Assembly: GCF_900100875.1 (NCBI RefSeq)
Contig: NZ_FNKQ01000002.1
Coordinates: 186,001-250,000 of the forward strand
Source of the DNA: Halopelagius longus
Lineage (GTDB): Archaea > Halobacteriota > Halobacteria > Halobacteriales > Haloferacaceae
Length of the DNA: 64,000 nucleotides
Direction: 5' to 3'
Position 1 is the stretch's first letter. Every line of letters begins with the position of its first letter. The position numbers were made by a program, and so were the translations under genes. Below the pieces are notes generated by a model that ran no database searches, was not told the DNA's origin, and saw nothing but the letters and a program-made list of their open reading frames with translations. Of this stretch, positions 1-64,000 are shown one piece after another.

Positions 1-516
1 GCCGACGATGGCGATCAACGCCCCGATGAAGACACCGGAGAACAGGCCGAGGACGACGCCGACGCCCCGCACGTCGCCGAGTCCGAAGGCGAGGCCCCCG
101 ACCATCCGCAGTTTCTCCAGCAGGCTCATCCGCGACCAGAAGCGCTGCATCGTCTCTTGGATGTCGCGGTCCACGAGGGCGACGTCGATGCCGAGTTCCT
201 CGGCCGTCTCGACGGCGGCGAGCATGTCCGCGCCGGGTTCGACGTCGAACCGTTCGCCCAACTGCGCTTGGACGTACGAGAGCATCCAGTAGGCGATGAA
301 CTGGAAGACGGTGTTTCCGCGGAGCAGGTCTCCGGGTTCGATATCGTCGGGGGTGCCGCCCTTCATCGACCGATAGCGGCCCTCGTCGAGTTCGACGGCG
401 ACCACGTCGGGGCGGTCCTCTTCTATCGCGTCTTCGACTTCGCGGATGCTGTCGGCGGAGACGTGCGCGGTGCCCACGACCCGGACGCGACCCTCTCCGG
501 TCGCTTCCTCACTCAT
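1..516 (-). CDS. TraB/PrgY-family membrane protein, cut by left edge
   Basis: These are the first 172 residues of a protein that runs off the left edge. GTAHVS at residues 15-20, followed by VAVELDEGRY with Glu42 and Arg47, is the signature of the TraB/PrgY family, whose relatives include the Tiki/GumN metal-dependent proteases. A hydrophobic stretch at about residues 150-172 starts the membrane part expected in archaeal members. The ATG at 514-516 gives a short acidic N-terminus typical of haloarchaea. It is divergent from the glycerate kinase gene, with about 50 bp between the starts. The family is known; the substrate is not. Confidence 0.85.
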   Translation of the reverse strand, partial: MSEEATGEGRVRVVGTAHVSADSIREVEDAIEEDRPDVVAVELDEGRYRSMKGGTPDDIEPGDLLRGNTVFQFIAYWMLSYVQAQLGERFDVEPGADMLAAVETAEELGIDVALVDRDIQETMQRFWSRMSLLEKLRMVGGLAFGLGDVRGVGVVLGLFSGVFIGALIAIVG

Positions 517-569
517 TGTACTCCGCTTTCGGGGCACGGTTTTTACCCTTGTCGGAGCGTCTCGCACGT

Positions 570-1955
570 ATGCGCGATGTCACGTTAGACGCCGACGCGC
601 CCACGTCGGCGCACGAGACTGCGTTGGCCTGCCTGCGAGACGCCATCGAGGCGGTTCTCCCGTACCGCGTCGTCCGCGACTCCGTGTCGCTCGACGGCGA
701 GACGCTCCGGGTCGCAGAGGAGTCGTACGACCTCGGCGACTTCGACCGAATCGTCGTCGTCGGAGGCGGGAAGGCCGCAAACGGCGTCGCGGACGCCCTC
801 GAAACCGTCCTCGGCGACAGAATCGACGCGGGGGCCGTCGTCACGCCGAACCCCGACGAATCGGACGCGTCGAACGGGTCGGCGGGGTCGAGCGACGGCG
901 GCCGAATCGAACGGTTACCGGGCGACCATCCCGTCCCCTCCGAACGCGGCGTCGAGAGTTCGCGCCGTCTCCTGGAGGTTCTCGACGGCGCGGACGAACG
1001 GACGCTCGTCCTCGCGGCGATAACCGGCGGCGGCAGCGCCGTGATTCCGACGCCCGCCGAGGGCGTCTCGCTTTCGGACCTGCGGACGACCACCGACGAA
1101 CTCCTCCGGTCGGGCGCGGACATCTCGGAACTCAACGCCGTCCGCAAGCACCTCTCGACGCTCAAAGGCGGGGGACTCGCCGAACGCGCCGCGCCCGCGA
1201 CGGTGGTCGGACTGATGCTCAGCGACGTGGTGGGCAACGACTTGGGCGTCATCGCCTCCGGACCGACTGCGCCCGACGAGACGACGTACGACGACGCCCT
1301 GTCGGTGCTCGACCGCTACGACCTCTCGGTGCCCGAGTCGGTGCGCGACAGACTCGAACGCGGGGCCGCCGGCGAACTCGACGAGACGCCCACCCGCGGG
1401 GACGCCGTCTTCGAACGGGTGCACAACCACGTTCTCGCGGACGGGCACACGGCGCTCTCGGCGGCCCGCGAGGCCGCCCGCGAACGAGGGTACGACGCGC
1501 TCGTCCTCTCCTCGCGCGTCCGCGGCGAGGCGCGCGAGGCGGCGAAGACGCACGCCGCCGTCGCCGAGGAGGCGGCGGCGACGGGCGACCCCCTCTCGCC
1601 GCCCGCCGTCGTCCTCTCCGGCGGCGAGTGCACCGTCACCGTCCGCGGCGACGGCGAGGGGGGCCCCAACTTGGAGTTCTGCCTCTCTTCGGCCCGCGAG
1701 TTGGACACCCGCGCCGTCGTCGCCGCCGTCGATAGCGACGGCGAGGACGGCGGCACGACCGTCGCGGGCGCGGTAGTGGACGAGGGGACGGTCGAATCCG
1801 AGGACGAGGCGGCGGCGGCACTCGCCGAGAACGACGCCCTCCCGTACCTCCGCGAGAGGGGGACGCTGATTCGGACGGGCCCGACGGGGACGAACGTCAA
1901 CGACCTGCGGGTGGTCGTCGTCGGGGGCGAGGCGGGCCACGCCGCGGACGACTGA
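570..1955 (+). CDS. Glycerate 2-kinase (MOFRL / DUF4147 family)
   Basis: A class II glycerate kinase of 461 residues, which phosphorylates glycerate with ATP to 2-phosphoglycerate. Visible family signatures are VVGGGKAANG near residue 55, GGGSAVIPTP, the conserved NAVRKHLSTLKGGGLA, LMLSDVVGNDLGVIASGPT, and in the C-terminal MOFRL domain VLSGGECTVTV, VDSDGEDGGTTVAGAV and TGPTGTNVNDL. The frame is open upstream to 516, but I chose the ATG at 570 because the residues before it are unlike the family and lie over the divergent TraB start. It may feed a three-carbon sugar acid into lower glycolysis alongside the glycerol genes further right; that link is inferred. Confidence 0.9.
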   Translation: MRDVTLDADAPTSAHETALACLRDAIEAVLPYRVVRDSVSLDGETLRVAEESYDLGDFDRIVVVGGGKAANGVADALETVLGDRIDAGAVVTPNPDESDASNGSAGSSDGGRIERLPGDHPVPSERGVESSRRLLEVLDGADERTLVLAAITGGGSAVIPTPAEGVSLSDLRTTTDELLRSGADISELNAVRKHLSTLKGGGLAERAAPATVVGLMLSDVVGNDLGVIASGPTAPDETTYDDALSVLDRYDLSVPESVRDRLERGAAGELDETPTRGDAVFERVHNHVLADGHTALSAAREAARERGYDALVLSSRVRGEAREAAKTHAAVAEEAAATGDPLSPPAVVLSGGECTVTVRGDGEGGPNLEFCLSSARELDTRAVVAAVDSDGEDGGTTVAGAVVDEGTVESEDEAAAALAENDALPYLRERGTLIRTGPTGTNVNDLRVVVVGGEAGHAADD

Positions 1956-2029
1956 GGGTAACGGCACCGAGAAATTGTGACGGCGGACGTGGCAACAAGT
2001 TTGTATCCCGGTACGTCGTAGTCGTTGTC

Positions 2030-2650
2030 ATGGCCCCCCTGTTGCGCACCGCATCGGACACCGAGGTGGACGCCGGTCCCCGCGTCATCGGCTTGGACGA
2101 CGACGACGCCGACGAGATTCTGTCGGTGCTCTCCTCCGCGACGGCGCGTCGCATCCTCGCGACACTGCACGAAGACCCCGCGAACGCCGCGGCCCTCGCC
2201 GACGAGGTGGACACCTCCCTCCAGAACGTCCAGTACCACCTCGGCCGGTTGGCCGACGCCGGCGCGGTCGAAGTCGTAGACACCGTCTACTCCGAGAAGG
2301 GCAGGGAGATGAAGGTGTACGCCCCCTCCGATAAACCCCTCGTCGTCGTCGCCGCAGATAGCGAGGAGACGACCGGACTCGTCGCGTCGCTTCGCCGCCT
2401 GCTTGCGGCCGTCGGACTCGTCGGACTGGCGAGTCTGGTGGTTCAGTGGGTCGCTACCGCCGGAACGACCGCGGGCGGCGCGCAAATCGCGTCCGACCGC
2501 GGCGGAGGCGACGGCGCGGCAGTCGAGGCGACGCGGGCGGCCGCCGAGTCCGCCGCCGCCTCCGGCCTGCCGCCGGGACTGTTGTTCTTCCTCGGCGGCC
2601 TGACCGTCCTGCTCGTCCTGTACGGAATCTGGTACGTCAGAACCGAGTAA
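2030..2650 (+). CDS. ArsR-like winged-helix protein with C-terminal membrane anchor
   Basis: A protein of 206 residues. Residues about 25-95 form an ArsR-type winged helix, with a recognition-helix pattern (TSLQNVQYHLGRLADAGAV) and a wing containing SEKGREMKVY. Two hydrophobic segments follow, at about 115-136 and 178-202, separated by an Ala/Gly-rich linker. A membrane-tethered DNA-binding protein is a common haloarchaeal design; the signal and targets are unknown. It stands alone between the glycerate kinase and BFN genes, with about 70 bp on each side. The HTH call is secure and the regulatory role is inferred. Confidence 0.8.
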   Translation: MAPLLRTASDTEVDAGPRVIGLDDDDADEILSVLSSATARRILATLHEDPANAAALADEVDTSLQNVQYHLGRLADAGAVEVVDTVYSEKGREMKVYAPSDKPLVVVAADSEETTGLVASLRRLLAAVGLVGLASLVVQWVATAGTTAGGAQIASDRGGGDGAAVEATRAAAESAAASGLPPGLLFFLGGLTVLLVLYGIWYVRTE

Positions 2651-2721
2651 CCGCGGCGCGTTCGGCCTCGTCTCCTCGCTGCTGGGGTAGGTATTCATAC
2701 CCGGACGACCAACGTTGGACC

Positions 2722-3186
2722 ATGAATCACCGGGCCGAGGTGAAAGGTATCGGCGTCGGAATGGACTCCGAGGGTGGAAACGTCCCGGCGGTCATCCTGC
2801 GGGCGCGCGACGAGTACCTCCCCATCATCATCACCACCGACCAAGCGCAGGCCATCCAACTGTCGCTGTCGGGCGAACCGTTCGAGCGACCGTTGACGCA
2901 CGACCTGCTCGTGGAGATGATAACGGAGTTCGGCGGCGCGATAGACACCATCCGGATCGACGACCTCTCGGACGGGACGTTCTACGCGAAGATAGACGCC
3001 GAACGCTACGAGGACGGGGAACCGCGGAAGTTCGTCTTCGACGCCCGACCCAGCGATGCGGTGGCGCTGGCGGTGCGCGTGGACTGTCCCATCCTCGTCT
3101 CCGACGAGGTGATGGACGACGCGGGACAACCGCCGGAACGGTTCGACCTCGGCGAGTCGCCCGGCGACGACGACTTCGAGTTCTAA
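2722..3186 (+). CDS. Bifunctional nuclease (BFN / DUF151) domain protein
   Basis: A protein of 154 residues that is essentially one BFN domain. Typical features are PAVILRAR, the LPIIITTDQAQAI stretch, LTHDLLVEMI, the DGTFYAKI strand and FDARPSDAVALAVR. Plant and bacterial relatives have been linked to nuclease activity, but the biochemical role of haloarchaeal members is not established. The frame is open far upstream; the ATG at 2722 begins the homologous region (MNHRAEVKGIGV). The gene is convergent with the thioesterase gene, and the two stop codons are one base apart. Confidence 0.85.
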   Translation: MNHRAEVKGIGVGMDSEGGNVPAVILRARDEYLPIIITTDQAQAIQLSLSGEPFERPLTHDLLVEMITEFGGAIDTIRIDDLSDGTFYAKIDAERYEDGEPRKFVFDARPSDAVALAVRVDCPILVSDEVMDDAGQPPERFDLGESPGDDDFEF

Positions 3187-3187
3187 G

Positions 3188-3649
3188 TTAGTTCGTCTCG
3201 GCCGCCTCTCGGCCCTTCTCGCCCGCGAGCGCTTCGTCTCGGAGGCGCTCTCCCTTCTCGGAGTTGACGGTGAGTTCGGGCACCGGCGTCGGGTCCCGCA
3301 CGTCGTCTATGGCGACGTAGACGAAGTACGACTCCGTGGTCGGTTCGCGTTCGCCGGTCTGGGGGTCCTCGCGGAACGTCTTCAGTCGCACCTTGACGCT
3401 CGTCCGCCCGGCGTCGTAGACGTACGACTGAATCAGCGCCGTGTCGCCGCGGGGAATCGGCTGGACGAAGTCGACCTGATTCATCCGGGCGGTGACGCAC
3501 GTCTCGCCCGCAAAGCGCATCGCCGAGAGCGCGCCGACGATGTCCATCCACTTCATCACGTTGCCGCCGTGGGCCATGTCGTAGTTGTTGGTGTGGTTCG
3601 GCTGGACCAACTGGCGGTTCTCGATGTAGGTGTCCATCAGGTCCGTCAT
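3188..3649 (-). CDS. Acyl-CoA thioesterase, hotdog fold (YciA/BACH-like)
   Basis: A single hotdog-fold domain in 153 residues, predicted to hydrolyse acyl-CoA thioesters in the cytoplasm. The diagnostic stretch is NNYDMAHGGNVMKWMD at about residues 21-36, where the HGG turn and following Asp belong to the active-site helix of YciA-type enzymes. The VDFVQPIPRGDTALIQSYV strand is also typical. A second in-frame ATG four codons downstream (3637) is an alternative start. Substrate chain length cannot be judged. The C-terminus is a charged tail. Confidence 0.88.
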   Translation of the reverse strand: MTDLMDTYIENRQLVQPNHTNNYDMAHGGNVMKWMDIVGALSAMRFAGETCVTARMNQVDFVQPIPRGDTALIQSYVYDAGRTSVKVRLKTFREDPQTGEREPTTESYFVYVAIDDVRDPTPVPELTVNSEKGERLRDEALAGEKGREAAETN

Positions 3650-3731
3650 GGGCGCGGCTTCTCGCCCCGGAGGGATGAGCGTACTGCCCGTCCGACCGAA
3701 GCGAGAGGGAGCGTCCGTCGGCGGCGCGGAG

Positions 3732-4937
3732 TCACCGCTCGGGGGCGGCCCCGAACGTCAGTTCCTCCTCGACGGTTTCGCCGTCGCGCCACACTCTGAA
3801 CGTCGCCGTCTCGCCGGGACTCGCCTCGGCCGCGAGGTACGACGAGAGGTCGTCCTCCGTCTCGATGCGGGTTCCGCCGATAGCGCGGACGACGTCCCCG
3901 CCCGTCGGAACCGTCTCCCCGAACTTCGTCTCCCTGCCGGTCGCACCGCGGAGGACGCCGTCGGCCGGACTCCCGGAGACGACGCCCGCGACGAGGACGC
4001 CGCGGGCCTCCTCGAACCCGTACACGGACGCGACGGCCGGCGTCACGGACCGTACTTGGACGCCGATGTACGGCGCGCGGTACCGCCCGTTCTCGACGAG
4101 CGACGGCACGACGTCCTCCACGACAGACGCCGAGACGGCGAACGCCACGTTGTCGCCGCCGCCGGAGTTGACGACGCCGACGACGTTCCCGTCGAGGTTC
4201 ACCAGCGGTCCGCCGGAGTTTCCGGGGTTCACCGCGGCGTCCGTCTGGATGCCGTCGGCGACGAGGAAGCCGTTGCGAATCCGTATCGAACGGTCCAGAC
4301 CGCTCACGATGCCGACGGAGGCGGACCCCGACAGCGAGAAGGGCGCGCCGAGGGCCATCACTTCGGTTCCGACCGGCGGTTCGTCGGCGAGCGACAACGG
4401 CTCCGCGTAGGCGGGGGCGCTATCGACGCTGAGCACCGCGAGGTCGCTTCGAGCGTCGCTCCCGACCACCTCGGCGCGCGACCAGTCTCCCTGGCGGAAC
4501 TCCACCGTGACGGTGTTCGCCTCCGAGACGACGTGGGCGTTCGTGACGACGTAGCCGCCGTCGTACACCCACCCCGACCCCTGCGATTGGCCCCGGGCGG
4601 TCGAGACGCGGACGAACGCCACCGAGGGGATGGTCTCCTCGTAGACGGCCACGTAGGGGTCGCCACGCTCTCGAATCCCGTCCGGCGCGGCGGTCCCTTC
4701 GGACGTCGTCGCCGTCCGACCGCCCTCGTCCGTCCCGGTGGCGCTTCCGGCGGCGGTGCCGGGCGTCTCCGCGTCGCCGTCCAACGGGGACGCCGAACAC
4801 CCCGCCACGAGCGCCGTCGCCCCGGCGAGAACCGCGCGTCTCGTCGGTCCGGTTCCGCGTTCCGTTCCCACCTCGCCGTCATCGGACTGCGTCTGGTCGG
4901 CCGACGGGCTTCGCCCGCCACCACCGTCTCGTTGCAT
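3732..4937 (-). CDS. HtrA/DegP-like serine protease, twin-arginine lipoprotein
   Basis: A protein of 401 residues. It has a twin-arginine signal (Arg33-Arg34) running into a lipobox that ends at Cys47, so it should be exported folded and lipid-anchored outside the cell. The trypsin-like domain keeps the whole triad: His135 in TNAHVV, Asp165 in RSDLAVL and Ser241 in GNSGGP. A PDZ domain follows from about residue 295 (APYIGVQVRSVTP to GDVVRAIGG). The frame is open much further upstream over the neighbouring gene, and the ATG at 4937 is the one that gives the signal peptide. It is probably a cell-surface quality-control protease. Confidence 0.93.
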   Translation of the reverse strand: MQRDGGGGRSPSADQTQSDDGEVGTERGTGPTRRAVLAGATALVAGCSASPLDGDAETPGTAAGSATGTDEGGRTATTSEGTAAPDGIRERGDPYVAVYEETIPSVAFVRVSTARGQSQGSGWVYDGGYVVTNAHVVSEANTVTVEFRQGDWSRAEVVGSDARSDLAVLSVDSAPAYAEPLSLADEPPVGTEVMALGAPFSLSGSASVGIVSGLDRSIRIRNGFLVADGIQTDAAVNPGNSGGPLVNLDGNVVGVVNSGGGDNVAFAVSASVVEDVVPSLVENGRYRAPYIGVQVRSVTPAVASVYGFEEARGVLVAGVVSGSPADGVLRGATGRETKFGETVPTGGDVVRAIGGTRIETEDDLSSYLAAEASPGETATFRVWRDGETVEEELTFGAAPER

Positions 4938-5021
4938 ACCCGCCGTTCGGACCGGACGGCGAAAAATCGGGGGGCGGTGACTGCGCCGGGGCTTATACCT
5001 CGCGACGACCAACACCCGCGC

Positions 5022-5480
5022 ATGACGCTCGACGTGGAGACGCCCACACCGCCGATGCTGAAGTCCGCGGTGGACCCCAACGAGTACGACGATACGACCG
5101 TCTCGGCCGACGACGACTACCGACGGGACCAACTCTCGACCCTCCTCCGGGAGGGCGCGTGGGAGGACGCCTTCGAGGAGTGGGCCGCCGACGCGTCGAT
5201 GACCGAAGAGGAGTGGGACATCGTCACGGACCTCGATTTGGTCTCGCGGTTCGACTTCTTCTGGGACGACTTCGCGGACCGGGTGGGCTACCACGCGCCG
5301 GGCATCCCCGAGGACTGGAAGGAACGGGAGGTCCACCCCGAACTCTCCTCGTGGAAGGAGGTGTCGAGCATCAACGCCGGTCTCACGGAGTTCGGGCAAC
5401 TCGTCTGCGAGGTGCTGAAAGAGGAGTACATCACGTGGGAGTCGGAGTACGAAGCGCCGGACGACCTGCCCGACTTCTGA
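5022..5480 (+). CDS. Conserved hypothetical haloarchaeal protein, acidic
   Basis: I do not recognise the family. It has 152 residues, is very acidic and rich in Trp and aromatics (WEDAFEEWAADASM, FDFFWDDFADRVGYH), and shows no signal peptide, membrane segment or cysteine cluster. The ATG at 5022 begins the acidic protein; a longer in-frame reading upstream overlaps the divergent protease gene and is rejected. It reads divergently from the protease with 84 bp between starts, which holds the promoters of both. Confidence 0.7.
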   Translation: MTLDVETPTPPMLKSAVDPNEYDDTTVSADDDYRRDQLSTLLREGAWEDAFEEWAADASMTEEEWDIVTDLDLVSRFDFFWDDFADRVGYHAPGIPEDWKEREVHPELSSWKEVSSINAGLTEFGQLVCEVLKEEYITWESEYEAPDDLPDF

Positions 5481-5525
5481 CCGTCGGCGTCCGATAGCCC
5501 GACTGCCGCGCCCGTCCGCCGACGC

Positions 5526-5789
5526 TCACCCGTAGTGGAGTTCGAGGTAGCCGACGATTTCGTCGGCCTCGTACACCGCCTCCTCGCGTTCTCTGTCGAG
5601 GAGGAACGGAATTTGGTCCTCGCCGCCTATCTCGGTTAGTTCGCGGTGGGTCTGTTCGTTCTTCACGTCGCCGCCCTCGTGGCCCGGCAGTCGCGGGTTG
5701 TGAATCACGTACGAGACGCCCAAGTCGGTGAGTTTGCTCCGCACGTCCTCGCTGTACGGACAGCCCTCCGCCTGATACAGTTCGAGCAT
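5526..5789 (-). CDS. Glutaredoxin-like protein with CPYS active site
   Basis: A single glutaredoxin/thioredoxin-fold domain of 87 residues. The redox motif is CPYS at residues 10-13 rather than the dithiol CPYC, so it would act as a monothiol glutaredoxin. The IPFLLDRE loop supplies the conserved cis-proline, and VYEADEIVGYLELHYG is the usual C-terminal helix. Monothiol members are linked to iron-sulfur trafficking or to deglutathionylation; which applies in an archaeon without classical glutathione is unknown. It is convergent with the acidic hypothetical gene. Confidence 0.88.
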   Translation of the reverse strand: MLELYQAEGCPYSEDVRSKLTDLGVSYVIHNPRLPGHEGGDVKNEQTHRELTEIGGEDQIPFLLDREREEAVYEADEIVGYLELHYG

Positions 5790-5943
5790 TACGCCCCGTC
5801 GTTGGCCCCCGCCGCACTCAAGTGTCGTCGCCGGAGTCCGGAACGACCGACGCGAGTGACTGTCGGCTTCGGTCGTCCTGTCGCTTCGACCGACTCTCCG
5901 CCGTTCCTACGTAGTTAAGACCGTGCGGCCGCCAGTACCGACG

Positions 5944-6552
5944 ATGCGCCGCAGAGCCCTCCTCTCCGCAACCGCCGTCGCCGCAAGCACCGCCGCCCTC
6001 TCGGGATGCCTCGGGGACGCCCGCCGGCAACTGAGCGGGCAGATACTCGCCCACCACGCGAGTGCGACGCTCCGACCCGCCGAGGAGCAGTGGGTCGTCG
6101 GCGGTCTGTCGGCCGAGACGAACGAGTACGCCCGCGCCGTCCTGTTTCCCGAATCTCCGCCGCGGGACGCCGACCTGTTCACCGACGCCTACCCCCGGAC
6201 GGAGCAGTCGTTCGACAACGAGATACTGAACGAGGACTACGAGAACGGCTTCACCCTGCTGTACGAGGTGAAGATGGCGTCCGAGGAGGCGTTCGTCCCG
6301 CTTCCGCGTTCGCATCTCCTCGCGGAAGCGGGGTGGACCGGATGGACCTCGGCGACGCTCCCGATGACGATGTCCCGGTACGAGGAGTCGGAACTCGACG
6401 AGGACGAACGCGAGGCCGAGGAACTCGTCGCCATCTCCGTCGCCTACTACGAGGCGGACCGCGCGCCCTCGCGCGCCGAGGTGACCCTCTACGACGAGGC
6501 CGGAAACCGGCGCGGCGGGGGTGCGACCGCGACTCCGTGGTCGTCGGCCTGA
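5944..6552 (+). CDS. Putative twin-arginine lipoprotein of unknown function
   Basis: A protein of 202 residues beginning MRRRALLSATAVAAS, a twin-arginine-type signal that ends in a lipobox LSGC with Cys22 as the predicted lipidated residue. The mature part is acidic and contains many Tyr and Trp residues but no motif I recognise. An in-frame ATG at 5923 would extend the N-terminus by seven residues; the ATG at 5944 puts the arginines at the very start, as usual. It ends 47 bp before ileS and could be cotranscribed with it. Confidence 0.75.
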   Translation: MRRRALLSATAVAASTAALSGCLGDARRQLSGQILAHHASATLRPAEEQWVVGGLSAETNEYARAVLFPESPPRDADLFTDAYPRTEQSFDNEILNEDYENGFTLLYEVKMASEEAFVPLPRSHLLAEAGWTGWTSATLPMTMSRYEESELDEDEREAEELVAISVAYYEADRAPSRAEVTLYDEAGNRRGGGATATPWSSA

Positions 6553-6598
6553 GGCGCGGTTCCACGGATTTGATATACGTTCGCGGTTCAGTTCCTGT

Positions 6599-9500
6599 AT
6601 GGACGAAGTCGAAGACCAGTACGCGCCCGAGGACGTCGAGTCCACGGTCGGGGAGTACTGGGACGAGAACGACGCCTACGAGGCGACGAAGGAGGCCCAC
6701 GCCGACGACCCGGCCTTCTTCTTCGTCGACGGCCCGCCGTACACGTCGGGGCAGATGCACCTCGGGACGGCGTGGAACAAGACGCTGAAAGACGCCATCA
6801 TCCGGTACAAGCGCATGACGGGCCACCGGGTCACGGACCGCCCGGGGTACGACATGCACGGCCTCCCCATCGAGGTCAAAGTCGAGGAGGAACTCGGCTT
6901 CGAGACCAAGCGGGACATCGAGGAGTACGGGATGGAGCCGTTCATCGACCGCTGTAAGGAGTTCGCCGTCCGCAACCGCGAGGCGATGGACGACGACTTC
7001 CAGTCCATCGGCGTGTGGATGGACTGGGAGAACCCCTACCAGACGCTCTCGCCGGAGTACATGGAGGCGGCGTGGTGGGCGTTCCAGCAGGTGAACGAAC
7101 GCGGACTCGTCGAACAGGGCAAGCGGTCGGTCAACTACTGCCCGCGGTGTCAGACCGCCATCGCCGCAAACGAGGTGGAGTACGACCAGATAGAGTCGCC
7201 GTCCATCTACGTGAAGTTCCCCCTCGCCGACCGCGAGGGGAGCCTCGTCATCTGGACGACGACGCCGTGGACCCTCCCGGCGAACACGTTCGTCGCCGTC
7301 GACGGCGAGATGACCTACCGAGCGGTCCGCGCCGAGAAGGACGGAGAGAGCGAGGTGCTGTACGTCGCGGAACCGTGCGTCGAAGACGTCCTGAAGAAGG
7401 GCCGCTACGAGGACTACGAGGTCCTCGAGGAACTCTCCGGCGAGGAGATGGTGGGCTGGGCGTACGACAACCCCCTCGCCGACGAACTGAACGAGCACGC
7501 CGACTTCGAGGGCGCGCGGCAGGTGTACACCGCCGAGTACGTCGAAGCCGACCGGACGGGCCTCGTCCACTCCGCGCCCGGCCACGGGCAGGAGGACTTC
7601 GCCCGCGGGCAGGAACTCGGACTCGACGTGTTCGTCCCCGTGGACCAACGCGGCGAGTTCACCGAGGCGGCCGGCGCGTACGCCGGCGAGTTCGTCCGCG
7701 ACGCGAACCCCGACATCATCGAGGACCTGGAGGACGCCGGGTATCTACTGCACTCCGGCGAACACGAACACCGCTACGGCCACTGTTGGCGCTGTGACAC
7801 GGACATCATCTACCTCGCCACCGACCAGTGGTTCATCACGGTCACCGACATCAAAGACGAACTCCTCGACAACATCGAAGAGTCGGAGTGGCACCCGCAG
7901 TGGGCGCGCGACAACCGCTTCCGCGACTTCGTCTCCGACGCGCCCGACTGGAACATCTCCCGGCAGCGCTACTGGGGCATCCCGCTTCCCATCTGGCAGG
8001 CAGACGACGGCGACTTCGTCGTCGTGGGGACGCGCGAGGAACTCGCCGAACGCGCGGACCAGGACGTAGACCCCGAGGAACTCGACTTACACCGCCCCTC
8101 GGTGGACCCCATCACCATCACCGAGGACGGCAAGACGTACGAACGCGTCCCCGACGTGTTCGACGTGTGGATAGACTCCTCCGTCGCCACGTGGGGCACC
8201 CTCGATTACCCCAGCGAGGAGGAGGCGTACGAGGAACTGTGGCCCGCGGACCTCATCGTCGAGGCGCACGACCAAACCCGCGGGTGGTTCTGGTCGCAAC
8301 TCGGCATGTCCACCGCCGCGACGGGCGAGAGTCCGTACGACGAAGTCGTCATGCACGGCTTCGCCAACGACGAGAACGGCCGGAAGATGTCGAAATCCCT
8401 CGGCAACATCGTCACGCCCGAGGAGGCCATCGAACGCGCCGGGCGCGACCCCCTCCGCGCGTACCTCCTCAGCCACGACCAACAGGGGACGGACCTCTCG
8501 TTCGAGTGGGACGGCCTCGCGGACATGCAGTCCTCGCTCAACATCTTCTGGAACGTCTTCCGCTTCCCGCTTCCGTACATGGACTTAGACGGCTACGACC
8601 CCGCGGAGGCGGACCTCTCTGCGGGCGAACTCTCCGTCGTCGACGAGTGGGTGCTCTCGCGCCTGCAGACCGTGAAAGCGGACGTCGCGGAGGCGTGGGA
8701 CGACTACGAGGTCCACGACGCCCTCAACGCAGTCCTCGAGTTCGTGACGCAGGACGTCTCGCGCTTCTACGTGAAGGCCATCCGCGAACGGATGTGGGAG
8801 GAGGAAGACTCCGATTCGAAGCGCGGCGCGTACGCGACGCTCTCGACGGTGTTACGGGAGACGGTGCGCCTCCTCGCGCCCTTCACCCCGTACGTCGCAG
8901 AGCGGATGTATCAGATACTCGACGGCACCGAGACGACCGTTCACGCCCTCGACTACCCGACGGTGGACGAGGAGTGGCGCGACGAGGAACTCGAACGCCA
9001 CATGGCCGTCCTCCGGAGCGTCGAGGAGGCCGCCGCCAACGCCCGCCAACAGGGCGGTCGGAAACTTCGGTGGCCCGTCCCGCGCGTCGTCGTCGCCACC
9101 GAGGACGACGAGGTGGCGGAGGCCGTCGAGGCCCTCTCGGACCTCCTCGCGGAACGGGTGAACGCCCGCGAACTGCGGGTCGTCGAGACGTTCGACGAAC
9201 TGGTCGAACGCGCCGAACCGCAGATGGGCGTCATCGGCCCCGAGTTCGGCGCCGACGCCCAGAAGGTGATGGAGGCCGTGAAGGGTCGCACCCGCGAGGA
9301 CGTCGAAGCCGGCGTCGAGGTGGACGGCGAGACGTACGACCTCACAGACGAGATGGTCGAGTACGTCGCCGAACCGCCGGAGAACATCTCCGAGGCCGAG
9401 TTCGAGAACGGAGCGGTGTACGTCGACACCTCCCTCACCGACGACATCGAAGCCGAGGGGTACGCCCGCGACGTCATCCGCCGCGTCCAAGAGATGCGCA

Positions 9501-9730
9501 AGCAACTCGACTTAGACGTCGAGGAGGAAATCCACGCGAGCATCGACGTGGCCGACGACCGAATCGCCGAACTCGTCGACCGCCACCGCGAGTTCATCGC
9601 CGAGGAGACGCGAACCGCCGAGTACGTCGAGGAGGACGCCGACATGGACCTCGTCGAGGAGTGGGACGTCGAAGGCGTCACCGTCACCATCGGCATCGAA
9701 CGACTCGAAACCGAACCGACCGCGCAGTAA
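6599..9730 (+). CDS. ileS: Isoleucyl-tRNA synthetase
   Basis: A class I aminoacyl-tRNA synthetase of 1043 residues that charges tRNA-Ile, the usual length for the archaeal/eukaryotic-type enzyme. The ATP-binding HIGH-type motif is HLGT at residues 54-57 (after PPYTSGQM), and KMSKS is at 596-600. Between them lie the CP1 editing domain (WTTTPWTLPANT) and the CWRCDTDIIY zinc-type pair. The C-terminal part carries the anticodon-binding helical domain. The ATG at 6599 begins the family N-terminus; a longer in-frame reading overlaps the upstream lipoprotein gene. Confidence 0.97.
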   Translation: MDEVEDQYAPEDVESTVGEYWDENDAYEATKEAHADDPAFFFVDGPPYTSGQMHLGTAWNKTLKDAIIRYKRMTGHRVTDRPGYDMHGLPIEVKVEEELGFETKRDIEEYGMEPFIDRCKEFAVRNREAMDDDFQSIGVWMDWENPYQTLSPEYMEAAWWAFQQVNERGLVEQGKRSVNYCPRCQTAIAANEVEYDQIESPSIYVKFPLADREGSLVIWTTTPWTLPANTFVAVDGEMTYRAVRAEKDGESEVLYVAEPCVEDVLKKGRYEDYEVLEELSGEEMVGWAYDNPLADELNEHADFEGARQVYTAEYVEADRTGLVHSAPGHGQEDFARGQELGLDVFVPVDQRGEFTEAAGAYAGEFVRDANPDIIEDLEDAGYLLHSGEHEHRYGHCWRCDTDIIYLATDQWFITVTDIKDELLDNIEESEWHPQWARDNRFRDFVSDAPDWNISRQRYWGIPLPIWQADDGDFVVVGTREELAERADQDVDPEELDLHRPSVDPITITEDGKTYERVPDVFDVWIDSSVATWGTLDYPSEEEAYEELWPADLIVEAHDQTRGWFWSQLGMSTAATGESPYDEVVMHGFANDENGRKMSKSLGNIVTPEEAIERAGRDPLRAYLLSHDQQGTDLSFEWDGLADMQSSLNIFWNVFRFPLPYMDLDGYDPAEADLSAGELSVVDEWVLSRLQTVKADVAEAWDDYEVHDALNAVLEFVTQDVSRFYVKAIRERMWEEEDSDSKRGAYATLSTVLRETVRLLAPFTPYVAERMYQILDGTETTVHALDYPTVDEEWRDEELERHMAVLRSVEEAAANARQQGGRKLRWPVPRVVVATEDDEVAEAVEALSDLLAERVNARELRVVETFDELVERAEPQMGVIGPEFGADAQKVMEAVKGRTREDVEAGVEVDGETYDLTDEMVEYVAEPPENISEAEFENGAVYVDTSLTDDIEAEGYARDVIRRVQEMRKQLDLDVEEEIHASIDVADDRIAELVDRHREFIAEETRTAEYVEEDADMDLVEEWDVEGVTVTIGIERLETEPTAQ

Positions 9731-9747
9731 CGCTCCCGCCTCCGTCG

Positions 9748-9783
9748 GCGTTCGACCGGCGTTCCGCGTTCGATCGGCGTCCG
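9748..9783. repeat. Two tandem copies of an 18-bp unit upstream of dhaK
   Basis: GCGTTCGACCGGCGTTCC is followed directly by GCGTTCGATCGGCGTCCG, matching at 15 of 18 positions. A partial third copy (GTTCGACCGAGCG) follows at 9788-9800. The repeat lies between ileS and dhaK, about 130 bp before the dhaK start. It could be a regulatory array or a chance slippage product in GC-rich DNA. Confidence 0.5.
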
Positions 9784-9912
9784 GTCAGTTCGACCGAGCG
9801 ATTCGCCGCCGCGCGTCCGTCCGACGCGAAGCGGTCCCCGACTTTCGCGGCCGACGCCGATGGTCCCCTCACGAACACTTTTGCCGTCTTCGGGCATCTA
9901 TCATGATGCACT

Positions 9913-10908
9913 ATGAAGAAACTCATCAACGACCCGTCCGACTACGTGGACGAGATGTTGGACGGTATGGTGGCGGCGTACCCCGACAGAGTCCGGCGAC
10001 TGGAGGGAACCAAGGTGCTGGTACGCGCCGACGGCCCCGTCGAGGGGAAGGTGGCCGTCGTCTCCGGCGGCGGGAGCGGTCACGAACCGACGCACGCGGG
10101 CTACATCGGCGACGGGATGCTCGACGGGGCGGCGTCCGGCGAGGTGTTCACCTCCCCGACGGCGAACGAACTCGACGAGATGGTACAGGCCGCGGACGCC
10201 GGCGAAGGCGTCCTCTGCGTCGTGAAGAACTACGAGGGCGACGTGATGAACTTCGACACCGCCGCCGAGATGGCCGACATGGAGGGCGTCGAGGTCGAAC
10301 AGGTGGTCGTCAACGACGACGTGGCCGTCGAGGACTCCCTGTACACCTCCGGTCGCCGCGGCGTCGCGGGCACCATCTTCGTCCACAAGGTCGCGGGCGC
10401 GAAAGCCGCCGACGGCGGCAGTTTGGCGGAGGTGAAGGAAGTCGCGGAGAAAGCCATCGACAACGTGCGGACGATGGGGATGGCGCTCACGTCGTGTATC
10501 ACCCCCGAGAAGGGTGAGGAGACGTTCGACCTCGGCGAGGACGAGATAGAACTCGGCATCGGCATCCACGGCGAACCCGGCACCGAACGCACGGAACAGA
10601 TGAGCGCCGAGGCGGTGGCCGAACACCTCACGACGAACGTCCTCGACGACTTGGAGGTCGAAGACGGCGAGGAAGTCGTCGTCATGGTCAACGGGATGGG
10701 CGGGACGCCCCTCTCCGAACTGTTCATCGTCAACCGGACGGTGCAGGACGTCGTCGCAGAGCGCGGACTCGACGTGTGGGACACGTGGGTCGGCGACTAC
10801 ATGACCTCCCTCGACATGGAGGGCTGTTCGGTGACCGTCCTCCGCGTGGACGACGAACTGAAAGAACTGCTGGACGCGAGCGTCGATACGCCCGCCCTGA
10901 AGCGCTGA
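9913..10908 (+). CDS. dhaK: Dihydroxyacetone kinase, DHA-binding subunit DhaK
   Basis: The substrate-binding subunit of the PTS-dependent dihydroxyacetone kinase, 331 residues. It holds dihydroxyacetone covalently as a hemiaminal on a conserved His, here His219 in GIHGEPG. Other signatures are VVSGGGSGHEPTHAGYIGDGML and the paired VVKNYEGDVMNFDTA region. It heads the dhaK-dhaL-dhaM unit. A CGAACAC half-site at 9872-9878 just before the start resembles half-sites in the fructose-operon promoters (see findings). Confidence 0.97.
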   Translation: MKKLINDPSDYVDEMLDGMVAAYPDRVRRLEGTKVLVRADGPVEGKVAVVSGGGSGHEPTHAGYIGDGMLDGAASGEVFTSPTANELDEMVQAADAGEGVLCVVKNYEGDVMNFDTAAEMADMEGVEVEQVVVNDDVAVEDSLYTSGRRGVAGTIFVHKVAGAKAADGGSLAEVKEVAEKAIDNVRTMGMALTSCITPEKGEETFDLGEDEIELGIGIHGEPGTERTEQMSAEAVAEHLTTNVLDDLEVEDGEEVVVMVNGMGGTPLSELFIVNRTVQDVVAERGLDVWDTWVGDYMTSLDMEGCSVTVLRVDDELKELLDASVDTPALKR

Positions 10909-10990
10909 GTCGATTCGTCGCGACTCGCTGACTTTTTCGAATATCGGCGGACGGCGTAGTTTCAAGCCGTCGGCGTCCCTCTAGCGGGCT

Positions 10991-11701
10991 ATGGCTGACG
11001 AATCTGTCCAACGGGAGGCGCTCATCGCGGCTATCGAGAACGTCGCGGCGCGCATCGAGGAGGAGAAGTCGTACCTCACGGAACTGGACTCCGCCATCGG
11101 CGACGCCGACCACGGGAACAACATGCACCGCGGGTTTCAGGCCGTCGCCGAGAAGACCGACGACTTCGAGGGGATGTCGCCCGGAGACATCGTGAAGACG
11201 GTGGGGACGACCATCATCGGCAACGTCGGCGGCGCGGCGGGACCGCTGTACGGCGGGTCGCTCATGACCGCGAGTCAGGAACTCGACGACGGCATCACCG
11301 CCGAGACGTCCGTGGCGTTCGCGGAGGCGTACCTCGACAAGGTGAAGGACCGAGGCGACGCGCCGGTCGGCGCGAAGACGATGGTGGACGCGCTCACCCC
11401 CGCGGTCCACACGTACAAGAAGTCCGTCGAACAGGACGACCTCGCGCCGTTGACGGCGTTCGCCAAGGCCGTCGACGCCGCCGAACGCGGCGTCGAGTTC
11501 ACCGTCCCCATCAAGGCGCTGAAGGGGCGGGCCTCCTTCCTCGATTGGCGGTCCGTCGGCCACCAAGACCCCGGCGCGACGAGCACGTACATCATCATGG
11601 AGGAGATTCTGAAGACGGCCGAAGAGTACCTCGACGGCGACACCGACGCGGAAGCCGTCGCCGAGACCGTTCCGGACGAGACGCCGGGTGACGGCGAATG
11701 A
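10991..11701 (+). CDS. dhaL: Dihydroxyacetone kinase, ADP-binding subunit DhaL
   Basis: A nucleotide-binding subunit of 236 residues. The GDADHGNNMHRGF stretch near residue 38 carries the Asp residues that hold the two magnesium ions. GGAAGPLYGG and GAKTMVDAL are further DhaL signatures. In PTS-type enzymes ADP stays bound as a coenzyme, is rephosphorylated by DhaM, and passes phosphate to the DHA on DhaK. It starts 82 bp after dhaK, and its stop codon overlaps the dhaM start in ATGA, so translation of the two is probably coupled. Confidence 0.96.
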   Translation: MADESVQREALIAAIENVAARIEEEKSYLTELDSAIGDADHGNNMHRGFQAVAEKTDDFEGMSPGDIVKTVGTTIIGNVGGAAGPLYGGSLMTASQELDDGITAETSVAFAEAYLDKVKDRGDAPVGAKTMVDALTPAVHTYKKSVEQDDLAPLTAFAKAVDAAERGVEFTVPIKALKGRASFLDWRSVGHQDPGATSTYIIMEEILKTAEEYLDGDTDAEAVAETVPDETPGDGE

Positions 11702-12084
11702 TAGGGTTGGTCGTCGTCTCCCACAGTTCGAAGGCGGCGGAGGGAATCCGCGATATCGCCGGGCAGATGGGCGGCGGAAAGGCACGCATCGAAGTCGCGG
11801 GCGGCGACGTGGACGGCGGCATCGGAACGGACCCGAACGCAATCGGGGAGGCAATCGAGGCGGCCGACGACGGCGACGGCGTCGTCGTCCTCGTCGATTT
11901 GGGGAGCGCCGTGATGAACACCGAACTCGCGTTCGAGATGACCGACGTTGAGGCGAGGATAGCCGACGCGCCCGTGCTCGAAGGTGCGCTCAACGCGGCC
12001 GTCGAGTCCACGAGCAAGAAGGCGACGCTCGATTCGGTCGTCTCCTCGGCGGAGGACGCGCGCGACTACCGAAAGACCGACTGA
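11698..12084 (+). CDS. dhaM: DhaM phosphotransfer subunit (mannose-type EIIA domain)
   Basis: A protein of 128 residues with only the EIIA-mannose-like domain of DhaM. The phospho-accepting His is His9 in VVVSHSSKAAEG. VVLVDLGSAVMNTEL is the conserved second element. Some bacterial DhaM proteins carry fused HPr and enzyme I-like domains; this one does not, so it must receive phosphate from a separate HPr. An HPr gene lies just 9 bp beyond, on the opposite strand. Confidence 0.95.
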   Translation: MIGLVVVSHSSKAAEGIRDIAGQMGGGKARIEVAGGDVDGGIGTDPNAIGEAIEAADDGDGVVVLVDLGSAVMNTELAFEMTDVEARIADAPVLEGALNAAVESTSKKATLDSVVSSAEDARDYRKTD

Positions 12085-12093
12085 GCGTTCGTC

Positions 12094-12360
12094 TTACTCG
12101 CCGTCTTCGGGCGTCGTGAGCACTTCTTCGAGGGCGTCGAGCGCCGCCTCGGCGTCCTCCCCCTCGGCGGTGAGGATCACCTCGTCGCCGTGCCCCGCGC
12201 CGAGTCCGGTGACGGCGAGCATGCTCCGGGCGTCCACTCTGTCGCCGTCCGGGGGACCGACCGTCACGTCCGCGTCGAACTCGTTTGCCGTCTCCACGAA
12301 CTTCGAGGCCGGGCGCGCGTGCAGGCCCGCCTCCGGGACGATGGTGACCGTTCGTTCCAT
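12094..12360 (-). CDS. ptsH1: HPr phosphocarrier protein, first copy
   Basis: A complete HPr of 88 residues. The active-site His14 lies in GLHARPAS; the Ser of ARSMLAVTGLG is at the position of the bacterial regulatory serine. It passes phosphate from enzyme I to a EIIA domain, here most likely DhaM next door. It lies 63 bp downstream of the glpK-linked membrane protein gene on the same strand, so it may be the last gene of a glpK transcription unit. A second HPr gene lies in the fructose operon. Confidence 0.95.
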   Translation of the reverse strand: MERTVTIVPEAGLHARPASKFVETANEFDADVTVGPPDGDRVDARSMLAVTGLGAGHGDEVILTAEGEDAEAALDALEEVLTTPEDGE

Positions 12361-12423
12361 ACTCTCCGTTCCGAGCCTGCGACTAAACGGTTACCGATGC
12401 GATCAAAAATATGGGAACCGGGC

Positions 12424-13485
12424 TCAGAGCCCGAACGTCGGGACGTACGACGCACTCGGGAAGAGACCGACGGCGTACAACACGAACACGAGGAACGACC
12501 CGAAGACGATGGCCGCCGCGGGCGGGTCCCAGTGGGTGTCGCCGTGCGCGTAGAAGATGCGCTGGAACAGCTCCCCGAACAGTCCCGAGACCGTGCCTAC
12601 CGCCCCCGCCCACAGGAGAGCGACGAGGAGCGACCCCCCGTCGCCGCCGCCGGTGGCCCCGAGGGCCGCGGCGCTTCCCGTGATGGTCATGTGGTGGGTG
12701 ACGGGAATCCGCTCGACGCCGAGGTTCAAGAACAGGAGCGACGCCGCGCTGATACCGAACGCGAGGAACGCGCTCCCGGTCGCCATCGCGATGTACCCGC
12801 CGAGGAGTCCCGAGACGAGGCTGACCGCGGCGACGTTCCCCCACTCGTACTGGTGGGGGAGCCACGGTTCGACCGCCAGACGGGCGTTCTGCCCCCCGTC
12901 CGTCGCCGTCCGACTCTCCTCCGTCGCCGCCGCCGACTGGTCGCCGACGGAGCGGAGCTCCTCCCGTTCGAACGGCGACATATCGAGGATGCCGTCGCCG
13001 CGAACCTTCCCGATTATCGGGTAACCGAACGCGATTCGGTGGAGGAGCGCCGAGAGGACGACGCCCATCGCGATGGGGTCGTACGGGAGGGCGAACGTGC
13101 TCGAAAGCACCGTCAACCAGTAGCCGATGATGCCGAACACGCCGCCGACCGCGAGCACGTCGGGTTTCGTCCCGAGTGCGAACGTGATGTCCTTGGCGTT
13201 GTGGTAGTCGAAGCCCGACTGCATGTAGCCGCGTTTCGCGGCGTACGCCGCGGCGGCCGCGCCGCCCGCGAAACTGATGGCGGGCGAGAACGGCGCGCCG
13301 AACGCGACGGAACCTGTAATGGCCCCGGCGTCCGCGTTGGCTACCGTCGCCGCCTCACCGGCGATGACCATGAAGCCGGTGAAGACGAAGGCCGGAAGCG
13401 CGCCGAGTGCGGCCCCGAACGCCCCGCCCGCGAAGGCGGCGATTATCACGTCGATGGCCCACAGGTCCGCGAGCGCCACGCTCAC
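12424..13485 (-). CDS. Polytopic membrane protein cotranscribed with glpK
   Basis: A protein of 353 residues with about eight hydrophobic segments and many Gly/Ala pairs, plus a hydrophilic loop at about residues 160-210. It has no signature of aquaglyceroporins (no paired NPA), so it is not GlpF. The start codon overlaps the glpK stop by four bases, so the two are almost certainly expressed together, which suggests a role in glycerol uptake or in handling a glycerol-pathway metabolite. In other haloarchaea I recall a similar protein at this place proposed as a glycerol transporter; I cannot verify function from the sequence. Confidence 0.8.
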   Translation of the reverse strand: MSVALADLWAIDVIIAAFAGGAFGAALGALPAFVFTGFMVIAGEAATVANADAGAITGSVAFGAPFSPAISFAGGAAAAAYAAKRGYMQSGFDYHNAKDITFALGTKPDVLAVGGVFGIIGYWLTVLSSTFALPYDPIAMGVVLSALLHRIAFGYPIIGKVRGDGILDMSPFEREELRSVGDQSAAATEESRTATDGGQNARLAVEPWLPHQYEWGNVAAVSLVSGLLGGYIAMATGSAFLAFGISAASLLFLNLGVERIPVTHHMTITGSAAALGATGGGDGGSLLVALLWAGAVGTVSGLFGELFQRIFYAHGDTHWDPPAAAIVFGSFLVFVLYAVGLFPSASYVPTFGL

Positions 13486-15020
13486 TCACCTCCGTCGCGC
13501 GCCCAGTCGAGCGATCGCTCGACGGCGTCCTTCCAGCGACCGTAGCGCTGTTCGACGTTCTGGGGGTCCTCCGGACCGAACTCCCGGTCTACCTGCCAGT
13601 TATCGCGGAGTTCGTCCACCGTCTCCCAGTAGTCGACGGCCAGTCCGGCGGCGTACGCCGACCCCAGCGCCGTCGTCTCGTCCACCACGGGGCGGACGAT
13701 GTCGGTGCCGACGATGTTGGCCTGCAGTTGACAGAGGAAGTTGTTCTTCACCGCGCCGCCGTCCACGCGGAGGTCGGTGAGTTCGATGCCCGAGTCCGAC
13801 TCCATCGCCTCCGCAACGTCGCGCGTCTGGAACGCGATGGACTCCAACGCCGCGCGAACGACGTGTTCGCGGCGGGTGCCGCGCGTCATGCCGACGATGG
13901 TGCCGCGAGCGCGTTGGTCCCAGTGGGGCGCGCCGAGGCCGGTGAACGCGGGCACGAAGTAGACGCCGTCCGTCGAGTCCACGGAGCGCGCGAGGTTCTC
14001 CGTCTCGGCGGCGTCGTCGATGAGCGTCATGTCTTCGAGCCACTCGATCGCCGCGCCCGTGATGAAAATCGCCCCTTCGAGGGCGTACTGGACGGGTTCG
14101 CCGGAGCGCTGGAAGCCCACCGTGGTGAGCAGGCCGTGTTCGCTCTCGACGGCTTCGTTGCCGGTGTTCATCAGCATGAACGACCCCGTCCCGTAGGTGT
14201 TCTTCGCGTCGCCTCTGTCGAAGCAGGTCTGGCCGAACAGCGCCGCCTGCTGGTCGCCGAGTGCGCCGGCGACCGGAACCTCCTCGCCGAGGAAGCCGTC
14301 GCCGTCCGTCGTCCCGTAGTACTCCTCGTCGGAGGAGGGACGTACTTCGGGGAGTATCGCCTCGGGGATGCCGAACTCCTCTAAGAGTTCTTCGTCCCAG
14401 TCCATCTCGTGGATGTTGAAAAGCATCGTCCGCGAGGCGTTCGTCACGTCCGTGATGTGGTTCCCCGTCAGCTTGTAGATGAGCCACGAGTCGATGGTGC
14501 CGAACATCAACTCGCCCTGTTCGGCCCTGTCGCGGACGTCGTCCGGTCGCATCCGCTGGAGCTTTATCTGGTCTGCGTTGTCGAGCATCCACTCGGCTTT
14601 CGTCGCCGAGAAGTACGCGTCCGGTTCGAGACCGGTCTTCTCCCGAATCCACCCCTCTTTGCCCTCGTCTTGGAGTTGTTCGACGCGGTCCGTGGTGCGT
14701 CGGTCCTGCCAGACGATGGCGTTCTGGATGGGTCGCCCGCTCTCTCGGTCCCAGATGAGCGTCGTCTCGCGTTGGTTCGTGATGCCGATGGCGTCCAACT
14801 GCTCGGCGCTCAGATCGGCGTTCCCCAACGCTTGCTGGATTACCTCTTGGGTGTTCTCCCAGATCTCCTCGGGGTCGTGTTCGACCCATCCCGGTTCCGG
14901 GTATTTCTGTTCGTGTTTCTGGTAGGCGTTCGCGACCACCTTTCCGCTGTGGTCGAACACCATGAACCTCGTTCCCGTCGTTCCCTGATCGACTGCCCCT
15001 ATGTAGGTGTCTTGTGCCAT
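13482..15020 (-). CDS. glpK: Glycerol kinase
   Basis: A FGGY-family kinase of 512 residues, the usual length, that makes sn-glycerol 3-phosphate from glycerol and ATP. Signatures are GAVDQGTTGTRFMVFD at the N-terminus (phosphate-1 motif), QDRRTTDRVEQL and the C-terminal DLRVDGGAVKNNFLCQLQANI adenosine-binding region. It begins a minus-strand unit glpK - membrane protein - ptsH1, divergent from a GlpA paralogue across 220 bp. In haloarchaea studied so far glycerol kinase is the main route of glycerol use. Confidence 0.97.
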   Translation of the reverse strand: MAQDTYIGAVDQGTTGTRFMVFDHSGKVVANAYQKHEQKYPEPGWVEHDPEEIWENTQEVIQQALGNADLSAEQLDAIGITNQRETTLIWDRESGRPIQNAIVWQDRRTTDRVEQLQDEGKEGWIREKTGLEPDAYFSATKAEWMLDNADQIKLQRMRPDDVRDRAEQGELMFGTIDSWLIYKLTGNHITDVTNASRTMLFNIHEMDWDEELLEEFGIPEAILPEVRPSSDEEYYGTTDGDGFLGEEVPVAGALGDQQAALFGQTCFDRGDAKNTYGTGSFMLMNTGNEAVESEHGLLTTVGFQRSGEPVQYALEGAIFITGAAIEWLEDMTLIDDAAETENLARSVDSTDGVYFVPAFTGLGAPHWDQRARGTIVGMTRGTRREHVVRAALESIAFQTRDVAEAMESDSGIELTDLRVDGGAVKNNFLCQLQANIVGTDIVRPVVDETTALGSAYAAGLAVDYWETVDELRDNWQVDREFGPEDPQNVEQRYGRWKDAVERSLDWARDGGE

Positions 15021-15240
15021 TGTGTCACCAACTCCGTACCGCGACGGGCCGAACCCGTCGCCGACGTCAGGATAGACGCCGAACGTGCTAACAAATAACT
15101 AGGAGTTCCATTAAATGTTTCCACGGGAAATGAGGTGAAATACCGAAGAATCTGGAATTATATGGCGAAATTAGGTGAAGTTCATCAACAGTGACCGGTC
15201 CGCCGTCAGTTCCAAACCGCGCAGCGCCCAACGTGTTCCA

Positions 15241-16518
15241 ATGGTGAATACGACCGAGGTTCTCGTCGTCGGCGGCGGGGCGACCGGGACGGGCATCGCC
15301 CGCGACCTCGCACTCCGCGGTGTCGACGTCACCCTCGCTGAGCGACGCGGACTCGCGGGCGGAACGTCGGGCCGGTCGCACAGCCTACTTCACAGCGGTG
15401 CGCGCTACGCCGAGGCCGACCCGGTCGGCGCGGAGGAGTGCATCGAGGAGAACCGGATTCTGCGCCGCATCGCGGGCGAGTGTATCGGCGAGAGCGGCGG
15501 CCTGTTCGTCCAACTCGAAGCCGACGACCCGGCGTACTTCGAGGAGAAGTACGAGGCCTGCGAGGAACGGGGCATTCCGGCGGAGGTGATAGACGGCGAC
15601 GAGGCGCGGCGCCGCGTCCCCGACCTCTCCGAGGACGCGGTTCGCGCGATGGTCGTCCCGGACGGCGTCGTCTACCCCTCCCGTCTCGCCGCCGCCAACG
15701 CCGCCGACGCCCGCGACAACGGGGCGACGATACTCACTCACGCCCCCGCGGAGGGGATGACGGTCGAAGGCGGGTGCATCGTCCGCGTCGAACTCGGCGG
15801 CGCGGCGGACGTCGAACCCGACTTCGTCGTCAACGCCGCCGGGACGTGGGCGGGTCAAGTCGCCGCGATGGCGGGCGTCGAGTTGGAGATGCGGCCGACG
15901 AAGGGCGTGATGATCTCCGTCTACTACGACGGCCTCGACCCCGTGTTGAACCGGTGTCGCCCGCCCGCCGACGGCGACATCATCGTCCCGCACGACACCG
16001 AGGTGGTCCTCGGGACGACGAGCGTCGAGGTGGACGACCCCGACGACTTCGAGGAGGAAGAGTGGGAGGTGGAGGCGATGTTCGAGGAGTGCTCGAAGAT
16101 GCTCCCGCCCGTCGCCGACGCCGAGGTGTCCCGACGGTGGTGGGGGGTACGCCCCCTCTACGCGCCCGACGAGGCGAGTCGCGGCGGCCGCGGCATCTCG
16201 CGGGGGTTCTTCGTCGTCGATCACGCCGCGGACCCCGACGACGAAGCCGCGACGGGCCGGTCGGCGTCGCCCGGCGAGAACGTCGAGAACTTCGCCAGCA
16301 TCGTCGGCGGGAAACTGACGACGTACCGCGTGATGGCCGAGCAGATGTCCGACTTCGTCGCCGACCGACTCGGCGTGGACGAACCGTGCCTCACGGACGA
16401 ACGCCCCCTGCCGGGGGCCGACGACCCCGAACGACTCGACACGTTCGTGGAGGCGTTCGACGCCCGGTCGCCGAGCGACGAGGACGTTCTCAGCCCGTCG
16501 GTGCACGGAGCGGACTGA
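15241..16518 (+). CDS. Short GlpA-like FAD-dependent glycerol-3-phosphate dehydrogenase paralogue
   Basis: A protein of 425 residues related to GlpA. It keeps the N-terminal FAD-binding GGGATGTGIARDLALRG, the HSLLHSGARYAE stretch and SIVGGKLTTYRVMAEQMSD near the C-terminal side, but lacks the cysteine-rich C-terminal domain of the 601-residue GlpA encoded nearby. It is transcribed divergently from glpK, with a TATA-like AATTATATG at 15156-15164. I chose the ATG at 15241: the upstream in-frame GTG at 15175 lies before the transcription start this box predicts. It may be a second glycerol-3-phosphate oxidase with a different electron acceptor; that is inference. Confidence 0.82.
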   Translation: MVNTTEVLVVGGGATGTGIARDLALRGVDVTLAERRGLAGGTSGRSHSLLHSGARYAEADPVGAEECIEENRILRRIAGECIGESGGLFVQLEADDPAYFEEKYEACEERGIPAEVIDGDEARRRVPDLSEDAVRAMVVPDGVVYPSRLAAANAADARDNGATILTHAPAEGMTVEGGCIVRVELGGAADVEPDFVVNAAGTWAGQVAAMAGVELEMRPTKGVMISVYYDGLDPVLNRCRPPADGDIIVPHDTEVVLGTTSVEVDDPDDFEEEEWEVEAMFEECSKMLPPVADAEVSRRWWGVRPLYAPDEASRGGRGISRGFFVVDHAADPDDEAATGRSASPGENVENFASIVGGKLTTYRVMAEQMSDFVADRLGVDEPCLTDERPLPGADDPERLDTFVEAFDARSPSDEDVLSPSVHGAD

Positions 16519-16551
16519 AGAGAGAACCGCGACGCGCGGGTCCGAGGACGC

Positions 16552-17859
16552 TCAGACCAGCGCTTCTTCGAGCAGTTGGAGGGGGTGTTTGATGTCGTAG
16601 CCGGTGCCGTGCTCCATCTGCATCGAGCAGGTGGGACACTCGGTCATGCCGACGTTCCCCTCGGCGTGTTCCATGTGGTCGAACATCTCCTCGCCTATCT
16701 TCATCGACGTCTCGTACTTCTCCTCCTTCCAGCCGTACGTGCCGGAGATGCCGGAACAGGAGTCGCCGACGTCCTCGATGGTGACGCCGTCTAACTCGCG
16801 GAACAGTTCGACGGACTGCCGGTTGAGCCCCTGATTCCGGGCGTGGCACGGCGCGTGGTAGGCGAACGCCTGTTCGGAGACGGAAGCGTCCGCGAGTGCG
16901 CCCTCGACGTCCTCGTGGATGCGGAGGTACTCCATCGCCTCGTAGGTGTGCGACGAGAGGTCCTGGATGCCGTCGATGTCGAACAGTTCGGGGTACTCCT
17001 GCTTGAGCGACAGCGAACAGGAGGTACAGGAGGCGATGATGTCGTACCCCTCGGGGATGAGGCCGGCGAAGTTGTCGACGTTGATGCCCGCCGCGCGCTT
17101 CGCGTCGTCGAGCATCCCGTTTGCGAACATGGGCGTGCCCGAACAGCGCTGTTGGGGGACGACGACTTCGTAGCCGAACTCCTCGAAGACGCGGACCATC
17201 GCCTTGCCGACTTCCGGCGTGTTGTAGTTCGAGTAACAGCCGTGGAAGTAGGCGACGCGCTTCTCCTCGGAGCGAACCTGCGGGCCGCCGCGTTCCTCCC
17301 ACCACTCGCGGAACGTCTGCCGGGCGAACTCGGGGAACTCCCGTTCTGCGGTGACGCCGAGCACCTTCTCCATCAGCCACCGCCCGGGACCGAAGTTCAT
17401 CGCGAAGTTCGCCAGTCGCGGCACCTTCGACGCTAACTCCGCCGACGTGCGGTAGTTCGAGAGGATGCGGTTGCGGATGTACTCCGCGGAGAGTTTGTCC
17501 ATCTGCTCTTCGACGTACTCCCCGCGGGCGGTGTTGTGCATCTGGCTGAGGGGGACGCCCGAGGGACAGGCGTCGTCACAGCGCATGCAGTTCGAACACG
17601 TCATGACGGAGTCGTCGATGTCTGTGTCCTCCTTGCGCTTCAGACGCCACTGCTCGGGGCCTTGGAACTTCGGCCCCGGGAAATCGTCGTCCACCTCCGC
17701 CACCGGGCAGGAGGTGTCACACGAGGTGCACTTGTAGCAGTTGTCCGCGCCCGGGCGGAGGTCCATCCCCGTCCCGTCGTCGAACACCTGCACCGGTTCG
17801 AAGTCGTCCTGTTCCGTCGTTCCGAAGTCTGCGTCTATTGGTGATTCTGCGTCGCTCAT
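16552..17859 (-). CDS. glpC: Anaerobic glycerol-3-phosphate dehydrogenase subunit C
   Basis: The iron-sulfur subunit, 435 residues. Two [4Fe-4S] ferredoxin clusters are marked by CYKCTSCDTSCP (about residues 41-52) and CSNCMRCDDACP (about 87-98). Two CCG-type domains follow, ending with a CPTCSMQME stretch. It passes electrons from GlpAB to the membrane quinone pool. Its start overlaps the end of glpB by four bases, and it closes the glpABC unit. Confidence 0.96.
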   Translation of the reverse strand: MSDAESPIDADFGTTEQDDFEPVQVFDDGTGMDLRPGADNCYKCTSCDTSCPVAEVDDDFPGPKFQGPEQWRLKRKEDTDIDDSVMTCSNCMRCDDACPSGVPLSQMHNTARGEYVEEQMDKLSAEYIRNRILSNYRTSAELASKVPRLANFAMNFGPGRWLMEKVLGVTAEREFPEFARQTFREWWEERGGPQVRSEEKRVAYFHGCYSNYNTPEVGKAMVRVFEEFGYEVVVPQQRCSGTPMFANGMLDDAKRAAGINVDNFAGLIPEGYDIIASCTSCSLSLKQEYPELFDIDGIQDLSSHTYEAMEYLRIHEDVEGALADASVSEQAFAYHAPCHARNQGLNRQSVELFRELDGVTIEDVGDSCSGISGTYGWKEEKYETSMKIGEEMFDHMEHAEGNVGMTECPTCSMQMEHGTGYDIKHPLQLLEEALV

Positions 17860-19127
17860 CTACGTACCTCCTCGCCCGCGCGAGTGCCGGCGACGGCCGC
17901 CGTCGCGAGGGAGACGCCGCTCGCGGAGTTCTCGCGGGCCACGTTCGCCCCGCCGACGACGCCGCCGGCCGCGCGGAGATTCTCGAACTGCGGTTCGCCT
18001 GCCGCCGTCGTGGGTCGCATCTCCTCGTCGGGGACGACGCCGAACCGCGCGAACGCGTGGTCGCCGAACGCCTCCGACTCGGACCACTCGTAGCGGTCCT
18101 CCGGGTGCGGCACGCGGAGCCCGAAGATCGGTTCCTCGACCCGTTCGCGGTTCGACCGGACGCCCTTGCCGACGAGTCCGCCCGTCGCGAGGACGAACTC
18201 CTCGGCGTGGTAGGGGACGCGCTTGTGCTTCTGGTCGACGTAGACGACCTCGATTCGGCCGTCTTCGGCCTCGTAGTCCACGACGGGGTTGCCCACCGAC
18301 ATGCGGACGCCCGCCTCGTCGAGGGCGTCGAACAGCAGGTCCTCGAGGCTGAGGCCGAGCAGACTCGGCGGGCCCGTCGGCACCTCGAACACCGTCGCGC
18401 CGATGCGCTCGGACAGGTCCCGGCGCACCGCCTCGGCGTTGTCGTCGCCGAGCATCGCCGGGAACCCGACGCGCGCCTCGCCGTCGAGTTCATCCGCGAC
18501 GGCGTCCGCGACGGCGCGGCGCACCTCCGTTCCGTCGTCGAGGCGTTCGTTCTGGTCTAACGCCTGCGCGTACCGCGTCACCTTCGCGTCGGCGCGGAAC
18601 TCCATCGGGAAGCGGAGCGTCGCGCCCCGAACGTCGAAGGGGACGCCCGACGCCTCGATGTGCTCCGCCGCGAGGGGTGCCTCGAAGTCGGTGAGCGTCT
18701 CGAAGCCGACCAGAAGCGCGTCCTCCTCGACGCTGGCGAGGCCCGGCGCGACGGACTCGGGGTAGCGAGCCGTCGGTTTCACCGTCCCGCCGTGGGTCGG
18801 CACGAGGGCGTTCGCGTCGGTGTGGCCGCCGCGGTAGGCGTCGCCCACCGCCTCGTCGAAGAGGCGCAGACCCTCGCGGACGGCCTCCTCGCCGACGACG
18901 CTGTAGGGGTGGTCGTCGGGCAGTTCGCCCATCGCCGCGAACGGGTCGGCGCGCGGCCCCTCGCCGTCCACGTAGCCGAGCACGTCTATCAGGCCGCTGG
19001 CCTGCCGGAGCGTGCTCTTCTTGTGGGAGACGAGTCTGACGCTCGCGCCGGACTCCGCGGCGGCGAGTGCCGCGATGCTCCCGGCGAGTCCGCCGCCGAC
19101 GACCACCACGTCCTCACGAATCGGCAT
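17856..19127 (-). CDS. glpB: Anaerobic glycerol-3-phosphate dehydrogenase subunit B
   Basis: A flavoprotein of 423 residues with the N-terminal dinucleotide-binding [17 protein letters not shown] and the family-typical [17 protein letters not shown]. The C-terminal [18 protein letters not shown] matches the second FAD-binding element of GlpB. It works with GlpA and GlpC to oxidise glycerol 3-phosphate to dihydroxyacetone phosphate. Its first 14 bases overlap the end of glpA. Confidence 0.95.
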
Positions 19128-20919
19128 CGGAACCTCCTCTCTGTCCGCCGTCGAACTCCGTTCGACGTGCTTCCGCGTCGTTCGACGCGGAACCGCCGTC
19201 GGTCGCCGCCCTGTCCGCTCCCGTCCCCGCCGCGTCCGAGGCGGCGTCCGGTCCGGCGTCGAACGCGCCGAAATCGACGCTCTCGTCTCGGGTCGCCGGG
19301 TCGCCGTCGCGGTTCATCGTCGTCGCGTGGAGCATGTGCTTCAGCATCGCCTGCGACAACTGCTCGCCCCAGAGGGCGTGGCGTTCGCCCTTCCAGCGCT
19401 CCTGGTACAGTTCGTCCAGCGAGTCGCGGACGACGAGTTCGTCGTACTGCGGGAACAGTTCGTTCGCCATGCGGTGACAGCACATCGCGCCCTGACAGTT
19501 GCCCATCGAGGCGCGGGTGCGGATGCGGACGGCGTTGAGGTCGGTCCCCGAGGAGTCGATGGCGTCCTGCATCTCCGCGCGGGTGACGGCCTCGCAGTCG
19601 CAGACGACGGGGTTGGGTCCCTCCCATCCGCCGAGTACCTCGTCGGCGCGCGACCCGAGGCGTTGGGCGCTCCGCCGCCCGATGGGCGACCGGATGCCGA
19701 ACTCCTCCATGTAGTCCCGCAGGACGGTGAAGTCCTCGGACCCCGGAAGCGGAACTTCCGCGGTGCGGCACTCCGCTTCCACGCCGAGTTTGCCGCAGAC
19801 GTGGTCGGAAATCTGCTCTGCCATCATGCGGTAGGTGGTGAACTTCCCGCCGACGATGGAGGACATCCCCGGCAGGTCGTCCCTGTCGTCGTGGTCCAAC
19901 AGGAAGAAATCGCGCGTGATGTCCGTCGAGTCGGTCGTTCCCGTCCCCGGCGGTTCGTACAGGGGGCGGACGCCCCAGAACGACCGGATGGTGCGCGCCT
20001 CCGAGAGGATGGGTACCAACTCCGAGAGGGTGTCTATCATCAGGTCGACCTCCCACCCCTCCTCGGGGTAGTCCTCGGGGTCCTCGACTTCCTCGTCGGT
20101 CGTCCCGAGGATGCACGTCGTCTCGTGGGGGACGACGATGTCTGCGTCGCCCTTCGGTCGGCACCGGTTGACGACGGTGTCCACCTGCCGGACGTTCATG
20201 ATGGTCATGACGCCCTTCGAGGGGCGGACTTCCACGTCCACGCCGGCCATGTCGCCGATTTGGCCGGCCCACGCGCCCGTCGCGTTCACGACGTAGTCGG
20301 CGCGAATCTCCTCGGTCGTTCCGGGTTGGCCGTGGACGTGCACGCCCTCCCCGGACTGGTGTTCCACTTCGACGCCGACGACTTCGCCGCCCTCGACGAG
20401 GACGTCGGTGACTTCGGCGTGCGTCTCGATGCGCGCGCCGTGTTCGACGGCGCTTGCCGCGTTGGCGACGCAGAGGCGGAACGGGTCCACCGCCCCGTCG
20501 GGGACGCGGATGGCCCGCTTGATGTCGTCTGCGAGGTACGGTTCCATCTCGCGGGCCTCCTCGGCGGAGAGCACCTCCGCGGGAATCCCGCACTCGCGGC
20601 AACCGTCCAGTTTCTTCTGGAAGTACTCGTCGTCGTCCTCCGGTCGCTGGACGAACAGCCCCCCGGTCATCTCGACGCAGTGGCTCGCGATACGGCGCAG
20701 GACGCGGTTCTCCTCGATGCACTCCTTCGCTGACGCCTGGTCCGAGACGGCGTACCGACCGCCGCTGTGGAGCAGGCCGTGCATCCGACCCGTCGTCCCG
20801 TGGGTCAGGTTCCCCTTCTCGACGAGGGTGACGTCGAGTCCGCGCATCGCTAAGTCCCGCGCGATGCCGCACCCGGTCGAACCCCCGCCGATGACGAGGA
20901 CGCTCGGCGTTTCGGTCAT
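19114..20919 (-). CDS. glpA: Anaerobic glycerol-3-phosphate dehydrogenase subunit A
   Basis: The catalytic FAD subunit, 601 residues. The N-terminus has [17 protein letters not shown] and the [12 protein letters not shown] stretch. [16 protein letters not shown] lies before the C-terminal BFD-like [2Fe-2S]-type domain, whose cysteines are in [11 protein letters not shown] and [10 protein letters not shown] Ser/Gly/Asp-rich tail extends beyond it. It is the first gene of glpABC. A TATA box about 31-39 bases upstream places transcription start only a few bases before the ATG. Confidence 0.96.
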
Positions 20920-20949
20920 CTCACTTCCGGATGGTTGGTCGCGCCCTAC

Positions 20950-20958
20950 TTTATTTTA
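20950..20958 (-). promoter_or_regulatory. TATA box of glpABC
   Basis: TAAAATAAA on the minus strand, centred about 35 bases before the glpA start codon. With the usual archaeal spacing of about 27 bases, transcription would begin about 8 bases before the ATG, giving a very short leader. Confidence 0.65.
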
Positions 20959-21085
20959 CCTCTCGCGCCGACCAATCCGTAAATTATCCGCGAGATTCCG
21001 TCTCGGCGACTCGATTTGCGTCTGGGCGGGGTATCGAGCCCGTTTTCTCGCCGCTTAGACGGAGTATAGACGCGCCGCTCGCCTA

Positions 21086-21116
21086 TTCGTAACTGAACGA
21101 TTGCAATAGTTACGAA
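21086..21116. repeat. Inverted repeat, 8-bp arms, 15-bp spacer
   Basis: TTCGTAAC at 21086-21093 and GTTACGAA at 21109-21116 are perfect inverted copies in the divergent glpA/Orc-like promoter region. The arm contains the TTCG core seen in half-sites at the fructose-operon promoters, so it is a candidate operator. Confidence 0.6.
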
Positions 21117-21124
21117 CGGTCACT

Positions 21125-21136
21125 CGATTCGAATCG
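21125..21136. repeat. Perfect 12-bp palindrome
   Basis: CGATTCGAATCG is its own reverse complement. It lies 8 bp to the right of the 8-bp-arm inverted repeat, in the same non-coding region. Dimeric regulators often bind such sites; no factor can be named. Confidence 0.55.
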
Positions 21137-21275
21137 TTCGACGCCGACCGCCGTCGCGCCTTACCGAAGAAAATACCGGTTCGAGGAGTGAACCGCTCGT
21201 TTCGGGCGAGACCGCGGGACACCCTCAATTTTTATTCCCGGGAGGTGAACCGGGGGAACGACCGAGGACTCGCGC

Positions 21276-22442
21276 ATGCGATTAGACGAGCGAATCGAAC
21301 GGCGGAGGCGACGCGAGAGCGGGGCGAACCGGCTGGTTCGGGACATCTCGGCGTTGGACCCGACCGCCCACCCCGACGAACCGACCGGGCGGGGGCCGAC
21401 GCTCGAACGACTGCTCGACCGCCTCGACCCGGCGTTCGCGGGCGAACTGCCGGACGACACCTACGTGTACGGTCCGAAGGGAGCCGGGAAGTCGGCCCTC
21501 GTCACCGCCCTGTTCGACCGCCTCGCCGAAACCGCGCGGAACCGCCCGCGGGTCATCCACACGACCACCCGCGCGTCGTCGCCGCCGGCGGTGGAGTTCG
21601 CCTACGTGGACGGGCGGGCCGCGACCAGCGAGTTCGCCCTGCTTCGCGCCGTCCTCGACGCCGTCGTCGAGGAGTCCGTCCCCTCCGGCGGCGTCGGCAC
21701 CGCCGCGGTGAGAGACCGACTCGGCGACGTACTCGGGCGCGCCCGCCGCGTCGTCGTCGCCGTGGACCACGTGGGCGAACCCGAGACGCTCCCCGTCGAA
21801 CGCCTCGCCGACGTGTTCGCCCCCGTCTCGGAGTCGCTCTCCTACGTCGCCGTCGGCCGGGCCGCCCCCGAGCGCTCGGACCTCGCGACGGTCGAGGTAC
21901 CGCCGTACGAGCGACACGCCCTCGCGGACGTACTCACGAGTCGAACGTCGGACGGACTCGCCCGCCACGCCCTCGGCCACGACGCCGTCAGCGACGTGGC
22001 GGCGTGGGCCGACGGCGACGCCCACGACGCACTCGCCGCACTCTACGGGGCGGCCGTCGAGGCGGCCGACGCGGCGACGGACAGGATCGAACCCCGCCAC
22101 GTCGAGGCCGGGATGGCGGGCGTCCCCGCCGACTGCTGTTCGCTCGGGCGCGTCGGGTCGCTCTCGGCCAGTCGCCGCCGCGTCCTCCGCGAACTCGTCG
22201 CACTGGAGGGCGACGACCGGGCGTCCGTCACCCGCGCCGCCGCCGCCATCGCCGACTCGCCGACCGTGGAACTCTCTGCGGCCACCGTCAAGCGCCTCCT
22301 CTACGAACTGTCGGAACTCGGCGTGGTTCGCCGCGTCGCGGGGGACGCAGAGGGCGACTGCGGCCCCGGCCGACCGCCGAGCAGACCCGAACCGAACTTC
22401 CCGATGCGGGTGTTCGAACGACTCGCCGACCCCGAGCGCTGA
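21276..22442 (+). CDS. Orc1/Cdc6-like AAA+ ATPase, divergent
   Basis: A protein of 388 residues with a Walker A motif GPKGAGKS at 66-73 and a Walker B-like VVVAVDH at 159-165 in which the usual second acidic residue is His165. The layout (short basic N-terminus, AAA+ core, C-terminal winged helix from about residue 285) matches Orc1/Cdc6 replication initiators. The core is more divergent than in principal initiators, and the Asp-His pair may lower ATPase activity. Haloarchaea carry many Orc paralogues, several without a known origin. The name is by architecture and synteny; function at an origin is not shown. Confidence 0.72.
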   Translation: MRLDERIERRRRRESGANRLVRDISALDPTAHPDEPTGRGPTLERLLDRLDPAFAGELPDDTYVYGPKGAGKSALVTALFDRLAETARNRPRVIHTTTRASSPPAVEFAYVDGRAATSEFALLRAVLDAVVEESVPSGGVGTAAVRDRLGDVLGRARRVVVAVDHVGEPETLPVERLADVFAPVSESLSYVAVGRAAPERSDLATVEVPPYERHALADVLTSRTSDGLARHALGHDAVSDVAAWADGDAHDALAALYGAAVEAADAATDRIEPRHVEAGMAGVPADCCSLGRVGSLSASRRRVLRELVALEGDDRASVTRAAAAIADSPTVELSAATVKRLLYELSELGVVRRVAGDAEGDCGPGRPPSRPEPNFPMRVFERLADPER

Positions 22443-22562
22443 GGCGGAGACGCCGACGCCGCGGCGACGCCGGTCGTTCCTCTCTGTCCCGACGCCGGTC
22501 GCTCCCTCCGCTCCGACGCCCGAGAGCGGAGCATCTTTCCTTGCGGTCCCCGATGCGTCTCC

Positions 22563-23240
22563 ATGGAAACCGCGGTTCCGCCCATCGTGTTGGACATCGA
22601 CGGGACGTTGACGGACGCCCCGGGACGACTCGACCCGCGCGTGTTCGACGTGCTTCCGACGTGGGACGCGCCAGTCGTCCTCGCGACGGGGAAGGCGTTC
22701 CCCTACCCGGTGAGCCTCTGTCACTACATCGGCATCGAACAGACCGTCGTCGCGGAGAACGGCGGCGTCGTCCTCGCCGCGGGCGAGGTGTCGTACAACG
22801 CGGACAGGGACGCCGCGCAGGCCGCCGCCGAGGAGTTCGAGGCCCGCGGCGGCGACGTCGGGTGGGGCGAGTTCGACCCCGTCAACAAGTGGCGCGAGAC
22901 GGAGGTGGCGGTGAACCTCTCGGCCGACGAGGACCTGTTGCGCGAGGTGGCCGCCGAGTACGACCTCGAAGTGCTCGATACGGGCTACGCCTACCACGTC
23001 AAGACGCCGGGCATCGAGAAGGGCGACGGCCTGCGCGCGATCTGCGAGACGCTTGACCTCGACCCCGCGGAGTTCGTCGCAATCGGCGACAGCGAGAACG
23101 ACGCCTCGACGTTCGAAGTCGCCGGGCGGTCCTACGCCGTCGCCAACGCCGACGACGTGGCGAAGGCCGCCGCCGACGAGGTTCTGGAGGAGTCCTACAT
23201 GGACGGGACGCTCTCGGTGCTCGATTCGCTCCGGGAGTAG
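22563..23240 (+). CDS. Phosphoglycolate phosphatase, archaeal HAD family
   Basis: A HAD-superfamily phosphatase of 225 residues. Motif I is VLDIDGTLTD with the nucleophile Asp at residue 11; VVLATGK is motif II; the lysine in KGDGLRAI is motif III; and IGDSENDASTF is motif IV. The order and length match archaeal phosphoglycolate phosphatases with a type IIB cap. The reaction is dephosphorylation of 2-phosphoglycolate; other small phosphate esters are possible. It is convergent with cutA, with three bases between stops. Confidence 0.9.
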   Translation: METAVPPIVLDIDGTLTDAPGRLDPRVFDVLPTWDAPVVLATGKAFPYPVSLCHYIGIEQTVVAENGGVVLAAGEVSYNADRDAAQAAAEEFEARGGDVGWGEFDPVNKWRETEVAVNLSADEDLLREVAAEYDLEVLDTGYAYHVKTPGIEKGDGLRAICETLDLDPAEFVAIGDSENDASTFEVAGRSYAVANADDVAKAAADEVLEESYMDGTLSVLDSLRE

Positions 23241-23243
23241 TCG

Positions 23244-23633
23244 TCAGGCGTCCGCGTCGTCCGCGTCGTTCGAGTGGTCTCCGTCGTCCGCATCATCCGA
23301 ATCGTCCGCGTCGCCGCCGTCTGCGGCCTCGGGTCCGGTCGATTCCTCGACCCACGAGGCGTACGCGGGAAGCGCGTCCACCCGGTCGAACCGTTCGACG
23401 CACGGCACGTCGTAAGGGTGGAGTTCCTCGATTCTGTCGCGCAGGGCGGCGTACCCGTCCTCGCTCGTCTTCGCCAGAAGAATCTCCTCGGACTCGTCGT
23501 ACACCGTCCCCTCCCAGCGATAGACGGACTCACAGTCGAGGCGGTTCACGCAGGCGGCGAGTCGTTCCTCGACGAGGGTTCGCGCGAGTTCCGGCGCGGC
23601 GTCGGAGGGTGCCGTGACGAACACTGTCGGCAT
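23244..23633 (-). CDS. cutA: CutA-family divalent-cation tolerance protein with acidic tail
   Basis: A protein of 129 residues. The core has the CutA signatures RTLVEERLAACVNRL, YRWEGTVYDESEEILLAKT and ELHPYDVPCVERF. The last 27 or so residues are an Asp/Ala/Ser repeat-like tail (DADDSDDADDGD), well beyond the usual CutA end. CutA forms trimers and is linked to metal tolerance, with an unclear molecular role. The acidic tail may be a halophilic adaptation. Confidence 0.92.
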   Translation of the reverse strand: MPTVFVTAPSDAAPELARTLVEERLAACVNRLDCESVYRWEGTVYDESEEILLAKTSEDGYAALRDRIEELHPYDVPCVERFDRVDALPAYASWVEESTGPEAADGGDADDSDDADDGDHSNDADDADA

Positions 23634-23678
23634 ACCTCCCCTCGTCGCGCCGAGTGCTTCCTCGTTTCGACCGACCTC

Positions 23679-23885
23679 TCAGGCCTCGGCGGCGTCGGTG
23701 TCGTCGCCGAACGGGGCGAACGCGCCGTTTATGTCCCACTCGTGGATGCAGTAGGGGTTCCCGACGCGCGGGGTCCCCTCCTCTCTGACGACGCGCCACG
23801 TCTCCTCGCTTCGGTCCCATCGTTCGATTCGCCCGCACCGTTCGCAGGTCCGTTTCGTCGGCGTGCGCAGTTGTCCGTCGGACAT
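23679..23885 (-). CDS. HEWD-type small haloarchaeal protein with Cys pair
   Basis: A protein of 68 residues with CERCGRIERWD, a CxxC zinc-ribbon-like pair, and the conserved stretch YCIHEWDINGAF, from which I recall the haloarchaeal HEWD family takes its name. Three cysteines and a histidine could hold one zinc. Function is unknown. It lies 45 bp upstream of cutA on the same strand and may be cotranscribed. Confidence 0.8.
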   Translation of the reverse strand: MSDGQLRTPTKRTCERCGRIERWDRSEETWRVVREEGTPRVGNPYCIHEWDINGAFAPFGDDTDAAEA

Positions 23886-24154
23886 TGTCCTTACTCGAAG
23901 GGGGAGGCGTGCAACGAGTTAACGTTGACTCCCGCGGCAGCGGTGACCACCGACTCGCCGTCCCCGACTCCCGCGTCGAGGTGCGTACGTGAGGCTCGCG
24001 CGAGTCGTCCGACCGTGGGATTCCAGGCGTTCGCCGCCGCCCGCAGCGAGGAGTGACCCCGCGAACCCGTCTCTCTGGACGAATTTCCAGTCGCCGTCCG
24101 TCTACCGAGGTAATAAACGAAGATTTTCAAAATATGACAGTAAAATACGAAATG

Positions 24155-24180
24155 TAGAATACATTCGGACGAGTATTCTA
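24155..24180. repeat. Inverted repeat, 8-bp arms, 10-bp spacer
   Basis: TAGAATAC at 24155-24162 and GTATTCTA at 24173-24180 are perfect inverted copies. The right arm ends on the base that begins the next inverted repeat, so the two form a stacked pair about 40 bp before a TATA box. Confidence 0.6.
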
Positions 24181-24195
24181 GGTGTTTACACACCT
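24180..24195. repeat. Inverted repeat, 6-bp arms, 4-bp loop
   Basis: AGGTGT, loop TTAC, ACACCT. It could form a small hairpin in RNA or serve as an operator. It shares its first base with the preceding inverted repeat. Confidence 0.55.
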
Positions 24196-24217
24196 GAGGG
24201 GCGTTTCAGGACAATCG

Positions 24218-24225
24218 TTAATATA
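24218..24225 (+). promoter_or_regulatory. TATA box of the leaderless small gene at 24247
   Basis: TTAATATA, centred about 26 bases before the GTG at 24247. This is the spacing expected for a leaderless haloarchaeal transcript, and it decides the start codon of the small rubredoxin/rubrerythrin-like gene. Confidence 0.65.
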
Positions 24226-24246
24226 CTCCGATCGGCACACGATGTC

Positions 24247-24399
24247 GTGATATACAATAGCACGATAGACCCGTACTCCCCGACGGAAGAATACTACGAG
24301 TGTCGCGGGTGCGGAACGCGGTTCACCGACGACTCCGCCGTCGCCTGCGCGAACTGCGGGAGCGACGACGTGCGGAACATCTCCGTCCCGCGAGAGTAA
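24247..24399 (+). CDS. Small rubrerythrin-like zinc-ribbon protein
   Basis: A protein of 50 residues read from a GTG start. It contains YYECRGCGTRF and a second pair CANCGSDD, a four-cysteine rubredoxin/zinc-ribbon knuckle pattern that is typical of small haloarchaeal rubrerythrin-like domain proteins. The upstream frame is open but has no family-like sequence, and the TATA box 26 bases before this GTG supports leaderless translation here. Metal identity and role are unknown. Confidence 0.72.
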   Translation: MIYNSTIDPYSPTEEYYECRGCGTRFTDDSAVACANCGSDDVRNISVPRE

Positions 24400-24449
24400 C
24401 TGCTCGGTCCCGAGCGGTACAGCCTCCTCCGAACGACATCGCGTTTTCG

Positions 24450-25484
24450 TCAGTCGAGGCCGCCCCCCGCGGCGGCCTCGTCGCGTTCGTCCGCCCCGTG
24501 CGGCGGTTCGTCCTCGAAGTCGCCGAGGCCGGCGTAGCGGTCCACGGCGACGACCGCGACGGCACCGACGACGGCGGCGACGACGAACACGCCGACGAGT
24601 TCGGCGTTCCACGCCCGGCCCATCTCCGCGAGTTGGCTCCCGGCGCTCTCGACGGGCGCTCTGAGTGCGCCGACGATGAGTGCGACGAGGAACGCCAGCG
24701 TCGGCTTTCGGTGGTGTTCGAGCGCCCACCGGACGGCGTGGGCGACGGTGAACAGTCCGACGAACGCGCCGAGGACGAACGCGACGACGATTGCGCCGTT
24801 CTCTACGACGGGTGCGAGACTCCCGCCGAGGACGAACCCCAACAGGCCGTTGACGAACTCCTTCAGCGCCCCGGTCATGAACTCGTACTGTCCGAGGAGG
24901 ATGAGGAGCAACGACCCCGATAGCCCCGGCAGTATCATCGCGCTGACGGCTATCGCACCCGCGACGAACGTCACGAGGGGGCCGGATCCGAGGGCCGTTT
25001 CGGCGGTGCCGGAGACGACGAACGCGACGGCGAACCCGGCGACTGCGGCGCCGACGCGTCCGGGCGTGTCGAGCGACAGTTCGCTCAGGAGCACCCACGC
25101 CGAGGCGGCGATGAGGCCGAAGAAGAAGCCGAACGTCGGGACGGGAAACTCCGTGATGCCGGTGTGGACGAGTCGGGTCACGGTGACGACGGCGGTCATG
25201 ATGCCCGCGCCGAGGACGACGAGGAACGGGGCGTCCACCGCACGAAGCGCTTCGACGGCCCGCTTGCGGCGGCCGGGGAGGACGCCGCCGAGTACGTCGC
25301 GTATCCGGCCGGGAGAGACGTTCGTCACGGCGTCGATGAGTCGCTCGTAGATGCCGGTCAGGAGGGCGATGGTCCCGCCGGAGACGCCTGGGACGGCGTC
25401 GGCGGTTCCCATGCAGAGGCCTTTCAGATAGACCACGAGCCACGCGGTGAGGCCGCCGCGCGACTCGTCGGGGTCGTGGGACAT
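24450..25484 (-). CDS. DUF368 polytopic membrane protein (PopT-type polyprenyl-phosphate translocase family)
   Basis: A protein of 344 residues with about ten hydrophobic segments. Two related motifs, PGVSGGT at residues 32-38 and PGLSGS at 186-191, mark the inverted repeats of the DUF368 family. Bacterial DUF368 proteins (PopT) have been reported to return undecaprenyl phosphate across the membrane. Here the gene is divergent from aglM, with 138 bp between starts, at the edge of the N-glycosylation locus, so dolichyl-phosphate recycling is a reasonable inferred role. The C-terminus is a hydrophilic tail. Confidence 0.85.
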   Translation of the reverse strand: MSHDPDESRGGLTAWLVVYLKGLCMGTADAVPGVSGGTIALLTGIYERLIDAVTNVSPGRIRDVLGGVLPGRRKRAVEALRAVDAPFLVVLGAGIMTAVVTVTRLVHTGITEFPVPTFGFFFGLIAASAWVLLSELSLDTPGRVGAAVAGFAVAFVVSGTAETALGSGPLVTFVAGAIAVSAMILPGLSGSLLLILLGQYEFMTGALKEFVNGLLGFVLGGSLAPVVENGAIVVAFVLGAFVGLFTVAHAVRWALEHHRKPTLAFLVALIVGALRAPVESAGSQLAEMGRAWNAELVGVFVVAAVVGAVAVVAVDRYAGLGDFEDEPPHGADERDEAAAGGGLD

Positions 25485-25622
25485 GCGACTCCCTTCGACA
25501 CCCCTCTACTCCGGTGTTTCGCTTCTCGCACGCGTTCGAACTCGAACGCGTTCTGGGTCGGTCGCTTCGCCGACTGGGAGTAAGGAGAACGTTGAAAACG
25601 ACTGACGAAGACTACTCGCACA

Positions 25623-26915
25623 ATGGAGATAAGCATCATCGGTAGCGGGTACGTCGGCACGACGATAGCCGCGTGCTTCGCGGAGGTGGGACACGACGTC
25701 GTGAACGTCGATATCGACGAGGACATCGTGACGTCGCTGAACGACGGCGAAGCGCCCATCCACGAACCCGGACTCGACGAACTCGTCGAGAAACACGCGG
25801 GCGACCGACTGCGGGCGACGACCGACTACGACGCCATCTTAGAGACGGACGCGACGTTCCTCGCGCTTCCGACCCCCTCGGAGGACGACGGCCACATCGA
25901 CCTCTCCATCATGGAGGCGGGCGCGCGGTCCGTCGGCCGAACGCTCGCCGACAAGGAGGGCTACCACGTCGTCGTCACCAAGAGCACCGTCGTCCCGACG
26001 ACGACGGAGGAGGTCATCGCGCCCATCCTCGAAGAGGAGTCGGGCCTCGAACTCGGGAGCGACTTCGACGTCGGCATGAACCCCGAGTTCCTCCGCGAGG
26101 GGAGCGCCGTCGCCGACTTCCTCGACCCCGACAAGGTCGTCCTCGGCTCTCAGACCGACCGCGCGGCGACGGTCCTCCGGGACGTGTTCGACCCCCTCGT
26201 CGAACAGGCGGACTCGCCGCCGGTCATCGAGACTGGCGTCCGAGAGGCGGAGATGATAAAGTACGCCAACAACGCCTTCCTCGCCTCGAAGATATCGCTC
26301 GCGAACGACCTCGCGAACATCTGCAAGGAGTACGACATCGACTCCGAGGAGGTGTTAGACGCCGTGGGTCTGGACTCCCGCATCGGGTCGGCGTTCCTCG
26401 GCGCGGGCGTCGGGTGGGGCGGCAGTTGCTTCCCGAAGGACGTCGCCGCCATCGTCGCCGCGGCGCGGGACGTGGGCTACGAGGCCAAGATGCTCGAAGC
26501 CGCGGTCGAGGTCAACGACAGACAGCCCGTCCGGATGCTCGACATCCTCCGCGACCACGTCGACCCCTCGGGGGCCCGCGTCGCCGTGTTGGGACTGGCG
26601 TTCAAACCCGGCACCGACGATGTGCGCAACTCCCGCGCGATTCCGCTCATCGACGCTCTCCTCGACGCGGGCGCGGACGTGGTGGGCTACGACCCCGTGG
26701 CGACGGAGAACATGCGCGACCACTTCCCGGACATCGACTACGCCGACTCCGCGGCCGAGGCGTTGGCCGACGCCGACGCCGCACTCGTCGTCACCGACTG
26801 GGACGAGTTCGCCGCCTTGGACGACGAGTTCGACGCCATGACCGACGCCGTCGTCGTGGACGGCCGCCGCATCGTCTCCCGTCGCGACGGCATCGTCTAC
26901 GAGTCGCTGGTCTGA
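25623..26915 (+). CDS. aglM: UDP-glucose 6-dehydrogenase (AglM-type)
   Basis: A nucleotide-sugar 6-dehydrogenase of 430 residues that oxidises UDP-glucose to UDP-glucuronate with NAD. The NAD-binding GSGYVGTTIAACFAEVGH begins at residue 7, MNPEFLREGSA is the family stretch for sugar binding, and the catalytic Cys is Cys269 in GGSCFPKD. ANNAFLASKIS and GLAFKPGTDDVRNS complete the signature. It is convergent with aglB. In Haloferax the enzyme provides hexuronic acids for the S-layer N-glycan. Confidence 0.95.
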   Translation: MEISIIGSGYVGTTIAACFAEVGHDVVNVDIDEDIVTSLNDGEAPIHEPGLDELVEKHAGDRLRATTDYDAILETDATFLALPTPSEDDGHIDLSIMEAGARSVGRTLADKEGYHVVVTKSTVVPTTTEEVIAPILEEESGLELGSDFDVGMNPEFLREGSAVADFLDPDKVVLGSQTDRAATVLRDVFDPLVEQADSPPVIETGVREAEMIKYANNAFLASKISLANDLANICKEYDIDSEEVLDAVGLDSRIGSAFLGAGVGWGGSCFPKDVAAIVAAARDVGYEAKMLEAAVEVNDRQPVRMLDILRDHVDPSGARVAVLGLAFKPGTDDVRNSRAIPLIDALLDAGADVVGYDPVATENMRDHFPDIDYADSAAEALADADAALVVTDWDEFAALDDEFDAMTDAVVVDGRRIVSRRDGIVYESLV

Positions 26916-27080
26916 CGCCGCGTTCGGAGCGCGCGGCCGCAGTTTCGTCTCCTCTTCTTCTCGCCGGATCGTACGTCGAAGTAGTCGCTACGAGAAGCGT
27001 CGATGCCGGAACTGTCGCAGCCGAAATCGAAACCGCCCGAACGGAGAGGAAGAAACCGAGCGTCGGAGTCGAAGCGGCGG

Positions 27081-30000
27081 TTACGCGGCGCGGGCCGCGG
27101 CCGTCTGCGCCGTCACGTCGGCGTCGGACGCCGCGAGCGACGACTGTTCGCTCGACCCGGAGTCGGAGGACCCGCCGTTCGAGTCACCGCCGGAGTCCGA
27201 GGAGCCGGAACCGATCTGTAACTGCTGTGCGCTGCGCTGCAGTTCGACGGAGAGGTTACCGTCCTCCGCGCCGTTGACCTGCCCCTCCTCGACGGAGAGG
27301 TTCGCGCGCTGGCTGACGACGTAGCCGCTCTCGTTGAGCGACGTGCCCGCGGAGATGGTGTACGAACCGTTCGCGCGGACGCTGACGTTCGTGTAGCCGT
27401 TCTCGGGGCCGTACTCGTCGTAGCCCGTCGTGGCGTACGGCAGCGTCATGGTGAACTCGCCGTTCTCGTCGGCCTGCGCTTGCTGCGTGTAGGTGAACGT
27501 GGAGTTCGTCGCCGGCACGTTCATCTCGACGCTCGCGGTGACGGTGGAGTTGGCCGGTGCGCCGCTTCCCTGCACCGTCGCGCCGGGCACGCGCTCGAAG
27601 GACTTCACCCACGCCGGGTTACTGGGGAGCGTGGCCTGCGGGTTGACTCCCGCCATCTGACCGTCGCTGTACATCTGCCGGAGGAAGTCGTTCGACTGCG
27701 TCGCCGAGGAGTTCGACACCTTCACGAGGCGGTAATGCTCCAGCGCGGGGACGCGCTCGGAGGGGTACGACCCGATGCCGCCTATCTGCGAGGTGCCGTC
27801 CTGTTGGACGTACTGCCGCGCGGCGCTCATGTTGTCGAACGTCTTGACGGTGGTCTCGTTCCCTTGCGGGACCGCCTTCACCGTCGTCTGGCCGGAGCCG
27901 GTACTGACGCTCTGGGGCTCCCAGTCCACGACGACCGGACTCGGCTCGTGGGCGCTCCCGTGGTAGAGGTAGAGGCGCGTCATCAGGCTCTCGTAGTAGC
28001 GCTGGTGACGGACGAGGTAGTTACCCTGATACTGGCCCTCCTGATTGAACCGGTATATCGGCTCGTAGAACTGGTTCTGCGAGATGTTGCCCGCGTCGTA
28101 GAACACCGTCGGCGCGCCGAACTTCGAGCCCGGGGTCGCCATCTTCCAGTCGACCATCACGTACCGGGTCTGGTTGCCCTCGGTGCTCTGGGAGGCGAGG
28201 ACGTTCTGCGCCTGCGTCTCGTTGGGTGCGAGCAGGAAGTTCGCCGCGTCGGTCGCGCCCTGCTGGAACGGGTTGGCGTTCGGGATTCGCTCGCCTTCGA
28301 CGGTGATGAAGTGACCGTAGTCCCACCACGACATCACGCCGTAAGCGCCGTCGCCGTACTGGTAGTCGTCGGTCTTCTCGTACTTTCCGTAGTACTCCAT
28401 CGCGCCCGACGACCCGCCGAACTCTCCCTCGGCGGGCGTGTTGCTCTTCATCCACTCGAGGTTGCCCTCCCACTGGACGATTTCGCCGGGACTGCTACCT
28501 TGGCTCGCCTGCCACGCCGTGTTCGTCTTGTCGGCGGCGGGGTTGCCGGTGTTCCGCACGTCGAGTGGGACGACGAGAACCGGCGCGGCGACGAGGAGGA
28601 GGACCGCCCCGATGGCCGCTATCTGGTACGTCTCGAGGTCGGTGGCTTTCGTGGTCGCCGCCCTCACGTTCAGCAACCGGAGCACCTCCACGAGGAAGTA
28701 CGCGTTCAGCACCACGACGACGACGGCGAGGTAGTAGTTGAAGCGAACCTGCGTGAACGCCGCCGACGTGATGAACGCCGCCCAGACGACGACGAGCAAC
28801 CGTTCGGGGTCGCGGTAGGTGAGAAGCGCGGCGCCGACGATGATGGCGCTGACGATTCCGAGCGAGACGAGTTGGCCGTCGAGACCGACGACGTTCCCGA
28901 TTCCGATCGGAATCGCCGGCACGAGAAAGAGGAGACCGACGACGGCGAGACCGCCGACGACGTAGCCGATATCGCGGCTCTCTCGGCTCTTCACGAGCGG
29001 TTTCGCGAGCATCCACACGACCGCCGCGACGGCGGTGAAGAACGTGAAGCCGTAGTCGGAGACGATCCGATTGACGGCCGTCAGTTGGAGCTGATTGAGC
29101 GTACTCTGTGCGAGGTACGGTTGGGCCTCGCCGATGGTTCGAGTCGTGGCGTTCGCGCCGAACCCGAGCGTGTTCAGGAAGTTGTAGACCAGAATGCCCC
29201 ACACTCTCGGAAGGACGAGGGCGACGACGCCGAGGGAGACGACGATCAGTCCGAACACCGCGACGGGGTAGCCGTTCGCGTCGATGTCACGCGCCTCCCA
29301 CTCGCGGGCGAGCCACGCGAGGAAGGCCGCCCCCGCGGCGACGGCGAACGAGAATCCCGGTTGAATGAGGGAGAACTGCGTCGACGAGAATCCGAACTCG
29401 TCTATCTGGATCAGCATCAACACGCCGGTGACGCTCATCGACACCGCGGCGACGAACGCCGTCGCCTCGGGCGAACGGCCGTTGACGACGTCGCTCGACA
29501 TCTTCAGGACGACGAACGTGCCCACGATGGCGACGAGGAGAACCCCCGGCGGCCAGACCCACATGTACAGCGCGGTTGCGACGCCCGCGAGAGCCGACCA
29601 CACGAGGGGCGACCGGATGGCGTCTACGTCGCGGTCGGCGACGAGTTCCCAGACGGGCATCTCGCGCTCGGCGACGCCCAAGGCGACCATCAACGCGGCG
29701 ACGGCCATCGACATGAAGAACGGCTCGGCGGCGTTGTGGTCCGCGAACCCGACGAGGGTGCGCTGGAGGAACGTTCCCGGCATCAGACCGAGGAGGAGAG
29801 CGCCGAACAGCGCCGGTCCGCGACCGGCGAGGCGCTTCCCGATGAGGTACGCCGGAATCGCCGCGAGCGCGCCGAAGACGGCCGGTGCGACGAGGAGTAC
29901 CTTCCCGACGAGCGCCTCGCTCGGGCTTCCGAGCCCGACTATCAAGGCGGCCGTCGCGATAATCTGGTCGTACAGCGTCCCGAACTGGCCGACACTCGTC

Positions 30001-30266
30001 CCGTAGGGGAAGTTCGTCCACGGGTCGAACGGCATCGTGAACGGCCAGTTCCTGACGGTGTAGCTCACCTCTCGGAGGTGATACCATGCGTCGTTTCCGG
30101 AGAAGAACACTTCTCCGTCTCGTATGAATCTACCGTACGACTGGAGTCGGATGGCCAGCATCGCGGCCATCACCACGAGGAGGGCGGGGACGTGGTACCA
30201 GTCTGCGAAGCGTTCGAGGACCGACGGTGATTCGTAGTCCTCGCGACGCTCGTTGTCTACGCTCAT
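27081..30266 (-). CDS. aglB: Archaeal oligosaccharyltransferase AglB
   Basis: A protein of 1061 residues. The N-terminal half is a chain of about 13 membrane segments; an early loop carries the SGNDAWYHLREV stretch whose Asp is the family's metal-binding residue. The catalytic-site signature WWDYG is at 647-651. The C-terminal globular part contains LYLYHG and a long Ser/Gly/Asp-rich end. It transfers the lipid-linked glycan to Asn in N-X-S/T sites outside the cell, mainly S-layer and pilin proteins. It is convergent with aglM and separated by about 120 bp from the sugar-nucleotide genes to its right. Confidence 0.97.
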   Translation of the reverse strand: MSVDNERREDYESPSVLERFADWYHVPALLVVMAAMLAIRLQSYGRFIRDGEVFFSGNDAWYHLREVSYTVRNWPFTMPFDPWTNFPYGTSVGQFGTLYDQIIATAALIVGLGSPSEALVGKVLLVAPAVFGALAAIPAYLIGKRLAGRGPALFGALLLGLMPGTFLQRTLVGFADHNAAEPFFMSMAVAALMVALGVAEREMPVWELVADRDVDAIRSPLVWSALAGVATALYMWVWPPGVLLVAIVGTFVVLKMSSDVVNGRSPEATAFVAAVSMSVTGVLMLIQIDEFGFSSTQFSLIQPGFSFAVAAGAAFLAWLAREWEARDIDANGYPVAVFGLIVVSLGVVALVLPRVWGILVYNFLNTLGFGANATTRTIGEAQPYLAQSTLNQLQLTAVNRIVSDYGFTFFTAVAAVVWMLAKPLVKSRESRDIGYVVGGLAVVGLLFLVPAIPIGIGNVVGLDGQLVSLGIVSAIIVGAALLTYRDPERLLVVVWAAFITSAAFTQVRFNYYLAVVVVVLNAYFLVEVLRLLNVRAATTKATDLETYQIAAIGAVLLLVAAPVLVVPLDVRNTGNPAADKTNTAWQASQGSSPGEIVQWEGNLEWMKSNTPAEGEFGGSSGAMEYYGKYEKTDDYQYGDGAYGVMSWWDYGHFITVEGERIPNANPFQQGATDAANFLLAPNETQAQNVLASQSTEGNQTRYVMVDWKMATPGSKFGAPTVFYDAGNISQNQFYEPIYRFNQEGQYQGNYLVRHQRYYESLMTRLYLYHGSAHEPSPVVVDWEPQSVSTGSGQTTVKAVPQGNETTVKTFDNMSAARQYVQQDGTSQIGGIGSYPSERVPALEHYRLVKVSNSSATQSNDFLRQMYSDGQMAGVNPQATLPSNPAWVKSFERVPGATVQGSGAPANSTVTASVEMNVPATNSTFTYTQQAQADENGEFTMTLPYATTGYDEYGPENGYTNVSVRANGSYTISAGTSLNESGYVVSQRANLSVEEGQVNGAEDGNLSVELQRSAQQLQIGSGSSDSGGDSNGGSSDSGSSEQSSLAASDADVTAQTAAARAA

Positions 30267-30388
30267 CGCTTGGACGGAGTGCGAAACTGCGCATAAGCCT
30301 TATGATGCCCGCTCGGGGGAATTTCGGGACGAGCGTGAACTACCCCTGAGACGGCCTTCAACCCCTAAGCGGGACGTTACGCGGTCAC

Positions 30389-31444
30389 CTAACGGTTCTG
30401 ATACCACTCGACGAACCGCTCGACGCCGTCCTCGAAGCTGACCTCCGGTTCCCACTCTAACTCTTCGCGGGCGCGGGAGATGTCCGAGACGTACACCTTC
30501 TGGTCGCCCTCTCGCCACTCGTCGAAGGAGATGTCGGTGCGCTTTCCGGTCTTCTCCTCGAGGAGGTCGAGGAACTCGAGGAGGCTCGTCGTGTTCTCCG
30601 CGCCGCCGCCGACGTTGTACACCGCCGGCTTCCCCTCGGGGTCCGAGAGGAACGCGTCGTACGCGCGGATGAGGTCTTTGACGTACAGCACGTCGCGGAC
30701 CTGCTTTCCGTCGCCGAAGATGGTCAGCGGTTCGTCGTTGAGCGTGCTTATCGCGAAGTGAGCGACCCACCCTTGGTCTTCGTTTCCGAACTGGCGGGTG
30801 CCGTAGATACAGCTCATCCGGAACGCGGCGGCCTGCACCGCGTTTCGCTCGGCGTAGTCCTGTACGTAGAGGTCGGCTGCGAGTTTCGAGACGCCGTAGG
30901 GCGTGTGTTCGCACCCGTCGATGGAGAGCGATTCCGGGACTCCCTGCTCGAACTCCTCGTCGTCGTACCAGTAGCGGTCGCCCTCCTCTCGGACGGGGAT
31001 GTCGTTGACGTTGTTGCCGTACACCTTGTTCGTCGACGCGAGGACCACCGCGGGGTCGCTGTCGGCGTTTCGCGCCGCTTCGAGCACGTTGAAACTGCCC
31101 TCGGCGTTGACCTCGAAGTCGTTCCGGGGGTCGGTGAGCGACGCCGTGACCGCGACCTGTCCGGCGGTGTGGACGACGGCGTCGTGCCCTTCGACGATCT
31201 CCGCGAGCGTCTCGTAGTCGCGGATGTCCGCCTCGACGAGTTCGACTTCGGGGTAGTTCTCCTCGATGTAGTTCCAGTTGTACGCCGCCGTGTTACGGCT
31301 CTCGTCGGCCGTCTCGAGCGTCTCGATTCTGCTGAGGTTGTCGAGCGCGGTCACCTCGGCGTCGCGGTTCGCGTAGTATTCGACTGCGTGGCTCCCGACG
31401 AACCCCGCACCGCCGGTAACGAGCACACGGTCTGGTCCTTCCAT
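30389..31444 (-). CDS. NAD-dependent sugar-nucleotide epimerase, CDP-paratose 2-epimerase-like
   Basis: An extended SDR of 351 residues. GGAGFVGSH binds NAD; the active-site pair is the Tyr and Lys of YGVSKLAAD. STNKVYGNN, together with CIYGTRQFGNEDQGW and IFGDGKQVRDVLYVKDL, resembles CDP-paratose 2-epimerases (RfbE/Tyv) more than UDP-glucose 4-epimerases. No genes for CDP-sugar synthesis are in the window, so the true substrate may differ. A TTAAC element about 26 bases upstream suggests its own near-leaderless promoter. Confidence 0.82.
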   Translation of the reverse strand: MEGPDRVLVTGGAGFVGSHAVEYYANRDAEVTALDNLSRIETLETADESRNTAAYNWNYIEENYPEVELVEADIRDYETLAEIVEGHDAVVHTAGQVAVTASLTDPRNDFEVNAEGSFNVLEAARNADSDPAVVLASTNKVYGNNVNDIPVREEGDRYWYDDEEFEQGVPESLSIDGCEHTPYGVSKLAADLYVQDYAERNAVQAAAFRMSCIYGTRQFGNEDQGWVAHFAISTLNDEPLTIFGDGKQVRDVLYVKDLIRAYDAFLSDPEGKPAVYNVGGGAENTTSLLEFLDLLEEKTGKRTDISFDEWREGDQKVYVSDISRAREELEWEPEVSFEDGVERFVEWYQNR

Positions 31445-31556
31445 GACCGGAGGTTCAAAGCAGAGTGTTAAGTCGTTTTCTTCTCGGCGAAGTCGTCGAA
31501 CGGTCTCGGCGGAAAAGCGTCCGCGGACGGATTTCGGGGAGAGACGCGGCGACCGG

Positions 31557-32681
31557 TCAGTCCTCGCCGACCAGACCCTTCTCTTCGAGTTCGGCGTGCG
31601 CCTCCTCGAACCGGTCTTCGGCCTCGGCGTCGCGGCCCCACTCGACCAGTTCGCGCATCCCGTCCTCGAAGTCGACTTCCGGTTCGAAGCCGAGTTCCTC
31701 GGCCGCGAGGTCGTTGTCGGCGTAGCAGTGGCGGATGTCGCCCTGACGGAAGTCGTTCGCGATTTCCGGTTCGAGCGCGTCCTCCTTACCGTACAGTTCG
31801 ATGAGCGTCTGCGCTATCTCGCGGATGCTCACCGGCGACCCGGTACCGATGTTGACCGCCACGTCGTCGGCCTCGGACTCCATCGCGAGGCGGTTCGCGC
31901 GGGCGACGTCGCTCACGTGGATGAAGTCGCGGGTCTGCTCGCCGTCCTCGAAGATGAGCGGCGGATTGTCGTTCTTGATGCGGCTGGAGAAGATGGCGCA
32001 GACGCCCGTGTACGGGTTGTTGAGCGACTGCCGGCTCCCGTAGATGTTGAAGTAGCGGAGCGCGACGGCGGGGATATCGTAGGCGCGGCAGACCGACAGC
32101 GTCAGTTCCTCTTGGTCCTTCTTCGAGATGGCGTAGACGCTCGTGCTCTCGCGGGGCTTGGACTCGGGCGTCGGAATCGGCTCCAGTTCCGCCCCGCACT
32201 CCGAGCAGAGATGCTCCCACTGGCCGTCTTTCATCTGCTCCTCGCCGCGCAGGGGCGGGTGTCGCACCTCGTCCTCCTCGGGGCACCGGTACGCGCCCTC
32301 GCCGTAGGAGGACATCGAGGACGCCACGACCACCTTCTCGAGGTCTATCTCCTCGTTGACGATGATATCGAGGATGCGAGCGGTCGCCAGCGTGTTCACT
32401 TCGACGTACTTCTCTATCTCGTACATCGACTGCCCCACGCCGACGGCGCTGGCTTGGTGGTTGAGAACGTCCGCCTCCTCCAGCAGTTCCGTCATCAACT
32501 CTCTGTCGCGGACGTCGCCCCACACGTAGTCGGCCTCTTCGTTCAGGTAGTCGGGCTCGCTGTCGTGGACCTGTTCGGTCAGGTTGTCGACGACCGTCAC
32601 GTCGTACCCCTCGTCTATCAGTTCGTCCACGATGTGGCTTCCGATGAAACCTGCACCGCCGGTGACAAGCACGTGGGTCAT
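31557..32681 (-). CDS. dTDP-L-rhamnose 4-epimerase-like SDR with zinc-ribbon-like insert
   Basis: An extended SDR of 374 residues. It has GGAGFIGSH for NAD, the active-site stretch YAISKKDQEE and LRYFNIYGSRQSLNNPYTGV. Between residues about 130 and 170 it has an insertion with Cys133, Cys159 and Cys162 (HLCSECGAELEP), which I associate with the WbiB-type dTDP-L-rhamnose 4-epimerases. That assignment is from pattern memory. No rmlBCD genes are visible, so the substrate supply must come from elsewhere or the substrate is different. A C-terminal charged helix extends beyond the SDR core. Confidence 0.8.
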   Translation of the reverse strand: MTHVLVTGGAGFIGSHIVDELIDEGYDVTVVDNLTEQVHDSEPDYLNEEADYVWGDVRDRELMTELLEEADVLNHQASAVGVGQSMYEIEKYVEVNTLATARILDIIVNEEIDLEKVVVASSMSSYGEGAYRCPEEDEVRHPPLRGEEQMKDGQWEHLCSECGAELEPIPTPESKPRESTSVYAISKKDQEELTLSVCRAYDIPAVALRYFNIYGSRQSLNNPYTGVCAIFSSRIKNDNPPLIFEDGEQTRDFIHVSDVARANRLAMESEADDVAVNIGTGSPVSIREIAQTLIELYGKEDALEPEIANDFRQGDIRHCYADNDLAAEELGFEPEVDFEDGMRELVEWGRDAEAEDRFEEAHAELEEKGLVGED

Positions 32682-32796
32682 GACCTAACCTGCAAGACCG
32701 CCCGACAAAAATGCACCTCTTCGGTCCATCACGCCGGCGGCCGAGGCGGGATTCCTCCACCGCCCCGGAACGACCGCGTGGGCGAAGATTCGGCCC

Positions 32797-33744
32797 TTAC
32801 GCTCGGTTGGCGACGTGAAACTGTTCGATGGTCCGGTCGAGGCCCTCTTCGAGGGGCACCTCGGGTTCCCACCCGAGCAGGCGCCTCGCCTTCGAGATGT
32901 CGGGGCATCGAACCTCCGGGTCGTCTTTGGGCAACGGCAGGTAGGTGATCTCCGAGTCGGTGTCCACGGCGTCGAGGACGATTTCCGCCAGCCGTTCGAT
33001 GGTGATCTCGTGGGTGTTTCCGACGTTGACGACTTCGCCGGAGACGTCCGACGCGGGCGCTTCGGCGAGCTTCCGGATGCCGCCGATGAGGTCGGTCACG
33101 TAGCAGAAGCTCCGCGTCTGGCTCCCGTCGCCGTAGACGGTTATGTCGTCGCCGGAGAGCGCCTGCGAGAGGAAGTTCGGGATGACCCGTCCGTCGTCGT
33201 GTCGCATCCGGGGACCGTACGTGTTGAATATCCTCACGGTCCGGATGTCCATGTCGTACGATTGGTCGTAGGCGATAGAGAGCGCCTCGGAGAAGCGCTT
33301 CGACTCGTCGTACGGTGCGCGCGGGCCGCGGATGTTCACGTTCCCGTTGTAGCTCTCCTTCTGCGGATGTTCCTCGGGGTTGCCGTACACCTCGCTCGTC
33401 GAGGCGATGACGGTCTTTGCGTCGTATCTCCGGGCGCATTCAAGCGCGTTCTTCGTCCCTTGGCTGTTCGTGAGCGCGATTTCGACGGCGTGAGACTCGA
33501 AGTCGCGCGGACTCGCTCGCGACGCCATGTGGTACACCGTATCGACGCCGTCGAACTCGGGGAACGGGTCTCGAACGTCGTGTTCGCGGAGGTCGAGGTT
33601 CTCGTCTTCGAGGTGGCTCAGGTTCTCCGGTCGCCCGCTTCCGTAGTTGTCGAGGACGGTGACGCGGTATCCGCTCTCGAGGAGATCGTCGACGAGGTGA
33701 CTTCCTAAGAATCCCGCTCCACCCGTCACTACTGCGTGCTTCAT
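32797..33744 (-). CDS. UDP-glucuronate decarboxylase-like SDR (UDP-xylose synthase type)
   Basis: An extended SDR of 315 residues with GGAGFLGSH, ASTSEVYGNPEEHPQ, RAPYDESKR and NTYGPRMRHDDGRVIPNF, followed by VYGDGSQTRSFCYVTDL. This series closely follows UDP-glucuronate decarboxylases, which convert UDP-glucuronate to UDP-xylose. The catalytic Tyr and Lys are in YDESK. With AglM in the same locus supplying UDP-glucuronate, the chemistry fits. The alternative is a dTDP-glucose 4,6-dehydratase relative. Confidence 0.84.
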   Translation of the reverse strand: MKHAVVTGGAGFLGSHLVDDLLESGYRVTVLDNYGSGRPENLSHLEDENLDLREHDVRDPFPEFDGVDTVYHMASRASPRDFESHAVEIALTNSQGTKNALECARRYDAKTVIASTSEVYGNPEEHPQKESYNGNVNIRGPRAPYDESKRFSEALSIAYDQSYDMDIRTVRIFNTYGPRMRHDDGRVIPNFLSQALSGDDITVYGDGSQTRSFCYVTDLIGGIRKLAEAPASDVSGEVVNVGNTHEITIERLAEIVLDAVDTDSEITYLPLPKDDPEVRCPDISKARRLLGWEPEVPLEEGLDRTIEQFHVANRA

Positions 33745-33906
33745 ACTAACGGGGTCGCACGCTCCGGCGTTTCGTTCTATCGGTATCGCTCGGCGCGGTC
33801 GGAGGTGACGCTCCGGCCGACCGGAGGACGGACCCGTTCGCGCGTGCTTCGCGTCTTCACAGAAAATCCCGAACTGCGCACGGCGAACGTACTCGGAAAG
33901 CGCAGG

Positions 33907-34917
33907 TTAGAGGTGGATGCTGCTGTTGTCGCCGACGTTGAGGTGGTTCGCTTCGCCGTGAACTTCGGTGTTGCTCCCGACGATGCTCTCCTCGATGTTG
34001 ACGCCGTCGAGGACGGCCTTCTGACCGACGATGCTGTCGTCGACGATGCTCTTCGATATCTTCGCCCCGTCGTCGACGCTGACGTACGGTCCGACGACGC
34101 TCTCTTCGATCTCGATATCGTTCCCGAGGTCCACCGGCGGGATGATGACGGCGCTGTCGATGCTCTCGGGGTCTGCCGTCTCCGTCCGCGAGAGGAGGAC
34201 GCGGTTCGCTTCCAACAGCGTGTCCGGGCGGCCGCAGTCGTACCAGTCTTCGACCTCGAACGGGTAGAGCGTCCGTCCCTGTTCTATCATCCGCTGGAGG
34301 GCGTCGGTCAGTTGGTACTCGTCGCCCGCGCCCCGGACGTCGTTCTCGACGAGGTAGTCCAACGCGTCGAAGAGGGCGTCGGAGTTTTCGATGATGTACA
34401 CGCCGCTTATGGCGTACTCGGAGGGCGGGTCCGACGGCTTCTCGACGAGTCGGGTGACCTCGCCGCCGTTCCGCGTCTCGACCACGCCGTAGTGTTGCGG
34501 TTCGTCGACGCGTTTGACGCCGATGCTCCCGTCCGTGGCCGGCAGTTCGTCGTGGTCCGAGAGGAAGTGGTCGAACCCGTTTTCGAACAGCATGTCGCCG
34601 AGAGCGATGAGGAGTTCGTCGCCGCGAGCCACCGACTCCGTCTGGTAGATGCTGTGACCGAGGCCCTCGGCGTTCTCCTGTTCGACGAACTCGAACTCGA
34701 AGCGGTCGCCGTACGCTCGGTTCACGTACTCGATAATCTGCTCTTTCATCGGGCCGCCGACGACGATGACCACCTCGTCGATTCGCGTCTCTCCGATGCT
34801 GTCGAGGATGTGTCCGAGTATCGGCTTTCCGGCGAGGCGTACCATCGCCTTCGGCTTCGTGTGCGTCTGCGGGTAGAGGCGAGTCCCCTGTCCTGCGGCG
34901 GGGATGATGGCCTTCAT
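33907..34917 (-). CDS. Sugar-1-phosphate nucleotidylyltransferase with left-handed beta-helix tail
   Basis: A protein of 336 residues. The N-terminal nucleotidyltransferase domain has the signature AAGQGTRLYPQTHTKPKAM, then GLGHSIYQ and the metal-binding GDML. From about residue 245 a hexapeptide-repeat beta-helix follows (DIEIEESVVGPYVSVDDGA and SIVDDSIVG). This is the long archaeal glucose-1-phosphate thymidylyl/uridylyl-transferase form. The ATG at 34917 starts the enzyme; the open frame upstream is not homologous. It is the first of four minus-strand sugar-nucleotide genes. Confidence 0.88.
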   Translation of the reverse strand: MKAIIPAAGQGTRLYPQTHTKPKAMVRLAGKPILGHILDSIGETRIDEVVIVVGGPMKEQIIEYVNRAYGDRFEFEFVEQENAEGLGHSIYQTESVARGDELLIALGDMLFENGFDHFLSDHDELPATDGSIGVKRVDEPQHYGVVETRNGGEVTRLVEKPSDPPSEYAISGVYIIENSDALFDALDYLVENDVRGAGDEYQLTDALQRMIEQGRTLYPFEVEDWYDCGRPDTLLEANRVLLSRTETADPESIDSAVIIPPVDLGNDIEIEESVVGPYVSVDDGAKISKSIVDDSIVGQKAVLDGVNIEESIVGSNTEVHGEANHLNVGDNSSIHL

Positions 34918-35021
34918 GGACGAGTGGTCCCCTCGTCGGTTGAAAAAGCCTCCGCATGTCGACCATCCGAGACGAAGCGTGACAACAACTCTTTTGTACG
35001 CTCGTCGGAACCGGAAATCTG

Positions 35022-36782
35022 ATGGAAGTCTCGCTTGTGGTTCCTGCACACAACGAGGAAGGCAATTTACGCCGCCTCGTGGAACGCATCACGGCGGTCC
35101 TTTCCCCTCCAGATTTCGACCACGCTCTGGAAATCGTGTTAGTCGACGACAACAGCACCGACTCGACGCCGAGTCTCGTCGACGGACTCGCCGACGAGTA
35201 CCCGTGCGTCACCGTCGTCCACCGGTACGAGAACGGCGGCTTCGGGAACGCGATAAAGGCAGGGCTGAAAGCGGCGTCCGGCGACGTGCTCGTCCCGTTC
35301 ATGGGCGACCTCTCGGACGACCCCCGCGACGTGCCGAAGATGATCGAGGCCATCGAGGACGGCTACGACGTGGCGTACGGCTCTCGGTTCGCCGACGGGG
35401 GATCAGTCGACGGCTACCCGCCGTTGAAGCTCTTCTACAACCGCTCGTTCAACAACCTCATCCGCCTCTCGTTCGGCATCCGCGCCCGCGACGTGACGAA
35501 CGCCTTCACCGCGTACCGGCGAGAGGTCATCGAGGAGATAGACGTGGACTCGCTCGACTCCGAGAGCTTCGACCTGACGGCGGAACTGCCGCTTCGGGCG
35601 CACATCCTCGGATTCCGTAGCACGGAGGTCCCCGTCTCGTGGCGGAGTCGCGACGAGGGCGTGAGCAAACTCAACGCCACGCGAAAGGGGCCGCTCTACC
35701 TGAAACGCCTCGCGCAGATGTTCGTCGTCGGGAACGCCGTCGGTCTGAAGGACCTCTTCGAGTCGGTCGTCAGCGGGAGTCTCGCGAAGGTGTTCGGCGC
35801 CGCCCTGTTCGGCGTCCTCATCCTCGTTGCGCTCTTCTCCCTGAGCGGATTCGACGGCGTCTTCGACGTGCTCTCCTCGGCGAACGGCGGATGGCTCACG
35901 GTCGCCGCCGTCGCCTACCTCCTCTCGTTCGGGTTTCGGACGTGGCGGTACCGCGTCCTCCTCAGGGCGGCAGACAGCATCGCCACCCGGGGCGGCGTGT
36001 TCCGGTCCATCACCACCGGCTGGTTCGTCAACTTCATCCTCCCCGCCCGCGCCGGCGACGCGGTCCGCGCGTTCGCGCTGAAATCGACGGAGGACGTGCC
36101 GGTGAGCGTCGGCGGCGGCCTCATCGTGGTCGAACGCGCCTTCGACATGGCCGTGCTCGGAACGGCGATGGTCGCCGTCTCGCTGCTGTTCGTCGACGTT
36201 CCGAGGGCGGGGTATCTCGCCTTCGCGGCGTTCGGCATCGCGGCCGCCCTCGTCGCCGGCCTCGTCGCCGTCTCCGTCGGCGGCGACAAACTGTCCGACC
36301 GGGTGAGCGAGCGGTTCCCCCGACTGGGATCCGGCCTCGTGAACCTCCGAGAGATGGTCGCGAAAGTGGGGACGAACCCCTTCGCGTTGGCGCTCTCAGC
36401 GTTTCTGTCCGTTCCGGTGTGGGTGCTGGAGGCGAGTACGATCTACTTTAGCGCGCGCGCGGTCGGCCTCTCGCTGACGGGCGTCGCGACGGTGACGACC
36501 GCAGTCGGCGCGTTCGTCGCGCAGGCGGTGCCCGTCACGCCCGCCGGCATCGGGACGTACGAGGCGACGATCACGGCCATCCTCTCGCTGTTCGGCGTCG
36601 AGCCCGTGGTCGCGACGAGTCTCGGCCTCCTCGATCACTTCATGCGCGTGGCGGTCATCTACGTGGTCGGCGCCATCAGCACCGTCCACATCGGATTCCG
36701 CTCGCGGGCCTACTTCCGCGACCGCTCGCGCGCCGCAGACGAGGCGACGATGTCCGCGGGAGTCTCGGAGAACAGACGATGA
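35022..36782 (+). CDS. GT2 glycosyltransferase fused to LPG-synthase-type membrane domain (AglD-like)
   Basis: A two-part protein of 586 residues. Residues 1-240 are a family-2 glycosyltransferase: VVPAHNEEGNL, VLVDDNSTDST and a GDLSDDP acidic motif. Residues about 260-565 are a multi-span domain of the UPF0104/LPG-synthase type, with GWFVNFILPARAGDAVRAF and TPAGIGTYEA as signatures. The same fusion is found in Haloferax AglD, which makes mannosylated dolichol phosphate. It probably charges a dolichol phosphate with one sugar. Its last four bases overlap the start of the next gene (ATGA). Confidence 0.9.
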   Translation: MEVSLVVPAHNEEGNLRRLVERITAVLSPPDFDHALEIVLVDDNSTDSTPSLVDGLADEYPCVTVVHRYENGGFGNAIKAGLKAASGDVLVPFMGDLSDDPRDVPKMIEAIEDGYDVAYGSRFADGGSVDGYPPLKLFYNRSFNNLIRLSFGIRARDVTNAFTAYRREVIEEIDVDSLDSESFDLTAELPLRAHILGFRSTEVPVSWRSRDEGVSKLNATRKGPLYLKRLAQMFVVGNAVGLKDLFESVVSGSLAKVFGAALFGVLILVALFSLSGFDGVFDVLSSANGGWLTVAAVAYLLSFGFRTWRYRVLLRAADSIATRGGVFRSITTGWFVNFILPARAGDAVRAFALKSTEDVPVSVGGGLIVVERAFDMAVLGTAMVAVSLLFVDVPRAGYLAFAAFGIAAALVAGLVAVSVGGDKLSDRVSERFPRLGSGLVNLREMVAKVGTNPFALALSAFLSVPVWVLEASTIYFSARAVGLSLTGVATVTTAVGAFVAQAVPVTPAGIGTYEATITAILSLFGVEPVVATSLGLLDHFMRVAVIYVVGAISTVHIGFRSRAYFRDRSRAADEATMSAGVSENRR

Positions 36783-38350
36783 CGCGAACAGATCGGCTGT
36801 TCGACCGACCCCTACTCGTCTTGGGGGCACTCGTTGTGGCCTTCGTCGGATTCCGTGCGTTGCTCGCCACGCAGTCGTCGTTCGGCTTCCACCACGGCTG
36901 GAACGAGGGACACTACGCGCTCATCGCGCGCGGGTTCCTCGACCATCCGCTCGTCCCTCGGTACGGGACGAACTACGTGTACAACGTTCCTCCCCTCTAC
37001 CCGTATCTCGTCACGGCGCTGTTCGCCCTCTTCGGCCAATCCGACTTCCTCGCACGGGTTCCGAGCATACTGTTCGGTGCGGCGACCATCGCCGGGACGT
37101 TCTACCTCGGCCGAGTCGTGTTCGACGAACGCCGCGGTCTCATCGCGGGGGCGGTCCTCTCGCTGTTTCCGCTGTTCCAACTGTACGCCGGACGGGCGCA
37201 GACCGACATCACGTTCGTCGCGCTTTACACGTGGTCTCTGGCGTTGATCACCGAGGGGTACGTATCGGAGGACGGCGGCTACCGGTCTCTCGTCTTGGGC
37301 GGGATCACCTTCGCACTCGCGTTCGCCGCGAAACAGCCGGCAGTACTGCTCCCTCTCACCGTCGTTTTGTGGCTCCTCGTCAGGAGGCGATTCGACTACG
37401 AGGTGCTTCGAAAAACCGCCGTCCTCGTGCTATCGAGCGCGGTAGCGCTCGTTCCGCTCATCGCGTGGTTCTACGTGAACTACAGCATGTTCCCCGCCGA
37501 GTTCGTCCGTACGTGGGAACACGAACTGTTCGCGCGCACCGAACCGTTCGCCAACGTCCACCTCGTCGTCGCCATCGGCCTGTTGTTGGGGGTGACCCCC
37601 GTCCCCTTGGCCTTGGCCGGCGGGTCGCTCGTCGGATGGTGGAAGGACCGTCTACGGCGGAGTCGGTTCGACGGTTATCTCGTACTCGTCCTCTGGGTCG
37701 CGATATACGGCGCGTTCGTTCTCTACCGGACGCCTCGCGGACACCAGTACTACGTTACCGGACTGCTCCCTCCGATAGCTCTCTTGACCGCAGACGGGAT
37801 ACTGCGGGCCCGTCCCCTCCTTCGGCGTGTTCTCCGGTCGGTCGTCCCTCGGGACGTCGGGTATCGCCGCGCCGTCGTCGCGGCCCTCGTCCTTTCGACG
37901 GTGTGCTCGAGCGTGGTCCTGTTCGAACTCTCCGGCGAGTACTCCGCCGTCGAGGGGTCGGGCGAACGACTCGCCCCCGAAGTCTCCGCCGAGCTAGCGT
38001 CGCTTCCGTCTAACGCCACGATACTCGTCACGAACGAGTACCATCCGCCGGTTCGTTGGTACCTCCGTTCCGAAACCGATATCACTCGGGTCCGTTCGTT
38101 CCACCCCGACGATATGACCACGGAGAAACTGGACCGCATCCGGCGAAACAGTTCGGGGCCGGTGTATCTAGTCTATCCCAAACCGACGTGGGAACCGCTC
38201 CCGACCGACGACGCTTCGGTCGTCGCGGAGACGAGCGAGTACGAGTTCACGACGATGTCTCTCCCCGGGCGAGTTATCTCTACGGAGTCCAAGTTCAGAT
38301 ACTACCTCGAAGACAGGCAGTTAGTCGTCTATCGACTCGGTGAGGGGTAA
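36779..38350 (+). CDS. GT-C membrane glycosyltransferase (PMT/ArnT-like)
   Basis: A protein of 523 residues with about ten membrane segments. The first outer loop, HHGWNEGHYALIARGFL, holds the acidic residue typical of lipid-phospho-sugar-dependent GT-C enzymes. A later loop GRAQTDITFVALY is also typical of the ArnT/PMT group. It is translationally coupled to the AglD-like gene, so a natural reading is that AglD charges dolichol phosphate and this protein hands the sugar to the lipid-linked glycan, as AglS does in Haloferax. The sugar is unknown. Confidence 0.85.
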   Translation: MTRTDRLFDRPLLVLGALVVAFVGFRALLATQSSFGFHHGWNEGHYALIARGFLDHPLVPRYGTNYVYNVPPLYPYLVTALFALFGQSDFLARVPSILFGAATIAGTFYLGRVVFDERRGLIAGAVLSLFPLFQLYAGRAQTDITFVALYTWSLALITEGYVSEDGGYRSLVLGGITFALAFAAKQPAVLLPLTVVLWLLVRRRFDYEVLRKTAVLVLSSAVALVPLIAWFYVNYSMFPAEFVRTWEHELFARTEPFANVHLVVAIGLLLGVTPVPLALAGGSLVGWWKDRLRRSRFDGYLVLVLWVAIYGAFVLYRTPRGHQYYVTGLLPPIALLTADGILRARPLLRRVLRSVVPRDVGYRRAVVAALVLSTVCSSVVLFELSGEYSAVEGSGERLAPEVSAELASLPSNATILVTNEYHPPVRWYLRSETDITRVRSFHPDDMTTEKLDRIRRNSSGPVYLVYPKPTWEPLPTDDASVVAETSEYEFTTMSLPGRVISTESKFRYYLEDRQLVVYRLGEG

Positions 38351-38353
38351 GTC

Positions 38354-39319
38354 TCAGCTCAGCGCCGCGACCAACGTATCGACTCGCTCGTCGTAACTGT
38401 GGTTCTCTCGGACCTTTCTGGACATCTCCCGAAACTCCTCGCGTGTCTCGTCTCGGTTCGCCATCACACTCTCGACGTGCGTTTTCGTCTCCTCGGCGTT
38501 TTCCGTCTGGTAGGGGTACTCGAATCCGAGGACGTCTTCGACGTTCGGATGCTTCCCGAGGACGAGCGGAGTTGCGGACGCGAGCGTCTCGAAGACGCGG
38601 TTGTTGACCATCCCCCACCATTTCTGGCCTCCCTTGGTCATCCCGAGAGTGACCTCCTTCGTGTTGTACCACAGATTGAGTTGCGACGGCATCACGTAGT
38701 TCGATACCCACTCGAAGTCCTCTCGGTCCTTCACCGGATTTACGACGACTCGCTCGGATTGGGTCTCTTTGTGTCCCTTCGACCCGGCGTATCCGACGCC
38801 AGACCTTCGGACGTCCAGCGGTTCGAACGCTCGCGTGCCTAACGGGAAGTAGAGCGTATCGTACCCCAACTGTTCGGCTTCGCGCTGACACTTCTCCGAG
38901 AGACAGAGAACCACGTCCGGCCTGACCGTGACCTCGCGGTGGTAATTTTCGAGGTACTGGGCGGGTTCGTTCTCGTGACTCCCGACAGACCACCACCAGT
39001 AGAGGTTGACGTCGCCCTCGGTCGGATGGAGCGCGGGCCCCCACCCCCCCGTCGCTACGACGACGGTTCCCAGTTCGGGGTCGCCGTACTGCTGGACGTA
39101 CCTGTTGAACGCGTTTCCGAACTGGCGTATTATCATGAGGTCGCCCAACCCCGAGCCGTGAATCCGGAGTTCGGTCTCCGGGGCGACGAACTCGAAGACG
39201 TTCTCCCCCGGGACGTTCTCGTGGCCGTGCCACGGAGAGAGTTCACCGAGTCGGAAACGGATCTGATTCACGTGGTCGCGCAGCGAGTCGTAGTTCGCGG
39301 ATGCGAGATCCATGTTCAT
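38354..39319 (-). CDS. CgeB-like family 1 glycosyltransferase
   Basis: A protein of 321 residues. The C-terminal half has NNRVFETLASATPLVL and a late NHSYDERVDTLV, which mark the CgeB-like glycosyltransferases with a GT-B fold. The N-terminal half is less conserved and contains TGGWGPALHP and VDVVLCLSE-like stretches. No membrane segment is present, so it would act on the cytoplasmic face. It overlaps the end of the upstream alkaline-phosphatase-type gene by four bases and is last in a seven-gene minus-strand unit. Confidence 0.8.
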   Translation of the reverse strand: MNMDLASANYDSLRDHVNQIRFRLGELSPWHGHENVPGENVFEFVAPETELRIHGSGLGDLMIIRQFGNAFNRYVQQYGDPELGTVVVATGGWGPALHPTEGDVNLYWWWSVGSHENEPAQYLENYHREVTVRPDVVLCLSEKCQREAEQLGYDTLYFPLGTRAFEPLDVRRSGVGYAGSKGHKETQSERVVVNPVKDREDFEWVSNYVMPSQLNLWYNTKEVTLGMTKGGQKWWGMVNNRVFETLASATPLVLGKHPNVEDVLGFEYPYQTENAEETKTHVESVMANRDETREEFREMSRKVRENHSYDERVDTLVAALS

Positions 39320-40251
39320 AGGTACCCTAAGTTACTGAGACGCTCGTCGACGTCGGTAGTCGTCTCCTCGGACGGCGCCTCGTACTCCGTCGTCGGTTCG
39401 TACTCGCCGCTATCGCTCGCCGACACCGTGACCCACGGAACGCGCCTGATAGCGGCGATAGGCGAGTTGTACGGATGCCCGAACTGTCCCCACTCGCCGA
39501 AGGCGTTCGCGTGATCGGCCGAGATGACTACGCGGTCGGCGTCGATGCTCCGTAGCAGGACCTCCACGTCGTCGAGAACGTACCGGAGGTTCTCTCGGTA
39601 GGACCTCCGTACTCGCTCCGTGGATATCTGGCCGCCTTCCAGACGGTCCCACACGGAGTCCCACTCCTCGGAGTCGTCGAACGTCTCCAGTTTGAGTTGC
39701 GAACCCAAGGGGTCCGGGAAACTCGGGAAGTGAGGTTGCATGTAGTGGACGATCAGGCGGTCGGTCGGGTTTCGGCGCCGGGTCTCGACCGCTCGGTCCG
39801 TTATCGGCCTCGCGGGCATTCCGCCCTGCTCTTCGTCCCACCCGTACCGCCAAACCTCGTCGAGTTGGCCGAAATCCCGCGAGTCGAGGTGTTTGCCGCT
39901 GTACGGATTTCCGCAGACGTACCTCGTGGCGGACATCTCCGCGGCGAACTCCTCGGAGAAGTTCTTCTCCATCCATATCCGCGAACTGCTGGCTTTCGAG
40001 TAGAAGGTCGGAACGTCGCTCGGCACGAACTCGTACTCCGAGCAGACCGCAGAGAGCGTGTCCGGACGACAGGCGTCCAGGAGGACGAGAACGTCCCAAT
40101 CGCGCTCCCAGATGTACTCGCCTCTGTCCTCGTACCCGAGGCGCCTCATCGCACCCACACACGCCTCTTGAACTCCTCGATGGAGTCCTCGCCACAGACC
40201 TAGATTACGGACATCTCGGGCGGTTTTGTTCACCCACGCGTCGACGGTCAT
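39316..40251 (-). CDS. Alkaline-phosphatase-superfamily (sulfatase-like) protein
   Basis: A protein of 311 residues without a signal peptide. WDVLVLLDACRPDTLS near residue 55 supplies the first metal Asp of the alkaline phosphatase/sulfatase superfamily, and VVISADHANAFGEWGQFGHPYNS carries the Asp-His pair and the later His. A clear formylglycine-type CxPxR is absent, so it is not a standard sulfatase. Relatives often accompany haloarchaeal glycan loci. It could move or remove a phosphate or sulfate group on the glycan; activity is not established. Confidence 0.78.
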   Translation of the reverse strand: MTVDAWVNKTARDVRNLGLWRGLHRGVQEACVGAMRRLGYEDRGEYIWERDWDVLVLLDACRPDTLSAVCSEYEFVPSDVPTFYSKASSSRIWMEKNFSEEFAAEMSATRYVCGNPYSGKHLDSRDFGQLDEVWRYGWDEEQGGMPARPITDRAVETRRRNPTDRLIVHYMQPHFPSFPDPLGSQLKLETFDDSEEWDSVWDRLEGGQISTERVRRSYRENLRYVLDDVEVLLRSIDADRVVISADHANAFGEWGQFGHPYNSPIAAIRRVPWVTVSASDSGEYEPTTEYEAPSEETTTDVDERLSNLGYL

Positions 40252-40284
40252 TACGCGGAGTGCGGTTCGGAGGCGTATAATACT

Positions 40285-41820
40285 TTAATTTGAAAATGAC
40301 TGCAGAACTGTCTCTACCAACTCCGCGACGCTATTGTCGACGAATCTGAGCATCACGGCCAAAGCGAGTACGTAGGCGAGGACGCCGAGAAGTACCTTCA
40401 CGCAGAGAGCCGCGAGAGCGGGGAGAGTTGGGAGGGCGTTTGCAGTCGCGAGAACGACGAGACTCATCGCCACAGATGCGCCGAACGGTATGAACGTCGG
40501 GCGGAGTAAGTCGTGTATCGTCGTCTCCAGTTCCCGCGCGACGATGAACAGGCTCCACGGAAGAACGACGAACGCGTTACCGGTTATCAGGAGTCCCGTT
40601 CCGACGATTCCCCAAGCCTCGGTTACGGGGTAGATCAGGACGGCGATGAGCGACAGTTTCACGATCTGGATCTTCGTGACCGTCTTCGGCCGCCCGACCG
40701 CGTTCAGTAGGGGACCGGACGTGTGACCGACGGAGCGCAGAAGCCCCCACCCGGCAAGGATCTGTATCACGACGATTGCCGACTGCCACTCCTCTCCGAA
40801 GGCGAGGTGGACGAACTCGGGGGCGACGAGAGCGATTCCGAACGCGGCGGGGAACGAGAACAACGACGATATCTGTACGGTCCGTTTGTACGTTTCTCGG
40901 AGGGCGTCGATATCGTTTTGCAGCTTCGAGAACGCGGGAAACATCACCGAGGTCAGTACTTGCGATATCTCCGTCGCGGGAGTGTTGGATATCTTGTACG
41001 ACATCTGGTATATCGCCAGCGCCCCCGACCCGAGTAACCAACCGACGAACACGTCGTCCCCTTCTCCTATCAGAAATCCGATTAGCCCCGCCGAAAATAT
41101 CCACTGTCCGTACCCGAGGAGGTGTTTCGTCTGCTGTACGTCCACGTCGAAGCGCGGGCTGTAGCTAGTGAGTTTGAACGACACTACGGCCCTCATCGCC
41201 TCTGCGGCTATCCTCCCGATCACGAACGCCCACACGGTCTGGTATCGGTACACGAGGACGATCGCGATCACGAACTCCACGACCGTTCCGCTCAGTTTGA
41301 ATACGAGTTCCTTGTCGAACTCTAGATCCTTCCGTAGATAGACCACGGCGGGGTTCTGGAGTCCGACGAAAAACAGCACCAGGCCGGTGAGCCGAAGGAA
41401 CTCGCTCACCCGAGGCTCTCCCCAGAGTGACGCGATGAGGGGGCCGACGGCGAACATCACACCCGCGACGAGAACGCCCCGCAGTACTCTGATCGTCCAA
41501 ATCGTGTCGAAGTAATCGTCGACGTTCTCGCTCGGTTTCTGTATTATCGCTTCGTCGAACCCTAAATGCGTAAAGCGACGGAGGGCGATTATCGTGAGGA
41601 TACACATACTGATCAACCCGTACTGGGAGGGCCCCAGCACTCGACCTAAGATGACGAGTTCGACGAGTACGAGCGCTCTGTCGCTTACGTTCAGCGCGGT
41701 TGCCCACAGCCCACCCTTGATTATTTGGTCGGTCAACTCGCCGGTCGGCTTCAACCTCGAAAGAATCGACGCCACCGTCCCCGGTGAGGACGTCTCCGAG
41801 TCGGGGTTTTCGCGAGACAT
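40285..41820 (-). CDS. Wzx/MviN-type polysaccharide flippase
   Basis: A protein of 511 residues with about 14 membrane segments. ILGRVLGPSQYGLISM near residue 60 and YGQWIFSAGLIGFLIGEGDDVFVG near 230 match the WzxC/polysaccharide-synthesis family of lipid-linked oligosaccharide flippases. Haloferax AglR, from the same type of locus, is assigned to this role. The gene is lower in GC than the flanking housekeeping genes. It lies six bases after the GT4 gene in the same unit. Confidence 0.9.
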   Translation of the reverse strand: MSRENPDSETSSPGTVASILSRLKPTGELTDQIIKGGLWATALNVSDRALVLVELVILGRVLGPSQYGLISMCILTIIALRRFTHLGFDEAIIQKPSENVDDYFDTIWTIRVLRGVLVAGVMFAVGPLIASLWGEPRVSEFLRLTGLVLFFVGLQNPAVVYLRKDLEFDKELVFKLSGTVVEFVIAIVLVYRYQTVWAFVIGRIAAEAMRAVVSFKLTSYSPRFDVDVQQTKHLLGYGQWIFSAGLIGFLIGEGDDVFVGWLLGSGALAIYQMSYKISNTPATEISQVLTSVMFPAFSKLQNDIDALRETYKRTVQISSLFSFPAAFGIALVAPEFVHLAFGEEWQSAIVVIQILAGWGLLRSVGHTSGPLLNAVGRPKTVTKIQIVKLSLIAVLIYPVTEAWGIVGTGLLITGNAFVVLPWSLFIVARELETTIHDLLRPTFIPFGASVAMSLVVLATANALPTLPALAALCVKVLLGVLAYVLALAVMLRFVDNSVAELVETVLQSFSN

Positions 41821-41826
41821 ATCAGT

Positions 41827-42993
41827 TCAATCTAACAATCTCTCGTAGACGGTGAGCATTCGGTCGGTCACTCTCGCGGGCGAAAACTCGTCGCGAACTC
41901 GATTTTTGTTCTGCGACCCGATAGACGCCGCATCGTCGCGGGCGTATCGTATCGCGTCCGCCATCTCTCGACTGTCGTCTACGCTGCATTTGAGTTCGTC
42001 GTCGGTGATTATCTCTGTCGGTCCGCCGATGTCGGTGACGACGACCGGTAACCCGCTCTCCATCGCCTCCAGAATCGTCCGACCGAACGGTTCGGGCCAG
42101 CGACCCGGATGTACGAACACGTCGGACGACGCGTAACTGGTTACGACTTCTTCGTAGGGTACCCGCCCTCGAAAGTCGATGCGGTCCTCCACGCCGATAT
42201 CCGCCGCCAGAGTGCGGAGCGCGGACGCTTCCGGTCCCGACCCCACGATGTCGAGTCGGTACTCCTCGTCGAGGTGTCTCAGGCTCCGGACCAGGGTGTC
42301 GACACCTTTCTCTTTGATCAAACTCCCGACGTAGAGAAGCGTCACCGACCGACCGCTCCCCGGCGGTTCGTCGCGCGCCTGCGGTTCGAAGTCGGGGTCC
42401 CTCATGTTCGGGACGACTTCGTACGGGTGGTCGTCGAATCCGTTCCGTACGTACACCTCTTTCGACGCTTCGCTGAGGGTGACGAACACGTCTATCTCCT
42501 TCATGCATCGCCGCACGAGGCGACCCGTCGTCGGCATCGCAATCCGCTCGTACGCCCGACGGGACGGTTTCGGCGATACCCCGATAGCGCTCTTCGGCAA
42601 CACGTCGTACGAGTTTAACGTCGCGACGGTCGGAACACCGTGAGCTTTCGAAAGATATCCCGCGAGCGGATTCAACTCGACGTTGTACGAGTGGAGGACG
42701 TCGTGCGCCGCAATTTCGTCTACGTGACGCAGTGACCGAACCGCGCCGAACGCGTTCGATAGCTCGTGGATTCCCGTCGGGACGTATCCCAGACGCTTGA
42801 TTTCGACGCCGCTGCGCACCTCGCGGCCGCGTCCGTCGAAGGAGTAGACGGTGACGGGACCGACCCTGTCGGAGTCGGCCAGATGCTCCGCTAAGAGTCG
42901 GACGCTCACTTCTCCGCCGCCGTGCATCGTCGGCGGATAGCGGGGAGTCAGTATGCCGACGCTCGCGTCGGCTAAACCCTTATCCGAGGACAT
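41827..42993 (-). CDS. GT4 glycosyltransferase
   Basis: A GT-B glycosyltransferase of 388 residues. GILTPRYPPTMHGGGEVSVR is the N-terminal acceptor-side motif, and HPGRWPEPFGRTILEAMESGLPVVVTD is the donor-binding EX7E-type motif of family GT4. LLYVGSLIKEKGVDTLV is the linker. The first 14 bases overlap the end of the next GT4 gene in the unit. Codon use is less GC-biased than in the core genes nearby. Confidence 0.9.
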   Translation of the reverse strand: MSSDKGLADASVGILTPRYPPTMHGGGEVSVRLLAEHLADSDRVGPVTVYSFDGRGREVRSGVEIKRLGYVPTGIHELSNAFGAVRSLRHVDEIAAHDVLHSYNVELNPLAGYLSKAHGVPTVATLNSYDVLPKSAIGVSPKPSRRAYERIAMPTTGRLVRRCMKEIDVFVTLSEASKEVYVRNGFDDHPYEVVPNMRDPDFEPQARDEPPGSGRSVTLLYVGSLIKEKGVDTLVRSLRHLDEEYRLDIVGSGPEASALRTLAADIGVEDRIDFRGRVPYEEVVTSYASSDVFVHPGRWPEPFGRTILEAMESGLPVVVTDIGGPTEIITDDELKCSVDDSREMADAIRYARDDAASIGSQNKNRVRDEFSPARVTDRMLTVYERLLD

Positions 42994-44029
42994 CCTGATA
43001 GACCCTTTCGAGCGTATCGGCGACGTCCGTCCAAGACAGTACCGGTTCGCTGAGTACGGTCCTCGCTACCGCCTCGACCACCCCGTTCGCAACTGTCTCG
43101 CGTCCCGTCTCGGAGACGCCGACGACCCCCTCCTCGGACGTCCAATCGACGAGCGCCCCCGACTCTCGCACCACGCACGGCGTCCCGGCGGCCAACGCCT
43201 CAGCGACGGTCATCCCGTACGCTTCGAACTCGCTCAGGGTCAGGTACGCCTCGGCGCCGGCGTAGAGGCCGGGCAACTCCTCGCCGTCTACGTACCCGAG
43301 GAACTCGACGCGCCCCGCCACGCCCTCCTCGCGGGCGGTTCGCGCCAGCTCCTCGCGGTAGGGACCGCTCCCGGCGACCAACAGGTCGTACTCCGGGAGT
43401 TCGGTCAACGCCCGAATCGCGTGCTGGACGCCCTTGTACTCCTCTAACCGCCCGACGGTCAGGAGGTACGGCCGGTCCCGGACGACCGGGTCGGCGTCCG
43501 CGAACCGGTCTACGTCGAGTCCGTTCGGAATCACCGTGGCGTCGACGCCGAAGTCGTCGGCCAACCGCTCTCGCTCCCAGTCGCTGACGGCGACGACGGC
43601 GTCTGCGCGTCGGACGGCCCGCCGACCGAGTGGTCGGTACAGCGAGAGCAACCGGTCTCTGAGGGAGTCCGCGCTCCCGCCGTGGTAGTGCGGCGTGACG
43701 ACGAACCGTCGGTCGCCGACCCCGAGTGCGGCGAAGAAGAGGGGAAACGAGTGGTAGTTGTGCGCGTGGACGACGTCCGCGTCGCTCCGTCGAACGGCGG
43801 CGGTCACCTGCGGGCAGACGTGCATCGCGCCGCCGGGGGCGACGCTCCGGTACCGCCGCACCCTGACGCCGTTGCGTCGTTCCCGCCGGAAGCCGCCGTC
43901 TCCGGCGTCCGCGGTGACGACCGTCACGTCGTGGCCGCGTTCGACCAGTCGCTCGGAGATCTCCCGAACGTGCGTCTCGACGCCGCCCGACTGGGGCGGG
44001 TACCGCGGCGTCACCTGTAGCACCTTCAT
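42980..44029 (-). CDS. GT4 glycosyltransferase
   Basis: A second GT-B enzyme of 349 residues. It has VTPRYPPQSGGVETHVRE at the N-terminus, LLTVGRLEEYKGVQHAI in the linker and LSEFEAYGMTVAEALAAGTPCVV as the EX7E donor site. The reading frame continues far upstream through the neighbouring gene, but the ATG at 44027-44029 starts the real protein and overlaps the stop of the GT2 gene in ATGA. Unlike the next two genes in the unit it has the high GC of the core genome. Confidence 0.9.
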   Translation of the reverse strand: MKVLQVTPRYPPQSGGVETHVREISERLVERGHDVTVVTADAGDGGFRRERRNGVRVRRYRSVAPGGAMHVCPQVTAAVRRSDADVVHAHNYHSFPLFFAALGVGDRRFVVTPHYHGGSADSLRDRLLSLYRPLGRRAVRRADAVVAVSDWERERLADDFGVDATVIPNGLDVDRFADADPVVRDRPYLLTVGRLEEYKGVQHAIRALTELPEYDLLVAGSGPYREELARTAREEGVAGRVEFLGYVDGEELPGLYAGAEAYLTLSEFEAYGMTVAEALAAGTPCVVRESGALVDWTSEEGVVGVSETGRETVANGVVEAVARTVLSEPVLSWTDVADTLERVYQDVLG

Positions 44030-45180
44030 TCGTACACGTCTCGGAGTTCCTCGTCGACGTCCCAGATGGCGGACCCCTCGCCCCGCAGCAGTTTCACCGC
44101 GGCGAAGAACAGCGACACCTGCGTGTCGAACACGGCGTAGAGGGGTTGCAGGCTCCCCAACCGGTCCCGAGAGCCGAGGAGGGTGAACGCCCCGAGTGCG
44201 GACGGGACGGCGAGGCCGAACGGCCCCGCGACGAGGAGGCCCGCGAGGGTCGTCGCCGTCACCGCACCGGCGAGCAACCACGGCGAGACGACCATGAACC
44301 ACCAGTTGAAGGGGAGGACGACTCCGCCGTAGAGGCCGTGCCGTCCGATCGCGTCGCGGTGTTGGACCAACAGCCGAATCAGCCCCATCGCCCGGCGGTC
44401 CTTCTGCGTCCGTCGCTTCCCGAACTCGGAGTGAGACGCCTCCATGTAGCGAACGTCGGGGTCGAAGACGACGCGCTTGCCGTTGCGCCGAATCTTCAGG
44501 GCGAGTTCGGTGTCGTCGGCGATGGAGTTCGGGTCGATGGGGACGATTTCGTCGTTCTCGAACGCGGAGAACGGCCCGTGGAAGATGAGCGTCGAGTCGA
44601 TGTGGCTTTCGAGCGTCTGAATCATCGCTTGGACGCCGCGGTACCCCTCTTCGACTTCGCTCCCGCCGAGAACCTCGACGTTGCGCCCGGTGACCGCGCC
44701 CACGTCGGGATCCGCGAGATTCGCGGCGGCCTCGCGGAGGGCGTCGGCGGCGACTTTCGAGTCGCAGTCCGTCTTTACGACCATCTCCTTTTCCGCGGCG
44801 GCGTAGGCGTCGTTGAGTGCCGGCGCGAGTCCCCGCCGTTCGTCCTCTTCGAGGAGGGTCAGCGTCGGGTGTTCGCGTTCGGCGAAGAAGTTCCGGACGA
44901 TGTCGCGCGTGTCGTCGTCGCTGGAGTCGACGACGACGACTTCGACTTTCTCCATGGGGTAGTCCAGCGAGACGATGTCTCGGAGTTTGTTCTCGATGAT
45001 GCGCTCCTCGTTGTACGTCGGGAGGACGACGCTGACCGTCGGTTCGGCCCGTTCCTTCTTCGCGGGCGACCCCGTCGGGTTCCACACCTTGTACAGCAGA
45101 AGATACAGCACGTAAGGTAACCCCGTCAGCGACAGTAACCCCGCGACTGCCGCGCCGAGGCGGCGGACGAACGTTCGCAT
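44026..45180 (-). CDS. Membrane-associated GT2 glycosyltransferase
   Basis: A protein of 384 residues. A hydrophobic N-terminal segment is followed by a family-2 domain: VVLPTYNEERIIENKL, VVVVDSSDDDTRDI, the metal motif KTDCDS, and an ADDTELALKIRRNGKRVVF stretch with a conserved acidic pair. Two membrane segments at about residues 280-325 anchor the C-terminal part. The arrangement resembles processive or polyprenyl-linked GT2 enzymes. It starts 95 bp after the AglF-like gene. Confidence 0.88.
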   Translation of the reverse strand: MRTFVRRLGAAVAGLLSLTGLPYVLYLLLYKVWNPTGSPAKKERAEPTVSVVLPTYNEERIIENKLRDIVSLDYPMEKVEVVVVDSSDDDTRDIVRNFFAEREHPTLTLLEEDERRGLAPALNDAYAAAEKEMVVKTDCDSKVAADALREAAANLADPDVGAVTGRNVEVLGGSEVEEGYRGVQAMIQTLESHIDSTLIFHGPFSAFENDEIVPIDPNSIADDTELALKIRRNGKRVVFDPDVRYMEASHSEFGKRRTQKDRRAMGLIRLLVQHRDAIGRHGLYGGVVLPFNWWFMVVSPWLLAGAVTATTLAGLLVAGPFGLAVPSALGAFTLLGSRDRLGSLQPLYAVFDTQVSLFFAAVKLLRGEGSAIWDVDEELRDVYE

Positions 45181-45275
45181 ACCCGTCCTTCAGCCACCGA
45201 GATAAAAATCCCCGCGGTCTGAACCGCCGTCCGCACTCGTCGCGAGTGGGCCCGCTCTCGGTGAGGACGCCGCCG

Positions 45276-46031
45276 TTACTCCGCTTCGCCCTCGACGTTC
45301 GCTTTCTCCGCCTCCCCGCGTTCTTCCTGCAACCGACGCTCCGCCTCGTCTCGGTCCTCCGGGTAGCCGACGTCGATACGCCACCCTTCGAGGCGCAACG
45401 CGTCGATGGTGCGTCCGCTCTCTATCAACAGGTCCACGGCGTCGGATATCTCGTACTCGCCGCGGTTCGACGGTTGCACGAGGCGACACGCGTGGAATAT
45501 CGCCGGGGAGAAGGTGTAGAACCCCGTCATGACGAGGTTCGACGGCGGGTCATCGGGCTTCTCGACCACGTCGGTTATCTCGCCGTACTTGTTGGTGTCG
45601 CAGACGCCGTACCGACTCGCTTCCTCCCACGGCACCTCCTCGACGAGGAAGGCGGCGTCGGCGCGGTCCTCGCGTTGGCGTCGGACGACGTCGCGCAGGT
45701 TCGCTTGGAAGACGTTGTCCCCGAGCATCAGCATGAAGTCGTCGTCTATCTGGTCTTCGACGGTCAAAAGCGCGTGCGCGAGCCCCTTCTGTTCGCGTTG
45801 GTGGGTGTACGTTATCGGGATGCCCTCGTACTCGTCGCCGTAGTGGCTGATGATCTGCTCTTTCTGGTACCCGACCACGAGGACGAACTCCTCGGCACCG
45901 AGGTCCCGGAGTTGGTCGAGACAGTGGGTGATGATCGGTTCGCCGTCGATTTCGACCATCCCCTTCGGTTTGTCGTCCGTGAGCGGTCGGAGTCGAGTTC
46001 CTTTGCCCGCCGCGAGAACAACCGCTTGCAT
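45276..46031 (-). CDS. aglF: UTP-glucose-1-phosphate uridylyltransferase-like (AglF-type)
   Basis: A nucleotidyltransferase of 251 residues without the beta-helix tail of its paralogue in this locus. AAGKGTRLRPLTDDKPKGM is the nucleotide-binding loop, MLGDNVF the metal-binding Asp region and VEKPDDPPSN the sugar-phosphate site. I chose the ATG at 46031, at the start of the enzyme. It heads a seven-gene minus-strand unit that ends with the CgeB-like gene. The symbol rests on locus position and family, and base specificity is not proved. Confidence 0.83.
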   Translation of the reverse strand: MQAVVLAAGKGTRLRPLTDDKPKGMVEIDGEPIITHCLDQLRDLGAEEFVLVVGYQKEQIISHYGDEYEGIPITYTHQREQKGLAHALLTVEDQIDDDFMLMLGDNVFQANLRDVVRRQREDRADAAFLVEEVPWEEASRYGVCDTNKYGEITDVVEKPDDPPSNLVMTGFYTFSPAIFHACRLVQPSNRGEYEISDAVDLLIESGRTIDALRLEGWRIDVGYPEDRDEAERRLQEERGEAEKANVEGEAE

Positions 46032-46142
46032 GCCTCGCTTTTCTCCGCCTGTGAGTATATACCCCACGCGGAGACGCACGCGCTGTGTCGAGACGCATCT
46101 GCTGCGCCGTCGACCGAACGCCGCCGACAGAGACAGCAATCC

Positions 46143-46150
46143 TTTTAGAT
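46143..46150 (+). promoter_or_regulatory. TATA box of aglJ
   Basis: TTTTAGAT, centred about 26 bases before the ATG at 46173. The spacing makes that ATG, rather than the one at 46164, the likely leaderless start of aglJ. Confidence 0.6.
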
Positions 46151-46172
46151 ACCCCACGAAGAAATGCGGCCA

Positions 46173-47189
46173 ATGCCCCCGCTCGACTCCGTCTGCGTTC
46201 TCATCCCGACCTACAACGAGGCCGAGACCATCGGTCGCGTCGTGGACGACTTCCGCCGCGAGGGCTTCGATAACATCCTCGTCATCGACGGCGGGTCCGA
46301 AGACGGCACCGTAGACGTCGCGGAGGAACGCGGCGCGCGGGTCGCCATGCAGTCGGGGTCGGGGAAGGGACAGGCCATCCGCGAGGCCGTCGAGTACCAC
46401 ATCGACGCGCCGTACATCCTGATGCTCGACGGCGACGCGACGTACCGCGCGGAGGACGCACAGGCGATGCTCGAACCCTTAGACGAGGGGTACGAACACG
46501 TCATCGGCGACCGGTTCGCCGACATGCGCGATGGGGCGATGACGAAGTTCAACCAGATAGGCAACGGCATCGTCAACGACGCCTTCGCGGCCATCCACGG
46601 CCAGAACTTCGAGGACATCCTCTCGGGCTACCGCGCGTTCACGCGCGAATCGTTCTCGCGGATGACCCTCACGGCGGACGGGTTCGGCGTCGAGACGGAG
46701 ATGGCCGTCGAGTGCGTCAAGCGGAACATCGAGACGGCCGTCGTCCCCATCACGTACCTCCCCCGTCCCTCCGGGTCGGACACGAACTTACGGCCCATCC
46801 GCGACGGCGGCATCATCTTTCTGGAACTGTACCGCCGCGCGAAGACGAACAACCCGCTGTTTTACTTCGGGAGCGTCGGCGGCGTCTCCACCCTCGCGGG
46901 CGTCGCACTCGCGGCGTACGTCGGCGTCGAGTGGGTCACCCGCGGCATCTCCCACGAGGTCATCGCCGTCGTCGCGGCGTTCGGCATCCTGTTCGGCGTC
47001 CAACTTCTGATGTTCGGCGTCCTCTCGGACCTCATCCTGACGCTGCACCGCGACACGCTCCGGAAGATAGACGACGAGTTCGAGTCGGCCGACGCCGGCG
47101 AGGCGGCGGACGCCGGTGAGACGGCGGCCCCCGCCGAGGACGCCCCCTCCCCCGACGGGGAGACGGTCGAACGGACCAACCGGCGGTGA
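46173..47189 (+). CDS. aglJ: Dolichol-phosphate glycosyltransferase AglJ
   Basis: A protein of 338 residues. The family-2 domain has VLIPTYNEAETIGRV, VIDGGSEDGTVDVA, GKGQAIREAV and the metal motif MLDGDATYRAED. Two C-terminal membrane segments (about residues 225-250 and 262-290) and a Glu/Ala-rich tail follow. AglJ adds the first sugar to dolichol phosphate in Haloferax N-glycan assembly, and the gene marks one end of the agl locus there too. A second ATG three codons upstream is possible, but the TATA spacing favours this start. Confidence 0.92.
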   Translation: MPPLDSVCVLIPTYNEAETIGRVVDDFRREGFDNILVIDGGSEDGTVDVAEERGARVAMQSGSGKGQAIREAVEYHIDAPYILMLDGDATYRAEDAQAMLEPLDEGYEHVIGDRFADMRDGAMTKFNQIGNGIVNDAFAAIHGQNFEDILSGYRAFTRESFSRMTLTADGFGVETEMAVECVKRNIETAVVPITYLPRPSGSDTNLRPIRDGGIIFLELYRRAKTNNPLFYFGSVGGVSTLAGVALAAYVGVEWVTRGISHEVIAVVAAFGILFGVQLLMFGVLSDLILTLHRDTLRKIDDEFESADAGEAADAGETAAPAEDAPSPDGETVERTNRR

Positions 47190-47244
47190 AGCGGGGACGC
47201 GTTCGCGTTCGAGACGCGACGGACGGCGCGGGAGAACGGACGGC

Positions 47245-47592
47245 TTAGAACGGCAGGAGGCTCCGCAGTTGCTGTAAGAATCCGCCGGACGCCGAGGAGC
47301 GGTACTCCTCGAACACCGGGTGAAGTTGGTTCAGCAGTTCCGTCTCGGTGTCGAACTCCGAGGACGGGACCGACGAGAGCGCTTCCTCGATTGCGACGCC
47401 GTTGCCCGCGGCGTCGTACGGTATCTTCGCGTTGTCGAGGGCGCGGACCACTTCGTCGTCGGTGGCCGGGAACTGAAGCTCGGCTTCGGACAGTCGAGCG
47501 TCGAGCGCCGCGATGCCGAACTCGAGCGTGTCCGGTTCGTCCCCTCCCTGCTGTGGTGGTCTGACCGCCATTACGGTCCGGTACGTGTTCAT
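47245..47592 (-). CDS. Small haloarchaeal protein of unknown function
   Basis: A protein of 115 residues. I do not recognise it with certainty; the mixture of ELQFPATDDEVVRALDNAKIPYDA and a following Ser/Glu-rich helical stretch recalls the small haloarchaeal DUF5789-type proteins. No signal or membrane segment. The frame is open further upstream, but the ATG at 47592 (MNTYRTVMAV) starts the ordered-looking part. It is divergent from the CopG-type gene, with 192 bp between starts. Confidence 0.65.
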   Translation of the reverse strand: MNTYRTVMAVRPPQQGGDEPDTLEFGIAALDARLSEAELQFPATDDEVVRALDNAKIPYDAAGNGVAIEEALSSVPSSEFDTETELLNQLHPVFEEYRSSASGGFLQQLRSLLPF

Positions 47593-47744
47593 CGTTGGAA
47601 AAACCCCCGACTGACGCGCTGGCGGGCCAGACGCCGAAAATCCGCCCTCGGCGTCGCCGTCCGACCCCCCTCGCGGTCGTCCGATTCCGCCCCGTCGAAT
47701 CGCTCCCCCGTCGCCGTCGGCGGCCCTCGGAGGCGAGCGCATGC

Positions 47745-47752
47745 ATTATACT
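47745..47752 (+). promoter_or_regulatory. TATA box of the CopG-type gene
   Basis: ATTATACT stands out in GC-rich DNA about 36 bases before the ATG at 47785. Transcription would begin about 10 bases before the start codon. Confidence 0.55.
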
Positions 47753-47784
47753 TACACGGAACGTCGTCACCGACGAGAACGACG

Positions 47785-47997
47785 ATGACGGACTACACCA
47801 CAGTGTCCATTCCGAAGGACCTCGCGGACCGCGTCGAAGAGACCATCGAGGGGACGAGTTTCTCCAGCACGAGCGACCTCGTGCGGTTCCTCCTGCGGAG
47901 TATCGTCATCCAACACCAGAAGGAGGGACAGCTCACGGAGGCGCAGTTCGAGGAGATAACGGACCAACTCTCCGATCTGGGGTATCTCGACAGGTAA
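47785..47997 (+). CDS. Ribbon-helix-helix (CopG-type) small protein
   Basis: A protein of 70 residues. TTVSIPKDLADRVEE is the N-terminal DNA-contacting strand and first helix of the ribbon-helix-helix fold, and TSFSSTSDLVRFLLRSIVI the second helix pair. The C-terminal 25 residues form a charged helix. It is probably a dimeric DNA-binding regulator; no partner toxin gene is adjacent, so an antitoxin role is not supported. The preceding open frame is rejected because it has no family features. Confidence 0.85.
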   Translation: MTDYTTVSIPKDLADRVEETIEGTSFSSTSDLVRFLLRSIVIQHQKEGQLTEAQFEEITDQLSDLGYLDR

Positions 47998-48004
47998 GGG
48001 GCGG

Positions 48005-48424
48005 TTACTCGGAGGCGAGCGACTCGTTCGGCGGGTGGGCGTCCACGACGTCGAGTCCGAACTCGCGTCCGCTCCGGTCGAACGCCTTGACCGACTCGTC
48101 GTCCCACGGCGGGACGGCGACGATGACGGCCGCGGCGAAGTCGTCCTCCCGCGTCGGTCGGGGCGGCCCCTGCGGGTGGGAGACGAATCTCGCGCGTCCG
48201 CTCCCGGCGGGCGTCCCGAGGTTCACGCCGAAGACGGCGTTGACGGAACTGCCGGCCTCGGGGAGGTAGAACGTCGTCAGTACGGGCGTTTCGGGTTCTA
48301 ATCCGACGTCTCCGTCGAAGTCGCCGGCGGGCGTCGCCGCGAGGACGACGCTGACTCGCTCGGGTTCGCTCTCCTCGGCCATGTCGAGGAGCACGTCGAG
48401 CAAGCCGCGAGTGATGTGGACCAC
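48005..48424 (-). CDS. JAMM/MPN-like protein with incomplete metal site
   Basis: A protein of 139 residues. The order of elements recalls a JAB1/MPN fold: an N-terminal helix (ITRGLLDVLLDMAEESEP), a strand with VVLAATPAG, and RFVSHPQGPPRPTREDD, which parallels the HSHP...PS..D metal-binding motif of JAMM peptidases. The first His is replaced by Val and the Ser by Thr, so the zinc site is incomplete. It may be an inactive relative. The assignment is from pattern only and could be wrong. It is convergent with the CopG-type gene. Confidence 0.6.
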   Translation of the reverse strand: MVHITRGLLDVLLDMAEESEPERVSVVLAATPAGDFDGDVGLEPETPVLTTFYLPEAGSSVNAVFGVNLGTPAGSGRARFVSHPQGPPRPTREDDFAAAVIVAVPPWDDESVKAFDRSGREFGLDVVDAHPPNESLASE

Positions 48425-48511
48425 GACCGAACTACGGGAGGAGCGGATAAAAGCGTAGTCGAATTCGAGGCCGCTCGGCCGCTCTCGCGCGGCGATGACG
48501 TGGCGTCGGGA

Positions 48512-49198
48512 TCAGGAGACCATCTCTCTGAGCACGCGGCCGTACGCGCCCGGCATGTTCCGCCGCGCGTCGTCCAACGCCCGTTCGAGTGCGCGGCCCG
48601 CCCCGGCGAGTACGCCCTCGCCGTGGCCGACGAGGACCCGTTCGGGGTCGTACCCCGAGAGGTTCGCCCGCGGCGGGAACGGTCGGCGCATCGGGTGGAC
48701 GCCCAGCGTCTCGCCCGGCGCGCGGAAGAACGACGCGGTGCCCACCGACTCGGGGACGACCATCGTCCCGTCCGACCGGCGGACGAACCCCGCCTCCTGC
48801 CACGGCGGAAGCGAGGAATCGACGACGACGAACGACTCGAACCCCGAGTCGCCGAGGCGGCGGCCGAACCGTTCGACGGGCGCGTCGATCTCGTCTGCGA
48901 CGCCCGCCATCCAGTCGGGGACGTACACCGAGACGCCGTGGCGGGTCGCTATCTCCGCGGCGTCGCGCTTGTGCCGGTCGAGTCCGACGACGACGCCCGC
49001 GACGTCCCCGAACTCGGCCAGTAACTCGTCTAACTCCGGCGTGTCTACCGGGTCGAACACCCAGACGCCCCCGTCGTCACCGACGACGGCGTGACTGGCC
49101 CGTTGCATCTCCTCGTCCGGGTACGCTATCCACCCGACCCCGCCGTCCCAGCGGTCGATTTCGCGGTACTCCGTCGAACCGCTCCCCTTCATCGGCAT
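48512..49198 (-). CDS. Metallo-beta-lactamase-fold-like protein lacking the usual metal motif
   Basis: A protein of 228 residues. GVWVFDPVDTPELDELLAEFG, VAGVVVGLDRHKRDAAEIA and VLVGHGEGVLAGAG follow the order of strands in MBL-fold hydrolases. The normal HxHxDH motif is reduced to LDRHKRDA, so a binuclear zinc site is unlikely to be intact. Haloarchaea carry several such diverged proteins. Function is unknown. It lies alone, divergent from the VOC gene. Confidence 0.65.
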   Translation of the reverse strand: MPMKGSGSTEYREIDRWDGGVGWIAYPDEEMQRASHAVVGDDGGVWVFDPVDTPELDELLAEFGDVAGVVVGLDRHKRDAAEIATRHGVSVYVPDWMAGVADEIDAPVERFGRRLGDSGFESFVVVDSSLPPWQEAGFVRRSDGTMVVPESVGTASFFRAPGETLGVHPMRRPFPPRANLSGYDPERVLVGHGEGVLAGAGRALERALDDARRNMPGAYGRVLREMVS

Positions 49199-49329
49199 GC
49201 CCGAACAGAGGGCCGGAACGCGCTTAAACCCTCCCGCCGTGACACGTCCGCCGAGCGACGGTTCTCGCGGTCCGAGAGGGCCTCGCGGGTCGGAGGGATA
49301 TATTTCGGGCCGGCGCGCGTAGGGCCGCC

Positions 49330-50055
49330 ATGCTCACTCGCCTCTGCCGCCTCGCACTCGAAGTGAAGTACGTCGGGTCCGCCCGCGAGTTCTACGAGAC
49401 TCGACTCGGGTTGGTCCCCGCAGACGAGTCAGACACGGAAGTCGCATACGACGTGGGAGAGACGACGCTGGTCCTCCGGCGACCGACCGCCGTCCCCCGC
49501 GGCGGTATCCACACCCACTACGCGTTCTCCACCACCCGGGAGGCGTACGAGGGGTGGGTCGAACGGTTCTCGGAGTTAGACCCCGTAGAGTTCTCCTTCG
49601 GGTCGTCGCGGTCGGTGTACGTCTACGACCCCGACGGGAACTGCGTCGAAGTCGGCGGCACGGAGTCGGCCGACTCGGCGGACGCGGGCGGGGCCGTCGG
49701 CCCGGACGGCGCCGGCCCACTCACCGGCATCTTCGAGGTGGTGTTGGAGGTGGCCGACGTAGACCGCGCCGAGGAACGCTACCGGGCTCTCGGCTTCGAA
49801 GTCGTAGACGAGGGCGCAGAGAGGCGGCGGGTGCGCCTCTCCGGACCGGTCGATATCGAACTGTGGGAACCGCAGTTGGGAATCGCCGACGCGCGCGGGG
49901 GCGTCCACGTCGATCTGACGTTCGCCGCGGCGGACGCCCGCGAGGCGGTCGACGCGGGCGCGCCGTGGGCCGACGGTCCGGAAGACGTAGACGGCGGCCT
50001 GCGCGTCCGCGACGCCAACGGCCACGTCCTGACGTTCAGAGACGGTCGGTGTTGA
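49330..50055 (+). CDS. Two-domain VOC (glyoxalase/dioxygenase-fold) protein
   Basis: A protein of 241 residues. Two VOC domains, about residues 1-112 and 135-240, are joined by an Asp/Ala/Gly linker. The first has YVGSAREFYETRLGLVP and VYDPDGNCVEVGG; the second VVLEVADVDRAEERYRALGFEV and VRDANGHVLTFRD. These are the beta-alpha-beta-beta-beta repeats of the fold. His and Glu residues for a metal are present, but the substrate cannot be told. Its last 20 bases overlap the end of the convergent gene. Confidence 0.85.
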   Translation: MLTRLCRLALEVKYVGSAREFYETRLGLVPADESDTEVAYDVGETTLVLRRPTAVPRGGIHTHYAFSTTREAYEGWVERFSELDPVEFSFGSSRSVYVYDPDGNCVEVGGTESADSADAGGAVGPDGAGPLTGIFEVVLEVADVDRAEERYRALGFEVVDEGAERRRVRLSGPVDIELWEPQLGIADARGGVHVDLTFAAADAREAVDAGAPWADGPEDVDGGLRVRDANGHVLTFRDGRC

Positions 50056-50323
50056 TGTTCGTCCCCGGCGGCGTGACGACGAGGAAGTTCCGGAAGTGCA
50101 TCAGGTTGCCGCCCATATCCTTGATTTCGCGCGCGAACCCCGTCGCCAGTTCGTTCAGGTCCCCCTCGATGGCGAGAAACAGGACGTTCCCGTTCTCGAC
50201 GCTCCGTATCCACTCGTCGGGGTCGGTCGTTCCGTCGAGGGCCGCTAACACCACGTCCCCCTCTACGTCCTCCTCGTCGAGATGCTCCTCGGCGGAGGCG
50301 AGATTGAGTTTGAAGTCGCCCAT
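50036..50323 (-). CDS. Small conserved haloarchaeal protein (DUF5779-like)
   Basis: A protein of 95 residues: an acidic start (MGDFKLNLASAEEHLDEED), a strand VVLAALDGTTDPDEW, ENGNVLFLAIEGDLNELATG and the ending FLVVTPPGTNI. I recall it as the haloarchaeal DUF5779 family; no function is known. The frame is open upstream, but the ATG at 50323 begins the conserved part. The 3' end overlaps the VOC gene by 20 bases. Confidence 0.75.
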   Translation of the reverse strand: MGDFKLNLASAEEHLDEEDVEGDVVLAALDGTTDPDEWIRSVENGNVLFLAIEGDLNELATGFAREIKDMGGNLMHFRNFLVVTPPGTNINTDRL

Positions 50324-50598
50324 ATCGGTTCGGATTGGAGACCAACACGAAAAGCGTTCGGTCGTCTCGACGGTCTCCTGACTGGGAACTGACGGGACCC
50401 GGACCGGTCGCGTCGCCCCCTCGGGCCGGCGCGTGCGGCGGCGTCGCCCCCGGAGGGACCCCGATTTCGGTCCCCGGACGCTCCACGTTCGTCCACATCG
50501 GACCGCGCGCGAGGACGCCGAGAGATAGTTTCTCAAATTTCGCGTCGGAATTTACCGACCATTCGGAAATCCGACCGGTTCGGCCGCCGTCGGAATAT

Positions 50599-50617
50599 AA
50601 GGTGATACCAACACCTT
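50599..50617. repeat. Inverted repeat, 6-bp arms, 7-bp spacer, upstream of leuA
   Basis: AAGGTG at 50599-50604 and CACCTT at 50612-50617 are perfect inverted copies. The left arm begins at the end of a TATA-like GAATATAA, so a bound protein would cover an upstream promoter. Candidate leucine-linked operator; no factor can be named. Confidence 0.5.
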
Positions 50618-50712
50618 GGATTCACCAATCCCGTTTACGTCGTGCGATTAGCTCCATCGAGGCGGATGTACCGAGGGAGCGAGTACCAGCCGTGTCACTG
50701 TCTCACGGAAAC

Positions 50713-50720
50713 GCTTATAT
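50713..50720 (+). promoter_or_regulatory. TATA box of leuA
   Basis: GCTTATAT, whose TTATAT core is centred about 29 bases before the ATG at 50747. This is the spacing of a leaderless transcript and supports that ATG as the true leuA start, ahead of the apparent frameshift. Confidence 0.7.
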
Positions 50721-50746
50721 ACCGCTGTAGGTACGGGACTGATACA

Positions 50747-51983
50747 ATGTCTCACGACAAGGAGGCTTCGTCGGATTCCCCGGCGGGTCGAGTTCTTCCA
50801 GGGCACACTAGCCCAAATTACTGAACCCGAAATTCAGAACGTACGGATTTTCGACACCACGCTGCGCGACGGCGAGCAGTCGCCACGCACCTCGTTCAGT
50901 TACGAGGAGAAGCGGGACATCGCGGCCACCCTCGACGAGATGGGGACGCACGTCATCGAGGCGGGCTTCCCGGTCAACTCGGACGCCGAGTTCGAGGCCG
51001 TGAGCGACATCGCCGCCGCCACCGACACGACCGTTTGCGGTCTGGCGCGCGTCGTCGACAAGGACGTGGAGGCCGCCCTCGATTCGGGGGTGGAGATGGT
51101 CCACGTCTTCGTCAGCACCAGCGACGTGCAACTGGCGGACTCGATGCACGCCTCGAAGGAGGAGGCCGTCGAGCGCGCAGTCGCCAGTGTCGAGCGTGCG
51201 AAGGAAGCCGGCGTCGAAGTCATGTTCTCGCCGATGGACGCCACGCGAACGGACGTGGAGTTCCTCGCCGAGATACTGGAGGCGACGGACGACGCCGGGA
51301 CTGACTGGGTCAACATCCCGGACACGTGCGGCGTCGCGACGCCGACGCGCTTCGCGGACCTGATTCGGACGGTCCGAGAGCACACGTCGGCGAAGATAGA
51401 CGTCCACGCCCACGACGACTTCGGGCTGGCCACCGCCAACGCGATGGCCGGCTTCGAGGCGGGCGCCTCGCAGGCGCAGGTGTCCGTCAACGGCATCGGC
51501 GAACGCGCCGGCAACGCCGCCTACGAGGAAGTCGTCATGGCCGCGGAGTCTTTGTACGACGTGGACAGCGGCATCGACACCACGCGCATCACGGAACTCT
51601 CTCGCATGGTCGAGGAGGCCAGCGACATCCCGGTGCCGGCGAACAAGCCGGTCGTCGGGCGCAACGCCTTCTCCCACGAGAGCGGTATCCACGCCGCGGG
51701 CGTCATCGAGAACTCGGACACGTTCGAGCCGGGCGTGATGACTCCCGAGATGGTGGGCGCATCGCGCGAGTTCGTCCTCGGCAAGCACACCGGCGCACAC
51801 TCCGTCCGCAAGCGACTGGAGGACTCCGGCTTCGTCCCGACGGACGACGAAGTCCGCGAGGTGACGCGTCTGGTCAAAGACTACGGCGCGGAGAAAGAGC
51901 GCGTGACGGTGGACGTGCTCACACGATTCGCCCGCGAGGTGGGCGTCGAGCGCGACGACGAAGAGGAGGAGGTTCGCGCCTGA
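50747..51983 (+). CDS. leuA: 2-isopropylmalate synthase, with apparent one-base frameshift near the start
   Basis: A HMGL-family enzyme that joins acetyl-CoA to 2-oxoisovalerate; citramalate synthase is the alternative. The active-site FDTTLRDGEQSP, the metal-binding HAHDDFG and GERAGNAAYEE are intact. The ATG at 50747 is in a different frame: read straight, it stops after 25 codons at 50824. Removing one C from the CCCC run at 50778-50781 joins the frames and gives a 411-residue protein with RRVEFFQGTLA before the catalytic core. No start codon exists in the catalytic frame until 50940, too late to include the active site. The C-terminal LeuA regulatory domain is absent. Confidence 0.85.
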
Positions 51984-52070
51984 TGCCGCGCGCCCCGTTC
52001 GCTCACGTCCGTGAGCCGCGGGTGCGCGACGGCCGGGCCGTCCCCTGCAATCGTTGCGCCGCGCGAAACG

Positions 52071-52077
52071 TTGATAT
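52071..52077 (+). promoter_or_regulatory. TATA-like element before the ilvB leader ORF
   Basis: TTGATAT, centred about 30 bases before the ATG at 52104. It predicts a transcript that begins within a few bases of the leader ORF. It is weaker than the leuA box. Confidence 0.5.
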
Positions 52078-52103
52078 GCGACCGGACGAATCGAATCAGT
52101 ACG

Positions 52104-52214
52104 ATGCGACAGCAGGCCGTACTCGGTTCGTCCGCCCCCGCCGCCCAGTCCGTAGTGGCGGCGACGGACGACGTGGCCGCTGTCCGGTCGCTCATTATTG
52201 TAGGGGCTGCCTAG
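52104..52214 (+). CDS. Candidate leader peptide upstream of ilvB, 36 residues
   Basis: A small ORF, ending SLIIVGAA, between leuA and ilvB. Of 36 residues, ten are Val, Leu or Ile and ten are Ala. The last part reads CTC ATT ATT GTA, with rare ATT codons (ilvB itself has one ATT among about 26 Ile codons). The stop codon lies inside a perfect hairpin. A TATA-like element about 30 bases upstream would give an almost leaderless mRNA. The layout is that of a bacterial ilv attenuator leader peptide. No homologue search was possible, so translation is inferred. Confidence 0.6.
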   Translation: MRQQAVLGSSAPAAQSVVAATDDVAAVRSLIIVGAA

Positions 52215-52219
52215 CCCCT
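52202..52219 (+). promoter_or_regulatory. Perfect 7-bp hairpin over the leader stop codon
   Basis: AGGGGCT, loop GCCT, AGCCCCT. The leader TAG (52212-52214) straddles the loop and 3' arm, so a ribosome that stalls at the Ile-Ile-Val codons or reaches the stop would decide whether this hairpin forms. No T-run follows, so it is not a standard archaeal terminator on its own. Confidence 0.6.
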
Positions 52220-52285
52220 CACCTCACTTCTATCGACGGACTGCGCACCGCGTTCACAACACCCGACAACCACGAGTACCCAGTA

Positions 52286-52372
52286 ATGGAGCACCAGCAA
52301 CCCCACGCACGCGACCGACGGCGGACGTATCGACGACCGACCAGCCACTCCCGACGGGAGGCCGCGACATGA
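52286..52372 (+). other. Arg-rich 28-codon ORF overlapping the ilvB start
   Basis: A short ORF beginning MEHQQPHARDRRR, with nine Arg residues in 28 (and three His), whose stop codon TGA overlaps the ilvB ATG in ATGA. If translated it would couple to ilvB by termination-reinitiation. It may equally be chance in GC-rich DNA. Confidence 0.35.
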
Positions 52373-54126
52373 GCGAACACGCACCCCCCTCGCAGGACGA
52401 CGACGACGCTGCGTCCGGGGAAGCGGCCGACCGAACGCCGGTCACCACCGGCGCGTCCTCCGTCGTCCGCGCCCTCGAAAACGTCGGCATCGAAGCCGCC
52501 TTCGGCGTCCAAGGCGGGGCCATCATGCCAGTCTACGACGCCCTCTACAGTTCCGACATCCGGCACGTGACGATGGCCCACGAGCAGGGTGCCGCCCACG
52601 CCGCCGACGCCTACGGCGTCGTCCGCGGCGAACCCGGCCTCTGTCTGGCAACGTCCGGTCCGGGCGCGACGAACCTCGTCACCGGCATCGCCGACGCCAA
52701 CATGGACTCCGACGCGATGCTAGCCCTGACGGGGCAGGTTCCCTCGGACATGGTCGGGTCGGACGCGTTCCAAGAGACCGACACCACGGGCGTCACCGCA
52801 CCGATAACGAAGCACAACTACTTCGCGGGCGACGCCGACAGCGTCGGCGACACCGTCGGCGAGGCGTTCGCCCTCGCCGGGCAGGGCCGTCCGGGTCCGA
52901 CCCTCGTCGACCTGCCGAAGGACGTGACCCTCGGCGAGACGGACCGCGAACCCGGCCCGGCGGAGACGCCGGAGACGACGGCGCCTCAGATGGAGGCCGA
53001 CCCCGACGACGTGGAGACGGCCGCGAAGGCCATCGAGGCCGCCGAGAAGCCGGTGCTCCTGTTCGGCGGCGGCGTCATCAAGGGCGACGCCTCCGAGGAG
53101 GCCCGGTCGTTCGCAATCGACCGCGGCATCCCCGTGGTGACGACGATGCCCGGCATCGGGTCGTTCCCCGAGGACCACGACCTCTGTCTGTCGTGGGCCG
53201 GGATGCACGGCACCGGCTACGCGAACATGGCCATCACGCACACCGACCTGCTGATCGCGGTCGGGACGCGCTTCGACGACCGCCTCACCGGCGGCATCGA
53301 CACGTTCGCGCCGGAGGCGGAGGTCGTCCACGTCGACATCGACCCCGCCGAGATATCGAAGAACATCCACGCGGACTACCCCCTCGTGGGCGACGCGGGC
53401 CGCGTCATAGAGCAGATAGACGACGCGATGGAGCGCAGTCCGGACATCGCGGAGTGGCGCGACCAGTGTCGGACGTGGAAGTCCGAGTACCCGATGGACT
53501 ACGCGACGCCCGAGGACGAACCGGTGAAACCGCAGTTCGTCGTCGAGTGCCTCGACGAGGCCACAGACGACGACACCGTCGTCACGACGGGCGTCGGCCA
53601 ACACCAGATGTGGGCCGCGCAGTACTGGACGTTCACGGAGCCCCGGACGTGGGTCTCCTCGCACGGCCTCGGGACGATGGGCTACGGCCTCCCGGCCGCA
53701 ATCGGCGCACGACTCGCGGCGGACGACGACCGAGACGTCGTCTGCATCGACGGCGACGGGTCGTTCCTGATGACGATTCAGGAACTGTCCGTCGCGGTCC
53801 GCGAGGAACTCGACATCACCGTCGCCGTCCTCAACAACGAGTACATCGGGATGGTCCGCCAGTGGCAGGACGCCTTCTTCGAGCGTCGCCGCATGGCGGC
53901 CGACTACGGCTGGTGCCCCGAGTTCGACAAACTCGCGGAAGCGTTCGGCGCGCGCGGGTTCCGCGTGGACGAGTACGACGAAGTCGCAGAGACCATCGAG
54001 GCCGCACTCGACTACGACGGCCCGTCGGTCGTCGACTTCCACATCGACCCCGCGGAGAACGTCTACCCGATGGTCGCCTCGGGCGCACCGAACGGAAAGT
54101 TCGCTCTGACGGAGGACCAACTATGA
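52369..54126 (+). CDS. ilvB: Acetolactate synthase large subunit
   Basis: A thiamine-diphosphate enzyme of 585 residues, the usual length, which makes acetolactate or acetohydroxybutyrate for valine, leucine and isoleucine. The catalytic Glu is in AHEQGAAHAADAYG; the FAD/central domain has LLFGGGV; and the ThDP/magnesium motif is GDGSFLMTIQELSVAV ending with LNNEY. It is first in ilvB-ilvN-ilvC, preceded by 385 bp that hold the candidate leader peptide and hairpin. The stop overlaps ilvN in ATGA. Confidence 0.96.
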   Translation: MSEHAPPSQDDDDAASGEAADRTPVTTGASSVVRALENVGIEAAFGVQGGAIMPVYDALYSSDIRHVTMAHEQGAAHAADAYGVVRGEPGLCLATSGPGATNLVTGIADANMDSDAMLALTGQVPSDMVGSDAFQETDTTGVTAPITKHNYFAGDADSVGDTVGEAFALAGQGRPGPTLVDLPKDVTLGETDREPGPAETPETTAPQMEADPDDVETAAKAIEAAEKPVLLFGGGVIKGDASEEARSFAIDRGIPVVTTMPGIGSFPEDHDLCLSWAGMHGTGYANMAITHTDLLIAVGTRFDDRLTGGIDTFAPEAEVVHVDIDPAEISKNIHADYPLVGDAGRVIEQIDDAMERSPDIAEWRDQCRTWKSEYPMDYATPEDEPVKPQFVVECLDEATDDDTVVTTGVGQHQMWAAQYWTFTEPRTWVSSHGLGTMGYGLPAAIGARLAADDDRDVVCIDGDGSFLMTIQELSVAVREELDITVAVLNNEYIGMVRQWQDAFFERRRMAADYGWCPEFDKLAEAFGARGFRVDEYDEVAETIEAALDYDGPSVVDFHIDPAENVYPMVASGAPNGKFALTEDQL

Positions 54127-54806
54127 GTTCGGAAGACGCTGACTCGGACGACTCCCCCCCGAAGCACGGGCTGAAAGGACCCGCGCCGGAGGAACGACCG
54201 CACCCGGACGGGCGGCGCAACTCCCAAGGAATCCGCATCGACCCGGAAGTCGAGGCGGAACACGACCCCCGTCGGGCGGTCATCTCGGCGTTGGTCGAGA
54301 ACGAACCGGGCGTGCTGTCGCGCATCGCGGGACTCGTCTCGCGGCGGCAGTTCAACATCGAGAGCCTCACCGTCGGCCCGACGACGGTCGACGGTCACGC
54401 CCGAATCACGATGGTCGTCGAGGAGCCCGACCCGGGCATCGACCAGATAAAGAAACAGCTCTCGAAGCTGAAGCCGGTCATCAACGCCGGCGAACTCGAC
54501 GACGACGCCGTGCGCACGGAACTCGTCCTCCTGAAAGTCGAGGGCGACGAACCCGACAAGGTGCACGCCGTCACCGAGATGTACGAGGGCAAGACGCTCG
54601 ACGCCGGGCCGCGGACCATCACGGTCCAACTCACCGGCGACGAGCAGAAGATAGACGACGCCATCGACGCGTTCCGCCAGTTCGGCATCATTGAGATAGC
54701 CCGGACGGGCCAGACGGCGCTTGCGCGCGGCGACCAAGCGACAGTCCCCGGAGAGAAACCCGCGACCTCCGGCGAACCGACCAAACCGACCCATACACAC
54801 AAATGA
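54123..54806 (+). CDS. ilvN: Acetolactate synthase regulatory subunit
   Basis: A protein of 227 residues. After a disordered acidic N-terminus of about 50 residues comes the ACT domain: [31 protein letters not shown], the valine-binding feedback module. The second ALS small-subunit domain follows ([15 protein letters not shown]). A charged Lys/Thr/His tail ends the protein. It is coupled to ilvB at its start and to ilvC at its end, each by a four-base overlap. Confidence 0.95.
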
Positions 54807-55840
54807 CGGAACTCAACACGAAGGTATACTACGACGACGACGCGGACCGCTCGCAGATCGACGACAAGACCGTGGCCATCCTCGGCTACGGCAGTCAGGG
54901 CCACGCCCACGCGCAGAACCTCGCCGAGAGCGGGGTCGACGTGGTCGTCGGCCTGCGAGAGGGCTCTTCCTCTCGCTCCGCCGCCGAAGCGGACGGTCTC
55001 CGCGTGAAGACGCCCGTCGAGGCGGCCGCCGAAGGCGACATCGTCTCCGTTCTCGTCCCCGACACCGTCCAGCCGGCGGTGTTCGAGCAGATTCGGGACA
55101 GCTTAGACGAGGGCGACACGCTCCAGTTCGCCCACGGGTTCAACATCCACTACAACCAGATTCAGCCCCCCGAGGACGTGGACGTGACGATGGTCGCCCC
55201 GAAGTCGCCGGGGCACCTCGTCCGCCGCAACTACGAGAACGACGAGGGGACGCCCGGCCTCATCGCCGTCTATCAGGACGTGACGGGCGACGCAAAGGAG
55301 GAGGCGCTGGCGTACTCGCACGCCATCGGCTGCACCCGCGCGGGCGTCATCGAGACGACGTTCCAAGAGGAAGTCGAGACCGACCTCTTCGGCGAACAGG
55401 TCGTCCTCTGCGGCGGCGTCACCTCGCTGGTGAAGCAGGGCTACGAGACGCTCGTGGACGCGGGCTACTCCCCCGAGATGGCCTACTTCGAGTGCCTGAA
55501 CGAGCTCAAACTCATCGTGGACCTGATGTACGAGGGCGGACTCGAGGAGATGTGGAACTCCGTCTCCGACACCGCAGAGTACGGCGGTCTCACGCGCGGT
55601 GACCGCGTCGTGGACGACCACGCCCGCGAGAACATGGAGGAGATTCTCGAAGAGGTCCAGAACGGCACGTTCGCCCGCGAGTGGATCGCGGAGAATCAGG
55701 CGGGCCGTCCCTCCTACACCCAACTGAAGGACGCAGAAGAGAACCACCACATCGAGGACGTCGGTCGGCCCCTGCGAGACCTGTTCGCGTGGTCCGACGA
55801 CGAAGAAGAAGAGACGGCGGAAGCGCCCGCGGACGACTGA
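54803..55840 (+). CDS. ilvC: Ketol-acid reductoisomerase, class I
   Basis: An enzyme of 345 residues that isomerises and reduces acetolactate. The Rossmann motif is [13 protein letters not shown], and the cofactor loop [11 protein letters not shown] favours [21 protein letters not shown] and the magnesium-ligand stretch [17 protein letters not shown] are present. The last residues are a Glu/Asp-rich tail. It overlaps ilvN by four bases. Confidence 0.96.
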
Positions 55841-55848
55841 ACACGACG

Positions 55849-56067
55849 ATGACAGACCGAAAACCGATGAAGGAGATAAGCCACGCGCACCCGGAGACGG
55901 GCGAGACGTTCGGCTACGACGTGTACCGGCGCGGGCCGGCCGTCGCCGACGGTGGCGAGAACCGAGACGACGCGGCGGACGAGATGTCCGACGTGGACCA
56001 CACCCCCCGCGACGGCGAGGGGGCGAACGAGGTATGGAAGCGCGGCGACGGTGATGTAGATGAGTGA
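55849..56067 (+). CDS. Small hypothetical protein between ilvC and leuC
   Basis: A hydrophilic protein of 72 residues, beginning [21 protein letters not shown], with a long Asp/Glu/Arg-rich second half and no cysteine. Its last eight bases overlap leuC, so the two are likely cotranscribed and translationally linked. I recognise no family. From memory, a small ORF lies at this place in related haloarchaea, which argues that it is real. Confidence 0.7.
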
Positions 56068-57481
56068 GGGAACGCTGTACGACAAAGTGTGGGAGGAACA
56101 CACCGTCTCCGAACTGCCGACCGGCCAGACGCAACTGTTCGTCGGCCTCCACCTCATCCACGAGGTGACGAGTCCGCAGGCGTTCGGCATGCTGCAGGAA
56201 CGCGACTTAGAGGTCGCGTACCCGGAACTCACCCACGCCACCGTCGACCACATCGTCCCGACGGCGGACCAATCGCGGCCGTTCCGCGACGACGCCGCCG
56301 AGGAGATGATGTCCGAACTCGAACAGAACGTCCGCGACGCGGGCATCGACTTCTCCGACCCCACGTCGGGCGAACAGGGCATCGTCCACGTCATCGGGCC
56401 CGAACAGGGACTCACCCAACCCGGCAAGACCATCGTCTGCGGCGACTCCCACACCTCGACGCACGGCGCGTTCGGCGCACTCGCGTTCGGTATCGGGACG
56501 AGCCAGATTCGCGACGTGCTGGCGACCCAGACCGTCGCGATGGAGAAGAAGGACGTCCGGAAGATAGAGGTCACCGGCGAACTCGGCGACGGCGTCGAGG
56601 CGAAGGACGTCATCCTCGAAGTCATCCGCCGTCTCGGGACCGAAGGCGGCGTCGGCTACGTGTACGAGTACGCCGGCGAGGCCATCGAGAACCTGGACAT
56701 GGAGGGTCGGATGAGCATCTGTAACATGTCCATCGAGGGCGGCGCTCGCGCGGGGTACGTCAACCCCGACGAGACCACCTACGAGTGGCTGAAGGAGACC
56801 GACTACTTCCGGGAGAACCCCGAGAAGTTCGACGAACTGAAGCCCTACTGGGAGTCCATCCGCTCGGACGACGACGCCGTCTACGACGACGTGGTCACCA
56901 TCGACGGCTCCGAACTCGAACCCGTCGTCACGTGGGGGACGACCCCCGGGCAGGGCATCGGCATCACCGACCCGATTCCGGCCCCGGAGGACCTCCCCGA
57001 GGACAAGCAGGACACCGCGCGACGCGCCCAAGAGCACATGCGCGTCGAACCGGGCGACACGATGGAGGGCTACCAGATAGACGTGGCCTTCCTCGGGTCG
57101 TGCACGAACGCTCGCCTCCCCGACCTGCGCCGCGCGGCGCGGGTCGTCGAGGGGCGGCAGGTCCACGAGGACGTCCGCGCGATGGTCGTCCCCGGCAGTC
57201 AACGCGTGAAGGCCGCCGCCGAGGAGGAAGGATTAGACGAGATATTCAAGGAGGCCGGCTTCGAGTGGCGCGAGGCCGGATGCTCGATGTGTCTCGGCAT
57301 GAACGAGGACCAACTGGAGGGCGACGAGGCGTGCGCCTCCTCCTCGAACCGCAACTTCATCGGCCGGCAGGGGTCGAAAGACGGCCGCACCGTGCTGATG
57401 AACCCCCGGATGGTCGCCGCCGCGGCCATCGAAGGGAAAGTGACTGACGTGCGCGACCTGAAGGAGGTGACCACCGTATGA
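56060..57481 (+). CDS. leuC: 3-isopropylmalate dehydratase large subunit
   Basis: A [4Fe-4S] enzyme of the aconitase family, 473 residues. Cluster ligands are in [11 protein letters not shown] and the [12 protein letters not shown] pair. [22 protein letters not shown] and [18 protein letters not shown] are further family signatures. With LeuD it moves the hydroxyl group of isopropylmalate. Its end overlaps leuD by four bases. Confidence 0.97.
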
Positions 57482-58086
57482 CCGACGAGATACCCGAAAT
57501 CGACTCCGTCTCGGGGTCGGGCGTCCCCGTCCGCGGGAACGACATCGACACCGACCAGATAATCCCGGCGCGGTTCATGAAGGTGGTCACGTTCGACGGC
57601 CTCGGCGAGTTCGCGTTCTTCGACCAGCGATTCGACGAGAACGACGACCAGAAAGACCACCCGTTCAACGAACAGCAGTTCCAAGACGCTTCGGTGATGG
57701 TCGTCAACGCCAACTTCGGCTGCGGGTCTTCCCGCGAACACGCCCCCCAAGCGCTGATGCGGTGGGGCATCGACGCCATCGTCGGCGAGTCGTTCGCCGA
57801 AATCTTCGCGGGCAACTGCCTCGCACTCGGCATCCCGACGGTCACTGCCGACCACGAGACTATCTCCGAACTCCAAGAGTGGGTCGAGGAACACCCCGAC
57901 GAGGAGATAGACGTCGACGTGGAGAACGAGACGGTCACCTACGGCGAGACGACCGTCGAGGCGACGGTGGACGACGCACAGCGACGCGCCCTCACCGAGG
58001 GCGTCTGGGACACGACGGCGCTGATGAAGTCCAACGCCGACGCGGTCGCACAGAAGGCCGCTTCCCTCCCATACGTCGATGACTGA
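57478..58086 (+). CDS. leuD: 3-isopropylmalate dehydratase small subunit
   Basis: The swivel-domain subunit, 202 residues. [18 protein letters not shown] at the N-terminus and [17 protein letters not shown] at about residue 80 are diagnostic. It forms the active enzyme with LeuC. The last eight bases overlap the start of leuB, so leuC-leuD-leuB are one tightly packed unit. Confidence 0.97.
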
Positions 58087-59059
58087 GGAGATAGTCGTCG
58101 TCCCCGGCGACGGCATCGGCAAGGAAGTCGTCCCGGCGGCGGTGTCCGTCCTCGAAGCGGTCGGCGACTTCGAGTTCGTCGAGGCCGAGGCCGGCGACGC
58201 CGTGAAGGAGGAGACGGGCGAGGCACTCCCCGAGGAGACGTACGAGTTGGCCGCCTCCGCCGACGCCACCCTGTTCGGCGCGGCGGGCGAGACGGCCGCC
58301 GACGTCATCCTACCCCTCCGCACCGCGGTGGACTCGTTCGTCAACGTCCGCCCGGCGAAGGCGTACCCCGGCGTGGACGCCCTTCGCCCGGAGACGGACC
58401 TCGTGTTCCTTCGAGAGAACACCGAGGGCGTCTACTCGGGCCACGAGGACCGACTCTCCGAGGACCTCTCGACGCTGACGCGCGTCGTGACCACCTCCGC
58501 CTCGGAGCGACTCGCCGAGTTCGCCTGCGACTACGTCGAGGACCGCGAGTACGACGGGTTCTCCGTCGCGCACAAGGCGAACGTGATGCGGGAGACGGAC
58601 GGTCGCTTCCGCGACGCCGTCGTCTCCGTCGCGGAGGACCGCGGCGTCGAGACGGACGAGGTGCTGATGGACGCGTTCGCCACCCGCGTCTGTCTCGACC
58701 CGACGCAGTTCGACGTGGTCGTCTGCCCGAACCTCGCGGGCGACGTGCTCTCGGACCTCGCCGCCGGTCTGGTCGGGGGCCTCGGCCTCCTGCCGTCGGC
58801 GAACATCGGGCCCGAACGCGCCCTCTTCGAACCCGTCCACGGCACCGCGCCCGACATCGCGGGCGAGGGCGTCGCGAACCCCTCTGCGACCATCGTCTCC
58901 GCCGCGATGCTCCTCGAGTACCTCGGCTACGACGAGGAGGGCGAGCAGGTTCGCGACGCAGTCGAGGGCGTCCTCGCCGACGGGCCGCGCACGCCCGACT
59001 TAGGCGGCGACGCCTCCACGGAGGACGTGACGAACGCCGTCCTCGAACGACTCGACTGA
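58079..59059 (+). CDS. leuB: 3-isopropylmalate dehydrogenase
   Basis: An enzyme of 326 residues that oxidatively decarboxylates 3-isopropylmalate to ketoisocaproate. [15 protein letters not shown] begins the protein. [11 protein letters not shown] carries the substrate-site loop, [19 protein letters not shown] the metal-binding Asp residues, and [22 protein letters not shown] the cofactor side. It ends the leucine unit, followed by the 221-bp glpR promoter region. Confidence 0.96.
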
Positions 59060-59173
59060 CCGCCGAGCGCGGTTTTCGTTTCTGTCTCCGTTCGTTTCTC
59101 GGTCGGACGCTCGGATACGTCCGTTCCCGGCCGCAGCGTCCGCGTAGTGCAGACCGCACCACGTCGGAGCGGT

Positions 59174-59191
59174 GTGTTCGTTCGTATTCGG
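59174..59191 (+). promoter_or_regulatory. Candidate GlpR operator upstream of glpR-pfkB
   Basis: GTGTTCGTTCGTATTCGG. The first 12 bases recur exactly before ptfC, and the last 12 recur there with two changes. CGAACA, the inverted half-site, appears at 59205-59210 and 59226-59231. TGTTCG/CGAACA is also the half-site of E. coli GlpR. Confidence 0.5.
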
Positions 59192-59280
59192 TTTTCGCAC
59201 GAATCGAACAGAGACGGGCGATTCCCGAACACAAACAATTAACAACGAACGGCGGTAATCCGCGTACACGACCGACGCCC

Positions 59281-60048
59281 ATGTTACCCGCAGAGCGAAA
59301 ACGGCGAATCGTGGAGCTCGTTTCGGCGGACGACGGACGGTCCGTCGAAGGCCTCTCGGAGGAACTCGACTACTCGAAGGCGACTATCAGGCGCGACCTT
59401 CGGGAGTTAGAGGACCGCGGCCTCATCGAACGGTCCCACGGAGGCGCAGTCCCCGTCACCACCGTCGGACGCGAACAGACCTACGGACAGAAGGAGGTAC
59501 AGAACCTCGACGGGAAGCGAGCGATAGCAGACAGAGCGGTCTCGGAGATTTCGGACGGACAGGTCGTCTTCTTCGACTCCGGGACGACGACGATGCAGGT
59601 AGCCCGGAAGGCCCCGAAGGACGGGTCCATCCTCGCGGTGACGAACTCGCCGCGTCTGGCCGTCGAACTCGGCAAGGAGGACAACGACGTGAAGCTGACC
59701 GGCGGCACCCTCCGCCGCCGGACGCGCGCCCTCGTCGGGCCGACGGCGGAGTCGTTCATGGAGCGAACGAACTTCGACCTCCTGTTTCTCGGCACGAACG
59801 CCATCGACCCCGACGGCGGCCTGACGACGCCGAACGAGGACGAGGCGCGGATGAAGCAGTTGATGGTCGAGAAGGCCTCGCGCGTCGTCCTCGTCGCGGA
59901 CACGACGAAGGTCGGAAAGCGGAGTTTCGTCCAGTTCGCGGACCTGTCGGACGTCGACCTGTTCATCACCGACGGTGACCTCCCGACGAGAGAGCGCGAC
60001 GCGTTCGAAAACGAGGGAATGACGGTCCGCGAGGTGACTCCGGAGTGA
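59281..60048 (+). CDS. glpR: DeoR-family transcription regulator GlpR
   Basis: A regulator of 255 residues. The N-terminal winged helix has VEGLSEELDYSKATIRRDLRELEDRGLIERSHGGAV, the DeoR signature. The sugar-phosphate-sensing domain follows, with VVFFDSGTTTMQVA and LVADTTKVGKRSF. In Haloferax, GlpR represses fructose and glucose kinase genes when glycerol is present. Its stop overlaps the pfkB start codon GTG. The promoter region holds repeated TGTTCG/CGAACA half-sites, suggesting autoregulation. Confidence 0.94.
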   Translation: MLPAERKRRIVELVSADDGRSVEGLSEELDYSKATIRRDLRELEDRGLIERSHGGAVPVTTVGREQTYGQKEVQNLDGKRAIADRAVSEISDGQVVFFDSGTTTMQVARKAPKDGSILAVTNSPRLAVELGKEDNDVKLTGGTLRRRTRALVGPTAESFMERTNFDLLFLGTNAIDPDGGLTTPNEDEARMKQLMVEKASRVVLVADTTKVGKRSFVQFADLSDVDLFITDGDLPTRERDAFENEGMTVREVTPE

Positions 60049-60962
60049 CCGACGACGTGCTGACGGTCACGATGAACCCCGCGGTGGACCACACGCTCCG
60101 AATCGACGAACCGCTGACCTCCGGGGCCGTCGCGCGGACGGACGACGTCCAGTTCGACGCCGGCGGCAAGGGGATCAACGTCTCGAAGTACCTCACTGCA
60201 CTCGACGTCTCCGCGCCGGCGACGGGCTTTCTCGGCGGTCCCTTCGGCCGGATGATTCGGACGCAACTGGACGACGACGGCGTTCCGAACGACTTCGTGG
60301 AGATTCCCGACCCGACGCGACTGAACACGACCGTCCTGAGCCCGGACGCCGAGTACAAGATAAACCACGACGGCCCGACGGTCGGCGAGGACGCCGTCTC
60401 GGACCTCGTCGAACGGGTCGGAACGCACGACCCCGACACCGTCGTCGTCGCCGGGAGCCTCCCGCCCGGCGTCACGACGGACGCCGTGGACAGACTCGCC
60501 CGCGCGGGCGAGTGGGACACGGCCGTCGATACGAGCGGGTCGCTCCTCACGGAACTCGACGCGGAGTACCTCGTCTGTAAACCGAACCGCGAGGAACTGC
60601 GCGCGGCGACCGGTCGCTCGGTCGACTCAATCGAGGAGTGCGCCGCCGCCGCCGACGAACTCCGAAAGCGGGGCTTCCGCTACGTCGTCGCGTCGCTCGG
60701 ACCGGACGGTGCGGTCCTCGTCTCCGAGTCGGAGTCGGTTCACGCGCCCGCGGCCGAGGCGGACGTGGTCGATACGGTCGGCGCGGGCGACGCCCTCCTC
60801 TCGGGCTTCCTCGCGGGACTGGCCCGCGGCGAATCCGAAACCGTCGCGCTACAGACCGGCGTGACCGTCGCCGCGCGCGTCGTCGCCGTCTCCGGCACTC
60901 GCGTGCCCGATTTCGACGGCGTGTTCGACGTCCGAAGCGGCGTGTCCGTCTCTCCGACCTGA
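60045..60962 (+). CDS. pfkB: 1-phosphofructokinase
   Basis: A PfkB-family sugar kinase of 305 residues. TMNPAVDHTLRID begins the protein, GGKGINVSKYL is the first PfkB signature, and DTVGAGDALLSGFLAG the second, with the catalytic base Asp249. It phosphorylates fructose 1-phosphate, the product of the PTS, to fructose 1,6-bisphosphate. The start is GTG, embedded in the glpR stop codon (GTGA), so the two are translated together. Confidence 0.94.
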   Translation: MTDDVLTVTMNPAVDHTLRIDEPLTSGAVARTDDVQFDAGGKGINVSKYLTALDVSAPATGFLGGPFGRMIRTQLDDDGVPNDFVEIPDPTRLNTTVLSPDAEYKINHDGPTVGEDAVSDLVERVGTHDPDTVVVAGSLPPGVTTDAVDRLARAGEWDTAVDTSGSLLTELDAEYLVCKPNREELRAATGRSVDSIEECAAAADELRKRGFRYVVASLGPDGAVLVSESESVHAPAAEADVVDTVGAGDALLSGFLAGLARGESETVALQTGVTVAARVVAVSGTRVPDFDGVFDVRSGVSVSPT

Positions 60963-60967
60963 CCGGC

Positions 60968-61021
60968 GTGTTCGTTCGTGCGCTCGCACGCGCCAAAACG
61001 CTCAAAAACGTTCGTATCCGA
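60968..61021 (+). promoter_or_regulatory. Candidate GlpR operator region upstream of ptfC
   Basis: GTGTTCGTTCGT at 60968-60979 is an exact copy of a 12-mer before glpR, and GTTCGTATCCGA at 61010-61021 matches GTTCGTATTCGG there at 10 of 12 bases. In this 105-bp gap they suggest that ptfC has its own promoter under the same control. Confidence 0.5.
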
Positions 61022-61056
61022 AAGGGTTTTTGAATTCATTTAGTAACTATCGTGAA

Positions 61057-61060
61057 GGAG
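61057..61060 (+). promoter_or_regulatory. Ribosome binding site of ptfC
   Basis: GGAG ends six bases before the ATG at 61067. It supports that ATG over the in-frame GTG at 61052, which has no such site at the right distance. Confidence 0.6.
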
Positions 61061-61066
61061 CAAATC

Positions 61067-62215
61067 ATGTCCAAGAAGTCAGCTGAGAACGCGTACAGGT
61101 CCTACCTGACCTCGGTCAAGGAGGACCTGATGACCGGCGTATCGTACATGATTCCGTTCGTCACCATCGGCGGAATCTTCCTCGCTCTCGGCTACGCCGT
61201 GGCGGGGGTCTCCGGCACGGGCGTCGAGAACGTGTTCGACGCGACGGGGACGGTCGGGTGGTTCCTCGCGCAGATCGGGGACGCCGGCCTCACCCTCATG
61301 GTCCCGGCACTCGGCGCGTACATCGCGTACGCTATCGCCGACCGTCCGGGCCTCGCGCCGGGGTTCGTCCTCTCGTGGATACTCCAGCAGGGGGTCGTCC
61401 TGCAGTCGGCGGGTAACGCCGTCGGACTGCAGGGCGGCGAGGCCGGGGCCGGTTACCTCGGCGCACTCGTCGCGGGCCTCCTCGCGGGGTACGTCGCTCG
61501 CTGGATAAAGAACCGCGACGTCCCCGGGTTCGTCCAGCCGATGATGCCGGTGCTCATCGTGCCGGTGCTTACGGTCGCGATTCTCGCGCCGGTTCTCCTG
61601 TTCGTCGTGGGCGTTCCGGTTGCGACCGCGAACGCCGCGTTGAACTCCTACCTGCAGGGTCTGCAGGGCGGACAGGCCGTCCTCGTCGGTGCCATCCTCG
61701 GCGGGATGATGGCCGTCGACATGGGCGGTCCGGTGAACAAGGTGGCGTACCTCTTCGCCGTCGGCCTCATCGGCGAGGGCGTCTACGCGCCCATGGCCGC
61801 CGTGATGATCGGGGGGATGATTCCGCCCATCGGACTGGCCATCTCGAACTTCATCGCGCCGCACAAGTACGCCGCCGAGATGTACGAGAACGCCAAGTCC
61901 GGCATCGTCCTCGGCCTCTCGTTCATCACGGAGGGTGCGATTCCGTACGCCTCCGCGGACCCCCTGCGGGTCATCCCCTCCATCGTCGCCGGAAGCGCCG
62001 TCGGCGGCGCGATATCGATGTCGATGAGCGTCACGATGCCCGCCCCGCACGGCGGCATCTTCGTCGTCCCCCTCTCGAACAAGCCGCTGATGTTCCTCGC
62101 GGCCATCGTCATCGGATCGCTCGTCACCGCGGTCATCGCCACGGTCATCAAGCCCGACTTTGAGGACCGCATCGCCACCGAAGGAGAGACGGAGACCGCA
62201 ACGTCAAGCGACTGA
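61067..62215 (+). CDS. ptfC: Fructose-specific PTS permease EIIC
   Basis: A membrane protein of 382 residues with about nine or ten membrane segments. GVSYMIPFVTIGGIFLALGYA begins the first segment, GGPVNKVAYLFAVGL and FITEGAIPYA are substrate-site signatures of the EIIC-Fru family, and APHGGIFVVPL is another. It brings in fructose and phosphorylates it with EIIB. No EIIB domain is fused; in Haloferax a separate ptfB follows ptsI, which would be just beyond the right edge. Confidence 0.94.
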   Translation: MSKKSAENAYRSYLTSVKEDLMTGVSYMIPFVTIGGIFLALGYAVAGVSGTGVENVFDATGTVGWFLAQIGDAGLTLMVPALGAYIAYAIADRPGLAPGFVLSWILQQGVVLQSAGNAVGLQGGEAGAGYLGALVAGLLAGYVARWIKNRDVPGFVQPMMPVLIVPVLTVAILAPVLLFVVGVPVATANAALNSYLQGLQGGQAVLVGAILGGMMAVDMGGPVNKVAYLFAVGLIGEGVYAPMAAVMIGGMIPPIGLAISNFIAPHKYAAEMYENAKSGIVLGLSFITEGAIPYASADPLRVIPSIVAGSAVGGAISMSMSVTMPAPHGGIFVVPLSNKPLMFLAAIVIGSLVTAVIATVIKPDFEDRIATEGETETATSSD

Positions 62216-62263
62216 GGCCGAACGCAACTACCTTACAACTCCCGTTCCCATATTCGAACGAAA

Positions 62264-62728
62264 ATGCTCGAAGATGACATCGACCGACTGTTGCCGAAAG
62301 CGCACGTCTCGCTCGAAGAGCCTCCGGCGTCGAAGGAGGCGGCCATCGAGTATCTCCTCGACCTCATCGCCGAGAACGGTCGGGTGACCGACCGCGAGAC
62401 GGCGCTCGAAGCCCTGCACGAACGCGAGAAGGAGGCGACCACCGGCGTCGGCATGGGTATCGGCATCCCGCACGCGAAGACCGAGGCCGTCGAGGAGCCG
62501 TCCGTCGCGTTCGCTCGCTCCACCGAGGGAATCGACTTCGACGCGATGGACGACGAGCCCGCGAAACTGCTGTTCATGATTCTCGTCCCCGCGGAGGGCG
62601 GCGAGGAGCACCTCCAGATTCTCAGTTCGCTCTCGCGTGCGCTCATGCACGAGGACGTCCGCGAGAAACTGCTGGAGGCCGACAGCAAAGACACCGTCCA
62701 GAACACCGTCCGGGAGGCGGTCGAGTGA
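62264..62728 (+). CDS. ptfA: Fructose PTS EIIA
   Basis: An EIIA of the fructose/mannitol type, 154 residues. The phospho-accepting His70 is in GIGIPHAKT. VLVPAEGGEEHLQILSSLSRAL-type sequence follows, which is the family pattern. It takes phosphate from HPr and passes it to EIIB. It starts 48 bp after ptfC and its stop codon overlaps the start of ptsH2. Confidence 0.95.
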   Translation: MLEDDIDRLLPKAHVSLEEPPASKEAAIEYLLDLIAENGRVTDRETALEALHEREKEATTGVGMGIGIPHAKTEAVEEPSVAFARSTEGIDFDAMDDEPAKLLFMILVPAEGGEEHLQILSSLSRALMHEDVREKLLEADSKDTVQNTVREAVE

Positions 62729-62997
62729 TGCCCGAACGCGTCGTCACCGTCGTCCCCGAGGACGGCCTGCACGCCCGTCCGGCGTCGCTGTTCGTCGAAC
62801 GGGCGAACGAGTACGACGCGACGGTCGAAGTCGGCCCCGCCGACGGCGACCTCGTGAACGCGTCGAGCATGCTCTCGGTCACCGGTCTCGGCGTCGCCGC
62901 GGGCGACGAAGTTCGCCTCGTCGCGGAGGGCGACGACGCGGAGGCGGCGCTCGACGCTCTGGAGGAGATACTTACCACGCCCGAGGACGAACTGTAA
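62728..62997 (+). CDS. ptsH2: HPr phosphocarrier protein, second copy
   Basis: A complete HPr of 89 residues, with the active-site His15 in GLHARPAS and NASSMLSVTGLG at the regulatory-serine position. It closely resembles the HPr beside dhaM (the shared endings EDAEAALDALEE and DDAEAALDALEE show the relation), so the two arose by duplication. An overlapping GTG at 62725 is an alternative start. It serves the fructose operon directly. Confidence 0.95.
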   Translation: MPERVVTVVPEDGLHARPASLFVERANEYDATVEVGPADGDLVNASSMLSVTGLGVAAGDEVRLVAEGDDAEAALDALEEILTTPEDEL

Positions 62998-63000
62998 GCC

Positions 63001-64000
63001 ATGACCGAACGACGAATCGACGGCATCGGCGTGACGCCCCTCTCGGGGGTCGGGACGGTCGTCTGGTACTCGCCGGACGCGGAACTCGACGACCCGCCGG
63101 AGCCCGACTCGGTCGATACGGAGGCCGAGACGGCCCGGTTCGAGGACGCCCGGACGACCGCCCGAGAGGAACTGAAAGCCGAACGCGAGCGAACGGCGGA
63201 ACGCGTCGGCGAGGACGAGGCGGCGGTGTTCGACGCGCACGTCCAGTTCCTCGACGACCCGCAGATAACCGACGGCGTGAGCGACCGCATCGAGGGCGGA
63301 CTCCCGGCCGAACACGCCGTTTCCGAGACGTTCGCGGAGTTCATCGAGCAGTTCGAGGGGATGGAGGGCCGGATGGCCGAACGCGCCGACGACCTGCGCG
63401 ACGTACGCGACAGACTCGTTCGCGTCCTCTCGGGCGGCGAACGCGTGAACCTCGGCGACCTGCCGGAGGGAAGCGTCGTCCTCGCGGAGCGACTGACGCC
63501 CAGCGACACGGCGCAACTGGACCCCTCGAAGGTGGCCGGCTTCGTCACCGTCGCGGGCGGCCGCACGTCGCACGCGGCCATCTTCGCCCGGTCGCTGGCG
63601 CTTCCGGCCGTCGTCGGCGTCGGCGACGAACTGCACGAAGTCGAAGACGGCACCGACGTGGTGGTGAACGGCACCGACGGCGTCGTCACCTTCGACCCCG
63701 ACGAGGAGACGCGGGAGGCCGCCGCGGGCGGCGACGACGCGGACATCCGCGACGAACCCGTCTCGACGGCCGACGGCACGGAGATAGAAGTCGCCGCCAA
63801 CGTCGGGACGCGAAAGGATCTCGGCCCGGCGACGGAACGCGGCGCGGACGGCATCGGCCTCTACCGCACCGAGTTCCTCTTCCTCGACAGGGAGTCGCCG
63901 CCGGACGAAGAGGAACAGTACGAGGCGTACGTCGAAGCACTCGACGCGTTCCCCGAGGGGCGCGTCGTCGTCCGAACGCTCGACGTGGGCGGCGACAAGC
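63001..64000 (+). CDS. ptsI: PTS enzyme I, cut by right edge
   Basis: The first 333 residues of enzyme I. The phosphohistidine is His191 in GGRTSHAAIFAR. The helical HPr-binding domain precedes it (VFDAHVQFLDDPQIT), and IGLYRTEFLF with RTLDVGGDK begins the PEP-binding barrel. It starts three bases after ptsH2. This is the only enzyme I gene in the window, so both the DHA kinase and the fructose permease probably depend on it. Confidence 0.95.
   Translation, partial: MTERRIDGIGVTPLSGVGTVVWYSPDAELDDPPEPDSVDTEAETARFEDARTTAREELKAERERTAERVGEDEAAVFDAHVQFLDDPQITDGVSDRIEGGLPAEHAVSETFAEFIEQFEGMEGRMAERADDLRDVRDRLVRVLSGGERVNLGDLPEGSVVLAERLTPSDTAQLDPSKVAGFVTVAGGRTSHAAIFARSLALPAVVGVGDELHEVEDGTDVVVNGTDGVVTFDPDEETREAAAGGDDADIRDEPVSTADGTEIEVAANVGTRKDLGPATERGADGIGLYRTEFLFLDRESPPDEEEQYEAYVEALDAFPEGRVVVRTLDVGGDK

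Follow-up and report, generated by a model that had tools for sequence, protein, structure and literature searches.

Among the described systems that come closest to the gene analysed here are the bacterial undecaprenyl-phosphate translocases PopT (a name that reportedly goes back to Roney and Rudner), VCA0040 and SAOUHSC_00846, which have in common with its product the PF04018 domain (DUF368), two PGxSG motifs and predicted re-entrant hairpins. Our protein differs from them in that it is archaeal, that a dolichyl carrier and not C55-P is expected for it, that its gene stands behind an oligosaccharyltransferase gene and that its scores fall below the equivalog level. BacA/UppP also takes part in lipid-carrier recycling, as we propose for DUF368, but by current assignment it is a pyrophosphate phosphatase and not a translocase. 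The route by which spent dolichyl phosphate returns to the inner face in archaea is, to our knowledge, not settled. In bacteria the same job as that of DUF368 has been proposed for the DedA/UptA proteins (PMC9876793, PMC10127716, in the passages that concern them), which belong to a different Pfam family (PF09335). According to the published description of the DUF368 mutants (PMC9876793), C55-P builds up at the bacterial cell surface and the bacterial proteins act on the uncharged carrier; Sit et al. also connect the family with tolerance of salt and pH and mention dolichol phosphate in that paper.

A haloarchaeal DUF368 protein like ours, HVO_RS12060 of Haloferax volcanii, has been tested in V. 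cholerae, where, as far as the published description goes, the test was one of growth in the bacterium and the homologue partly restored the alkaline growth of a DUF368 mutant (Sit et al. 2022, PMC9876793). Because of this complementation the family assignment is not new, and the statement of an earlier note on this DNA that no returning protein had been assigned in archaea has to be softened. What is added here is an aglB-DUF368 unit that extends through the class in a fixed order and often with overlapping genes; our literature search found no paper joining DUF368 and AglB, nor any naming HVO_1532 or HVO_1533. We regard DUF368 as the best candidate for the protein that returns the spent carrier into the haloarchaeal cell. 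If this is true, the bacterial model of carrier recycling would come to cover another lipid and another polymer, and the presence of the unit in the tractable Haloferax turns the question into a one-deletion experiment.

The DUF368 gene and its place in the agl cluster

The window, by which we mean the whole stretch of 64,000 nt of the Halopelagius longus genome that was analysed, contains at 24450..25484 (minus strand) an open reading frame with an ATG start and a profile match, coding for a PopT-like DUF368 membrane protein of 344 amino acids. In the profile search this protein matched PF04018 with an E value of 5e-63 and 213 bits (gathering cut-off 26), its residues 25-276 corresponding to profile positions 1-227 of 246, and each half of the protein carries one PGxSG motif, PGVSGG from P32 (residues 32-36) and PGLSG from P186 (residues 186-190). 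Both motifs are found in all 71 haloarchaeal DUF368 sequences compared, unlinked copies included, and conservation among these sequences is at least 93% at 61 positions of the window protein, including D29, R48, the two motifs and Q199-Y200. Identity to the named Haloferax relatives is 64-66%, and the scores against the PopT equivalogs of NCBIfam (88.7 bits for NF052563 and 185.7 bits for NF052564) are far under the 400-bit cut-off. The AlphaFold model, with 13 sequences as alignment input and a mean pLDDT of 79.8, predicts a helix, a break and a short helix at each PGxSG motif, which is the pattern expected of re-entrant hairpins. Searching the PDB with the protein sequence gave no matches at E up to 1, and Foldseek with the model gave none at E up to 0.001, the best VIA structure comparison having a Z of 7.1 and an rmsd of 11.7 with 137 residues. 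Neither a DedA nor a DUF368 structure was among the fold-search matches listed, which does not imply that the fold is novel.

The start of DUF368 is separated by 138 bp (25485..25622) from that of the divergent aglM, coding for UDP-glucose 6-dehydrogenase (25623..26915, plus strand; NF041297, 757 bits against a cut-off of 670), and the earlier description of a DUF368 gene with both PGxSG motifs diverging from aglM across this gap is confirmed by the reading frame and by the PF04018 and AglM matches. The same description had aglB as the next gene; this oligosaccharyltransferase gene (27081..30266, minus strand; TIGR04154, 966 bits against a cut-off of 450) is indeed next beyond aglM and on the strand of DUF368, but it does not adjoin DUF368 itself, with aglM lying inverted between the two. 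The cluster also contains a MOP-type polysaccharide flippase (40285..41820, minus strand; PF13440, 6e-78; NF007773 at 243 bits, under its cut-off of 273), which is a candidate exporter of the charged carrier, aglF for UTP-glucose-1-phosphate uridylyltransferase (45276..46400, minus strand; NF041313, 445 bits against a cut-off of 400) and, at its far end, aglJ for dolichyl-phosphate N-glycosyltransferase (46164..47189, plus strand; TIGR04182, 451 bits against a cut-off of 325). The start of the aglJ reading frame overlaps that of aglF, which is over-extended, the true aglF start probably lying further downstream because the family match begins at residue 124. DUF368 is, in the window, the end gene of this aglJ-to-aglM cluster. 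Comparative work on Haloferax gives aglJ and aglM as the two ends of the H. volcanii cluster (PMC5867893), and with these published limits the DUF368 gene of the window falls just outside the end that is usually drawn.

Two other genes of the window deserve mention. The one at 35022-36782 codes for a family 2 glycosyltransferase domain fused to a flippase-like LPG_synthase_TM/TIGR00374 domain, its product having weak similarity to dolichyl-phosphate hexose transferase, and the one at 21276-22442 codes for an Orc1/Cdc6-like AAA protein that scores under most curated cut-offs and stays close to DUF368 in several relatives.

The order of aglB and DUF368 across Halobacteria

DUF368 was detected in 239 of 242 Halobacteria genomes, and so was AglB; matches were missing in G187, G206 and G021 for DUF368, and in G187, G206 and G226 for AglB. 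The assemblies of G187 and G206 are broken into 180 and 160 contigs, respectively, so that a single missing stretch could delete both genes, and this pair was not used. G021, an assembly of 120 contigs, has AglB and no DUF368 match, and G226 has DUF368 and no AglB match, AglB being absent at its DUF368 locus too. Co-occurrence of DUF368 with aglB across haloarchaea, which had been suggested as a check, is therefore saturated and weak as evidence, both genes being near universal in the class.

The relative position of the genes was examined in the 219 genomes in which both could be placed (G021, G187, G206, G226 and 19 others being left out). In 159 of them no more than 5 kb separates DUF368 from aglB, and DUF368 is always on the strand of aglB and downstream of it, 149 genes being directly adjacent (at most 600 bp between profile ends) and 10 standing at 1.8-2.7 kb. 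For a genome of about 3.5 Mb, the chance that a random place falls within 5 kb is roughly 0.3%, to be read against 159 of 219 genomes that are related and not independent. The linkage spans 52 of 72 genera and nine of ten families (f1, 75/82; f2, 17/17; f3, 21/40; f4, 22/53; f6, 5/6; f7, 6/6; f8, 7/7; f9, 5/5; f10, 1/2; f11, 0/1), and inspection by eye showed the two genes to be adjacent also in five of the genomes left out (G008, G009, G011, G015 and G027). Thus the positional link of DUF368 with agl genes put forward earlier holds in the form of a same-strand, downstream order, and by its conserved linkage to aglB the gene is a candidate member of the agl gene set in Halobacteria. DUF368 is away from aglB in the other 60 genomes, one of which (G118) is no real test since it entered with a weak second STT3 match only.

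The junction between the two genes was studied in 29 tandem aglB-DUF368 loci using the longest reading frames with mechanical starts. The distance from the aglB stop to the DUF368 start ranges from -4 to +6 bp in 17 loci and from 38 to 123 bp in 12, a later ATG being likelier as the DUF368 start than that of the longest frame at locus L091. The end of aglB and the start of DUF368 are fused in TAATG, TGATG and similar strings in several genera, and stop-start overlaps of this kind usually point to translational coupling. The gene met most often on the upstream side of aglB (11 of 29 loci) is a divergently oriented one from the AglG cluster, of which the one member tested scored above the AglG cut-off; AglG is a glycosyltransferase that acts on dolichyl-phosphate-linked sugar. 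A MOP flippase gene directly precedes aglB on the same strand in four of the 29 loci, which, taken with the flippase in the window cluster, points to an exporter being already present. Genes downstream of DUF368 belong to 19 different strand-and-cluster classes among the 29 loci, so that the pair persists in varying surroundings. At L007, L008, L010 and L035 a type I phosphodiesterase family protein, the MOP flippase, aglB and DUF368 are encoded in a one-strand run.

The pattern conserved across the class is hence aglB followed directly by DUF368. The promoter region shared with aglM, on which the earlier note had placed weight, is not conserved, and we rejected it as the key link because it is a derived feature, aglM between aglB and DUF368 having been seen only in a few genera of the family of the window. 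Gaps of 1.8-2.6 kb between aglB and DUF368 occur in g1 (the genus of the window), in one of seven genomes of g3, in five of ten of g7 and in the sole genome of g19; aglM lies between the two genes in the window and at L031, L033, L038, L105, L106 and L107, and among the ten wide-gap genomes G043 holds a different gene there and G152 and G211 were judged by the gap alone. Four g3 genomes retain the divergent DUF368-aglM pair with aglB elsewhere. An alignment of the 138-bp gap showed little conservation, its ends being loose and some of the starts being tblastn ends, and an AT-richer block could be seen by eye near the aglM start in most of the aligned relatives.

In the tree of 72 DUF368 proteins we counted seven changes between linked and unlinked states. 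With midpoint rooting, the deepest split has linked sequences in both of its halves, and a single clade (SH-aLRT 93) of families f3, f4 and f11 takes in 19 of the 25 unlinked sequences. Read most simply, this indicates an old association with aglB in Halobacteria, a later arrival of the inverted aglM among the relatives of the window, and replacement by a different DUF368 lineage in parts of f3 and f4. A haloarchaeal DUF368 clade away from aglB is represented by loci L056-L060, L062-L068 and L094-L098; the unlinked genes at L062, L065, L066, L067 and L094 are near a family 2 glycosyltransferase and a methyltransferase, and in g26 genomes the unlinked gene adjoins one for a NamA-like oxidoreductase. 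A Nanohalarchaeota metagenome bin carries a DUF368 gene (L013, 7580-8455) whose product has 44% identity to the window protein and is placed in the tree among aglB-linked haloarchaeal sequences, reflecting either transfer from a host or mis-binning.

In a phylum sample of 246 genomes, DUF368 was present in 76, of which 34 are non-Halobacteria (about 34 of 203). STT3 was found in all of these 34 genomes and in 16 of the 19 checked that have no DUF368. None of the 34 showed DUF368 within 5 kb of STT3, the genes being on different contigs in 21 and on one contig in 13, with five pairs within 20 kb by eye. In four of five genomes of family f30 STT3 lies 12.6-14.4 kb from DUF368, a proximity that we counted as incidental because a chaperonin-like gene lies between them and they have other genes as direct neighbours (three loci, by eye). 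With no close pair outside the class, the link to aglB is a haloarchaeal feature in this sample.

Proposed return of dolichyl phosphate and its alternatives

We consider it fairly probable that DUF368 completes the dolichol cycle in N-glycosylation by bringing dolichyl phosphate to the inner leaflet after AglB has acted. At the inner face, AglJ and other transferases would assemble the glycan with dolichyl phosphate as carrier, the MOP-type flippase would export the glycan-charged carrier, and AglB would hand the glycan to protein, leaving dolichyl monophosphate on the outer face; DUF368 would then return its phosphate head group to the inner leaflet by a pathway that may be lined by the two repeated re-entrant hairpins bearing the PGxSG motifs. 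We infer the transport step from the bacterial relatives, and dolichyl phosphate as substrate, the inward direction and service to AglB above all are likewise inferred. The earlier proposal of a return transporter serving AglB gains strength from the class-wide order of the two genes, its transport part keeping this basis in analogy. In Haloferax, dolichol phosphate is the carrier on which glycans are assembled, and the AglB substrates of H. volcanii are described as dolichol-phosphate linked (PMC3871713). When its glycan donor is monophosphate-linked, AglB releases dolichyl phosphate, which makes a phosphatase unnecessary, and this carrier form is of the sort that DUF368 proteins are thought to handle. 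The alternative of dolichyl pyrophosphate as the released carrier, also allowed earlier, is not favoured in view of these substrates and of the window genome, where BacA had no matches. The same genome has seven DedA/VTT matches, six of them over the cut-off, and carrier return may for that reason be redundant.

The presence of DUF368 in 239 of 242 genomes regardless of location, the identity of the invariant residues (both motifs included) between linked and unlinked copies and the published association of the family with salt and pH tolerance would all suit a general translocase of polyprenyl phosphate or anionic lipids that stands near aglB and serves several pathways, such as other dolichyl-phosphate sugars, exopolysaccharide or the low-salt glycan, and not AglB in particular. 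We think this rather unlikely, as a one-sided, same-strand and often overlapping order after aglB in 159 of 219 genomes is unexpected for a housekeeping gene. Adjacency to aglB would be explained equally well by an outward flippase that feeds AglB with dolichyl-phosphate-linked glycans, and the sequence does not give the direction of transport. This role is nonetheless improbable given the MOP-type flippase of the window cluster and of the four tandem loci, the action of the bacterial relatives on the uncharged carrier (as described in PMC9876793) and the export already proposed for Agl15 and AglR in H. volcanii (in the account of PMC3871713). That the order has no functional meaning, being ancestral and retained by chance or by operon structure alone, would fit with the relatedness of the genomes and with the separation of the two genes, neither being lost, in several lineages (genera g3, g26 and g36 and most of family f4). 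It seems to us slightly more improbable still, for the pair persists in 52 of 72 genera with varying genes beyond DUF368, and its junctions often overlap.

A second STT3 and its association with BacA

The proposed return role of DUF368 beside AglB bears on a second observation. BacA is present in 30 of 59 Halobacteria, and a second, weaker STT3 match accompanies it in 28 of these 30 genomes, compared with six of the 29 that are without BacA (Fisher p 7.5e-9, a value overstated by kinship; a short match in G003 with E 3e-4 is left out of the count). This company would be expected if dolichyl pyrophosphate were released and had to be dephosphorylated first, and it suggests a pyrophosphate-linked carrier for the second STT3, possibly in a separate glycosylation system. 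We tentatively raise the possibility of two oligosaccharyltransferase systems divided by carrier chemistry, AglB with DUF368 for a monophosphate that is returned directly and the second STT3 with BacA for a pyrophosphate; were this so, archaeal N-glycosylation would have in DUF368 its return transporter dedicated to the monophosphate. BacA lies within 50 kb of the main AglB in only one of the 30 genomes. From the second STT3 it is less than 5 kb away, and even less than 2 kb, in seven of 28 genomes, and less than 50 kb away in 18 of the 28. Examples of the second STT3 are found at G004:C3:228297-231595, G021:C3:5555-8735 and G026:C1:3060192-3063584.

Follow-up and report, generated by a model that had tools for sequence, protein, structure and literature searches.

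A Conserved Ile-Val Leader and Hairpin Upstream of ilvB in Halobacteria, a Candidate Ribosome-Mediated Attenuator

The leuA-ilvB Region of Halopelagius longus

The window, that is, the whole 64,000-nucleotide stretch of Halopelagius longus DNA analysed here, carries a cluster in the order leuA, leader, ilvB, ilvN, ilvC, a small ORF, leuC, leuD, and leuB, with gene names assigned by sequence similarity and order. The host family also includes Haloferax, Halobellus, Halorubrum, and their relatives. The leader sits in the gap between the end of leuA (51983) and the start of ilvB (52369), and its parts all lie on the forward strand, as does ilvB itself (52369-54126), which encodes the acetolactate synthase large subunit and is the first gene of the ilvBNC-leuCDB cluster. 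A TATA-like element, TTGATAT (52071-52077), the putative leader promoter, stands 27-33 nt 5' of the ATG of uORF1 (52104-52214), whose 36-residue leader peptide MRQQAVLGSSAPAAQSVVAATDDVAAVRSLIIVGAA ends in SLIIVGAA. Near its end, the codons CTC ATT ATT GTA (Leu-Ile-Ile-Val; 52191-52202) run into the 7-bp hairpin AGGGGCT-GCCT-AGCCCCT (52202-52219; MFE -12.5 kcal/mol for the short segment), and the TAG stop codon of uORF1 (52212-52214) is inside this hairpin. Directly behind it comes a G-free, T-enriched tract, CACCTCACTTCTATC (52220-52234), a candidate termination site which in the window copy has no T-run of four or more. Farther downstream, uORF2 (52286-52372), with 28 amino acids (MEHQQPHARDRRRTYRRPTSHSRREAAT), overlaps the ilvB start in an ATGA and holds the Shine-Dalgarno-like GGGAGG of ilvB (52356-52361).

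A sequence-only reading of this DNA had described the 36-codon ORF with its four final branched-chain codons, the hairpin enclosing the TAG, and a TTGATAT about 30 bases before the ATG, all of which hold. Its count of isoleucine codons in ilvB (about 21 ATC, 4 ATA, and 1 ATT) is matched exactly by our recount, which also gives no GTA for this gene. In the seven operon genes together, GTA makes up 2 of the 229 valine codons (0.9%) and ATT 7 of the 92 isoleucine codons. One distance needs correcting: the hairpin was placed seven bases past the second ATT, and it lies 3 nt from it, starting at the A of GTA. The conserved uORF2 is absent from that reading.

Distribution and Conservation of the Leader

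When the regions upstream of ilvB in relatives are compared, the short ORF with branched-chain codons recurs along with a covarying hairpin, in the comparison that the sequence-only reading had proposed. In all 80 named haloarchaeal loci, an in-frame leader with Val-Gly-(Ala/Val) and the hairpin is found 5' of ilvB, and Ile precedes Val in nearly all of them (L230 has Val-Val). Of 391 Halobacteria genomes, 212 contain an exact match to the commonest form, GTAGGGGCNNNNTAGCCCC, mostly once or twice per genome, and the reversed control gives almost no matches. Where the exact pattern is missing, variants such as GTAGGGGTATAACCCC, GTAGGGGCATAGCCCC, GTAGGGGCCTAAGCCCC, and others take its place, and these are present in most Halobacteria families. 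Among 20 genomes sampled from families or genera without the exact pattern, 17 have a variant leader. Two copies were recognised on inspection: GTAGGGGCGTAAGCTACCCC at L388, and at L384 the diverged GTACGGGCCGCGATGGCCC, whose stop codon lies past the stem. The sole clear absences in this sample are the deepest families of the Halobacteria, f5 and f11, in which ilvB lacks this leader; at L400 no leader was found in a locus near the contig end. Outside the Halobacteria, there are no matches in 53 genomes, a weak absence since the pattern also misses variant copies within the class (G119 and G121). A second copy of the element is found 5' of valS, the gene for valyl-tRNA synthetase, in many Halobacteria.

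The conservation set contains 207 distinct copies (184 before ilvB and 23 before valS), and thinning to flank identities below 70% leaves 111. The leader element is thus conserved and not due to chance. The small size of uORF1 and its hairpin is the only point in favour of reading both as accidental, and against this number of distinct copies, thinned or not, such a reading has a negligible probability.

Reading Frame and Sensor Codons

An ATG-opened frame leads into the GTA in 204 of 207 copies, as opposed to 46 and 5 in the other two frames. The codon before GTA encodes Ile in 179 of the 184 ilvB copies (ATT 139, ATC 40, ATA 0) and in 93 of 98 in the thinned ilvB set. In the valS copies this position is never Ile (0/23), and Val is frequent nearby. 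Two codons before GTA, mostly Ile, Arg, or Gly are found. The sensor had been described as Leu-Ile-Val; what is conserved is Ile-Val with an obligatory GTA, and the Leu is not. Likewise, the suspicion that the ATT pair was unlikely to be fortuitous stands for the element as a whole, with GTA rather than ATT as the rarest and near-absolute codon. The invariance of GTA among the copies is not independent evidence, because most of them were retrieved with a key that included GTA-GGGG. However, a control search from which GTA was excluded, with any H-N dinucleotide substituted for GT before the hairpin, returned only 5 matches in 292 genomes, and this confirms that GTA is near-obligatory.

Codon content follows demand: the ilvBNC product serves the synthesis of Ile, Val, and Leu, and ValS needs Val alone. 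Judged by its sequence, the element can hardly be accounted for unless ribosomes sense Ile and Val charging through it. Translation of uORF1, stalling at Ile-Val, and masking of the hairpin by the stalled ribosome would follow from this anatomy, and we consider this sensing half of the model highly probable.

The Hairpin and the Tract Behind It

In 207 of 207 copies, GTA is followed at once by a perfectly paired stem of 4 bp or more. Pair counts were anchored on the hairpin, since loop length differs among copies. Since the first four pairs are nearly constant, the evidence for covariation comes mainly from the fifth and sixth. The fifth pair is C-G or T-A and is Watson-Crick in 106 of 111 thinned copies when 86 are expected; none of 20,000 shuffles reaches the observed count, in a test that relatedness inflates. 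Coding does not explain why the 3' arm is conserved, as this arm is placed at the stop codon or past it. In three loci from Natronolimnohabitans and Halopiger (L268, L279, and L292), the stop codon has moved 3' of the hairpin, so that the peptides end in VGALSPHF, VGAPTPRL, and VGALSPLI, yet the stem is kept and is one pair longer (GGGGCG/CGCCCC). This indicates that the hairpin, and not the position of the stop, is under selection. The leader region as a whole shows only weak structure (mean z -0.9).

Over the 16 nt that follow the hairpin, G falls to about 4% and T is enriched. At least three T in 6 nt occur at +6 to +24 after the hairpin in 90 of the 111 thinned copies, compared with 12 of 111 at +45 to +63 and 13 of 111 inside the leader. 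It had been stated that no T-run follows the hairpin; there is indeed no long one, and no bacterial-type U-run, yet relatives carry this G-free, T-enriched tract in its place. A non-exhaustive search found no mutually exclusive antiterminator hairpin.

Promoter, Spacer, and uORF2

Across the 207 copies, an AT-rich 7-mer box lies mostly 32-34 nt 5' of the leader ATG, which places the transcript start probably at or just before this ATG. Such spacing is consistent with a leader transcript that is leaderless or nearly so; for Haloferax volcanii, 72% of protein-coding transcripts are given as leaderless (PMC4983044).

The spacer between the hairpin and the main gene ranges from about 95 to 620 nt and is unstructured (mean z +0.2). 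At its end, 122 of 146 ilvB loci have an ATG-opened uORF2 in the +1 frame whose stop meets the ilvB start (ATGA), whereas the other frames give 11 and 1; at the valS start, the corresponding counts are 14 of 23 loci and 0. A Shine-Dalgarno motif precedes uORF2 in 1 of 136 cases, and that of the main gene is found inside uORF2 in 76 of 136 under a strict definition. A long-range pairing suggested by folding the window, between CATTATTG in the leader and CAGTAATG at the uORF2 start, was rejected because it is not conserved. More generally, the sensor region does not pair specifically with the start of uORF2: the mean duplex energy is -13.0, while swapped loci give -11.8 and other windows of the spacer -13.9. 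In the valS loci of family f4 (L354, L357-L367, and L155), there is a near-invariant block, CCCCGTTTCGACGGATGTATTGTCG(G/C)CGACC, about 10-40 nt past the hairpin; its flanks are variable, and it includes the uORF2 start in several valS loci.

A Model for the ilvB Leader

We propose that the leader is a ribosome-mediated attenuator which senses charged Ile- and Val-tRNA and whose output is transcription termination, a function that we hold to be likely on balance. The leaderless mRNA would begin at or a few bases from 52104, and uORF1 would be translated at once behind RNA polymerase. When Ile and Val are ample, the ribosome would pass ATT-ATT-GTA, reach the stop codon, and leave. The freed hairpin would then fold and, with the G-free, T-enriched tract, would stop most transcripts before ilvB, in a termination that may be driven by the hairpin or assisted by FttA/aCPSF1. 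A shortage of charged Ile- or Val-tRNA would make the ribosome stall on ATT or on the rare GTA. The stalled ribosome would then occupy the 5' arm, the hairpin would not form, and the polymerase would continue into ilvB. On the longer mRNA, uORF2 would be translated and would pass its ribosomes on to ilvB via termination-reinitiation at the ATGA. Comparison of the loci establishes the promoter position, the frame, the codon identities and their agreement with the downstream gene, the covarying hairpin, the T-enriched tract, and uORF2; translation, stalling, termination as the output, and the direction of the response are what we infer from the arrangement of these parts.

Termination is the preferred output for three reasons: the T-enriched tract adjoins the hairpin, the distance to the main gene is not fixed, and a hairpin and T-stretches are known to end Haloferax transcripts. 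In H. volcanii, transcripts end at T-stretches, and one hairpin assayed in vivo terminated 59% of them (PMC7237163). U-rich RNA is bound by FttA, which, on one published hypothesis, a coupled ribosome would exclude (PMC11616081). The range of spacings, from close to distant, also fits a terminator better than a local masking of the ilvB start. Against termination count the missing U-run of bacterial type, the lack of a T-run of four or more in the window copy, and the failure of our search to find an antiterminator.

The sequence-only reading had favoured a translational attenuator. The conserved, amino-acid-sensing leader that this supposes is strongly supported, but transcription termination fits the anatomy at least equally well, and we found no conserved pairing that could conceal a start codon. 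With the same sensor, stalling or ending on uORF1 might instead set the supply of ribosomes to uORF2, ilvB being translated only by reinitiation from uORF2, through a GCN4-like switch or exposure of the uORF2 start. Conservation of uORF2 means that control at the level of translation plays a part too, and it may be the actual output: uORF2 ends on the main start in 122 of 146 ilvB and 14 of 23 valS loci, against 12 and 0 for the other frames together, and it lacks a Shine-Dalgarno motif of its own (1/136) while enclosing that of the main gene (76/136, strict). In Haloferax, moreover, ATGA gene pairs are coupled by termination-reinitiation, and Shine-Dalgarno motifs are reportedly not used at 5'-UTRs (PMC6728339 and its reference 27). 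What speaks against this output is that the sensor does not pair specifically with the uORF2 start, that the spacer is unstructured and highly variable in length, and that the T-enriched tract is left without a role. Translation control through uORF2 is the main rival to termination, one that we regard as rather unlikely, and the two outputs could also operate together.

Explanations without codon sensing fare less well. The conserved C-terminal I-V-G-(A/V) would suit a nascent peptide, IIVGA at its end, that arrests the ribosome in the exit tunnel through its sequence rather than its codons. However, the valS copies have no Ile and differ in the upstream residues, those after VG are dictated by the stem sequence, and the remainder of the peptide is variable; the rare codons GTA and ATT are kept though synonymous codons are common. 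Such an arrest is very improbable. It is also improbable that uORF1 encodes a small conserved protein, or that the hairpin acts constitutively on mRNA stability, with no sensing of amino acids, as the N-terminal two thirds of the peptide are unconserved in both sequence and length and the codon content tracks the downstream gene.

Cognate-Codon Leaders at Other Genes

The ilvB leader is not the only short ORF with cognate codons in these genomes. Most genomes sampled in the host family have, before pheS, a short ORF containing GFGFFF toward its end, and the copy of H. longus itself (L180) ends in GGFGFFSRTD. At loci L167-L194, the GFGFFF-type ORF is 110-270 nt 5' of pheS and is accompanied by a T-rich stretch that resembles a promoter. 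The second type of trpS has a short ORF with WRWW, WRWR, or WRW (L196, L197, and L199-L201; own copy MVSTSHANCWRWHASREVDSIAV). Its Trp codons occupy the loop of a stem. The arms of this stem vary between species and pair nonetheless (GTCCACTTCCC/GGGAAGTGGAC as against CCGCTCCC/GGGAGCGG); at L198 the arms are kept, and no ATG-started leader was found. These ORFs are probably Phe- and Trp-sensing leaders, respectively. They have the cognate-codon principle in common with ilvB; the ilvB hairpin is absent, and their own hairpins are arranged differently. With them, the principle of a cognate-codon leader looks general in haloarchaea. In the genome of H. longus, valS, leuS, ileS, and metS have no such leader. 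The trpCBA operon has no Trp leader.

A different arrangement is seen at leuA (50747-51983), where the promoter-proximal ATG opens MSHDKEASSDSPAGRVLPGHTSPNY, and LeuA is encoded in the +1 frame without a start codon. The out-of-frame ORF is found in 54 of 54 readable loci, 42 of which have no in-frame ATG, GTG, or TTG, and it surrounds a conserved CGGGTCGAGTTCTTC. A programmed +1 frameshift close to CTT, a rare Leu codon, may account for this arrangement. In H. volcanii, HVO_1510 has been flagged for possible ribosomal slippage and a link to leucine (PMC8305020).

Comparison with Known Systems

The bacterial ilv/leu attenuators (E. coli ilvGMEDA and ilvBN, and Corynebacterium ilvBNC with the ilvB-II motif) share with the archaeal layout a short branched-chain ORF before ilvB, codons directly before a hairpin, and the logic of tRNA charging (PMC10272879). 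Unlike them, the haloarchaeal leader has a TATA promoter, an apparently leaderless mRNA, a single hairpin that contains the stop codon, no U-run, no antiterminator that we could find, an obligatory GTA, and a uORF2 coupled to ilvB, and it also occurs before valS. No sequence relation between the two was found. As in trp/ilv-type systems, a short ORF with cognate codons stands immediately before a hairpin, and the sensor codons change with the regulated gene; we speak of a likeness to bacterial leader-peptide attenuators and do not claim membership of that class, as a G-free, T-enriched tract stands in place of a bacterial-type U-run, a non-exhaustive search found no antiterminator, and the response itself is a prediction. 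Bacterial synthetase leader peptides of the E. coli pheST type also carry cognate codons in a short leader before the gene. The leaders of valS, pheS (GFGFFF), and trpS (WRWW) share this feature and differ from them in their archaeal host and RNA anatomy.

Two further observations come from Haloferax. Transcription start mapping in H. volcanii lists transcribed uORFs with mapped starts before the synthetase genes trpS (HVO_A0127) and pheS (HVO_2948); Table 2 of that study makes no mention of cognate codons, hairpins, or attenuation for them, and it does not list ilvB or valS (PMC4983044). The overlap between uORF2 and ilvB is of the same type as in the ATGA pairs coupled by termination-reinitiation, with stop and start overlapping in both; there, however, the upstream partner is an ordinary gene, and here it is a short ORF in a regulatory leader (PMC6728339). 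With the 4227 covariance models of Rfam 15, the window region gives three hits, all far below the gathering score, and eight related loci give none. The sequence-only reading knew of no peptide-based attenuator for archaeal amino-acid genes, and our search of published open-access papers likewise found no archaeal peptide attenuator. According to a paper from 2021, archaea have no known mechanism of transcription attenuation or antitermination (PMC8448881).

Conclusion

Taken together, these leaders lead us to suggest, tentatively, that attenuation may be general in haloarchaea. Termination by the archaeal RNA polymerase and FttA could be governed by the translation of leaderless mini-ORFs whose codons suit the gene behind them: Ile-Val at ilvB, Val at valS, Phe at pheS, Trp at trpS, and, at leuA, perhaps a +1 frameshift under the control of Leu. 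This broad proposal is quite possible, and we would not yet insist on it. If it is true, this would be the first demonstrated transcription attenuation in archaea, and it would provide functional evidence for transcription-translation coupling there. A codon-matched leader in tractable genera such as Haloferax makes it testable whether archaeal coupling is tight enough for gene regulation, and also how archaea may sense their amino-acid supply without known T-boxes or trp-type attenuators.
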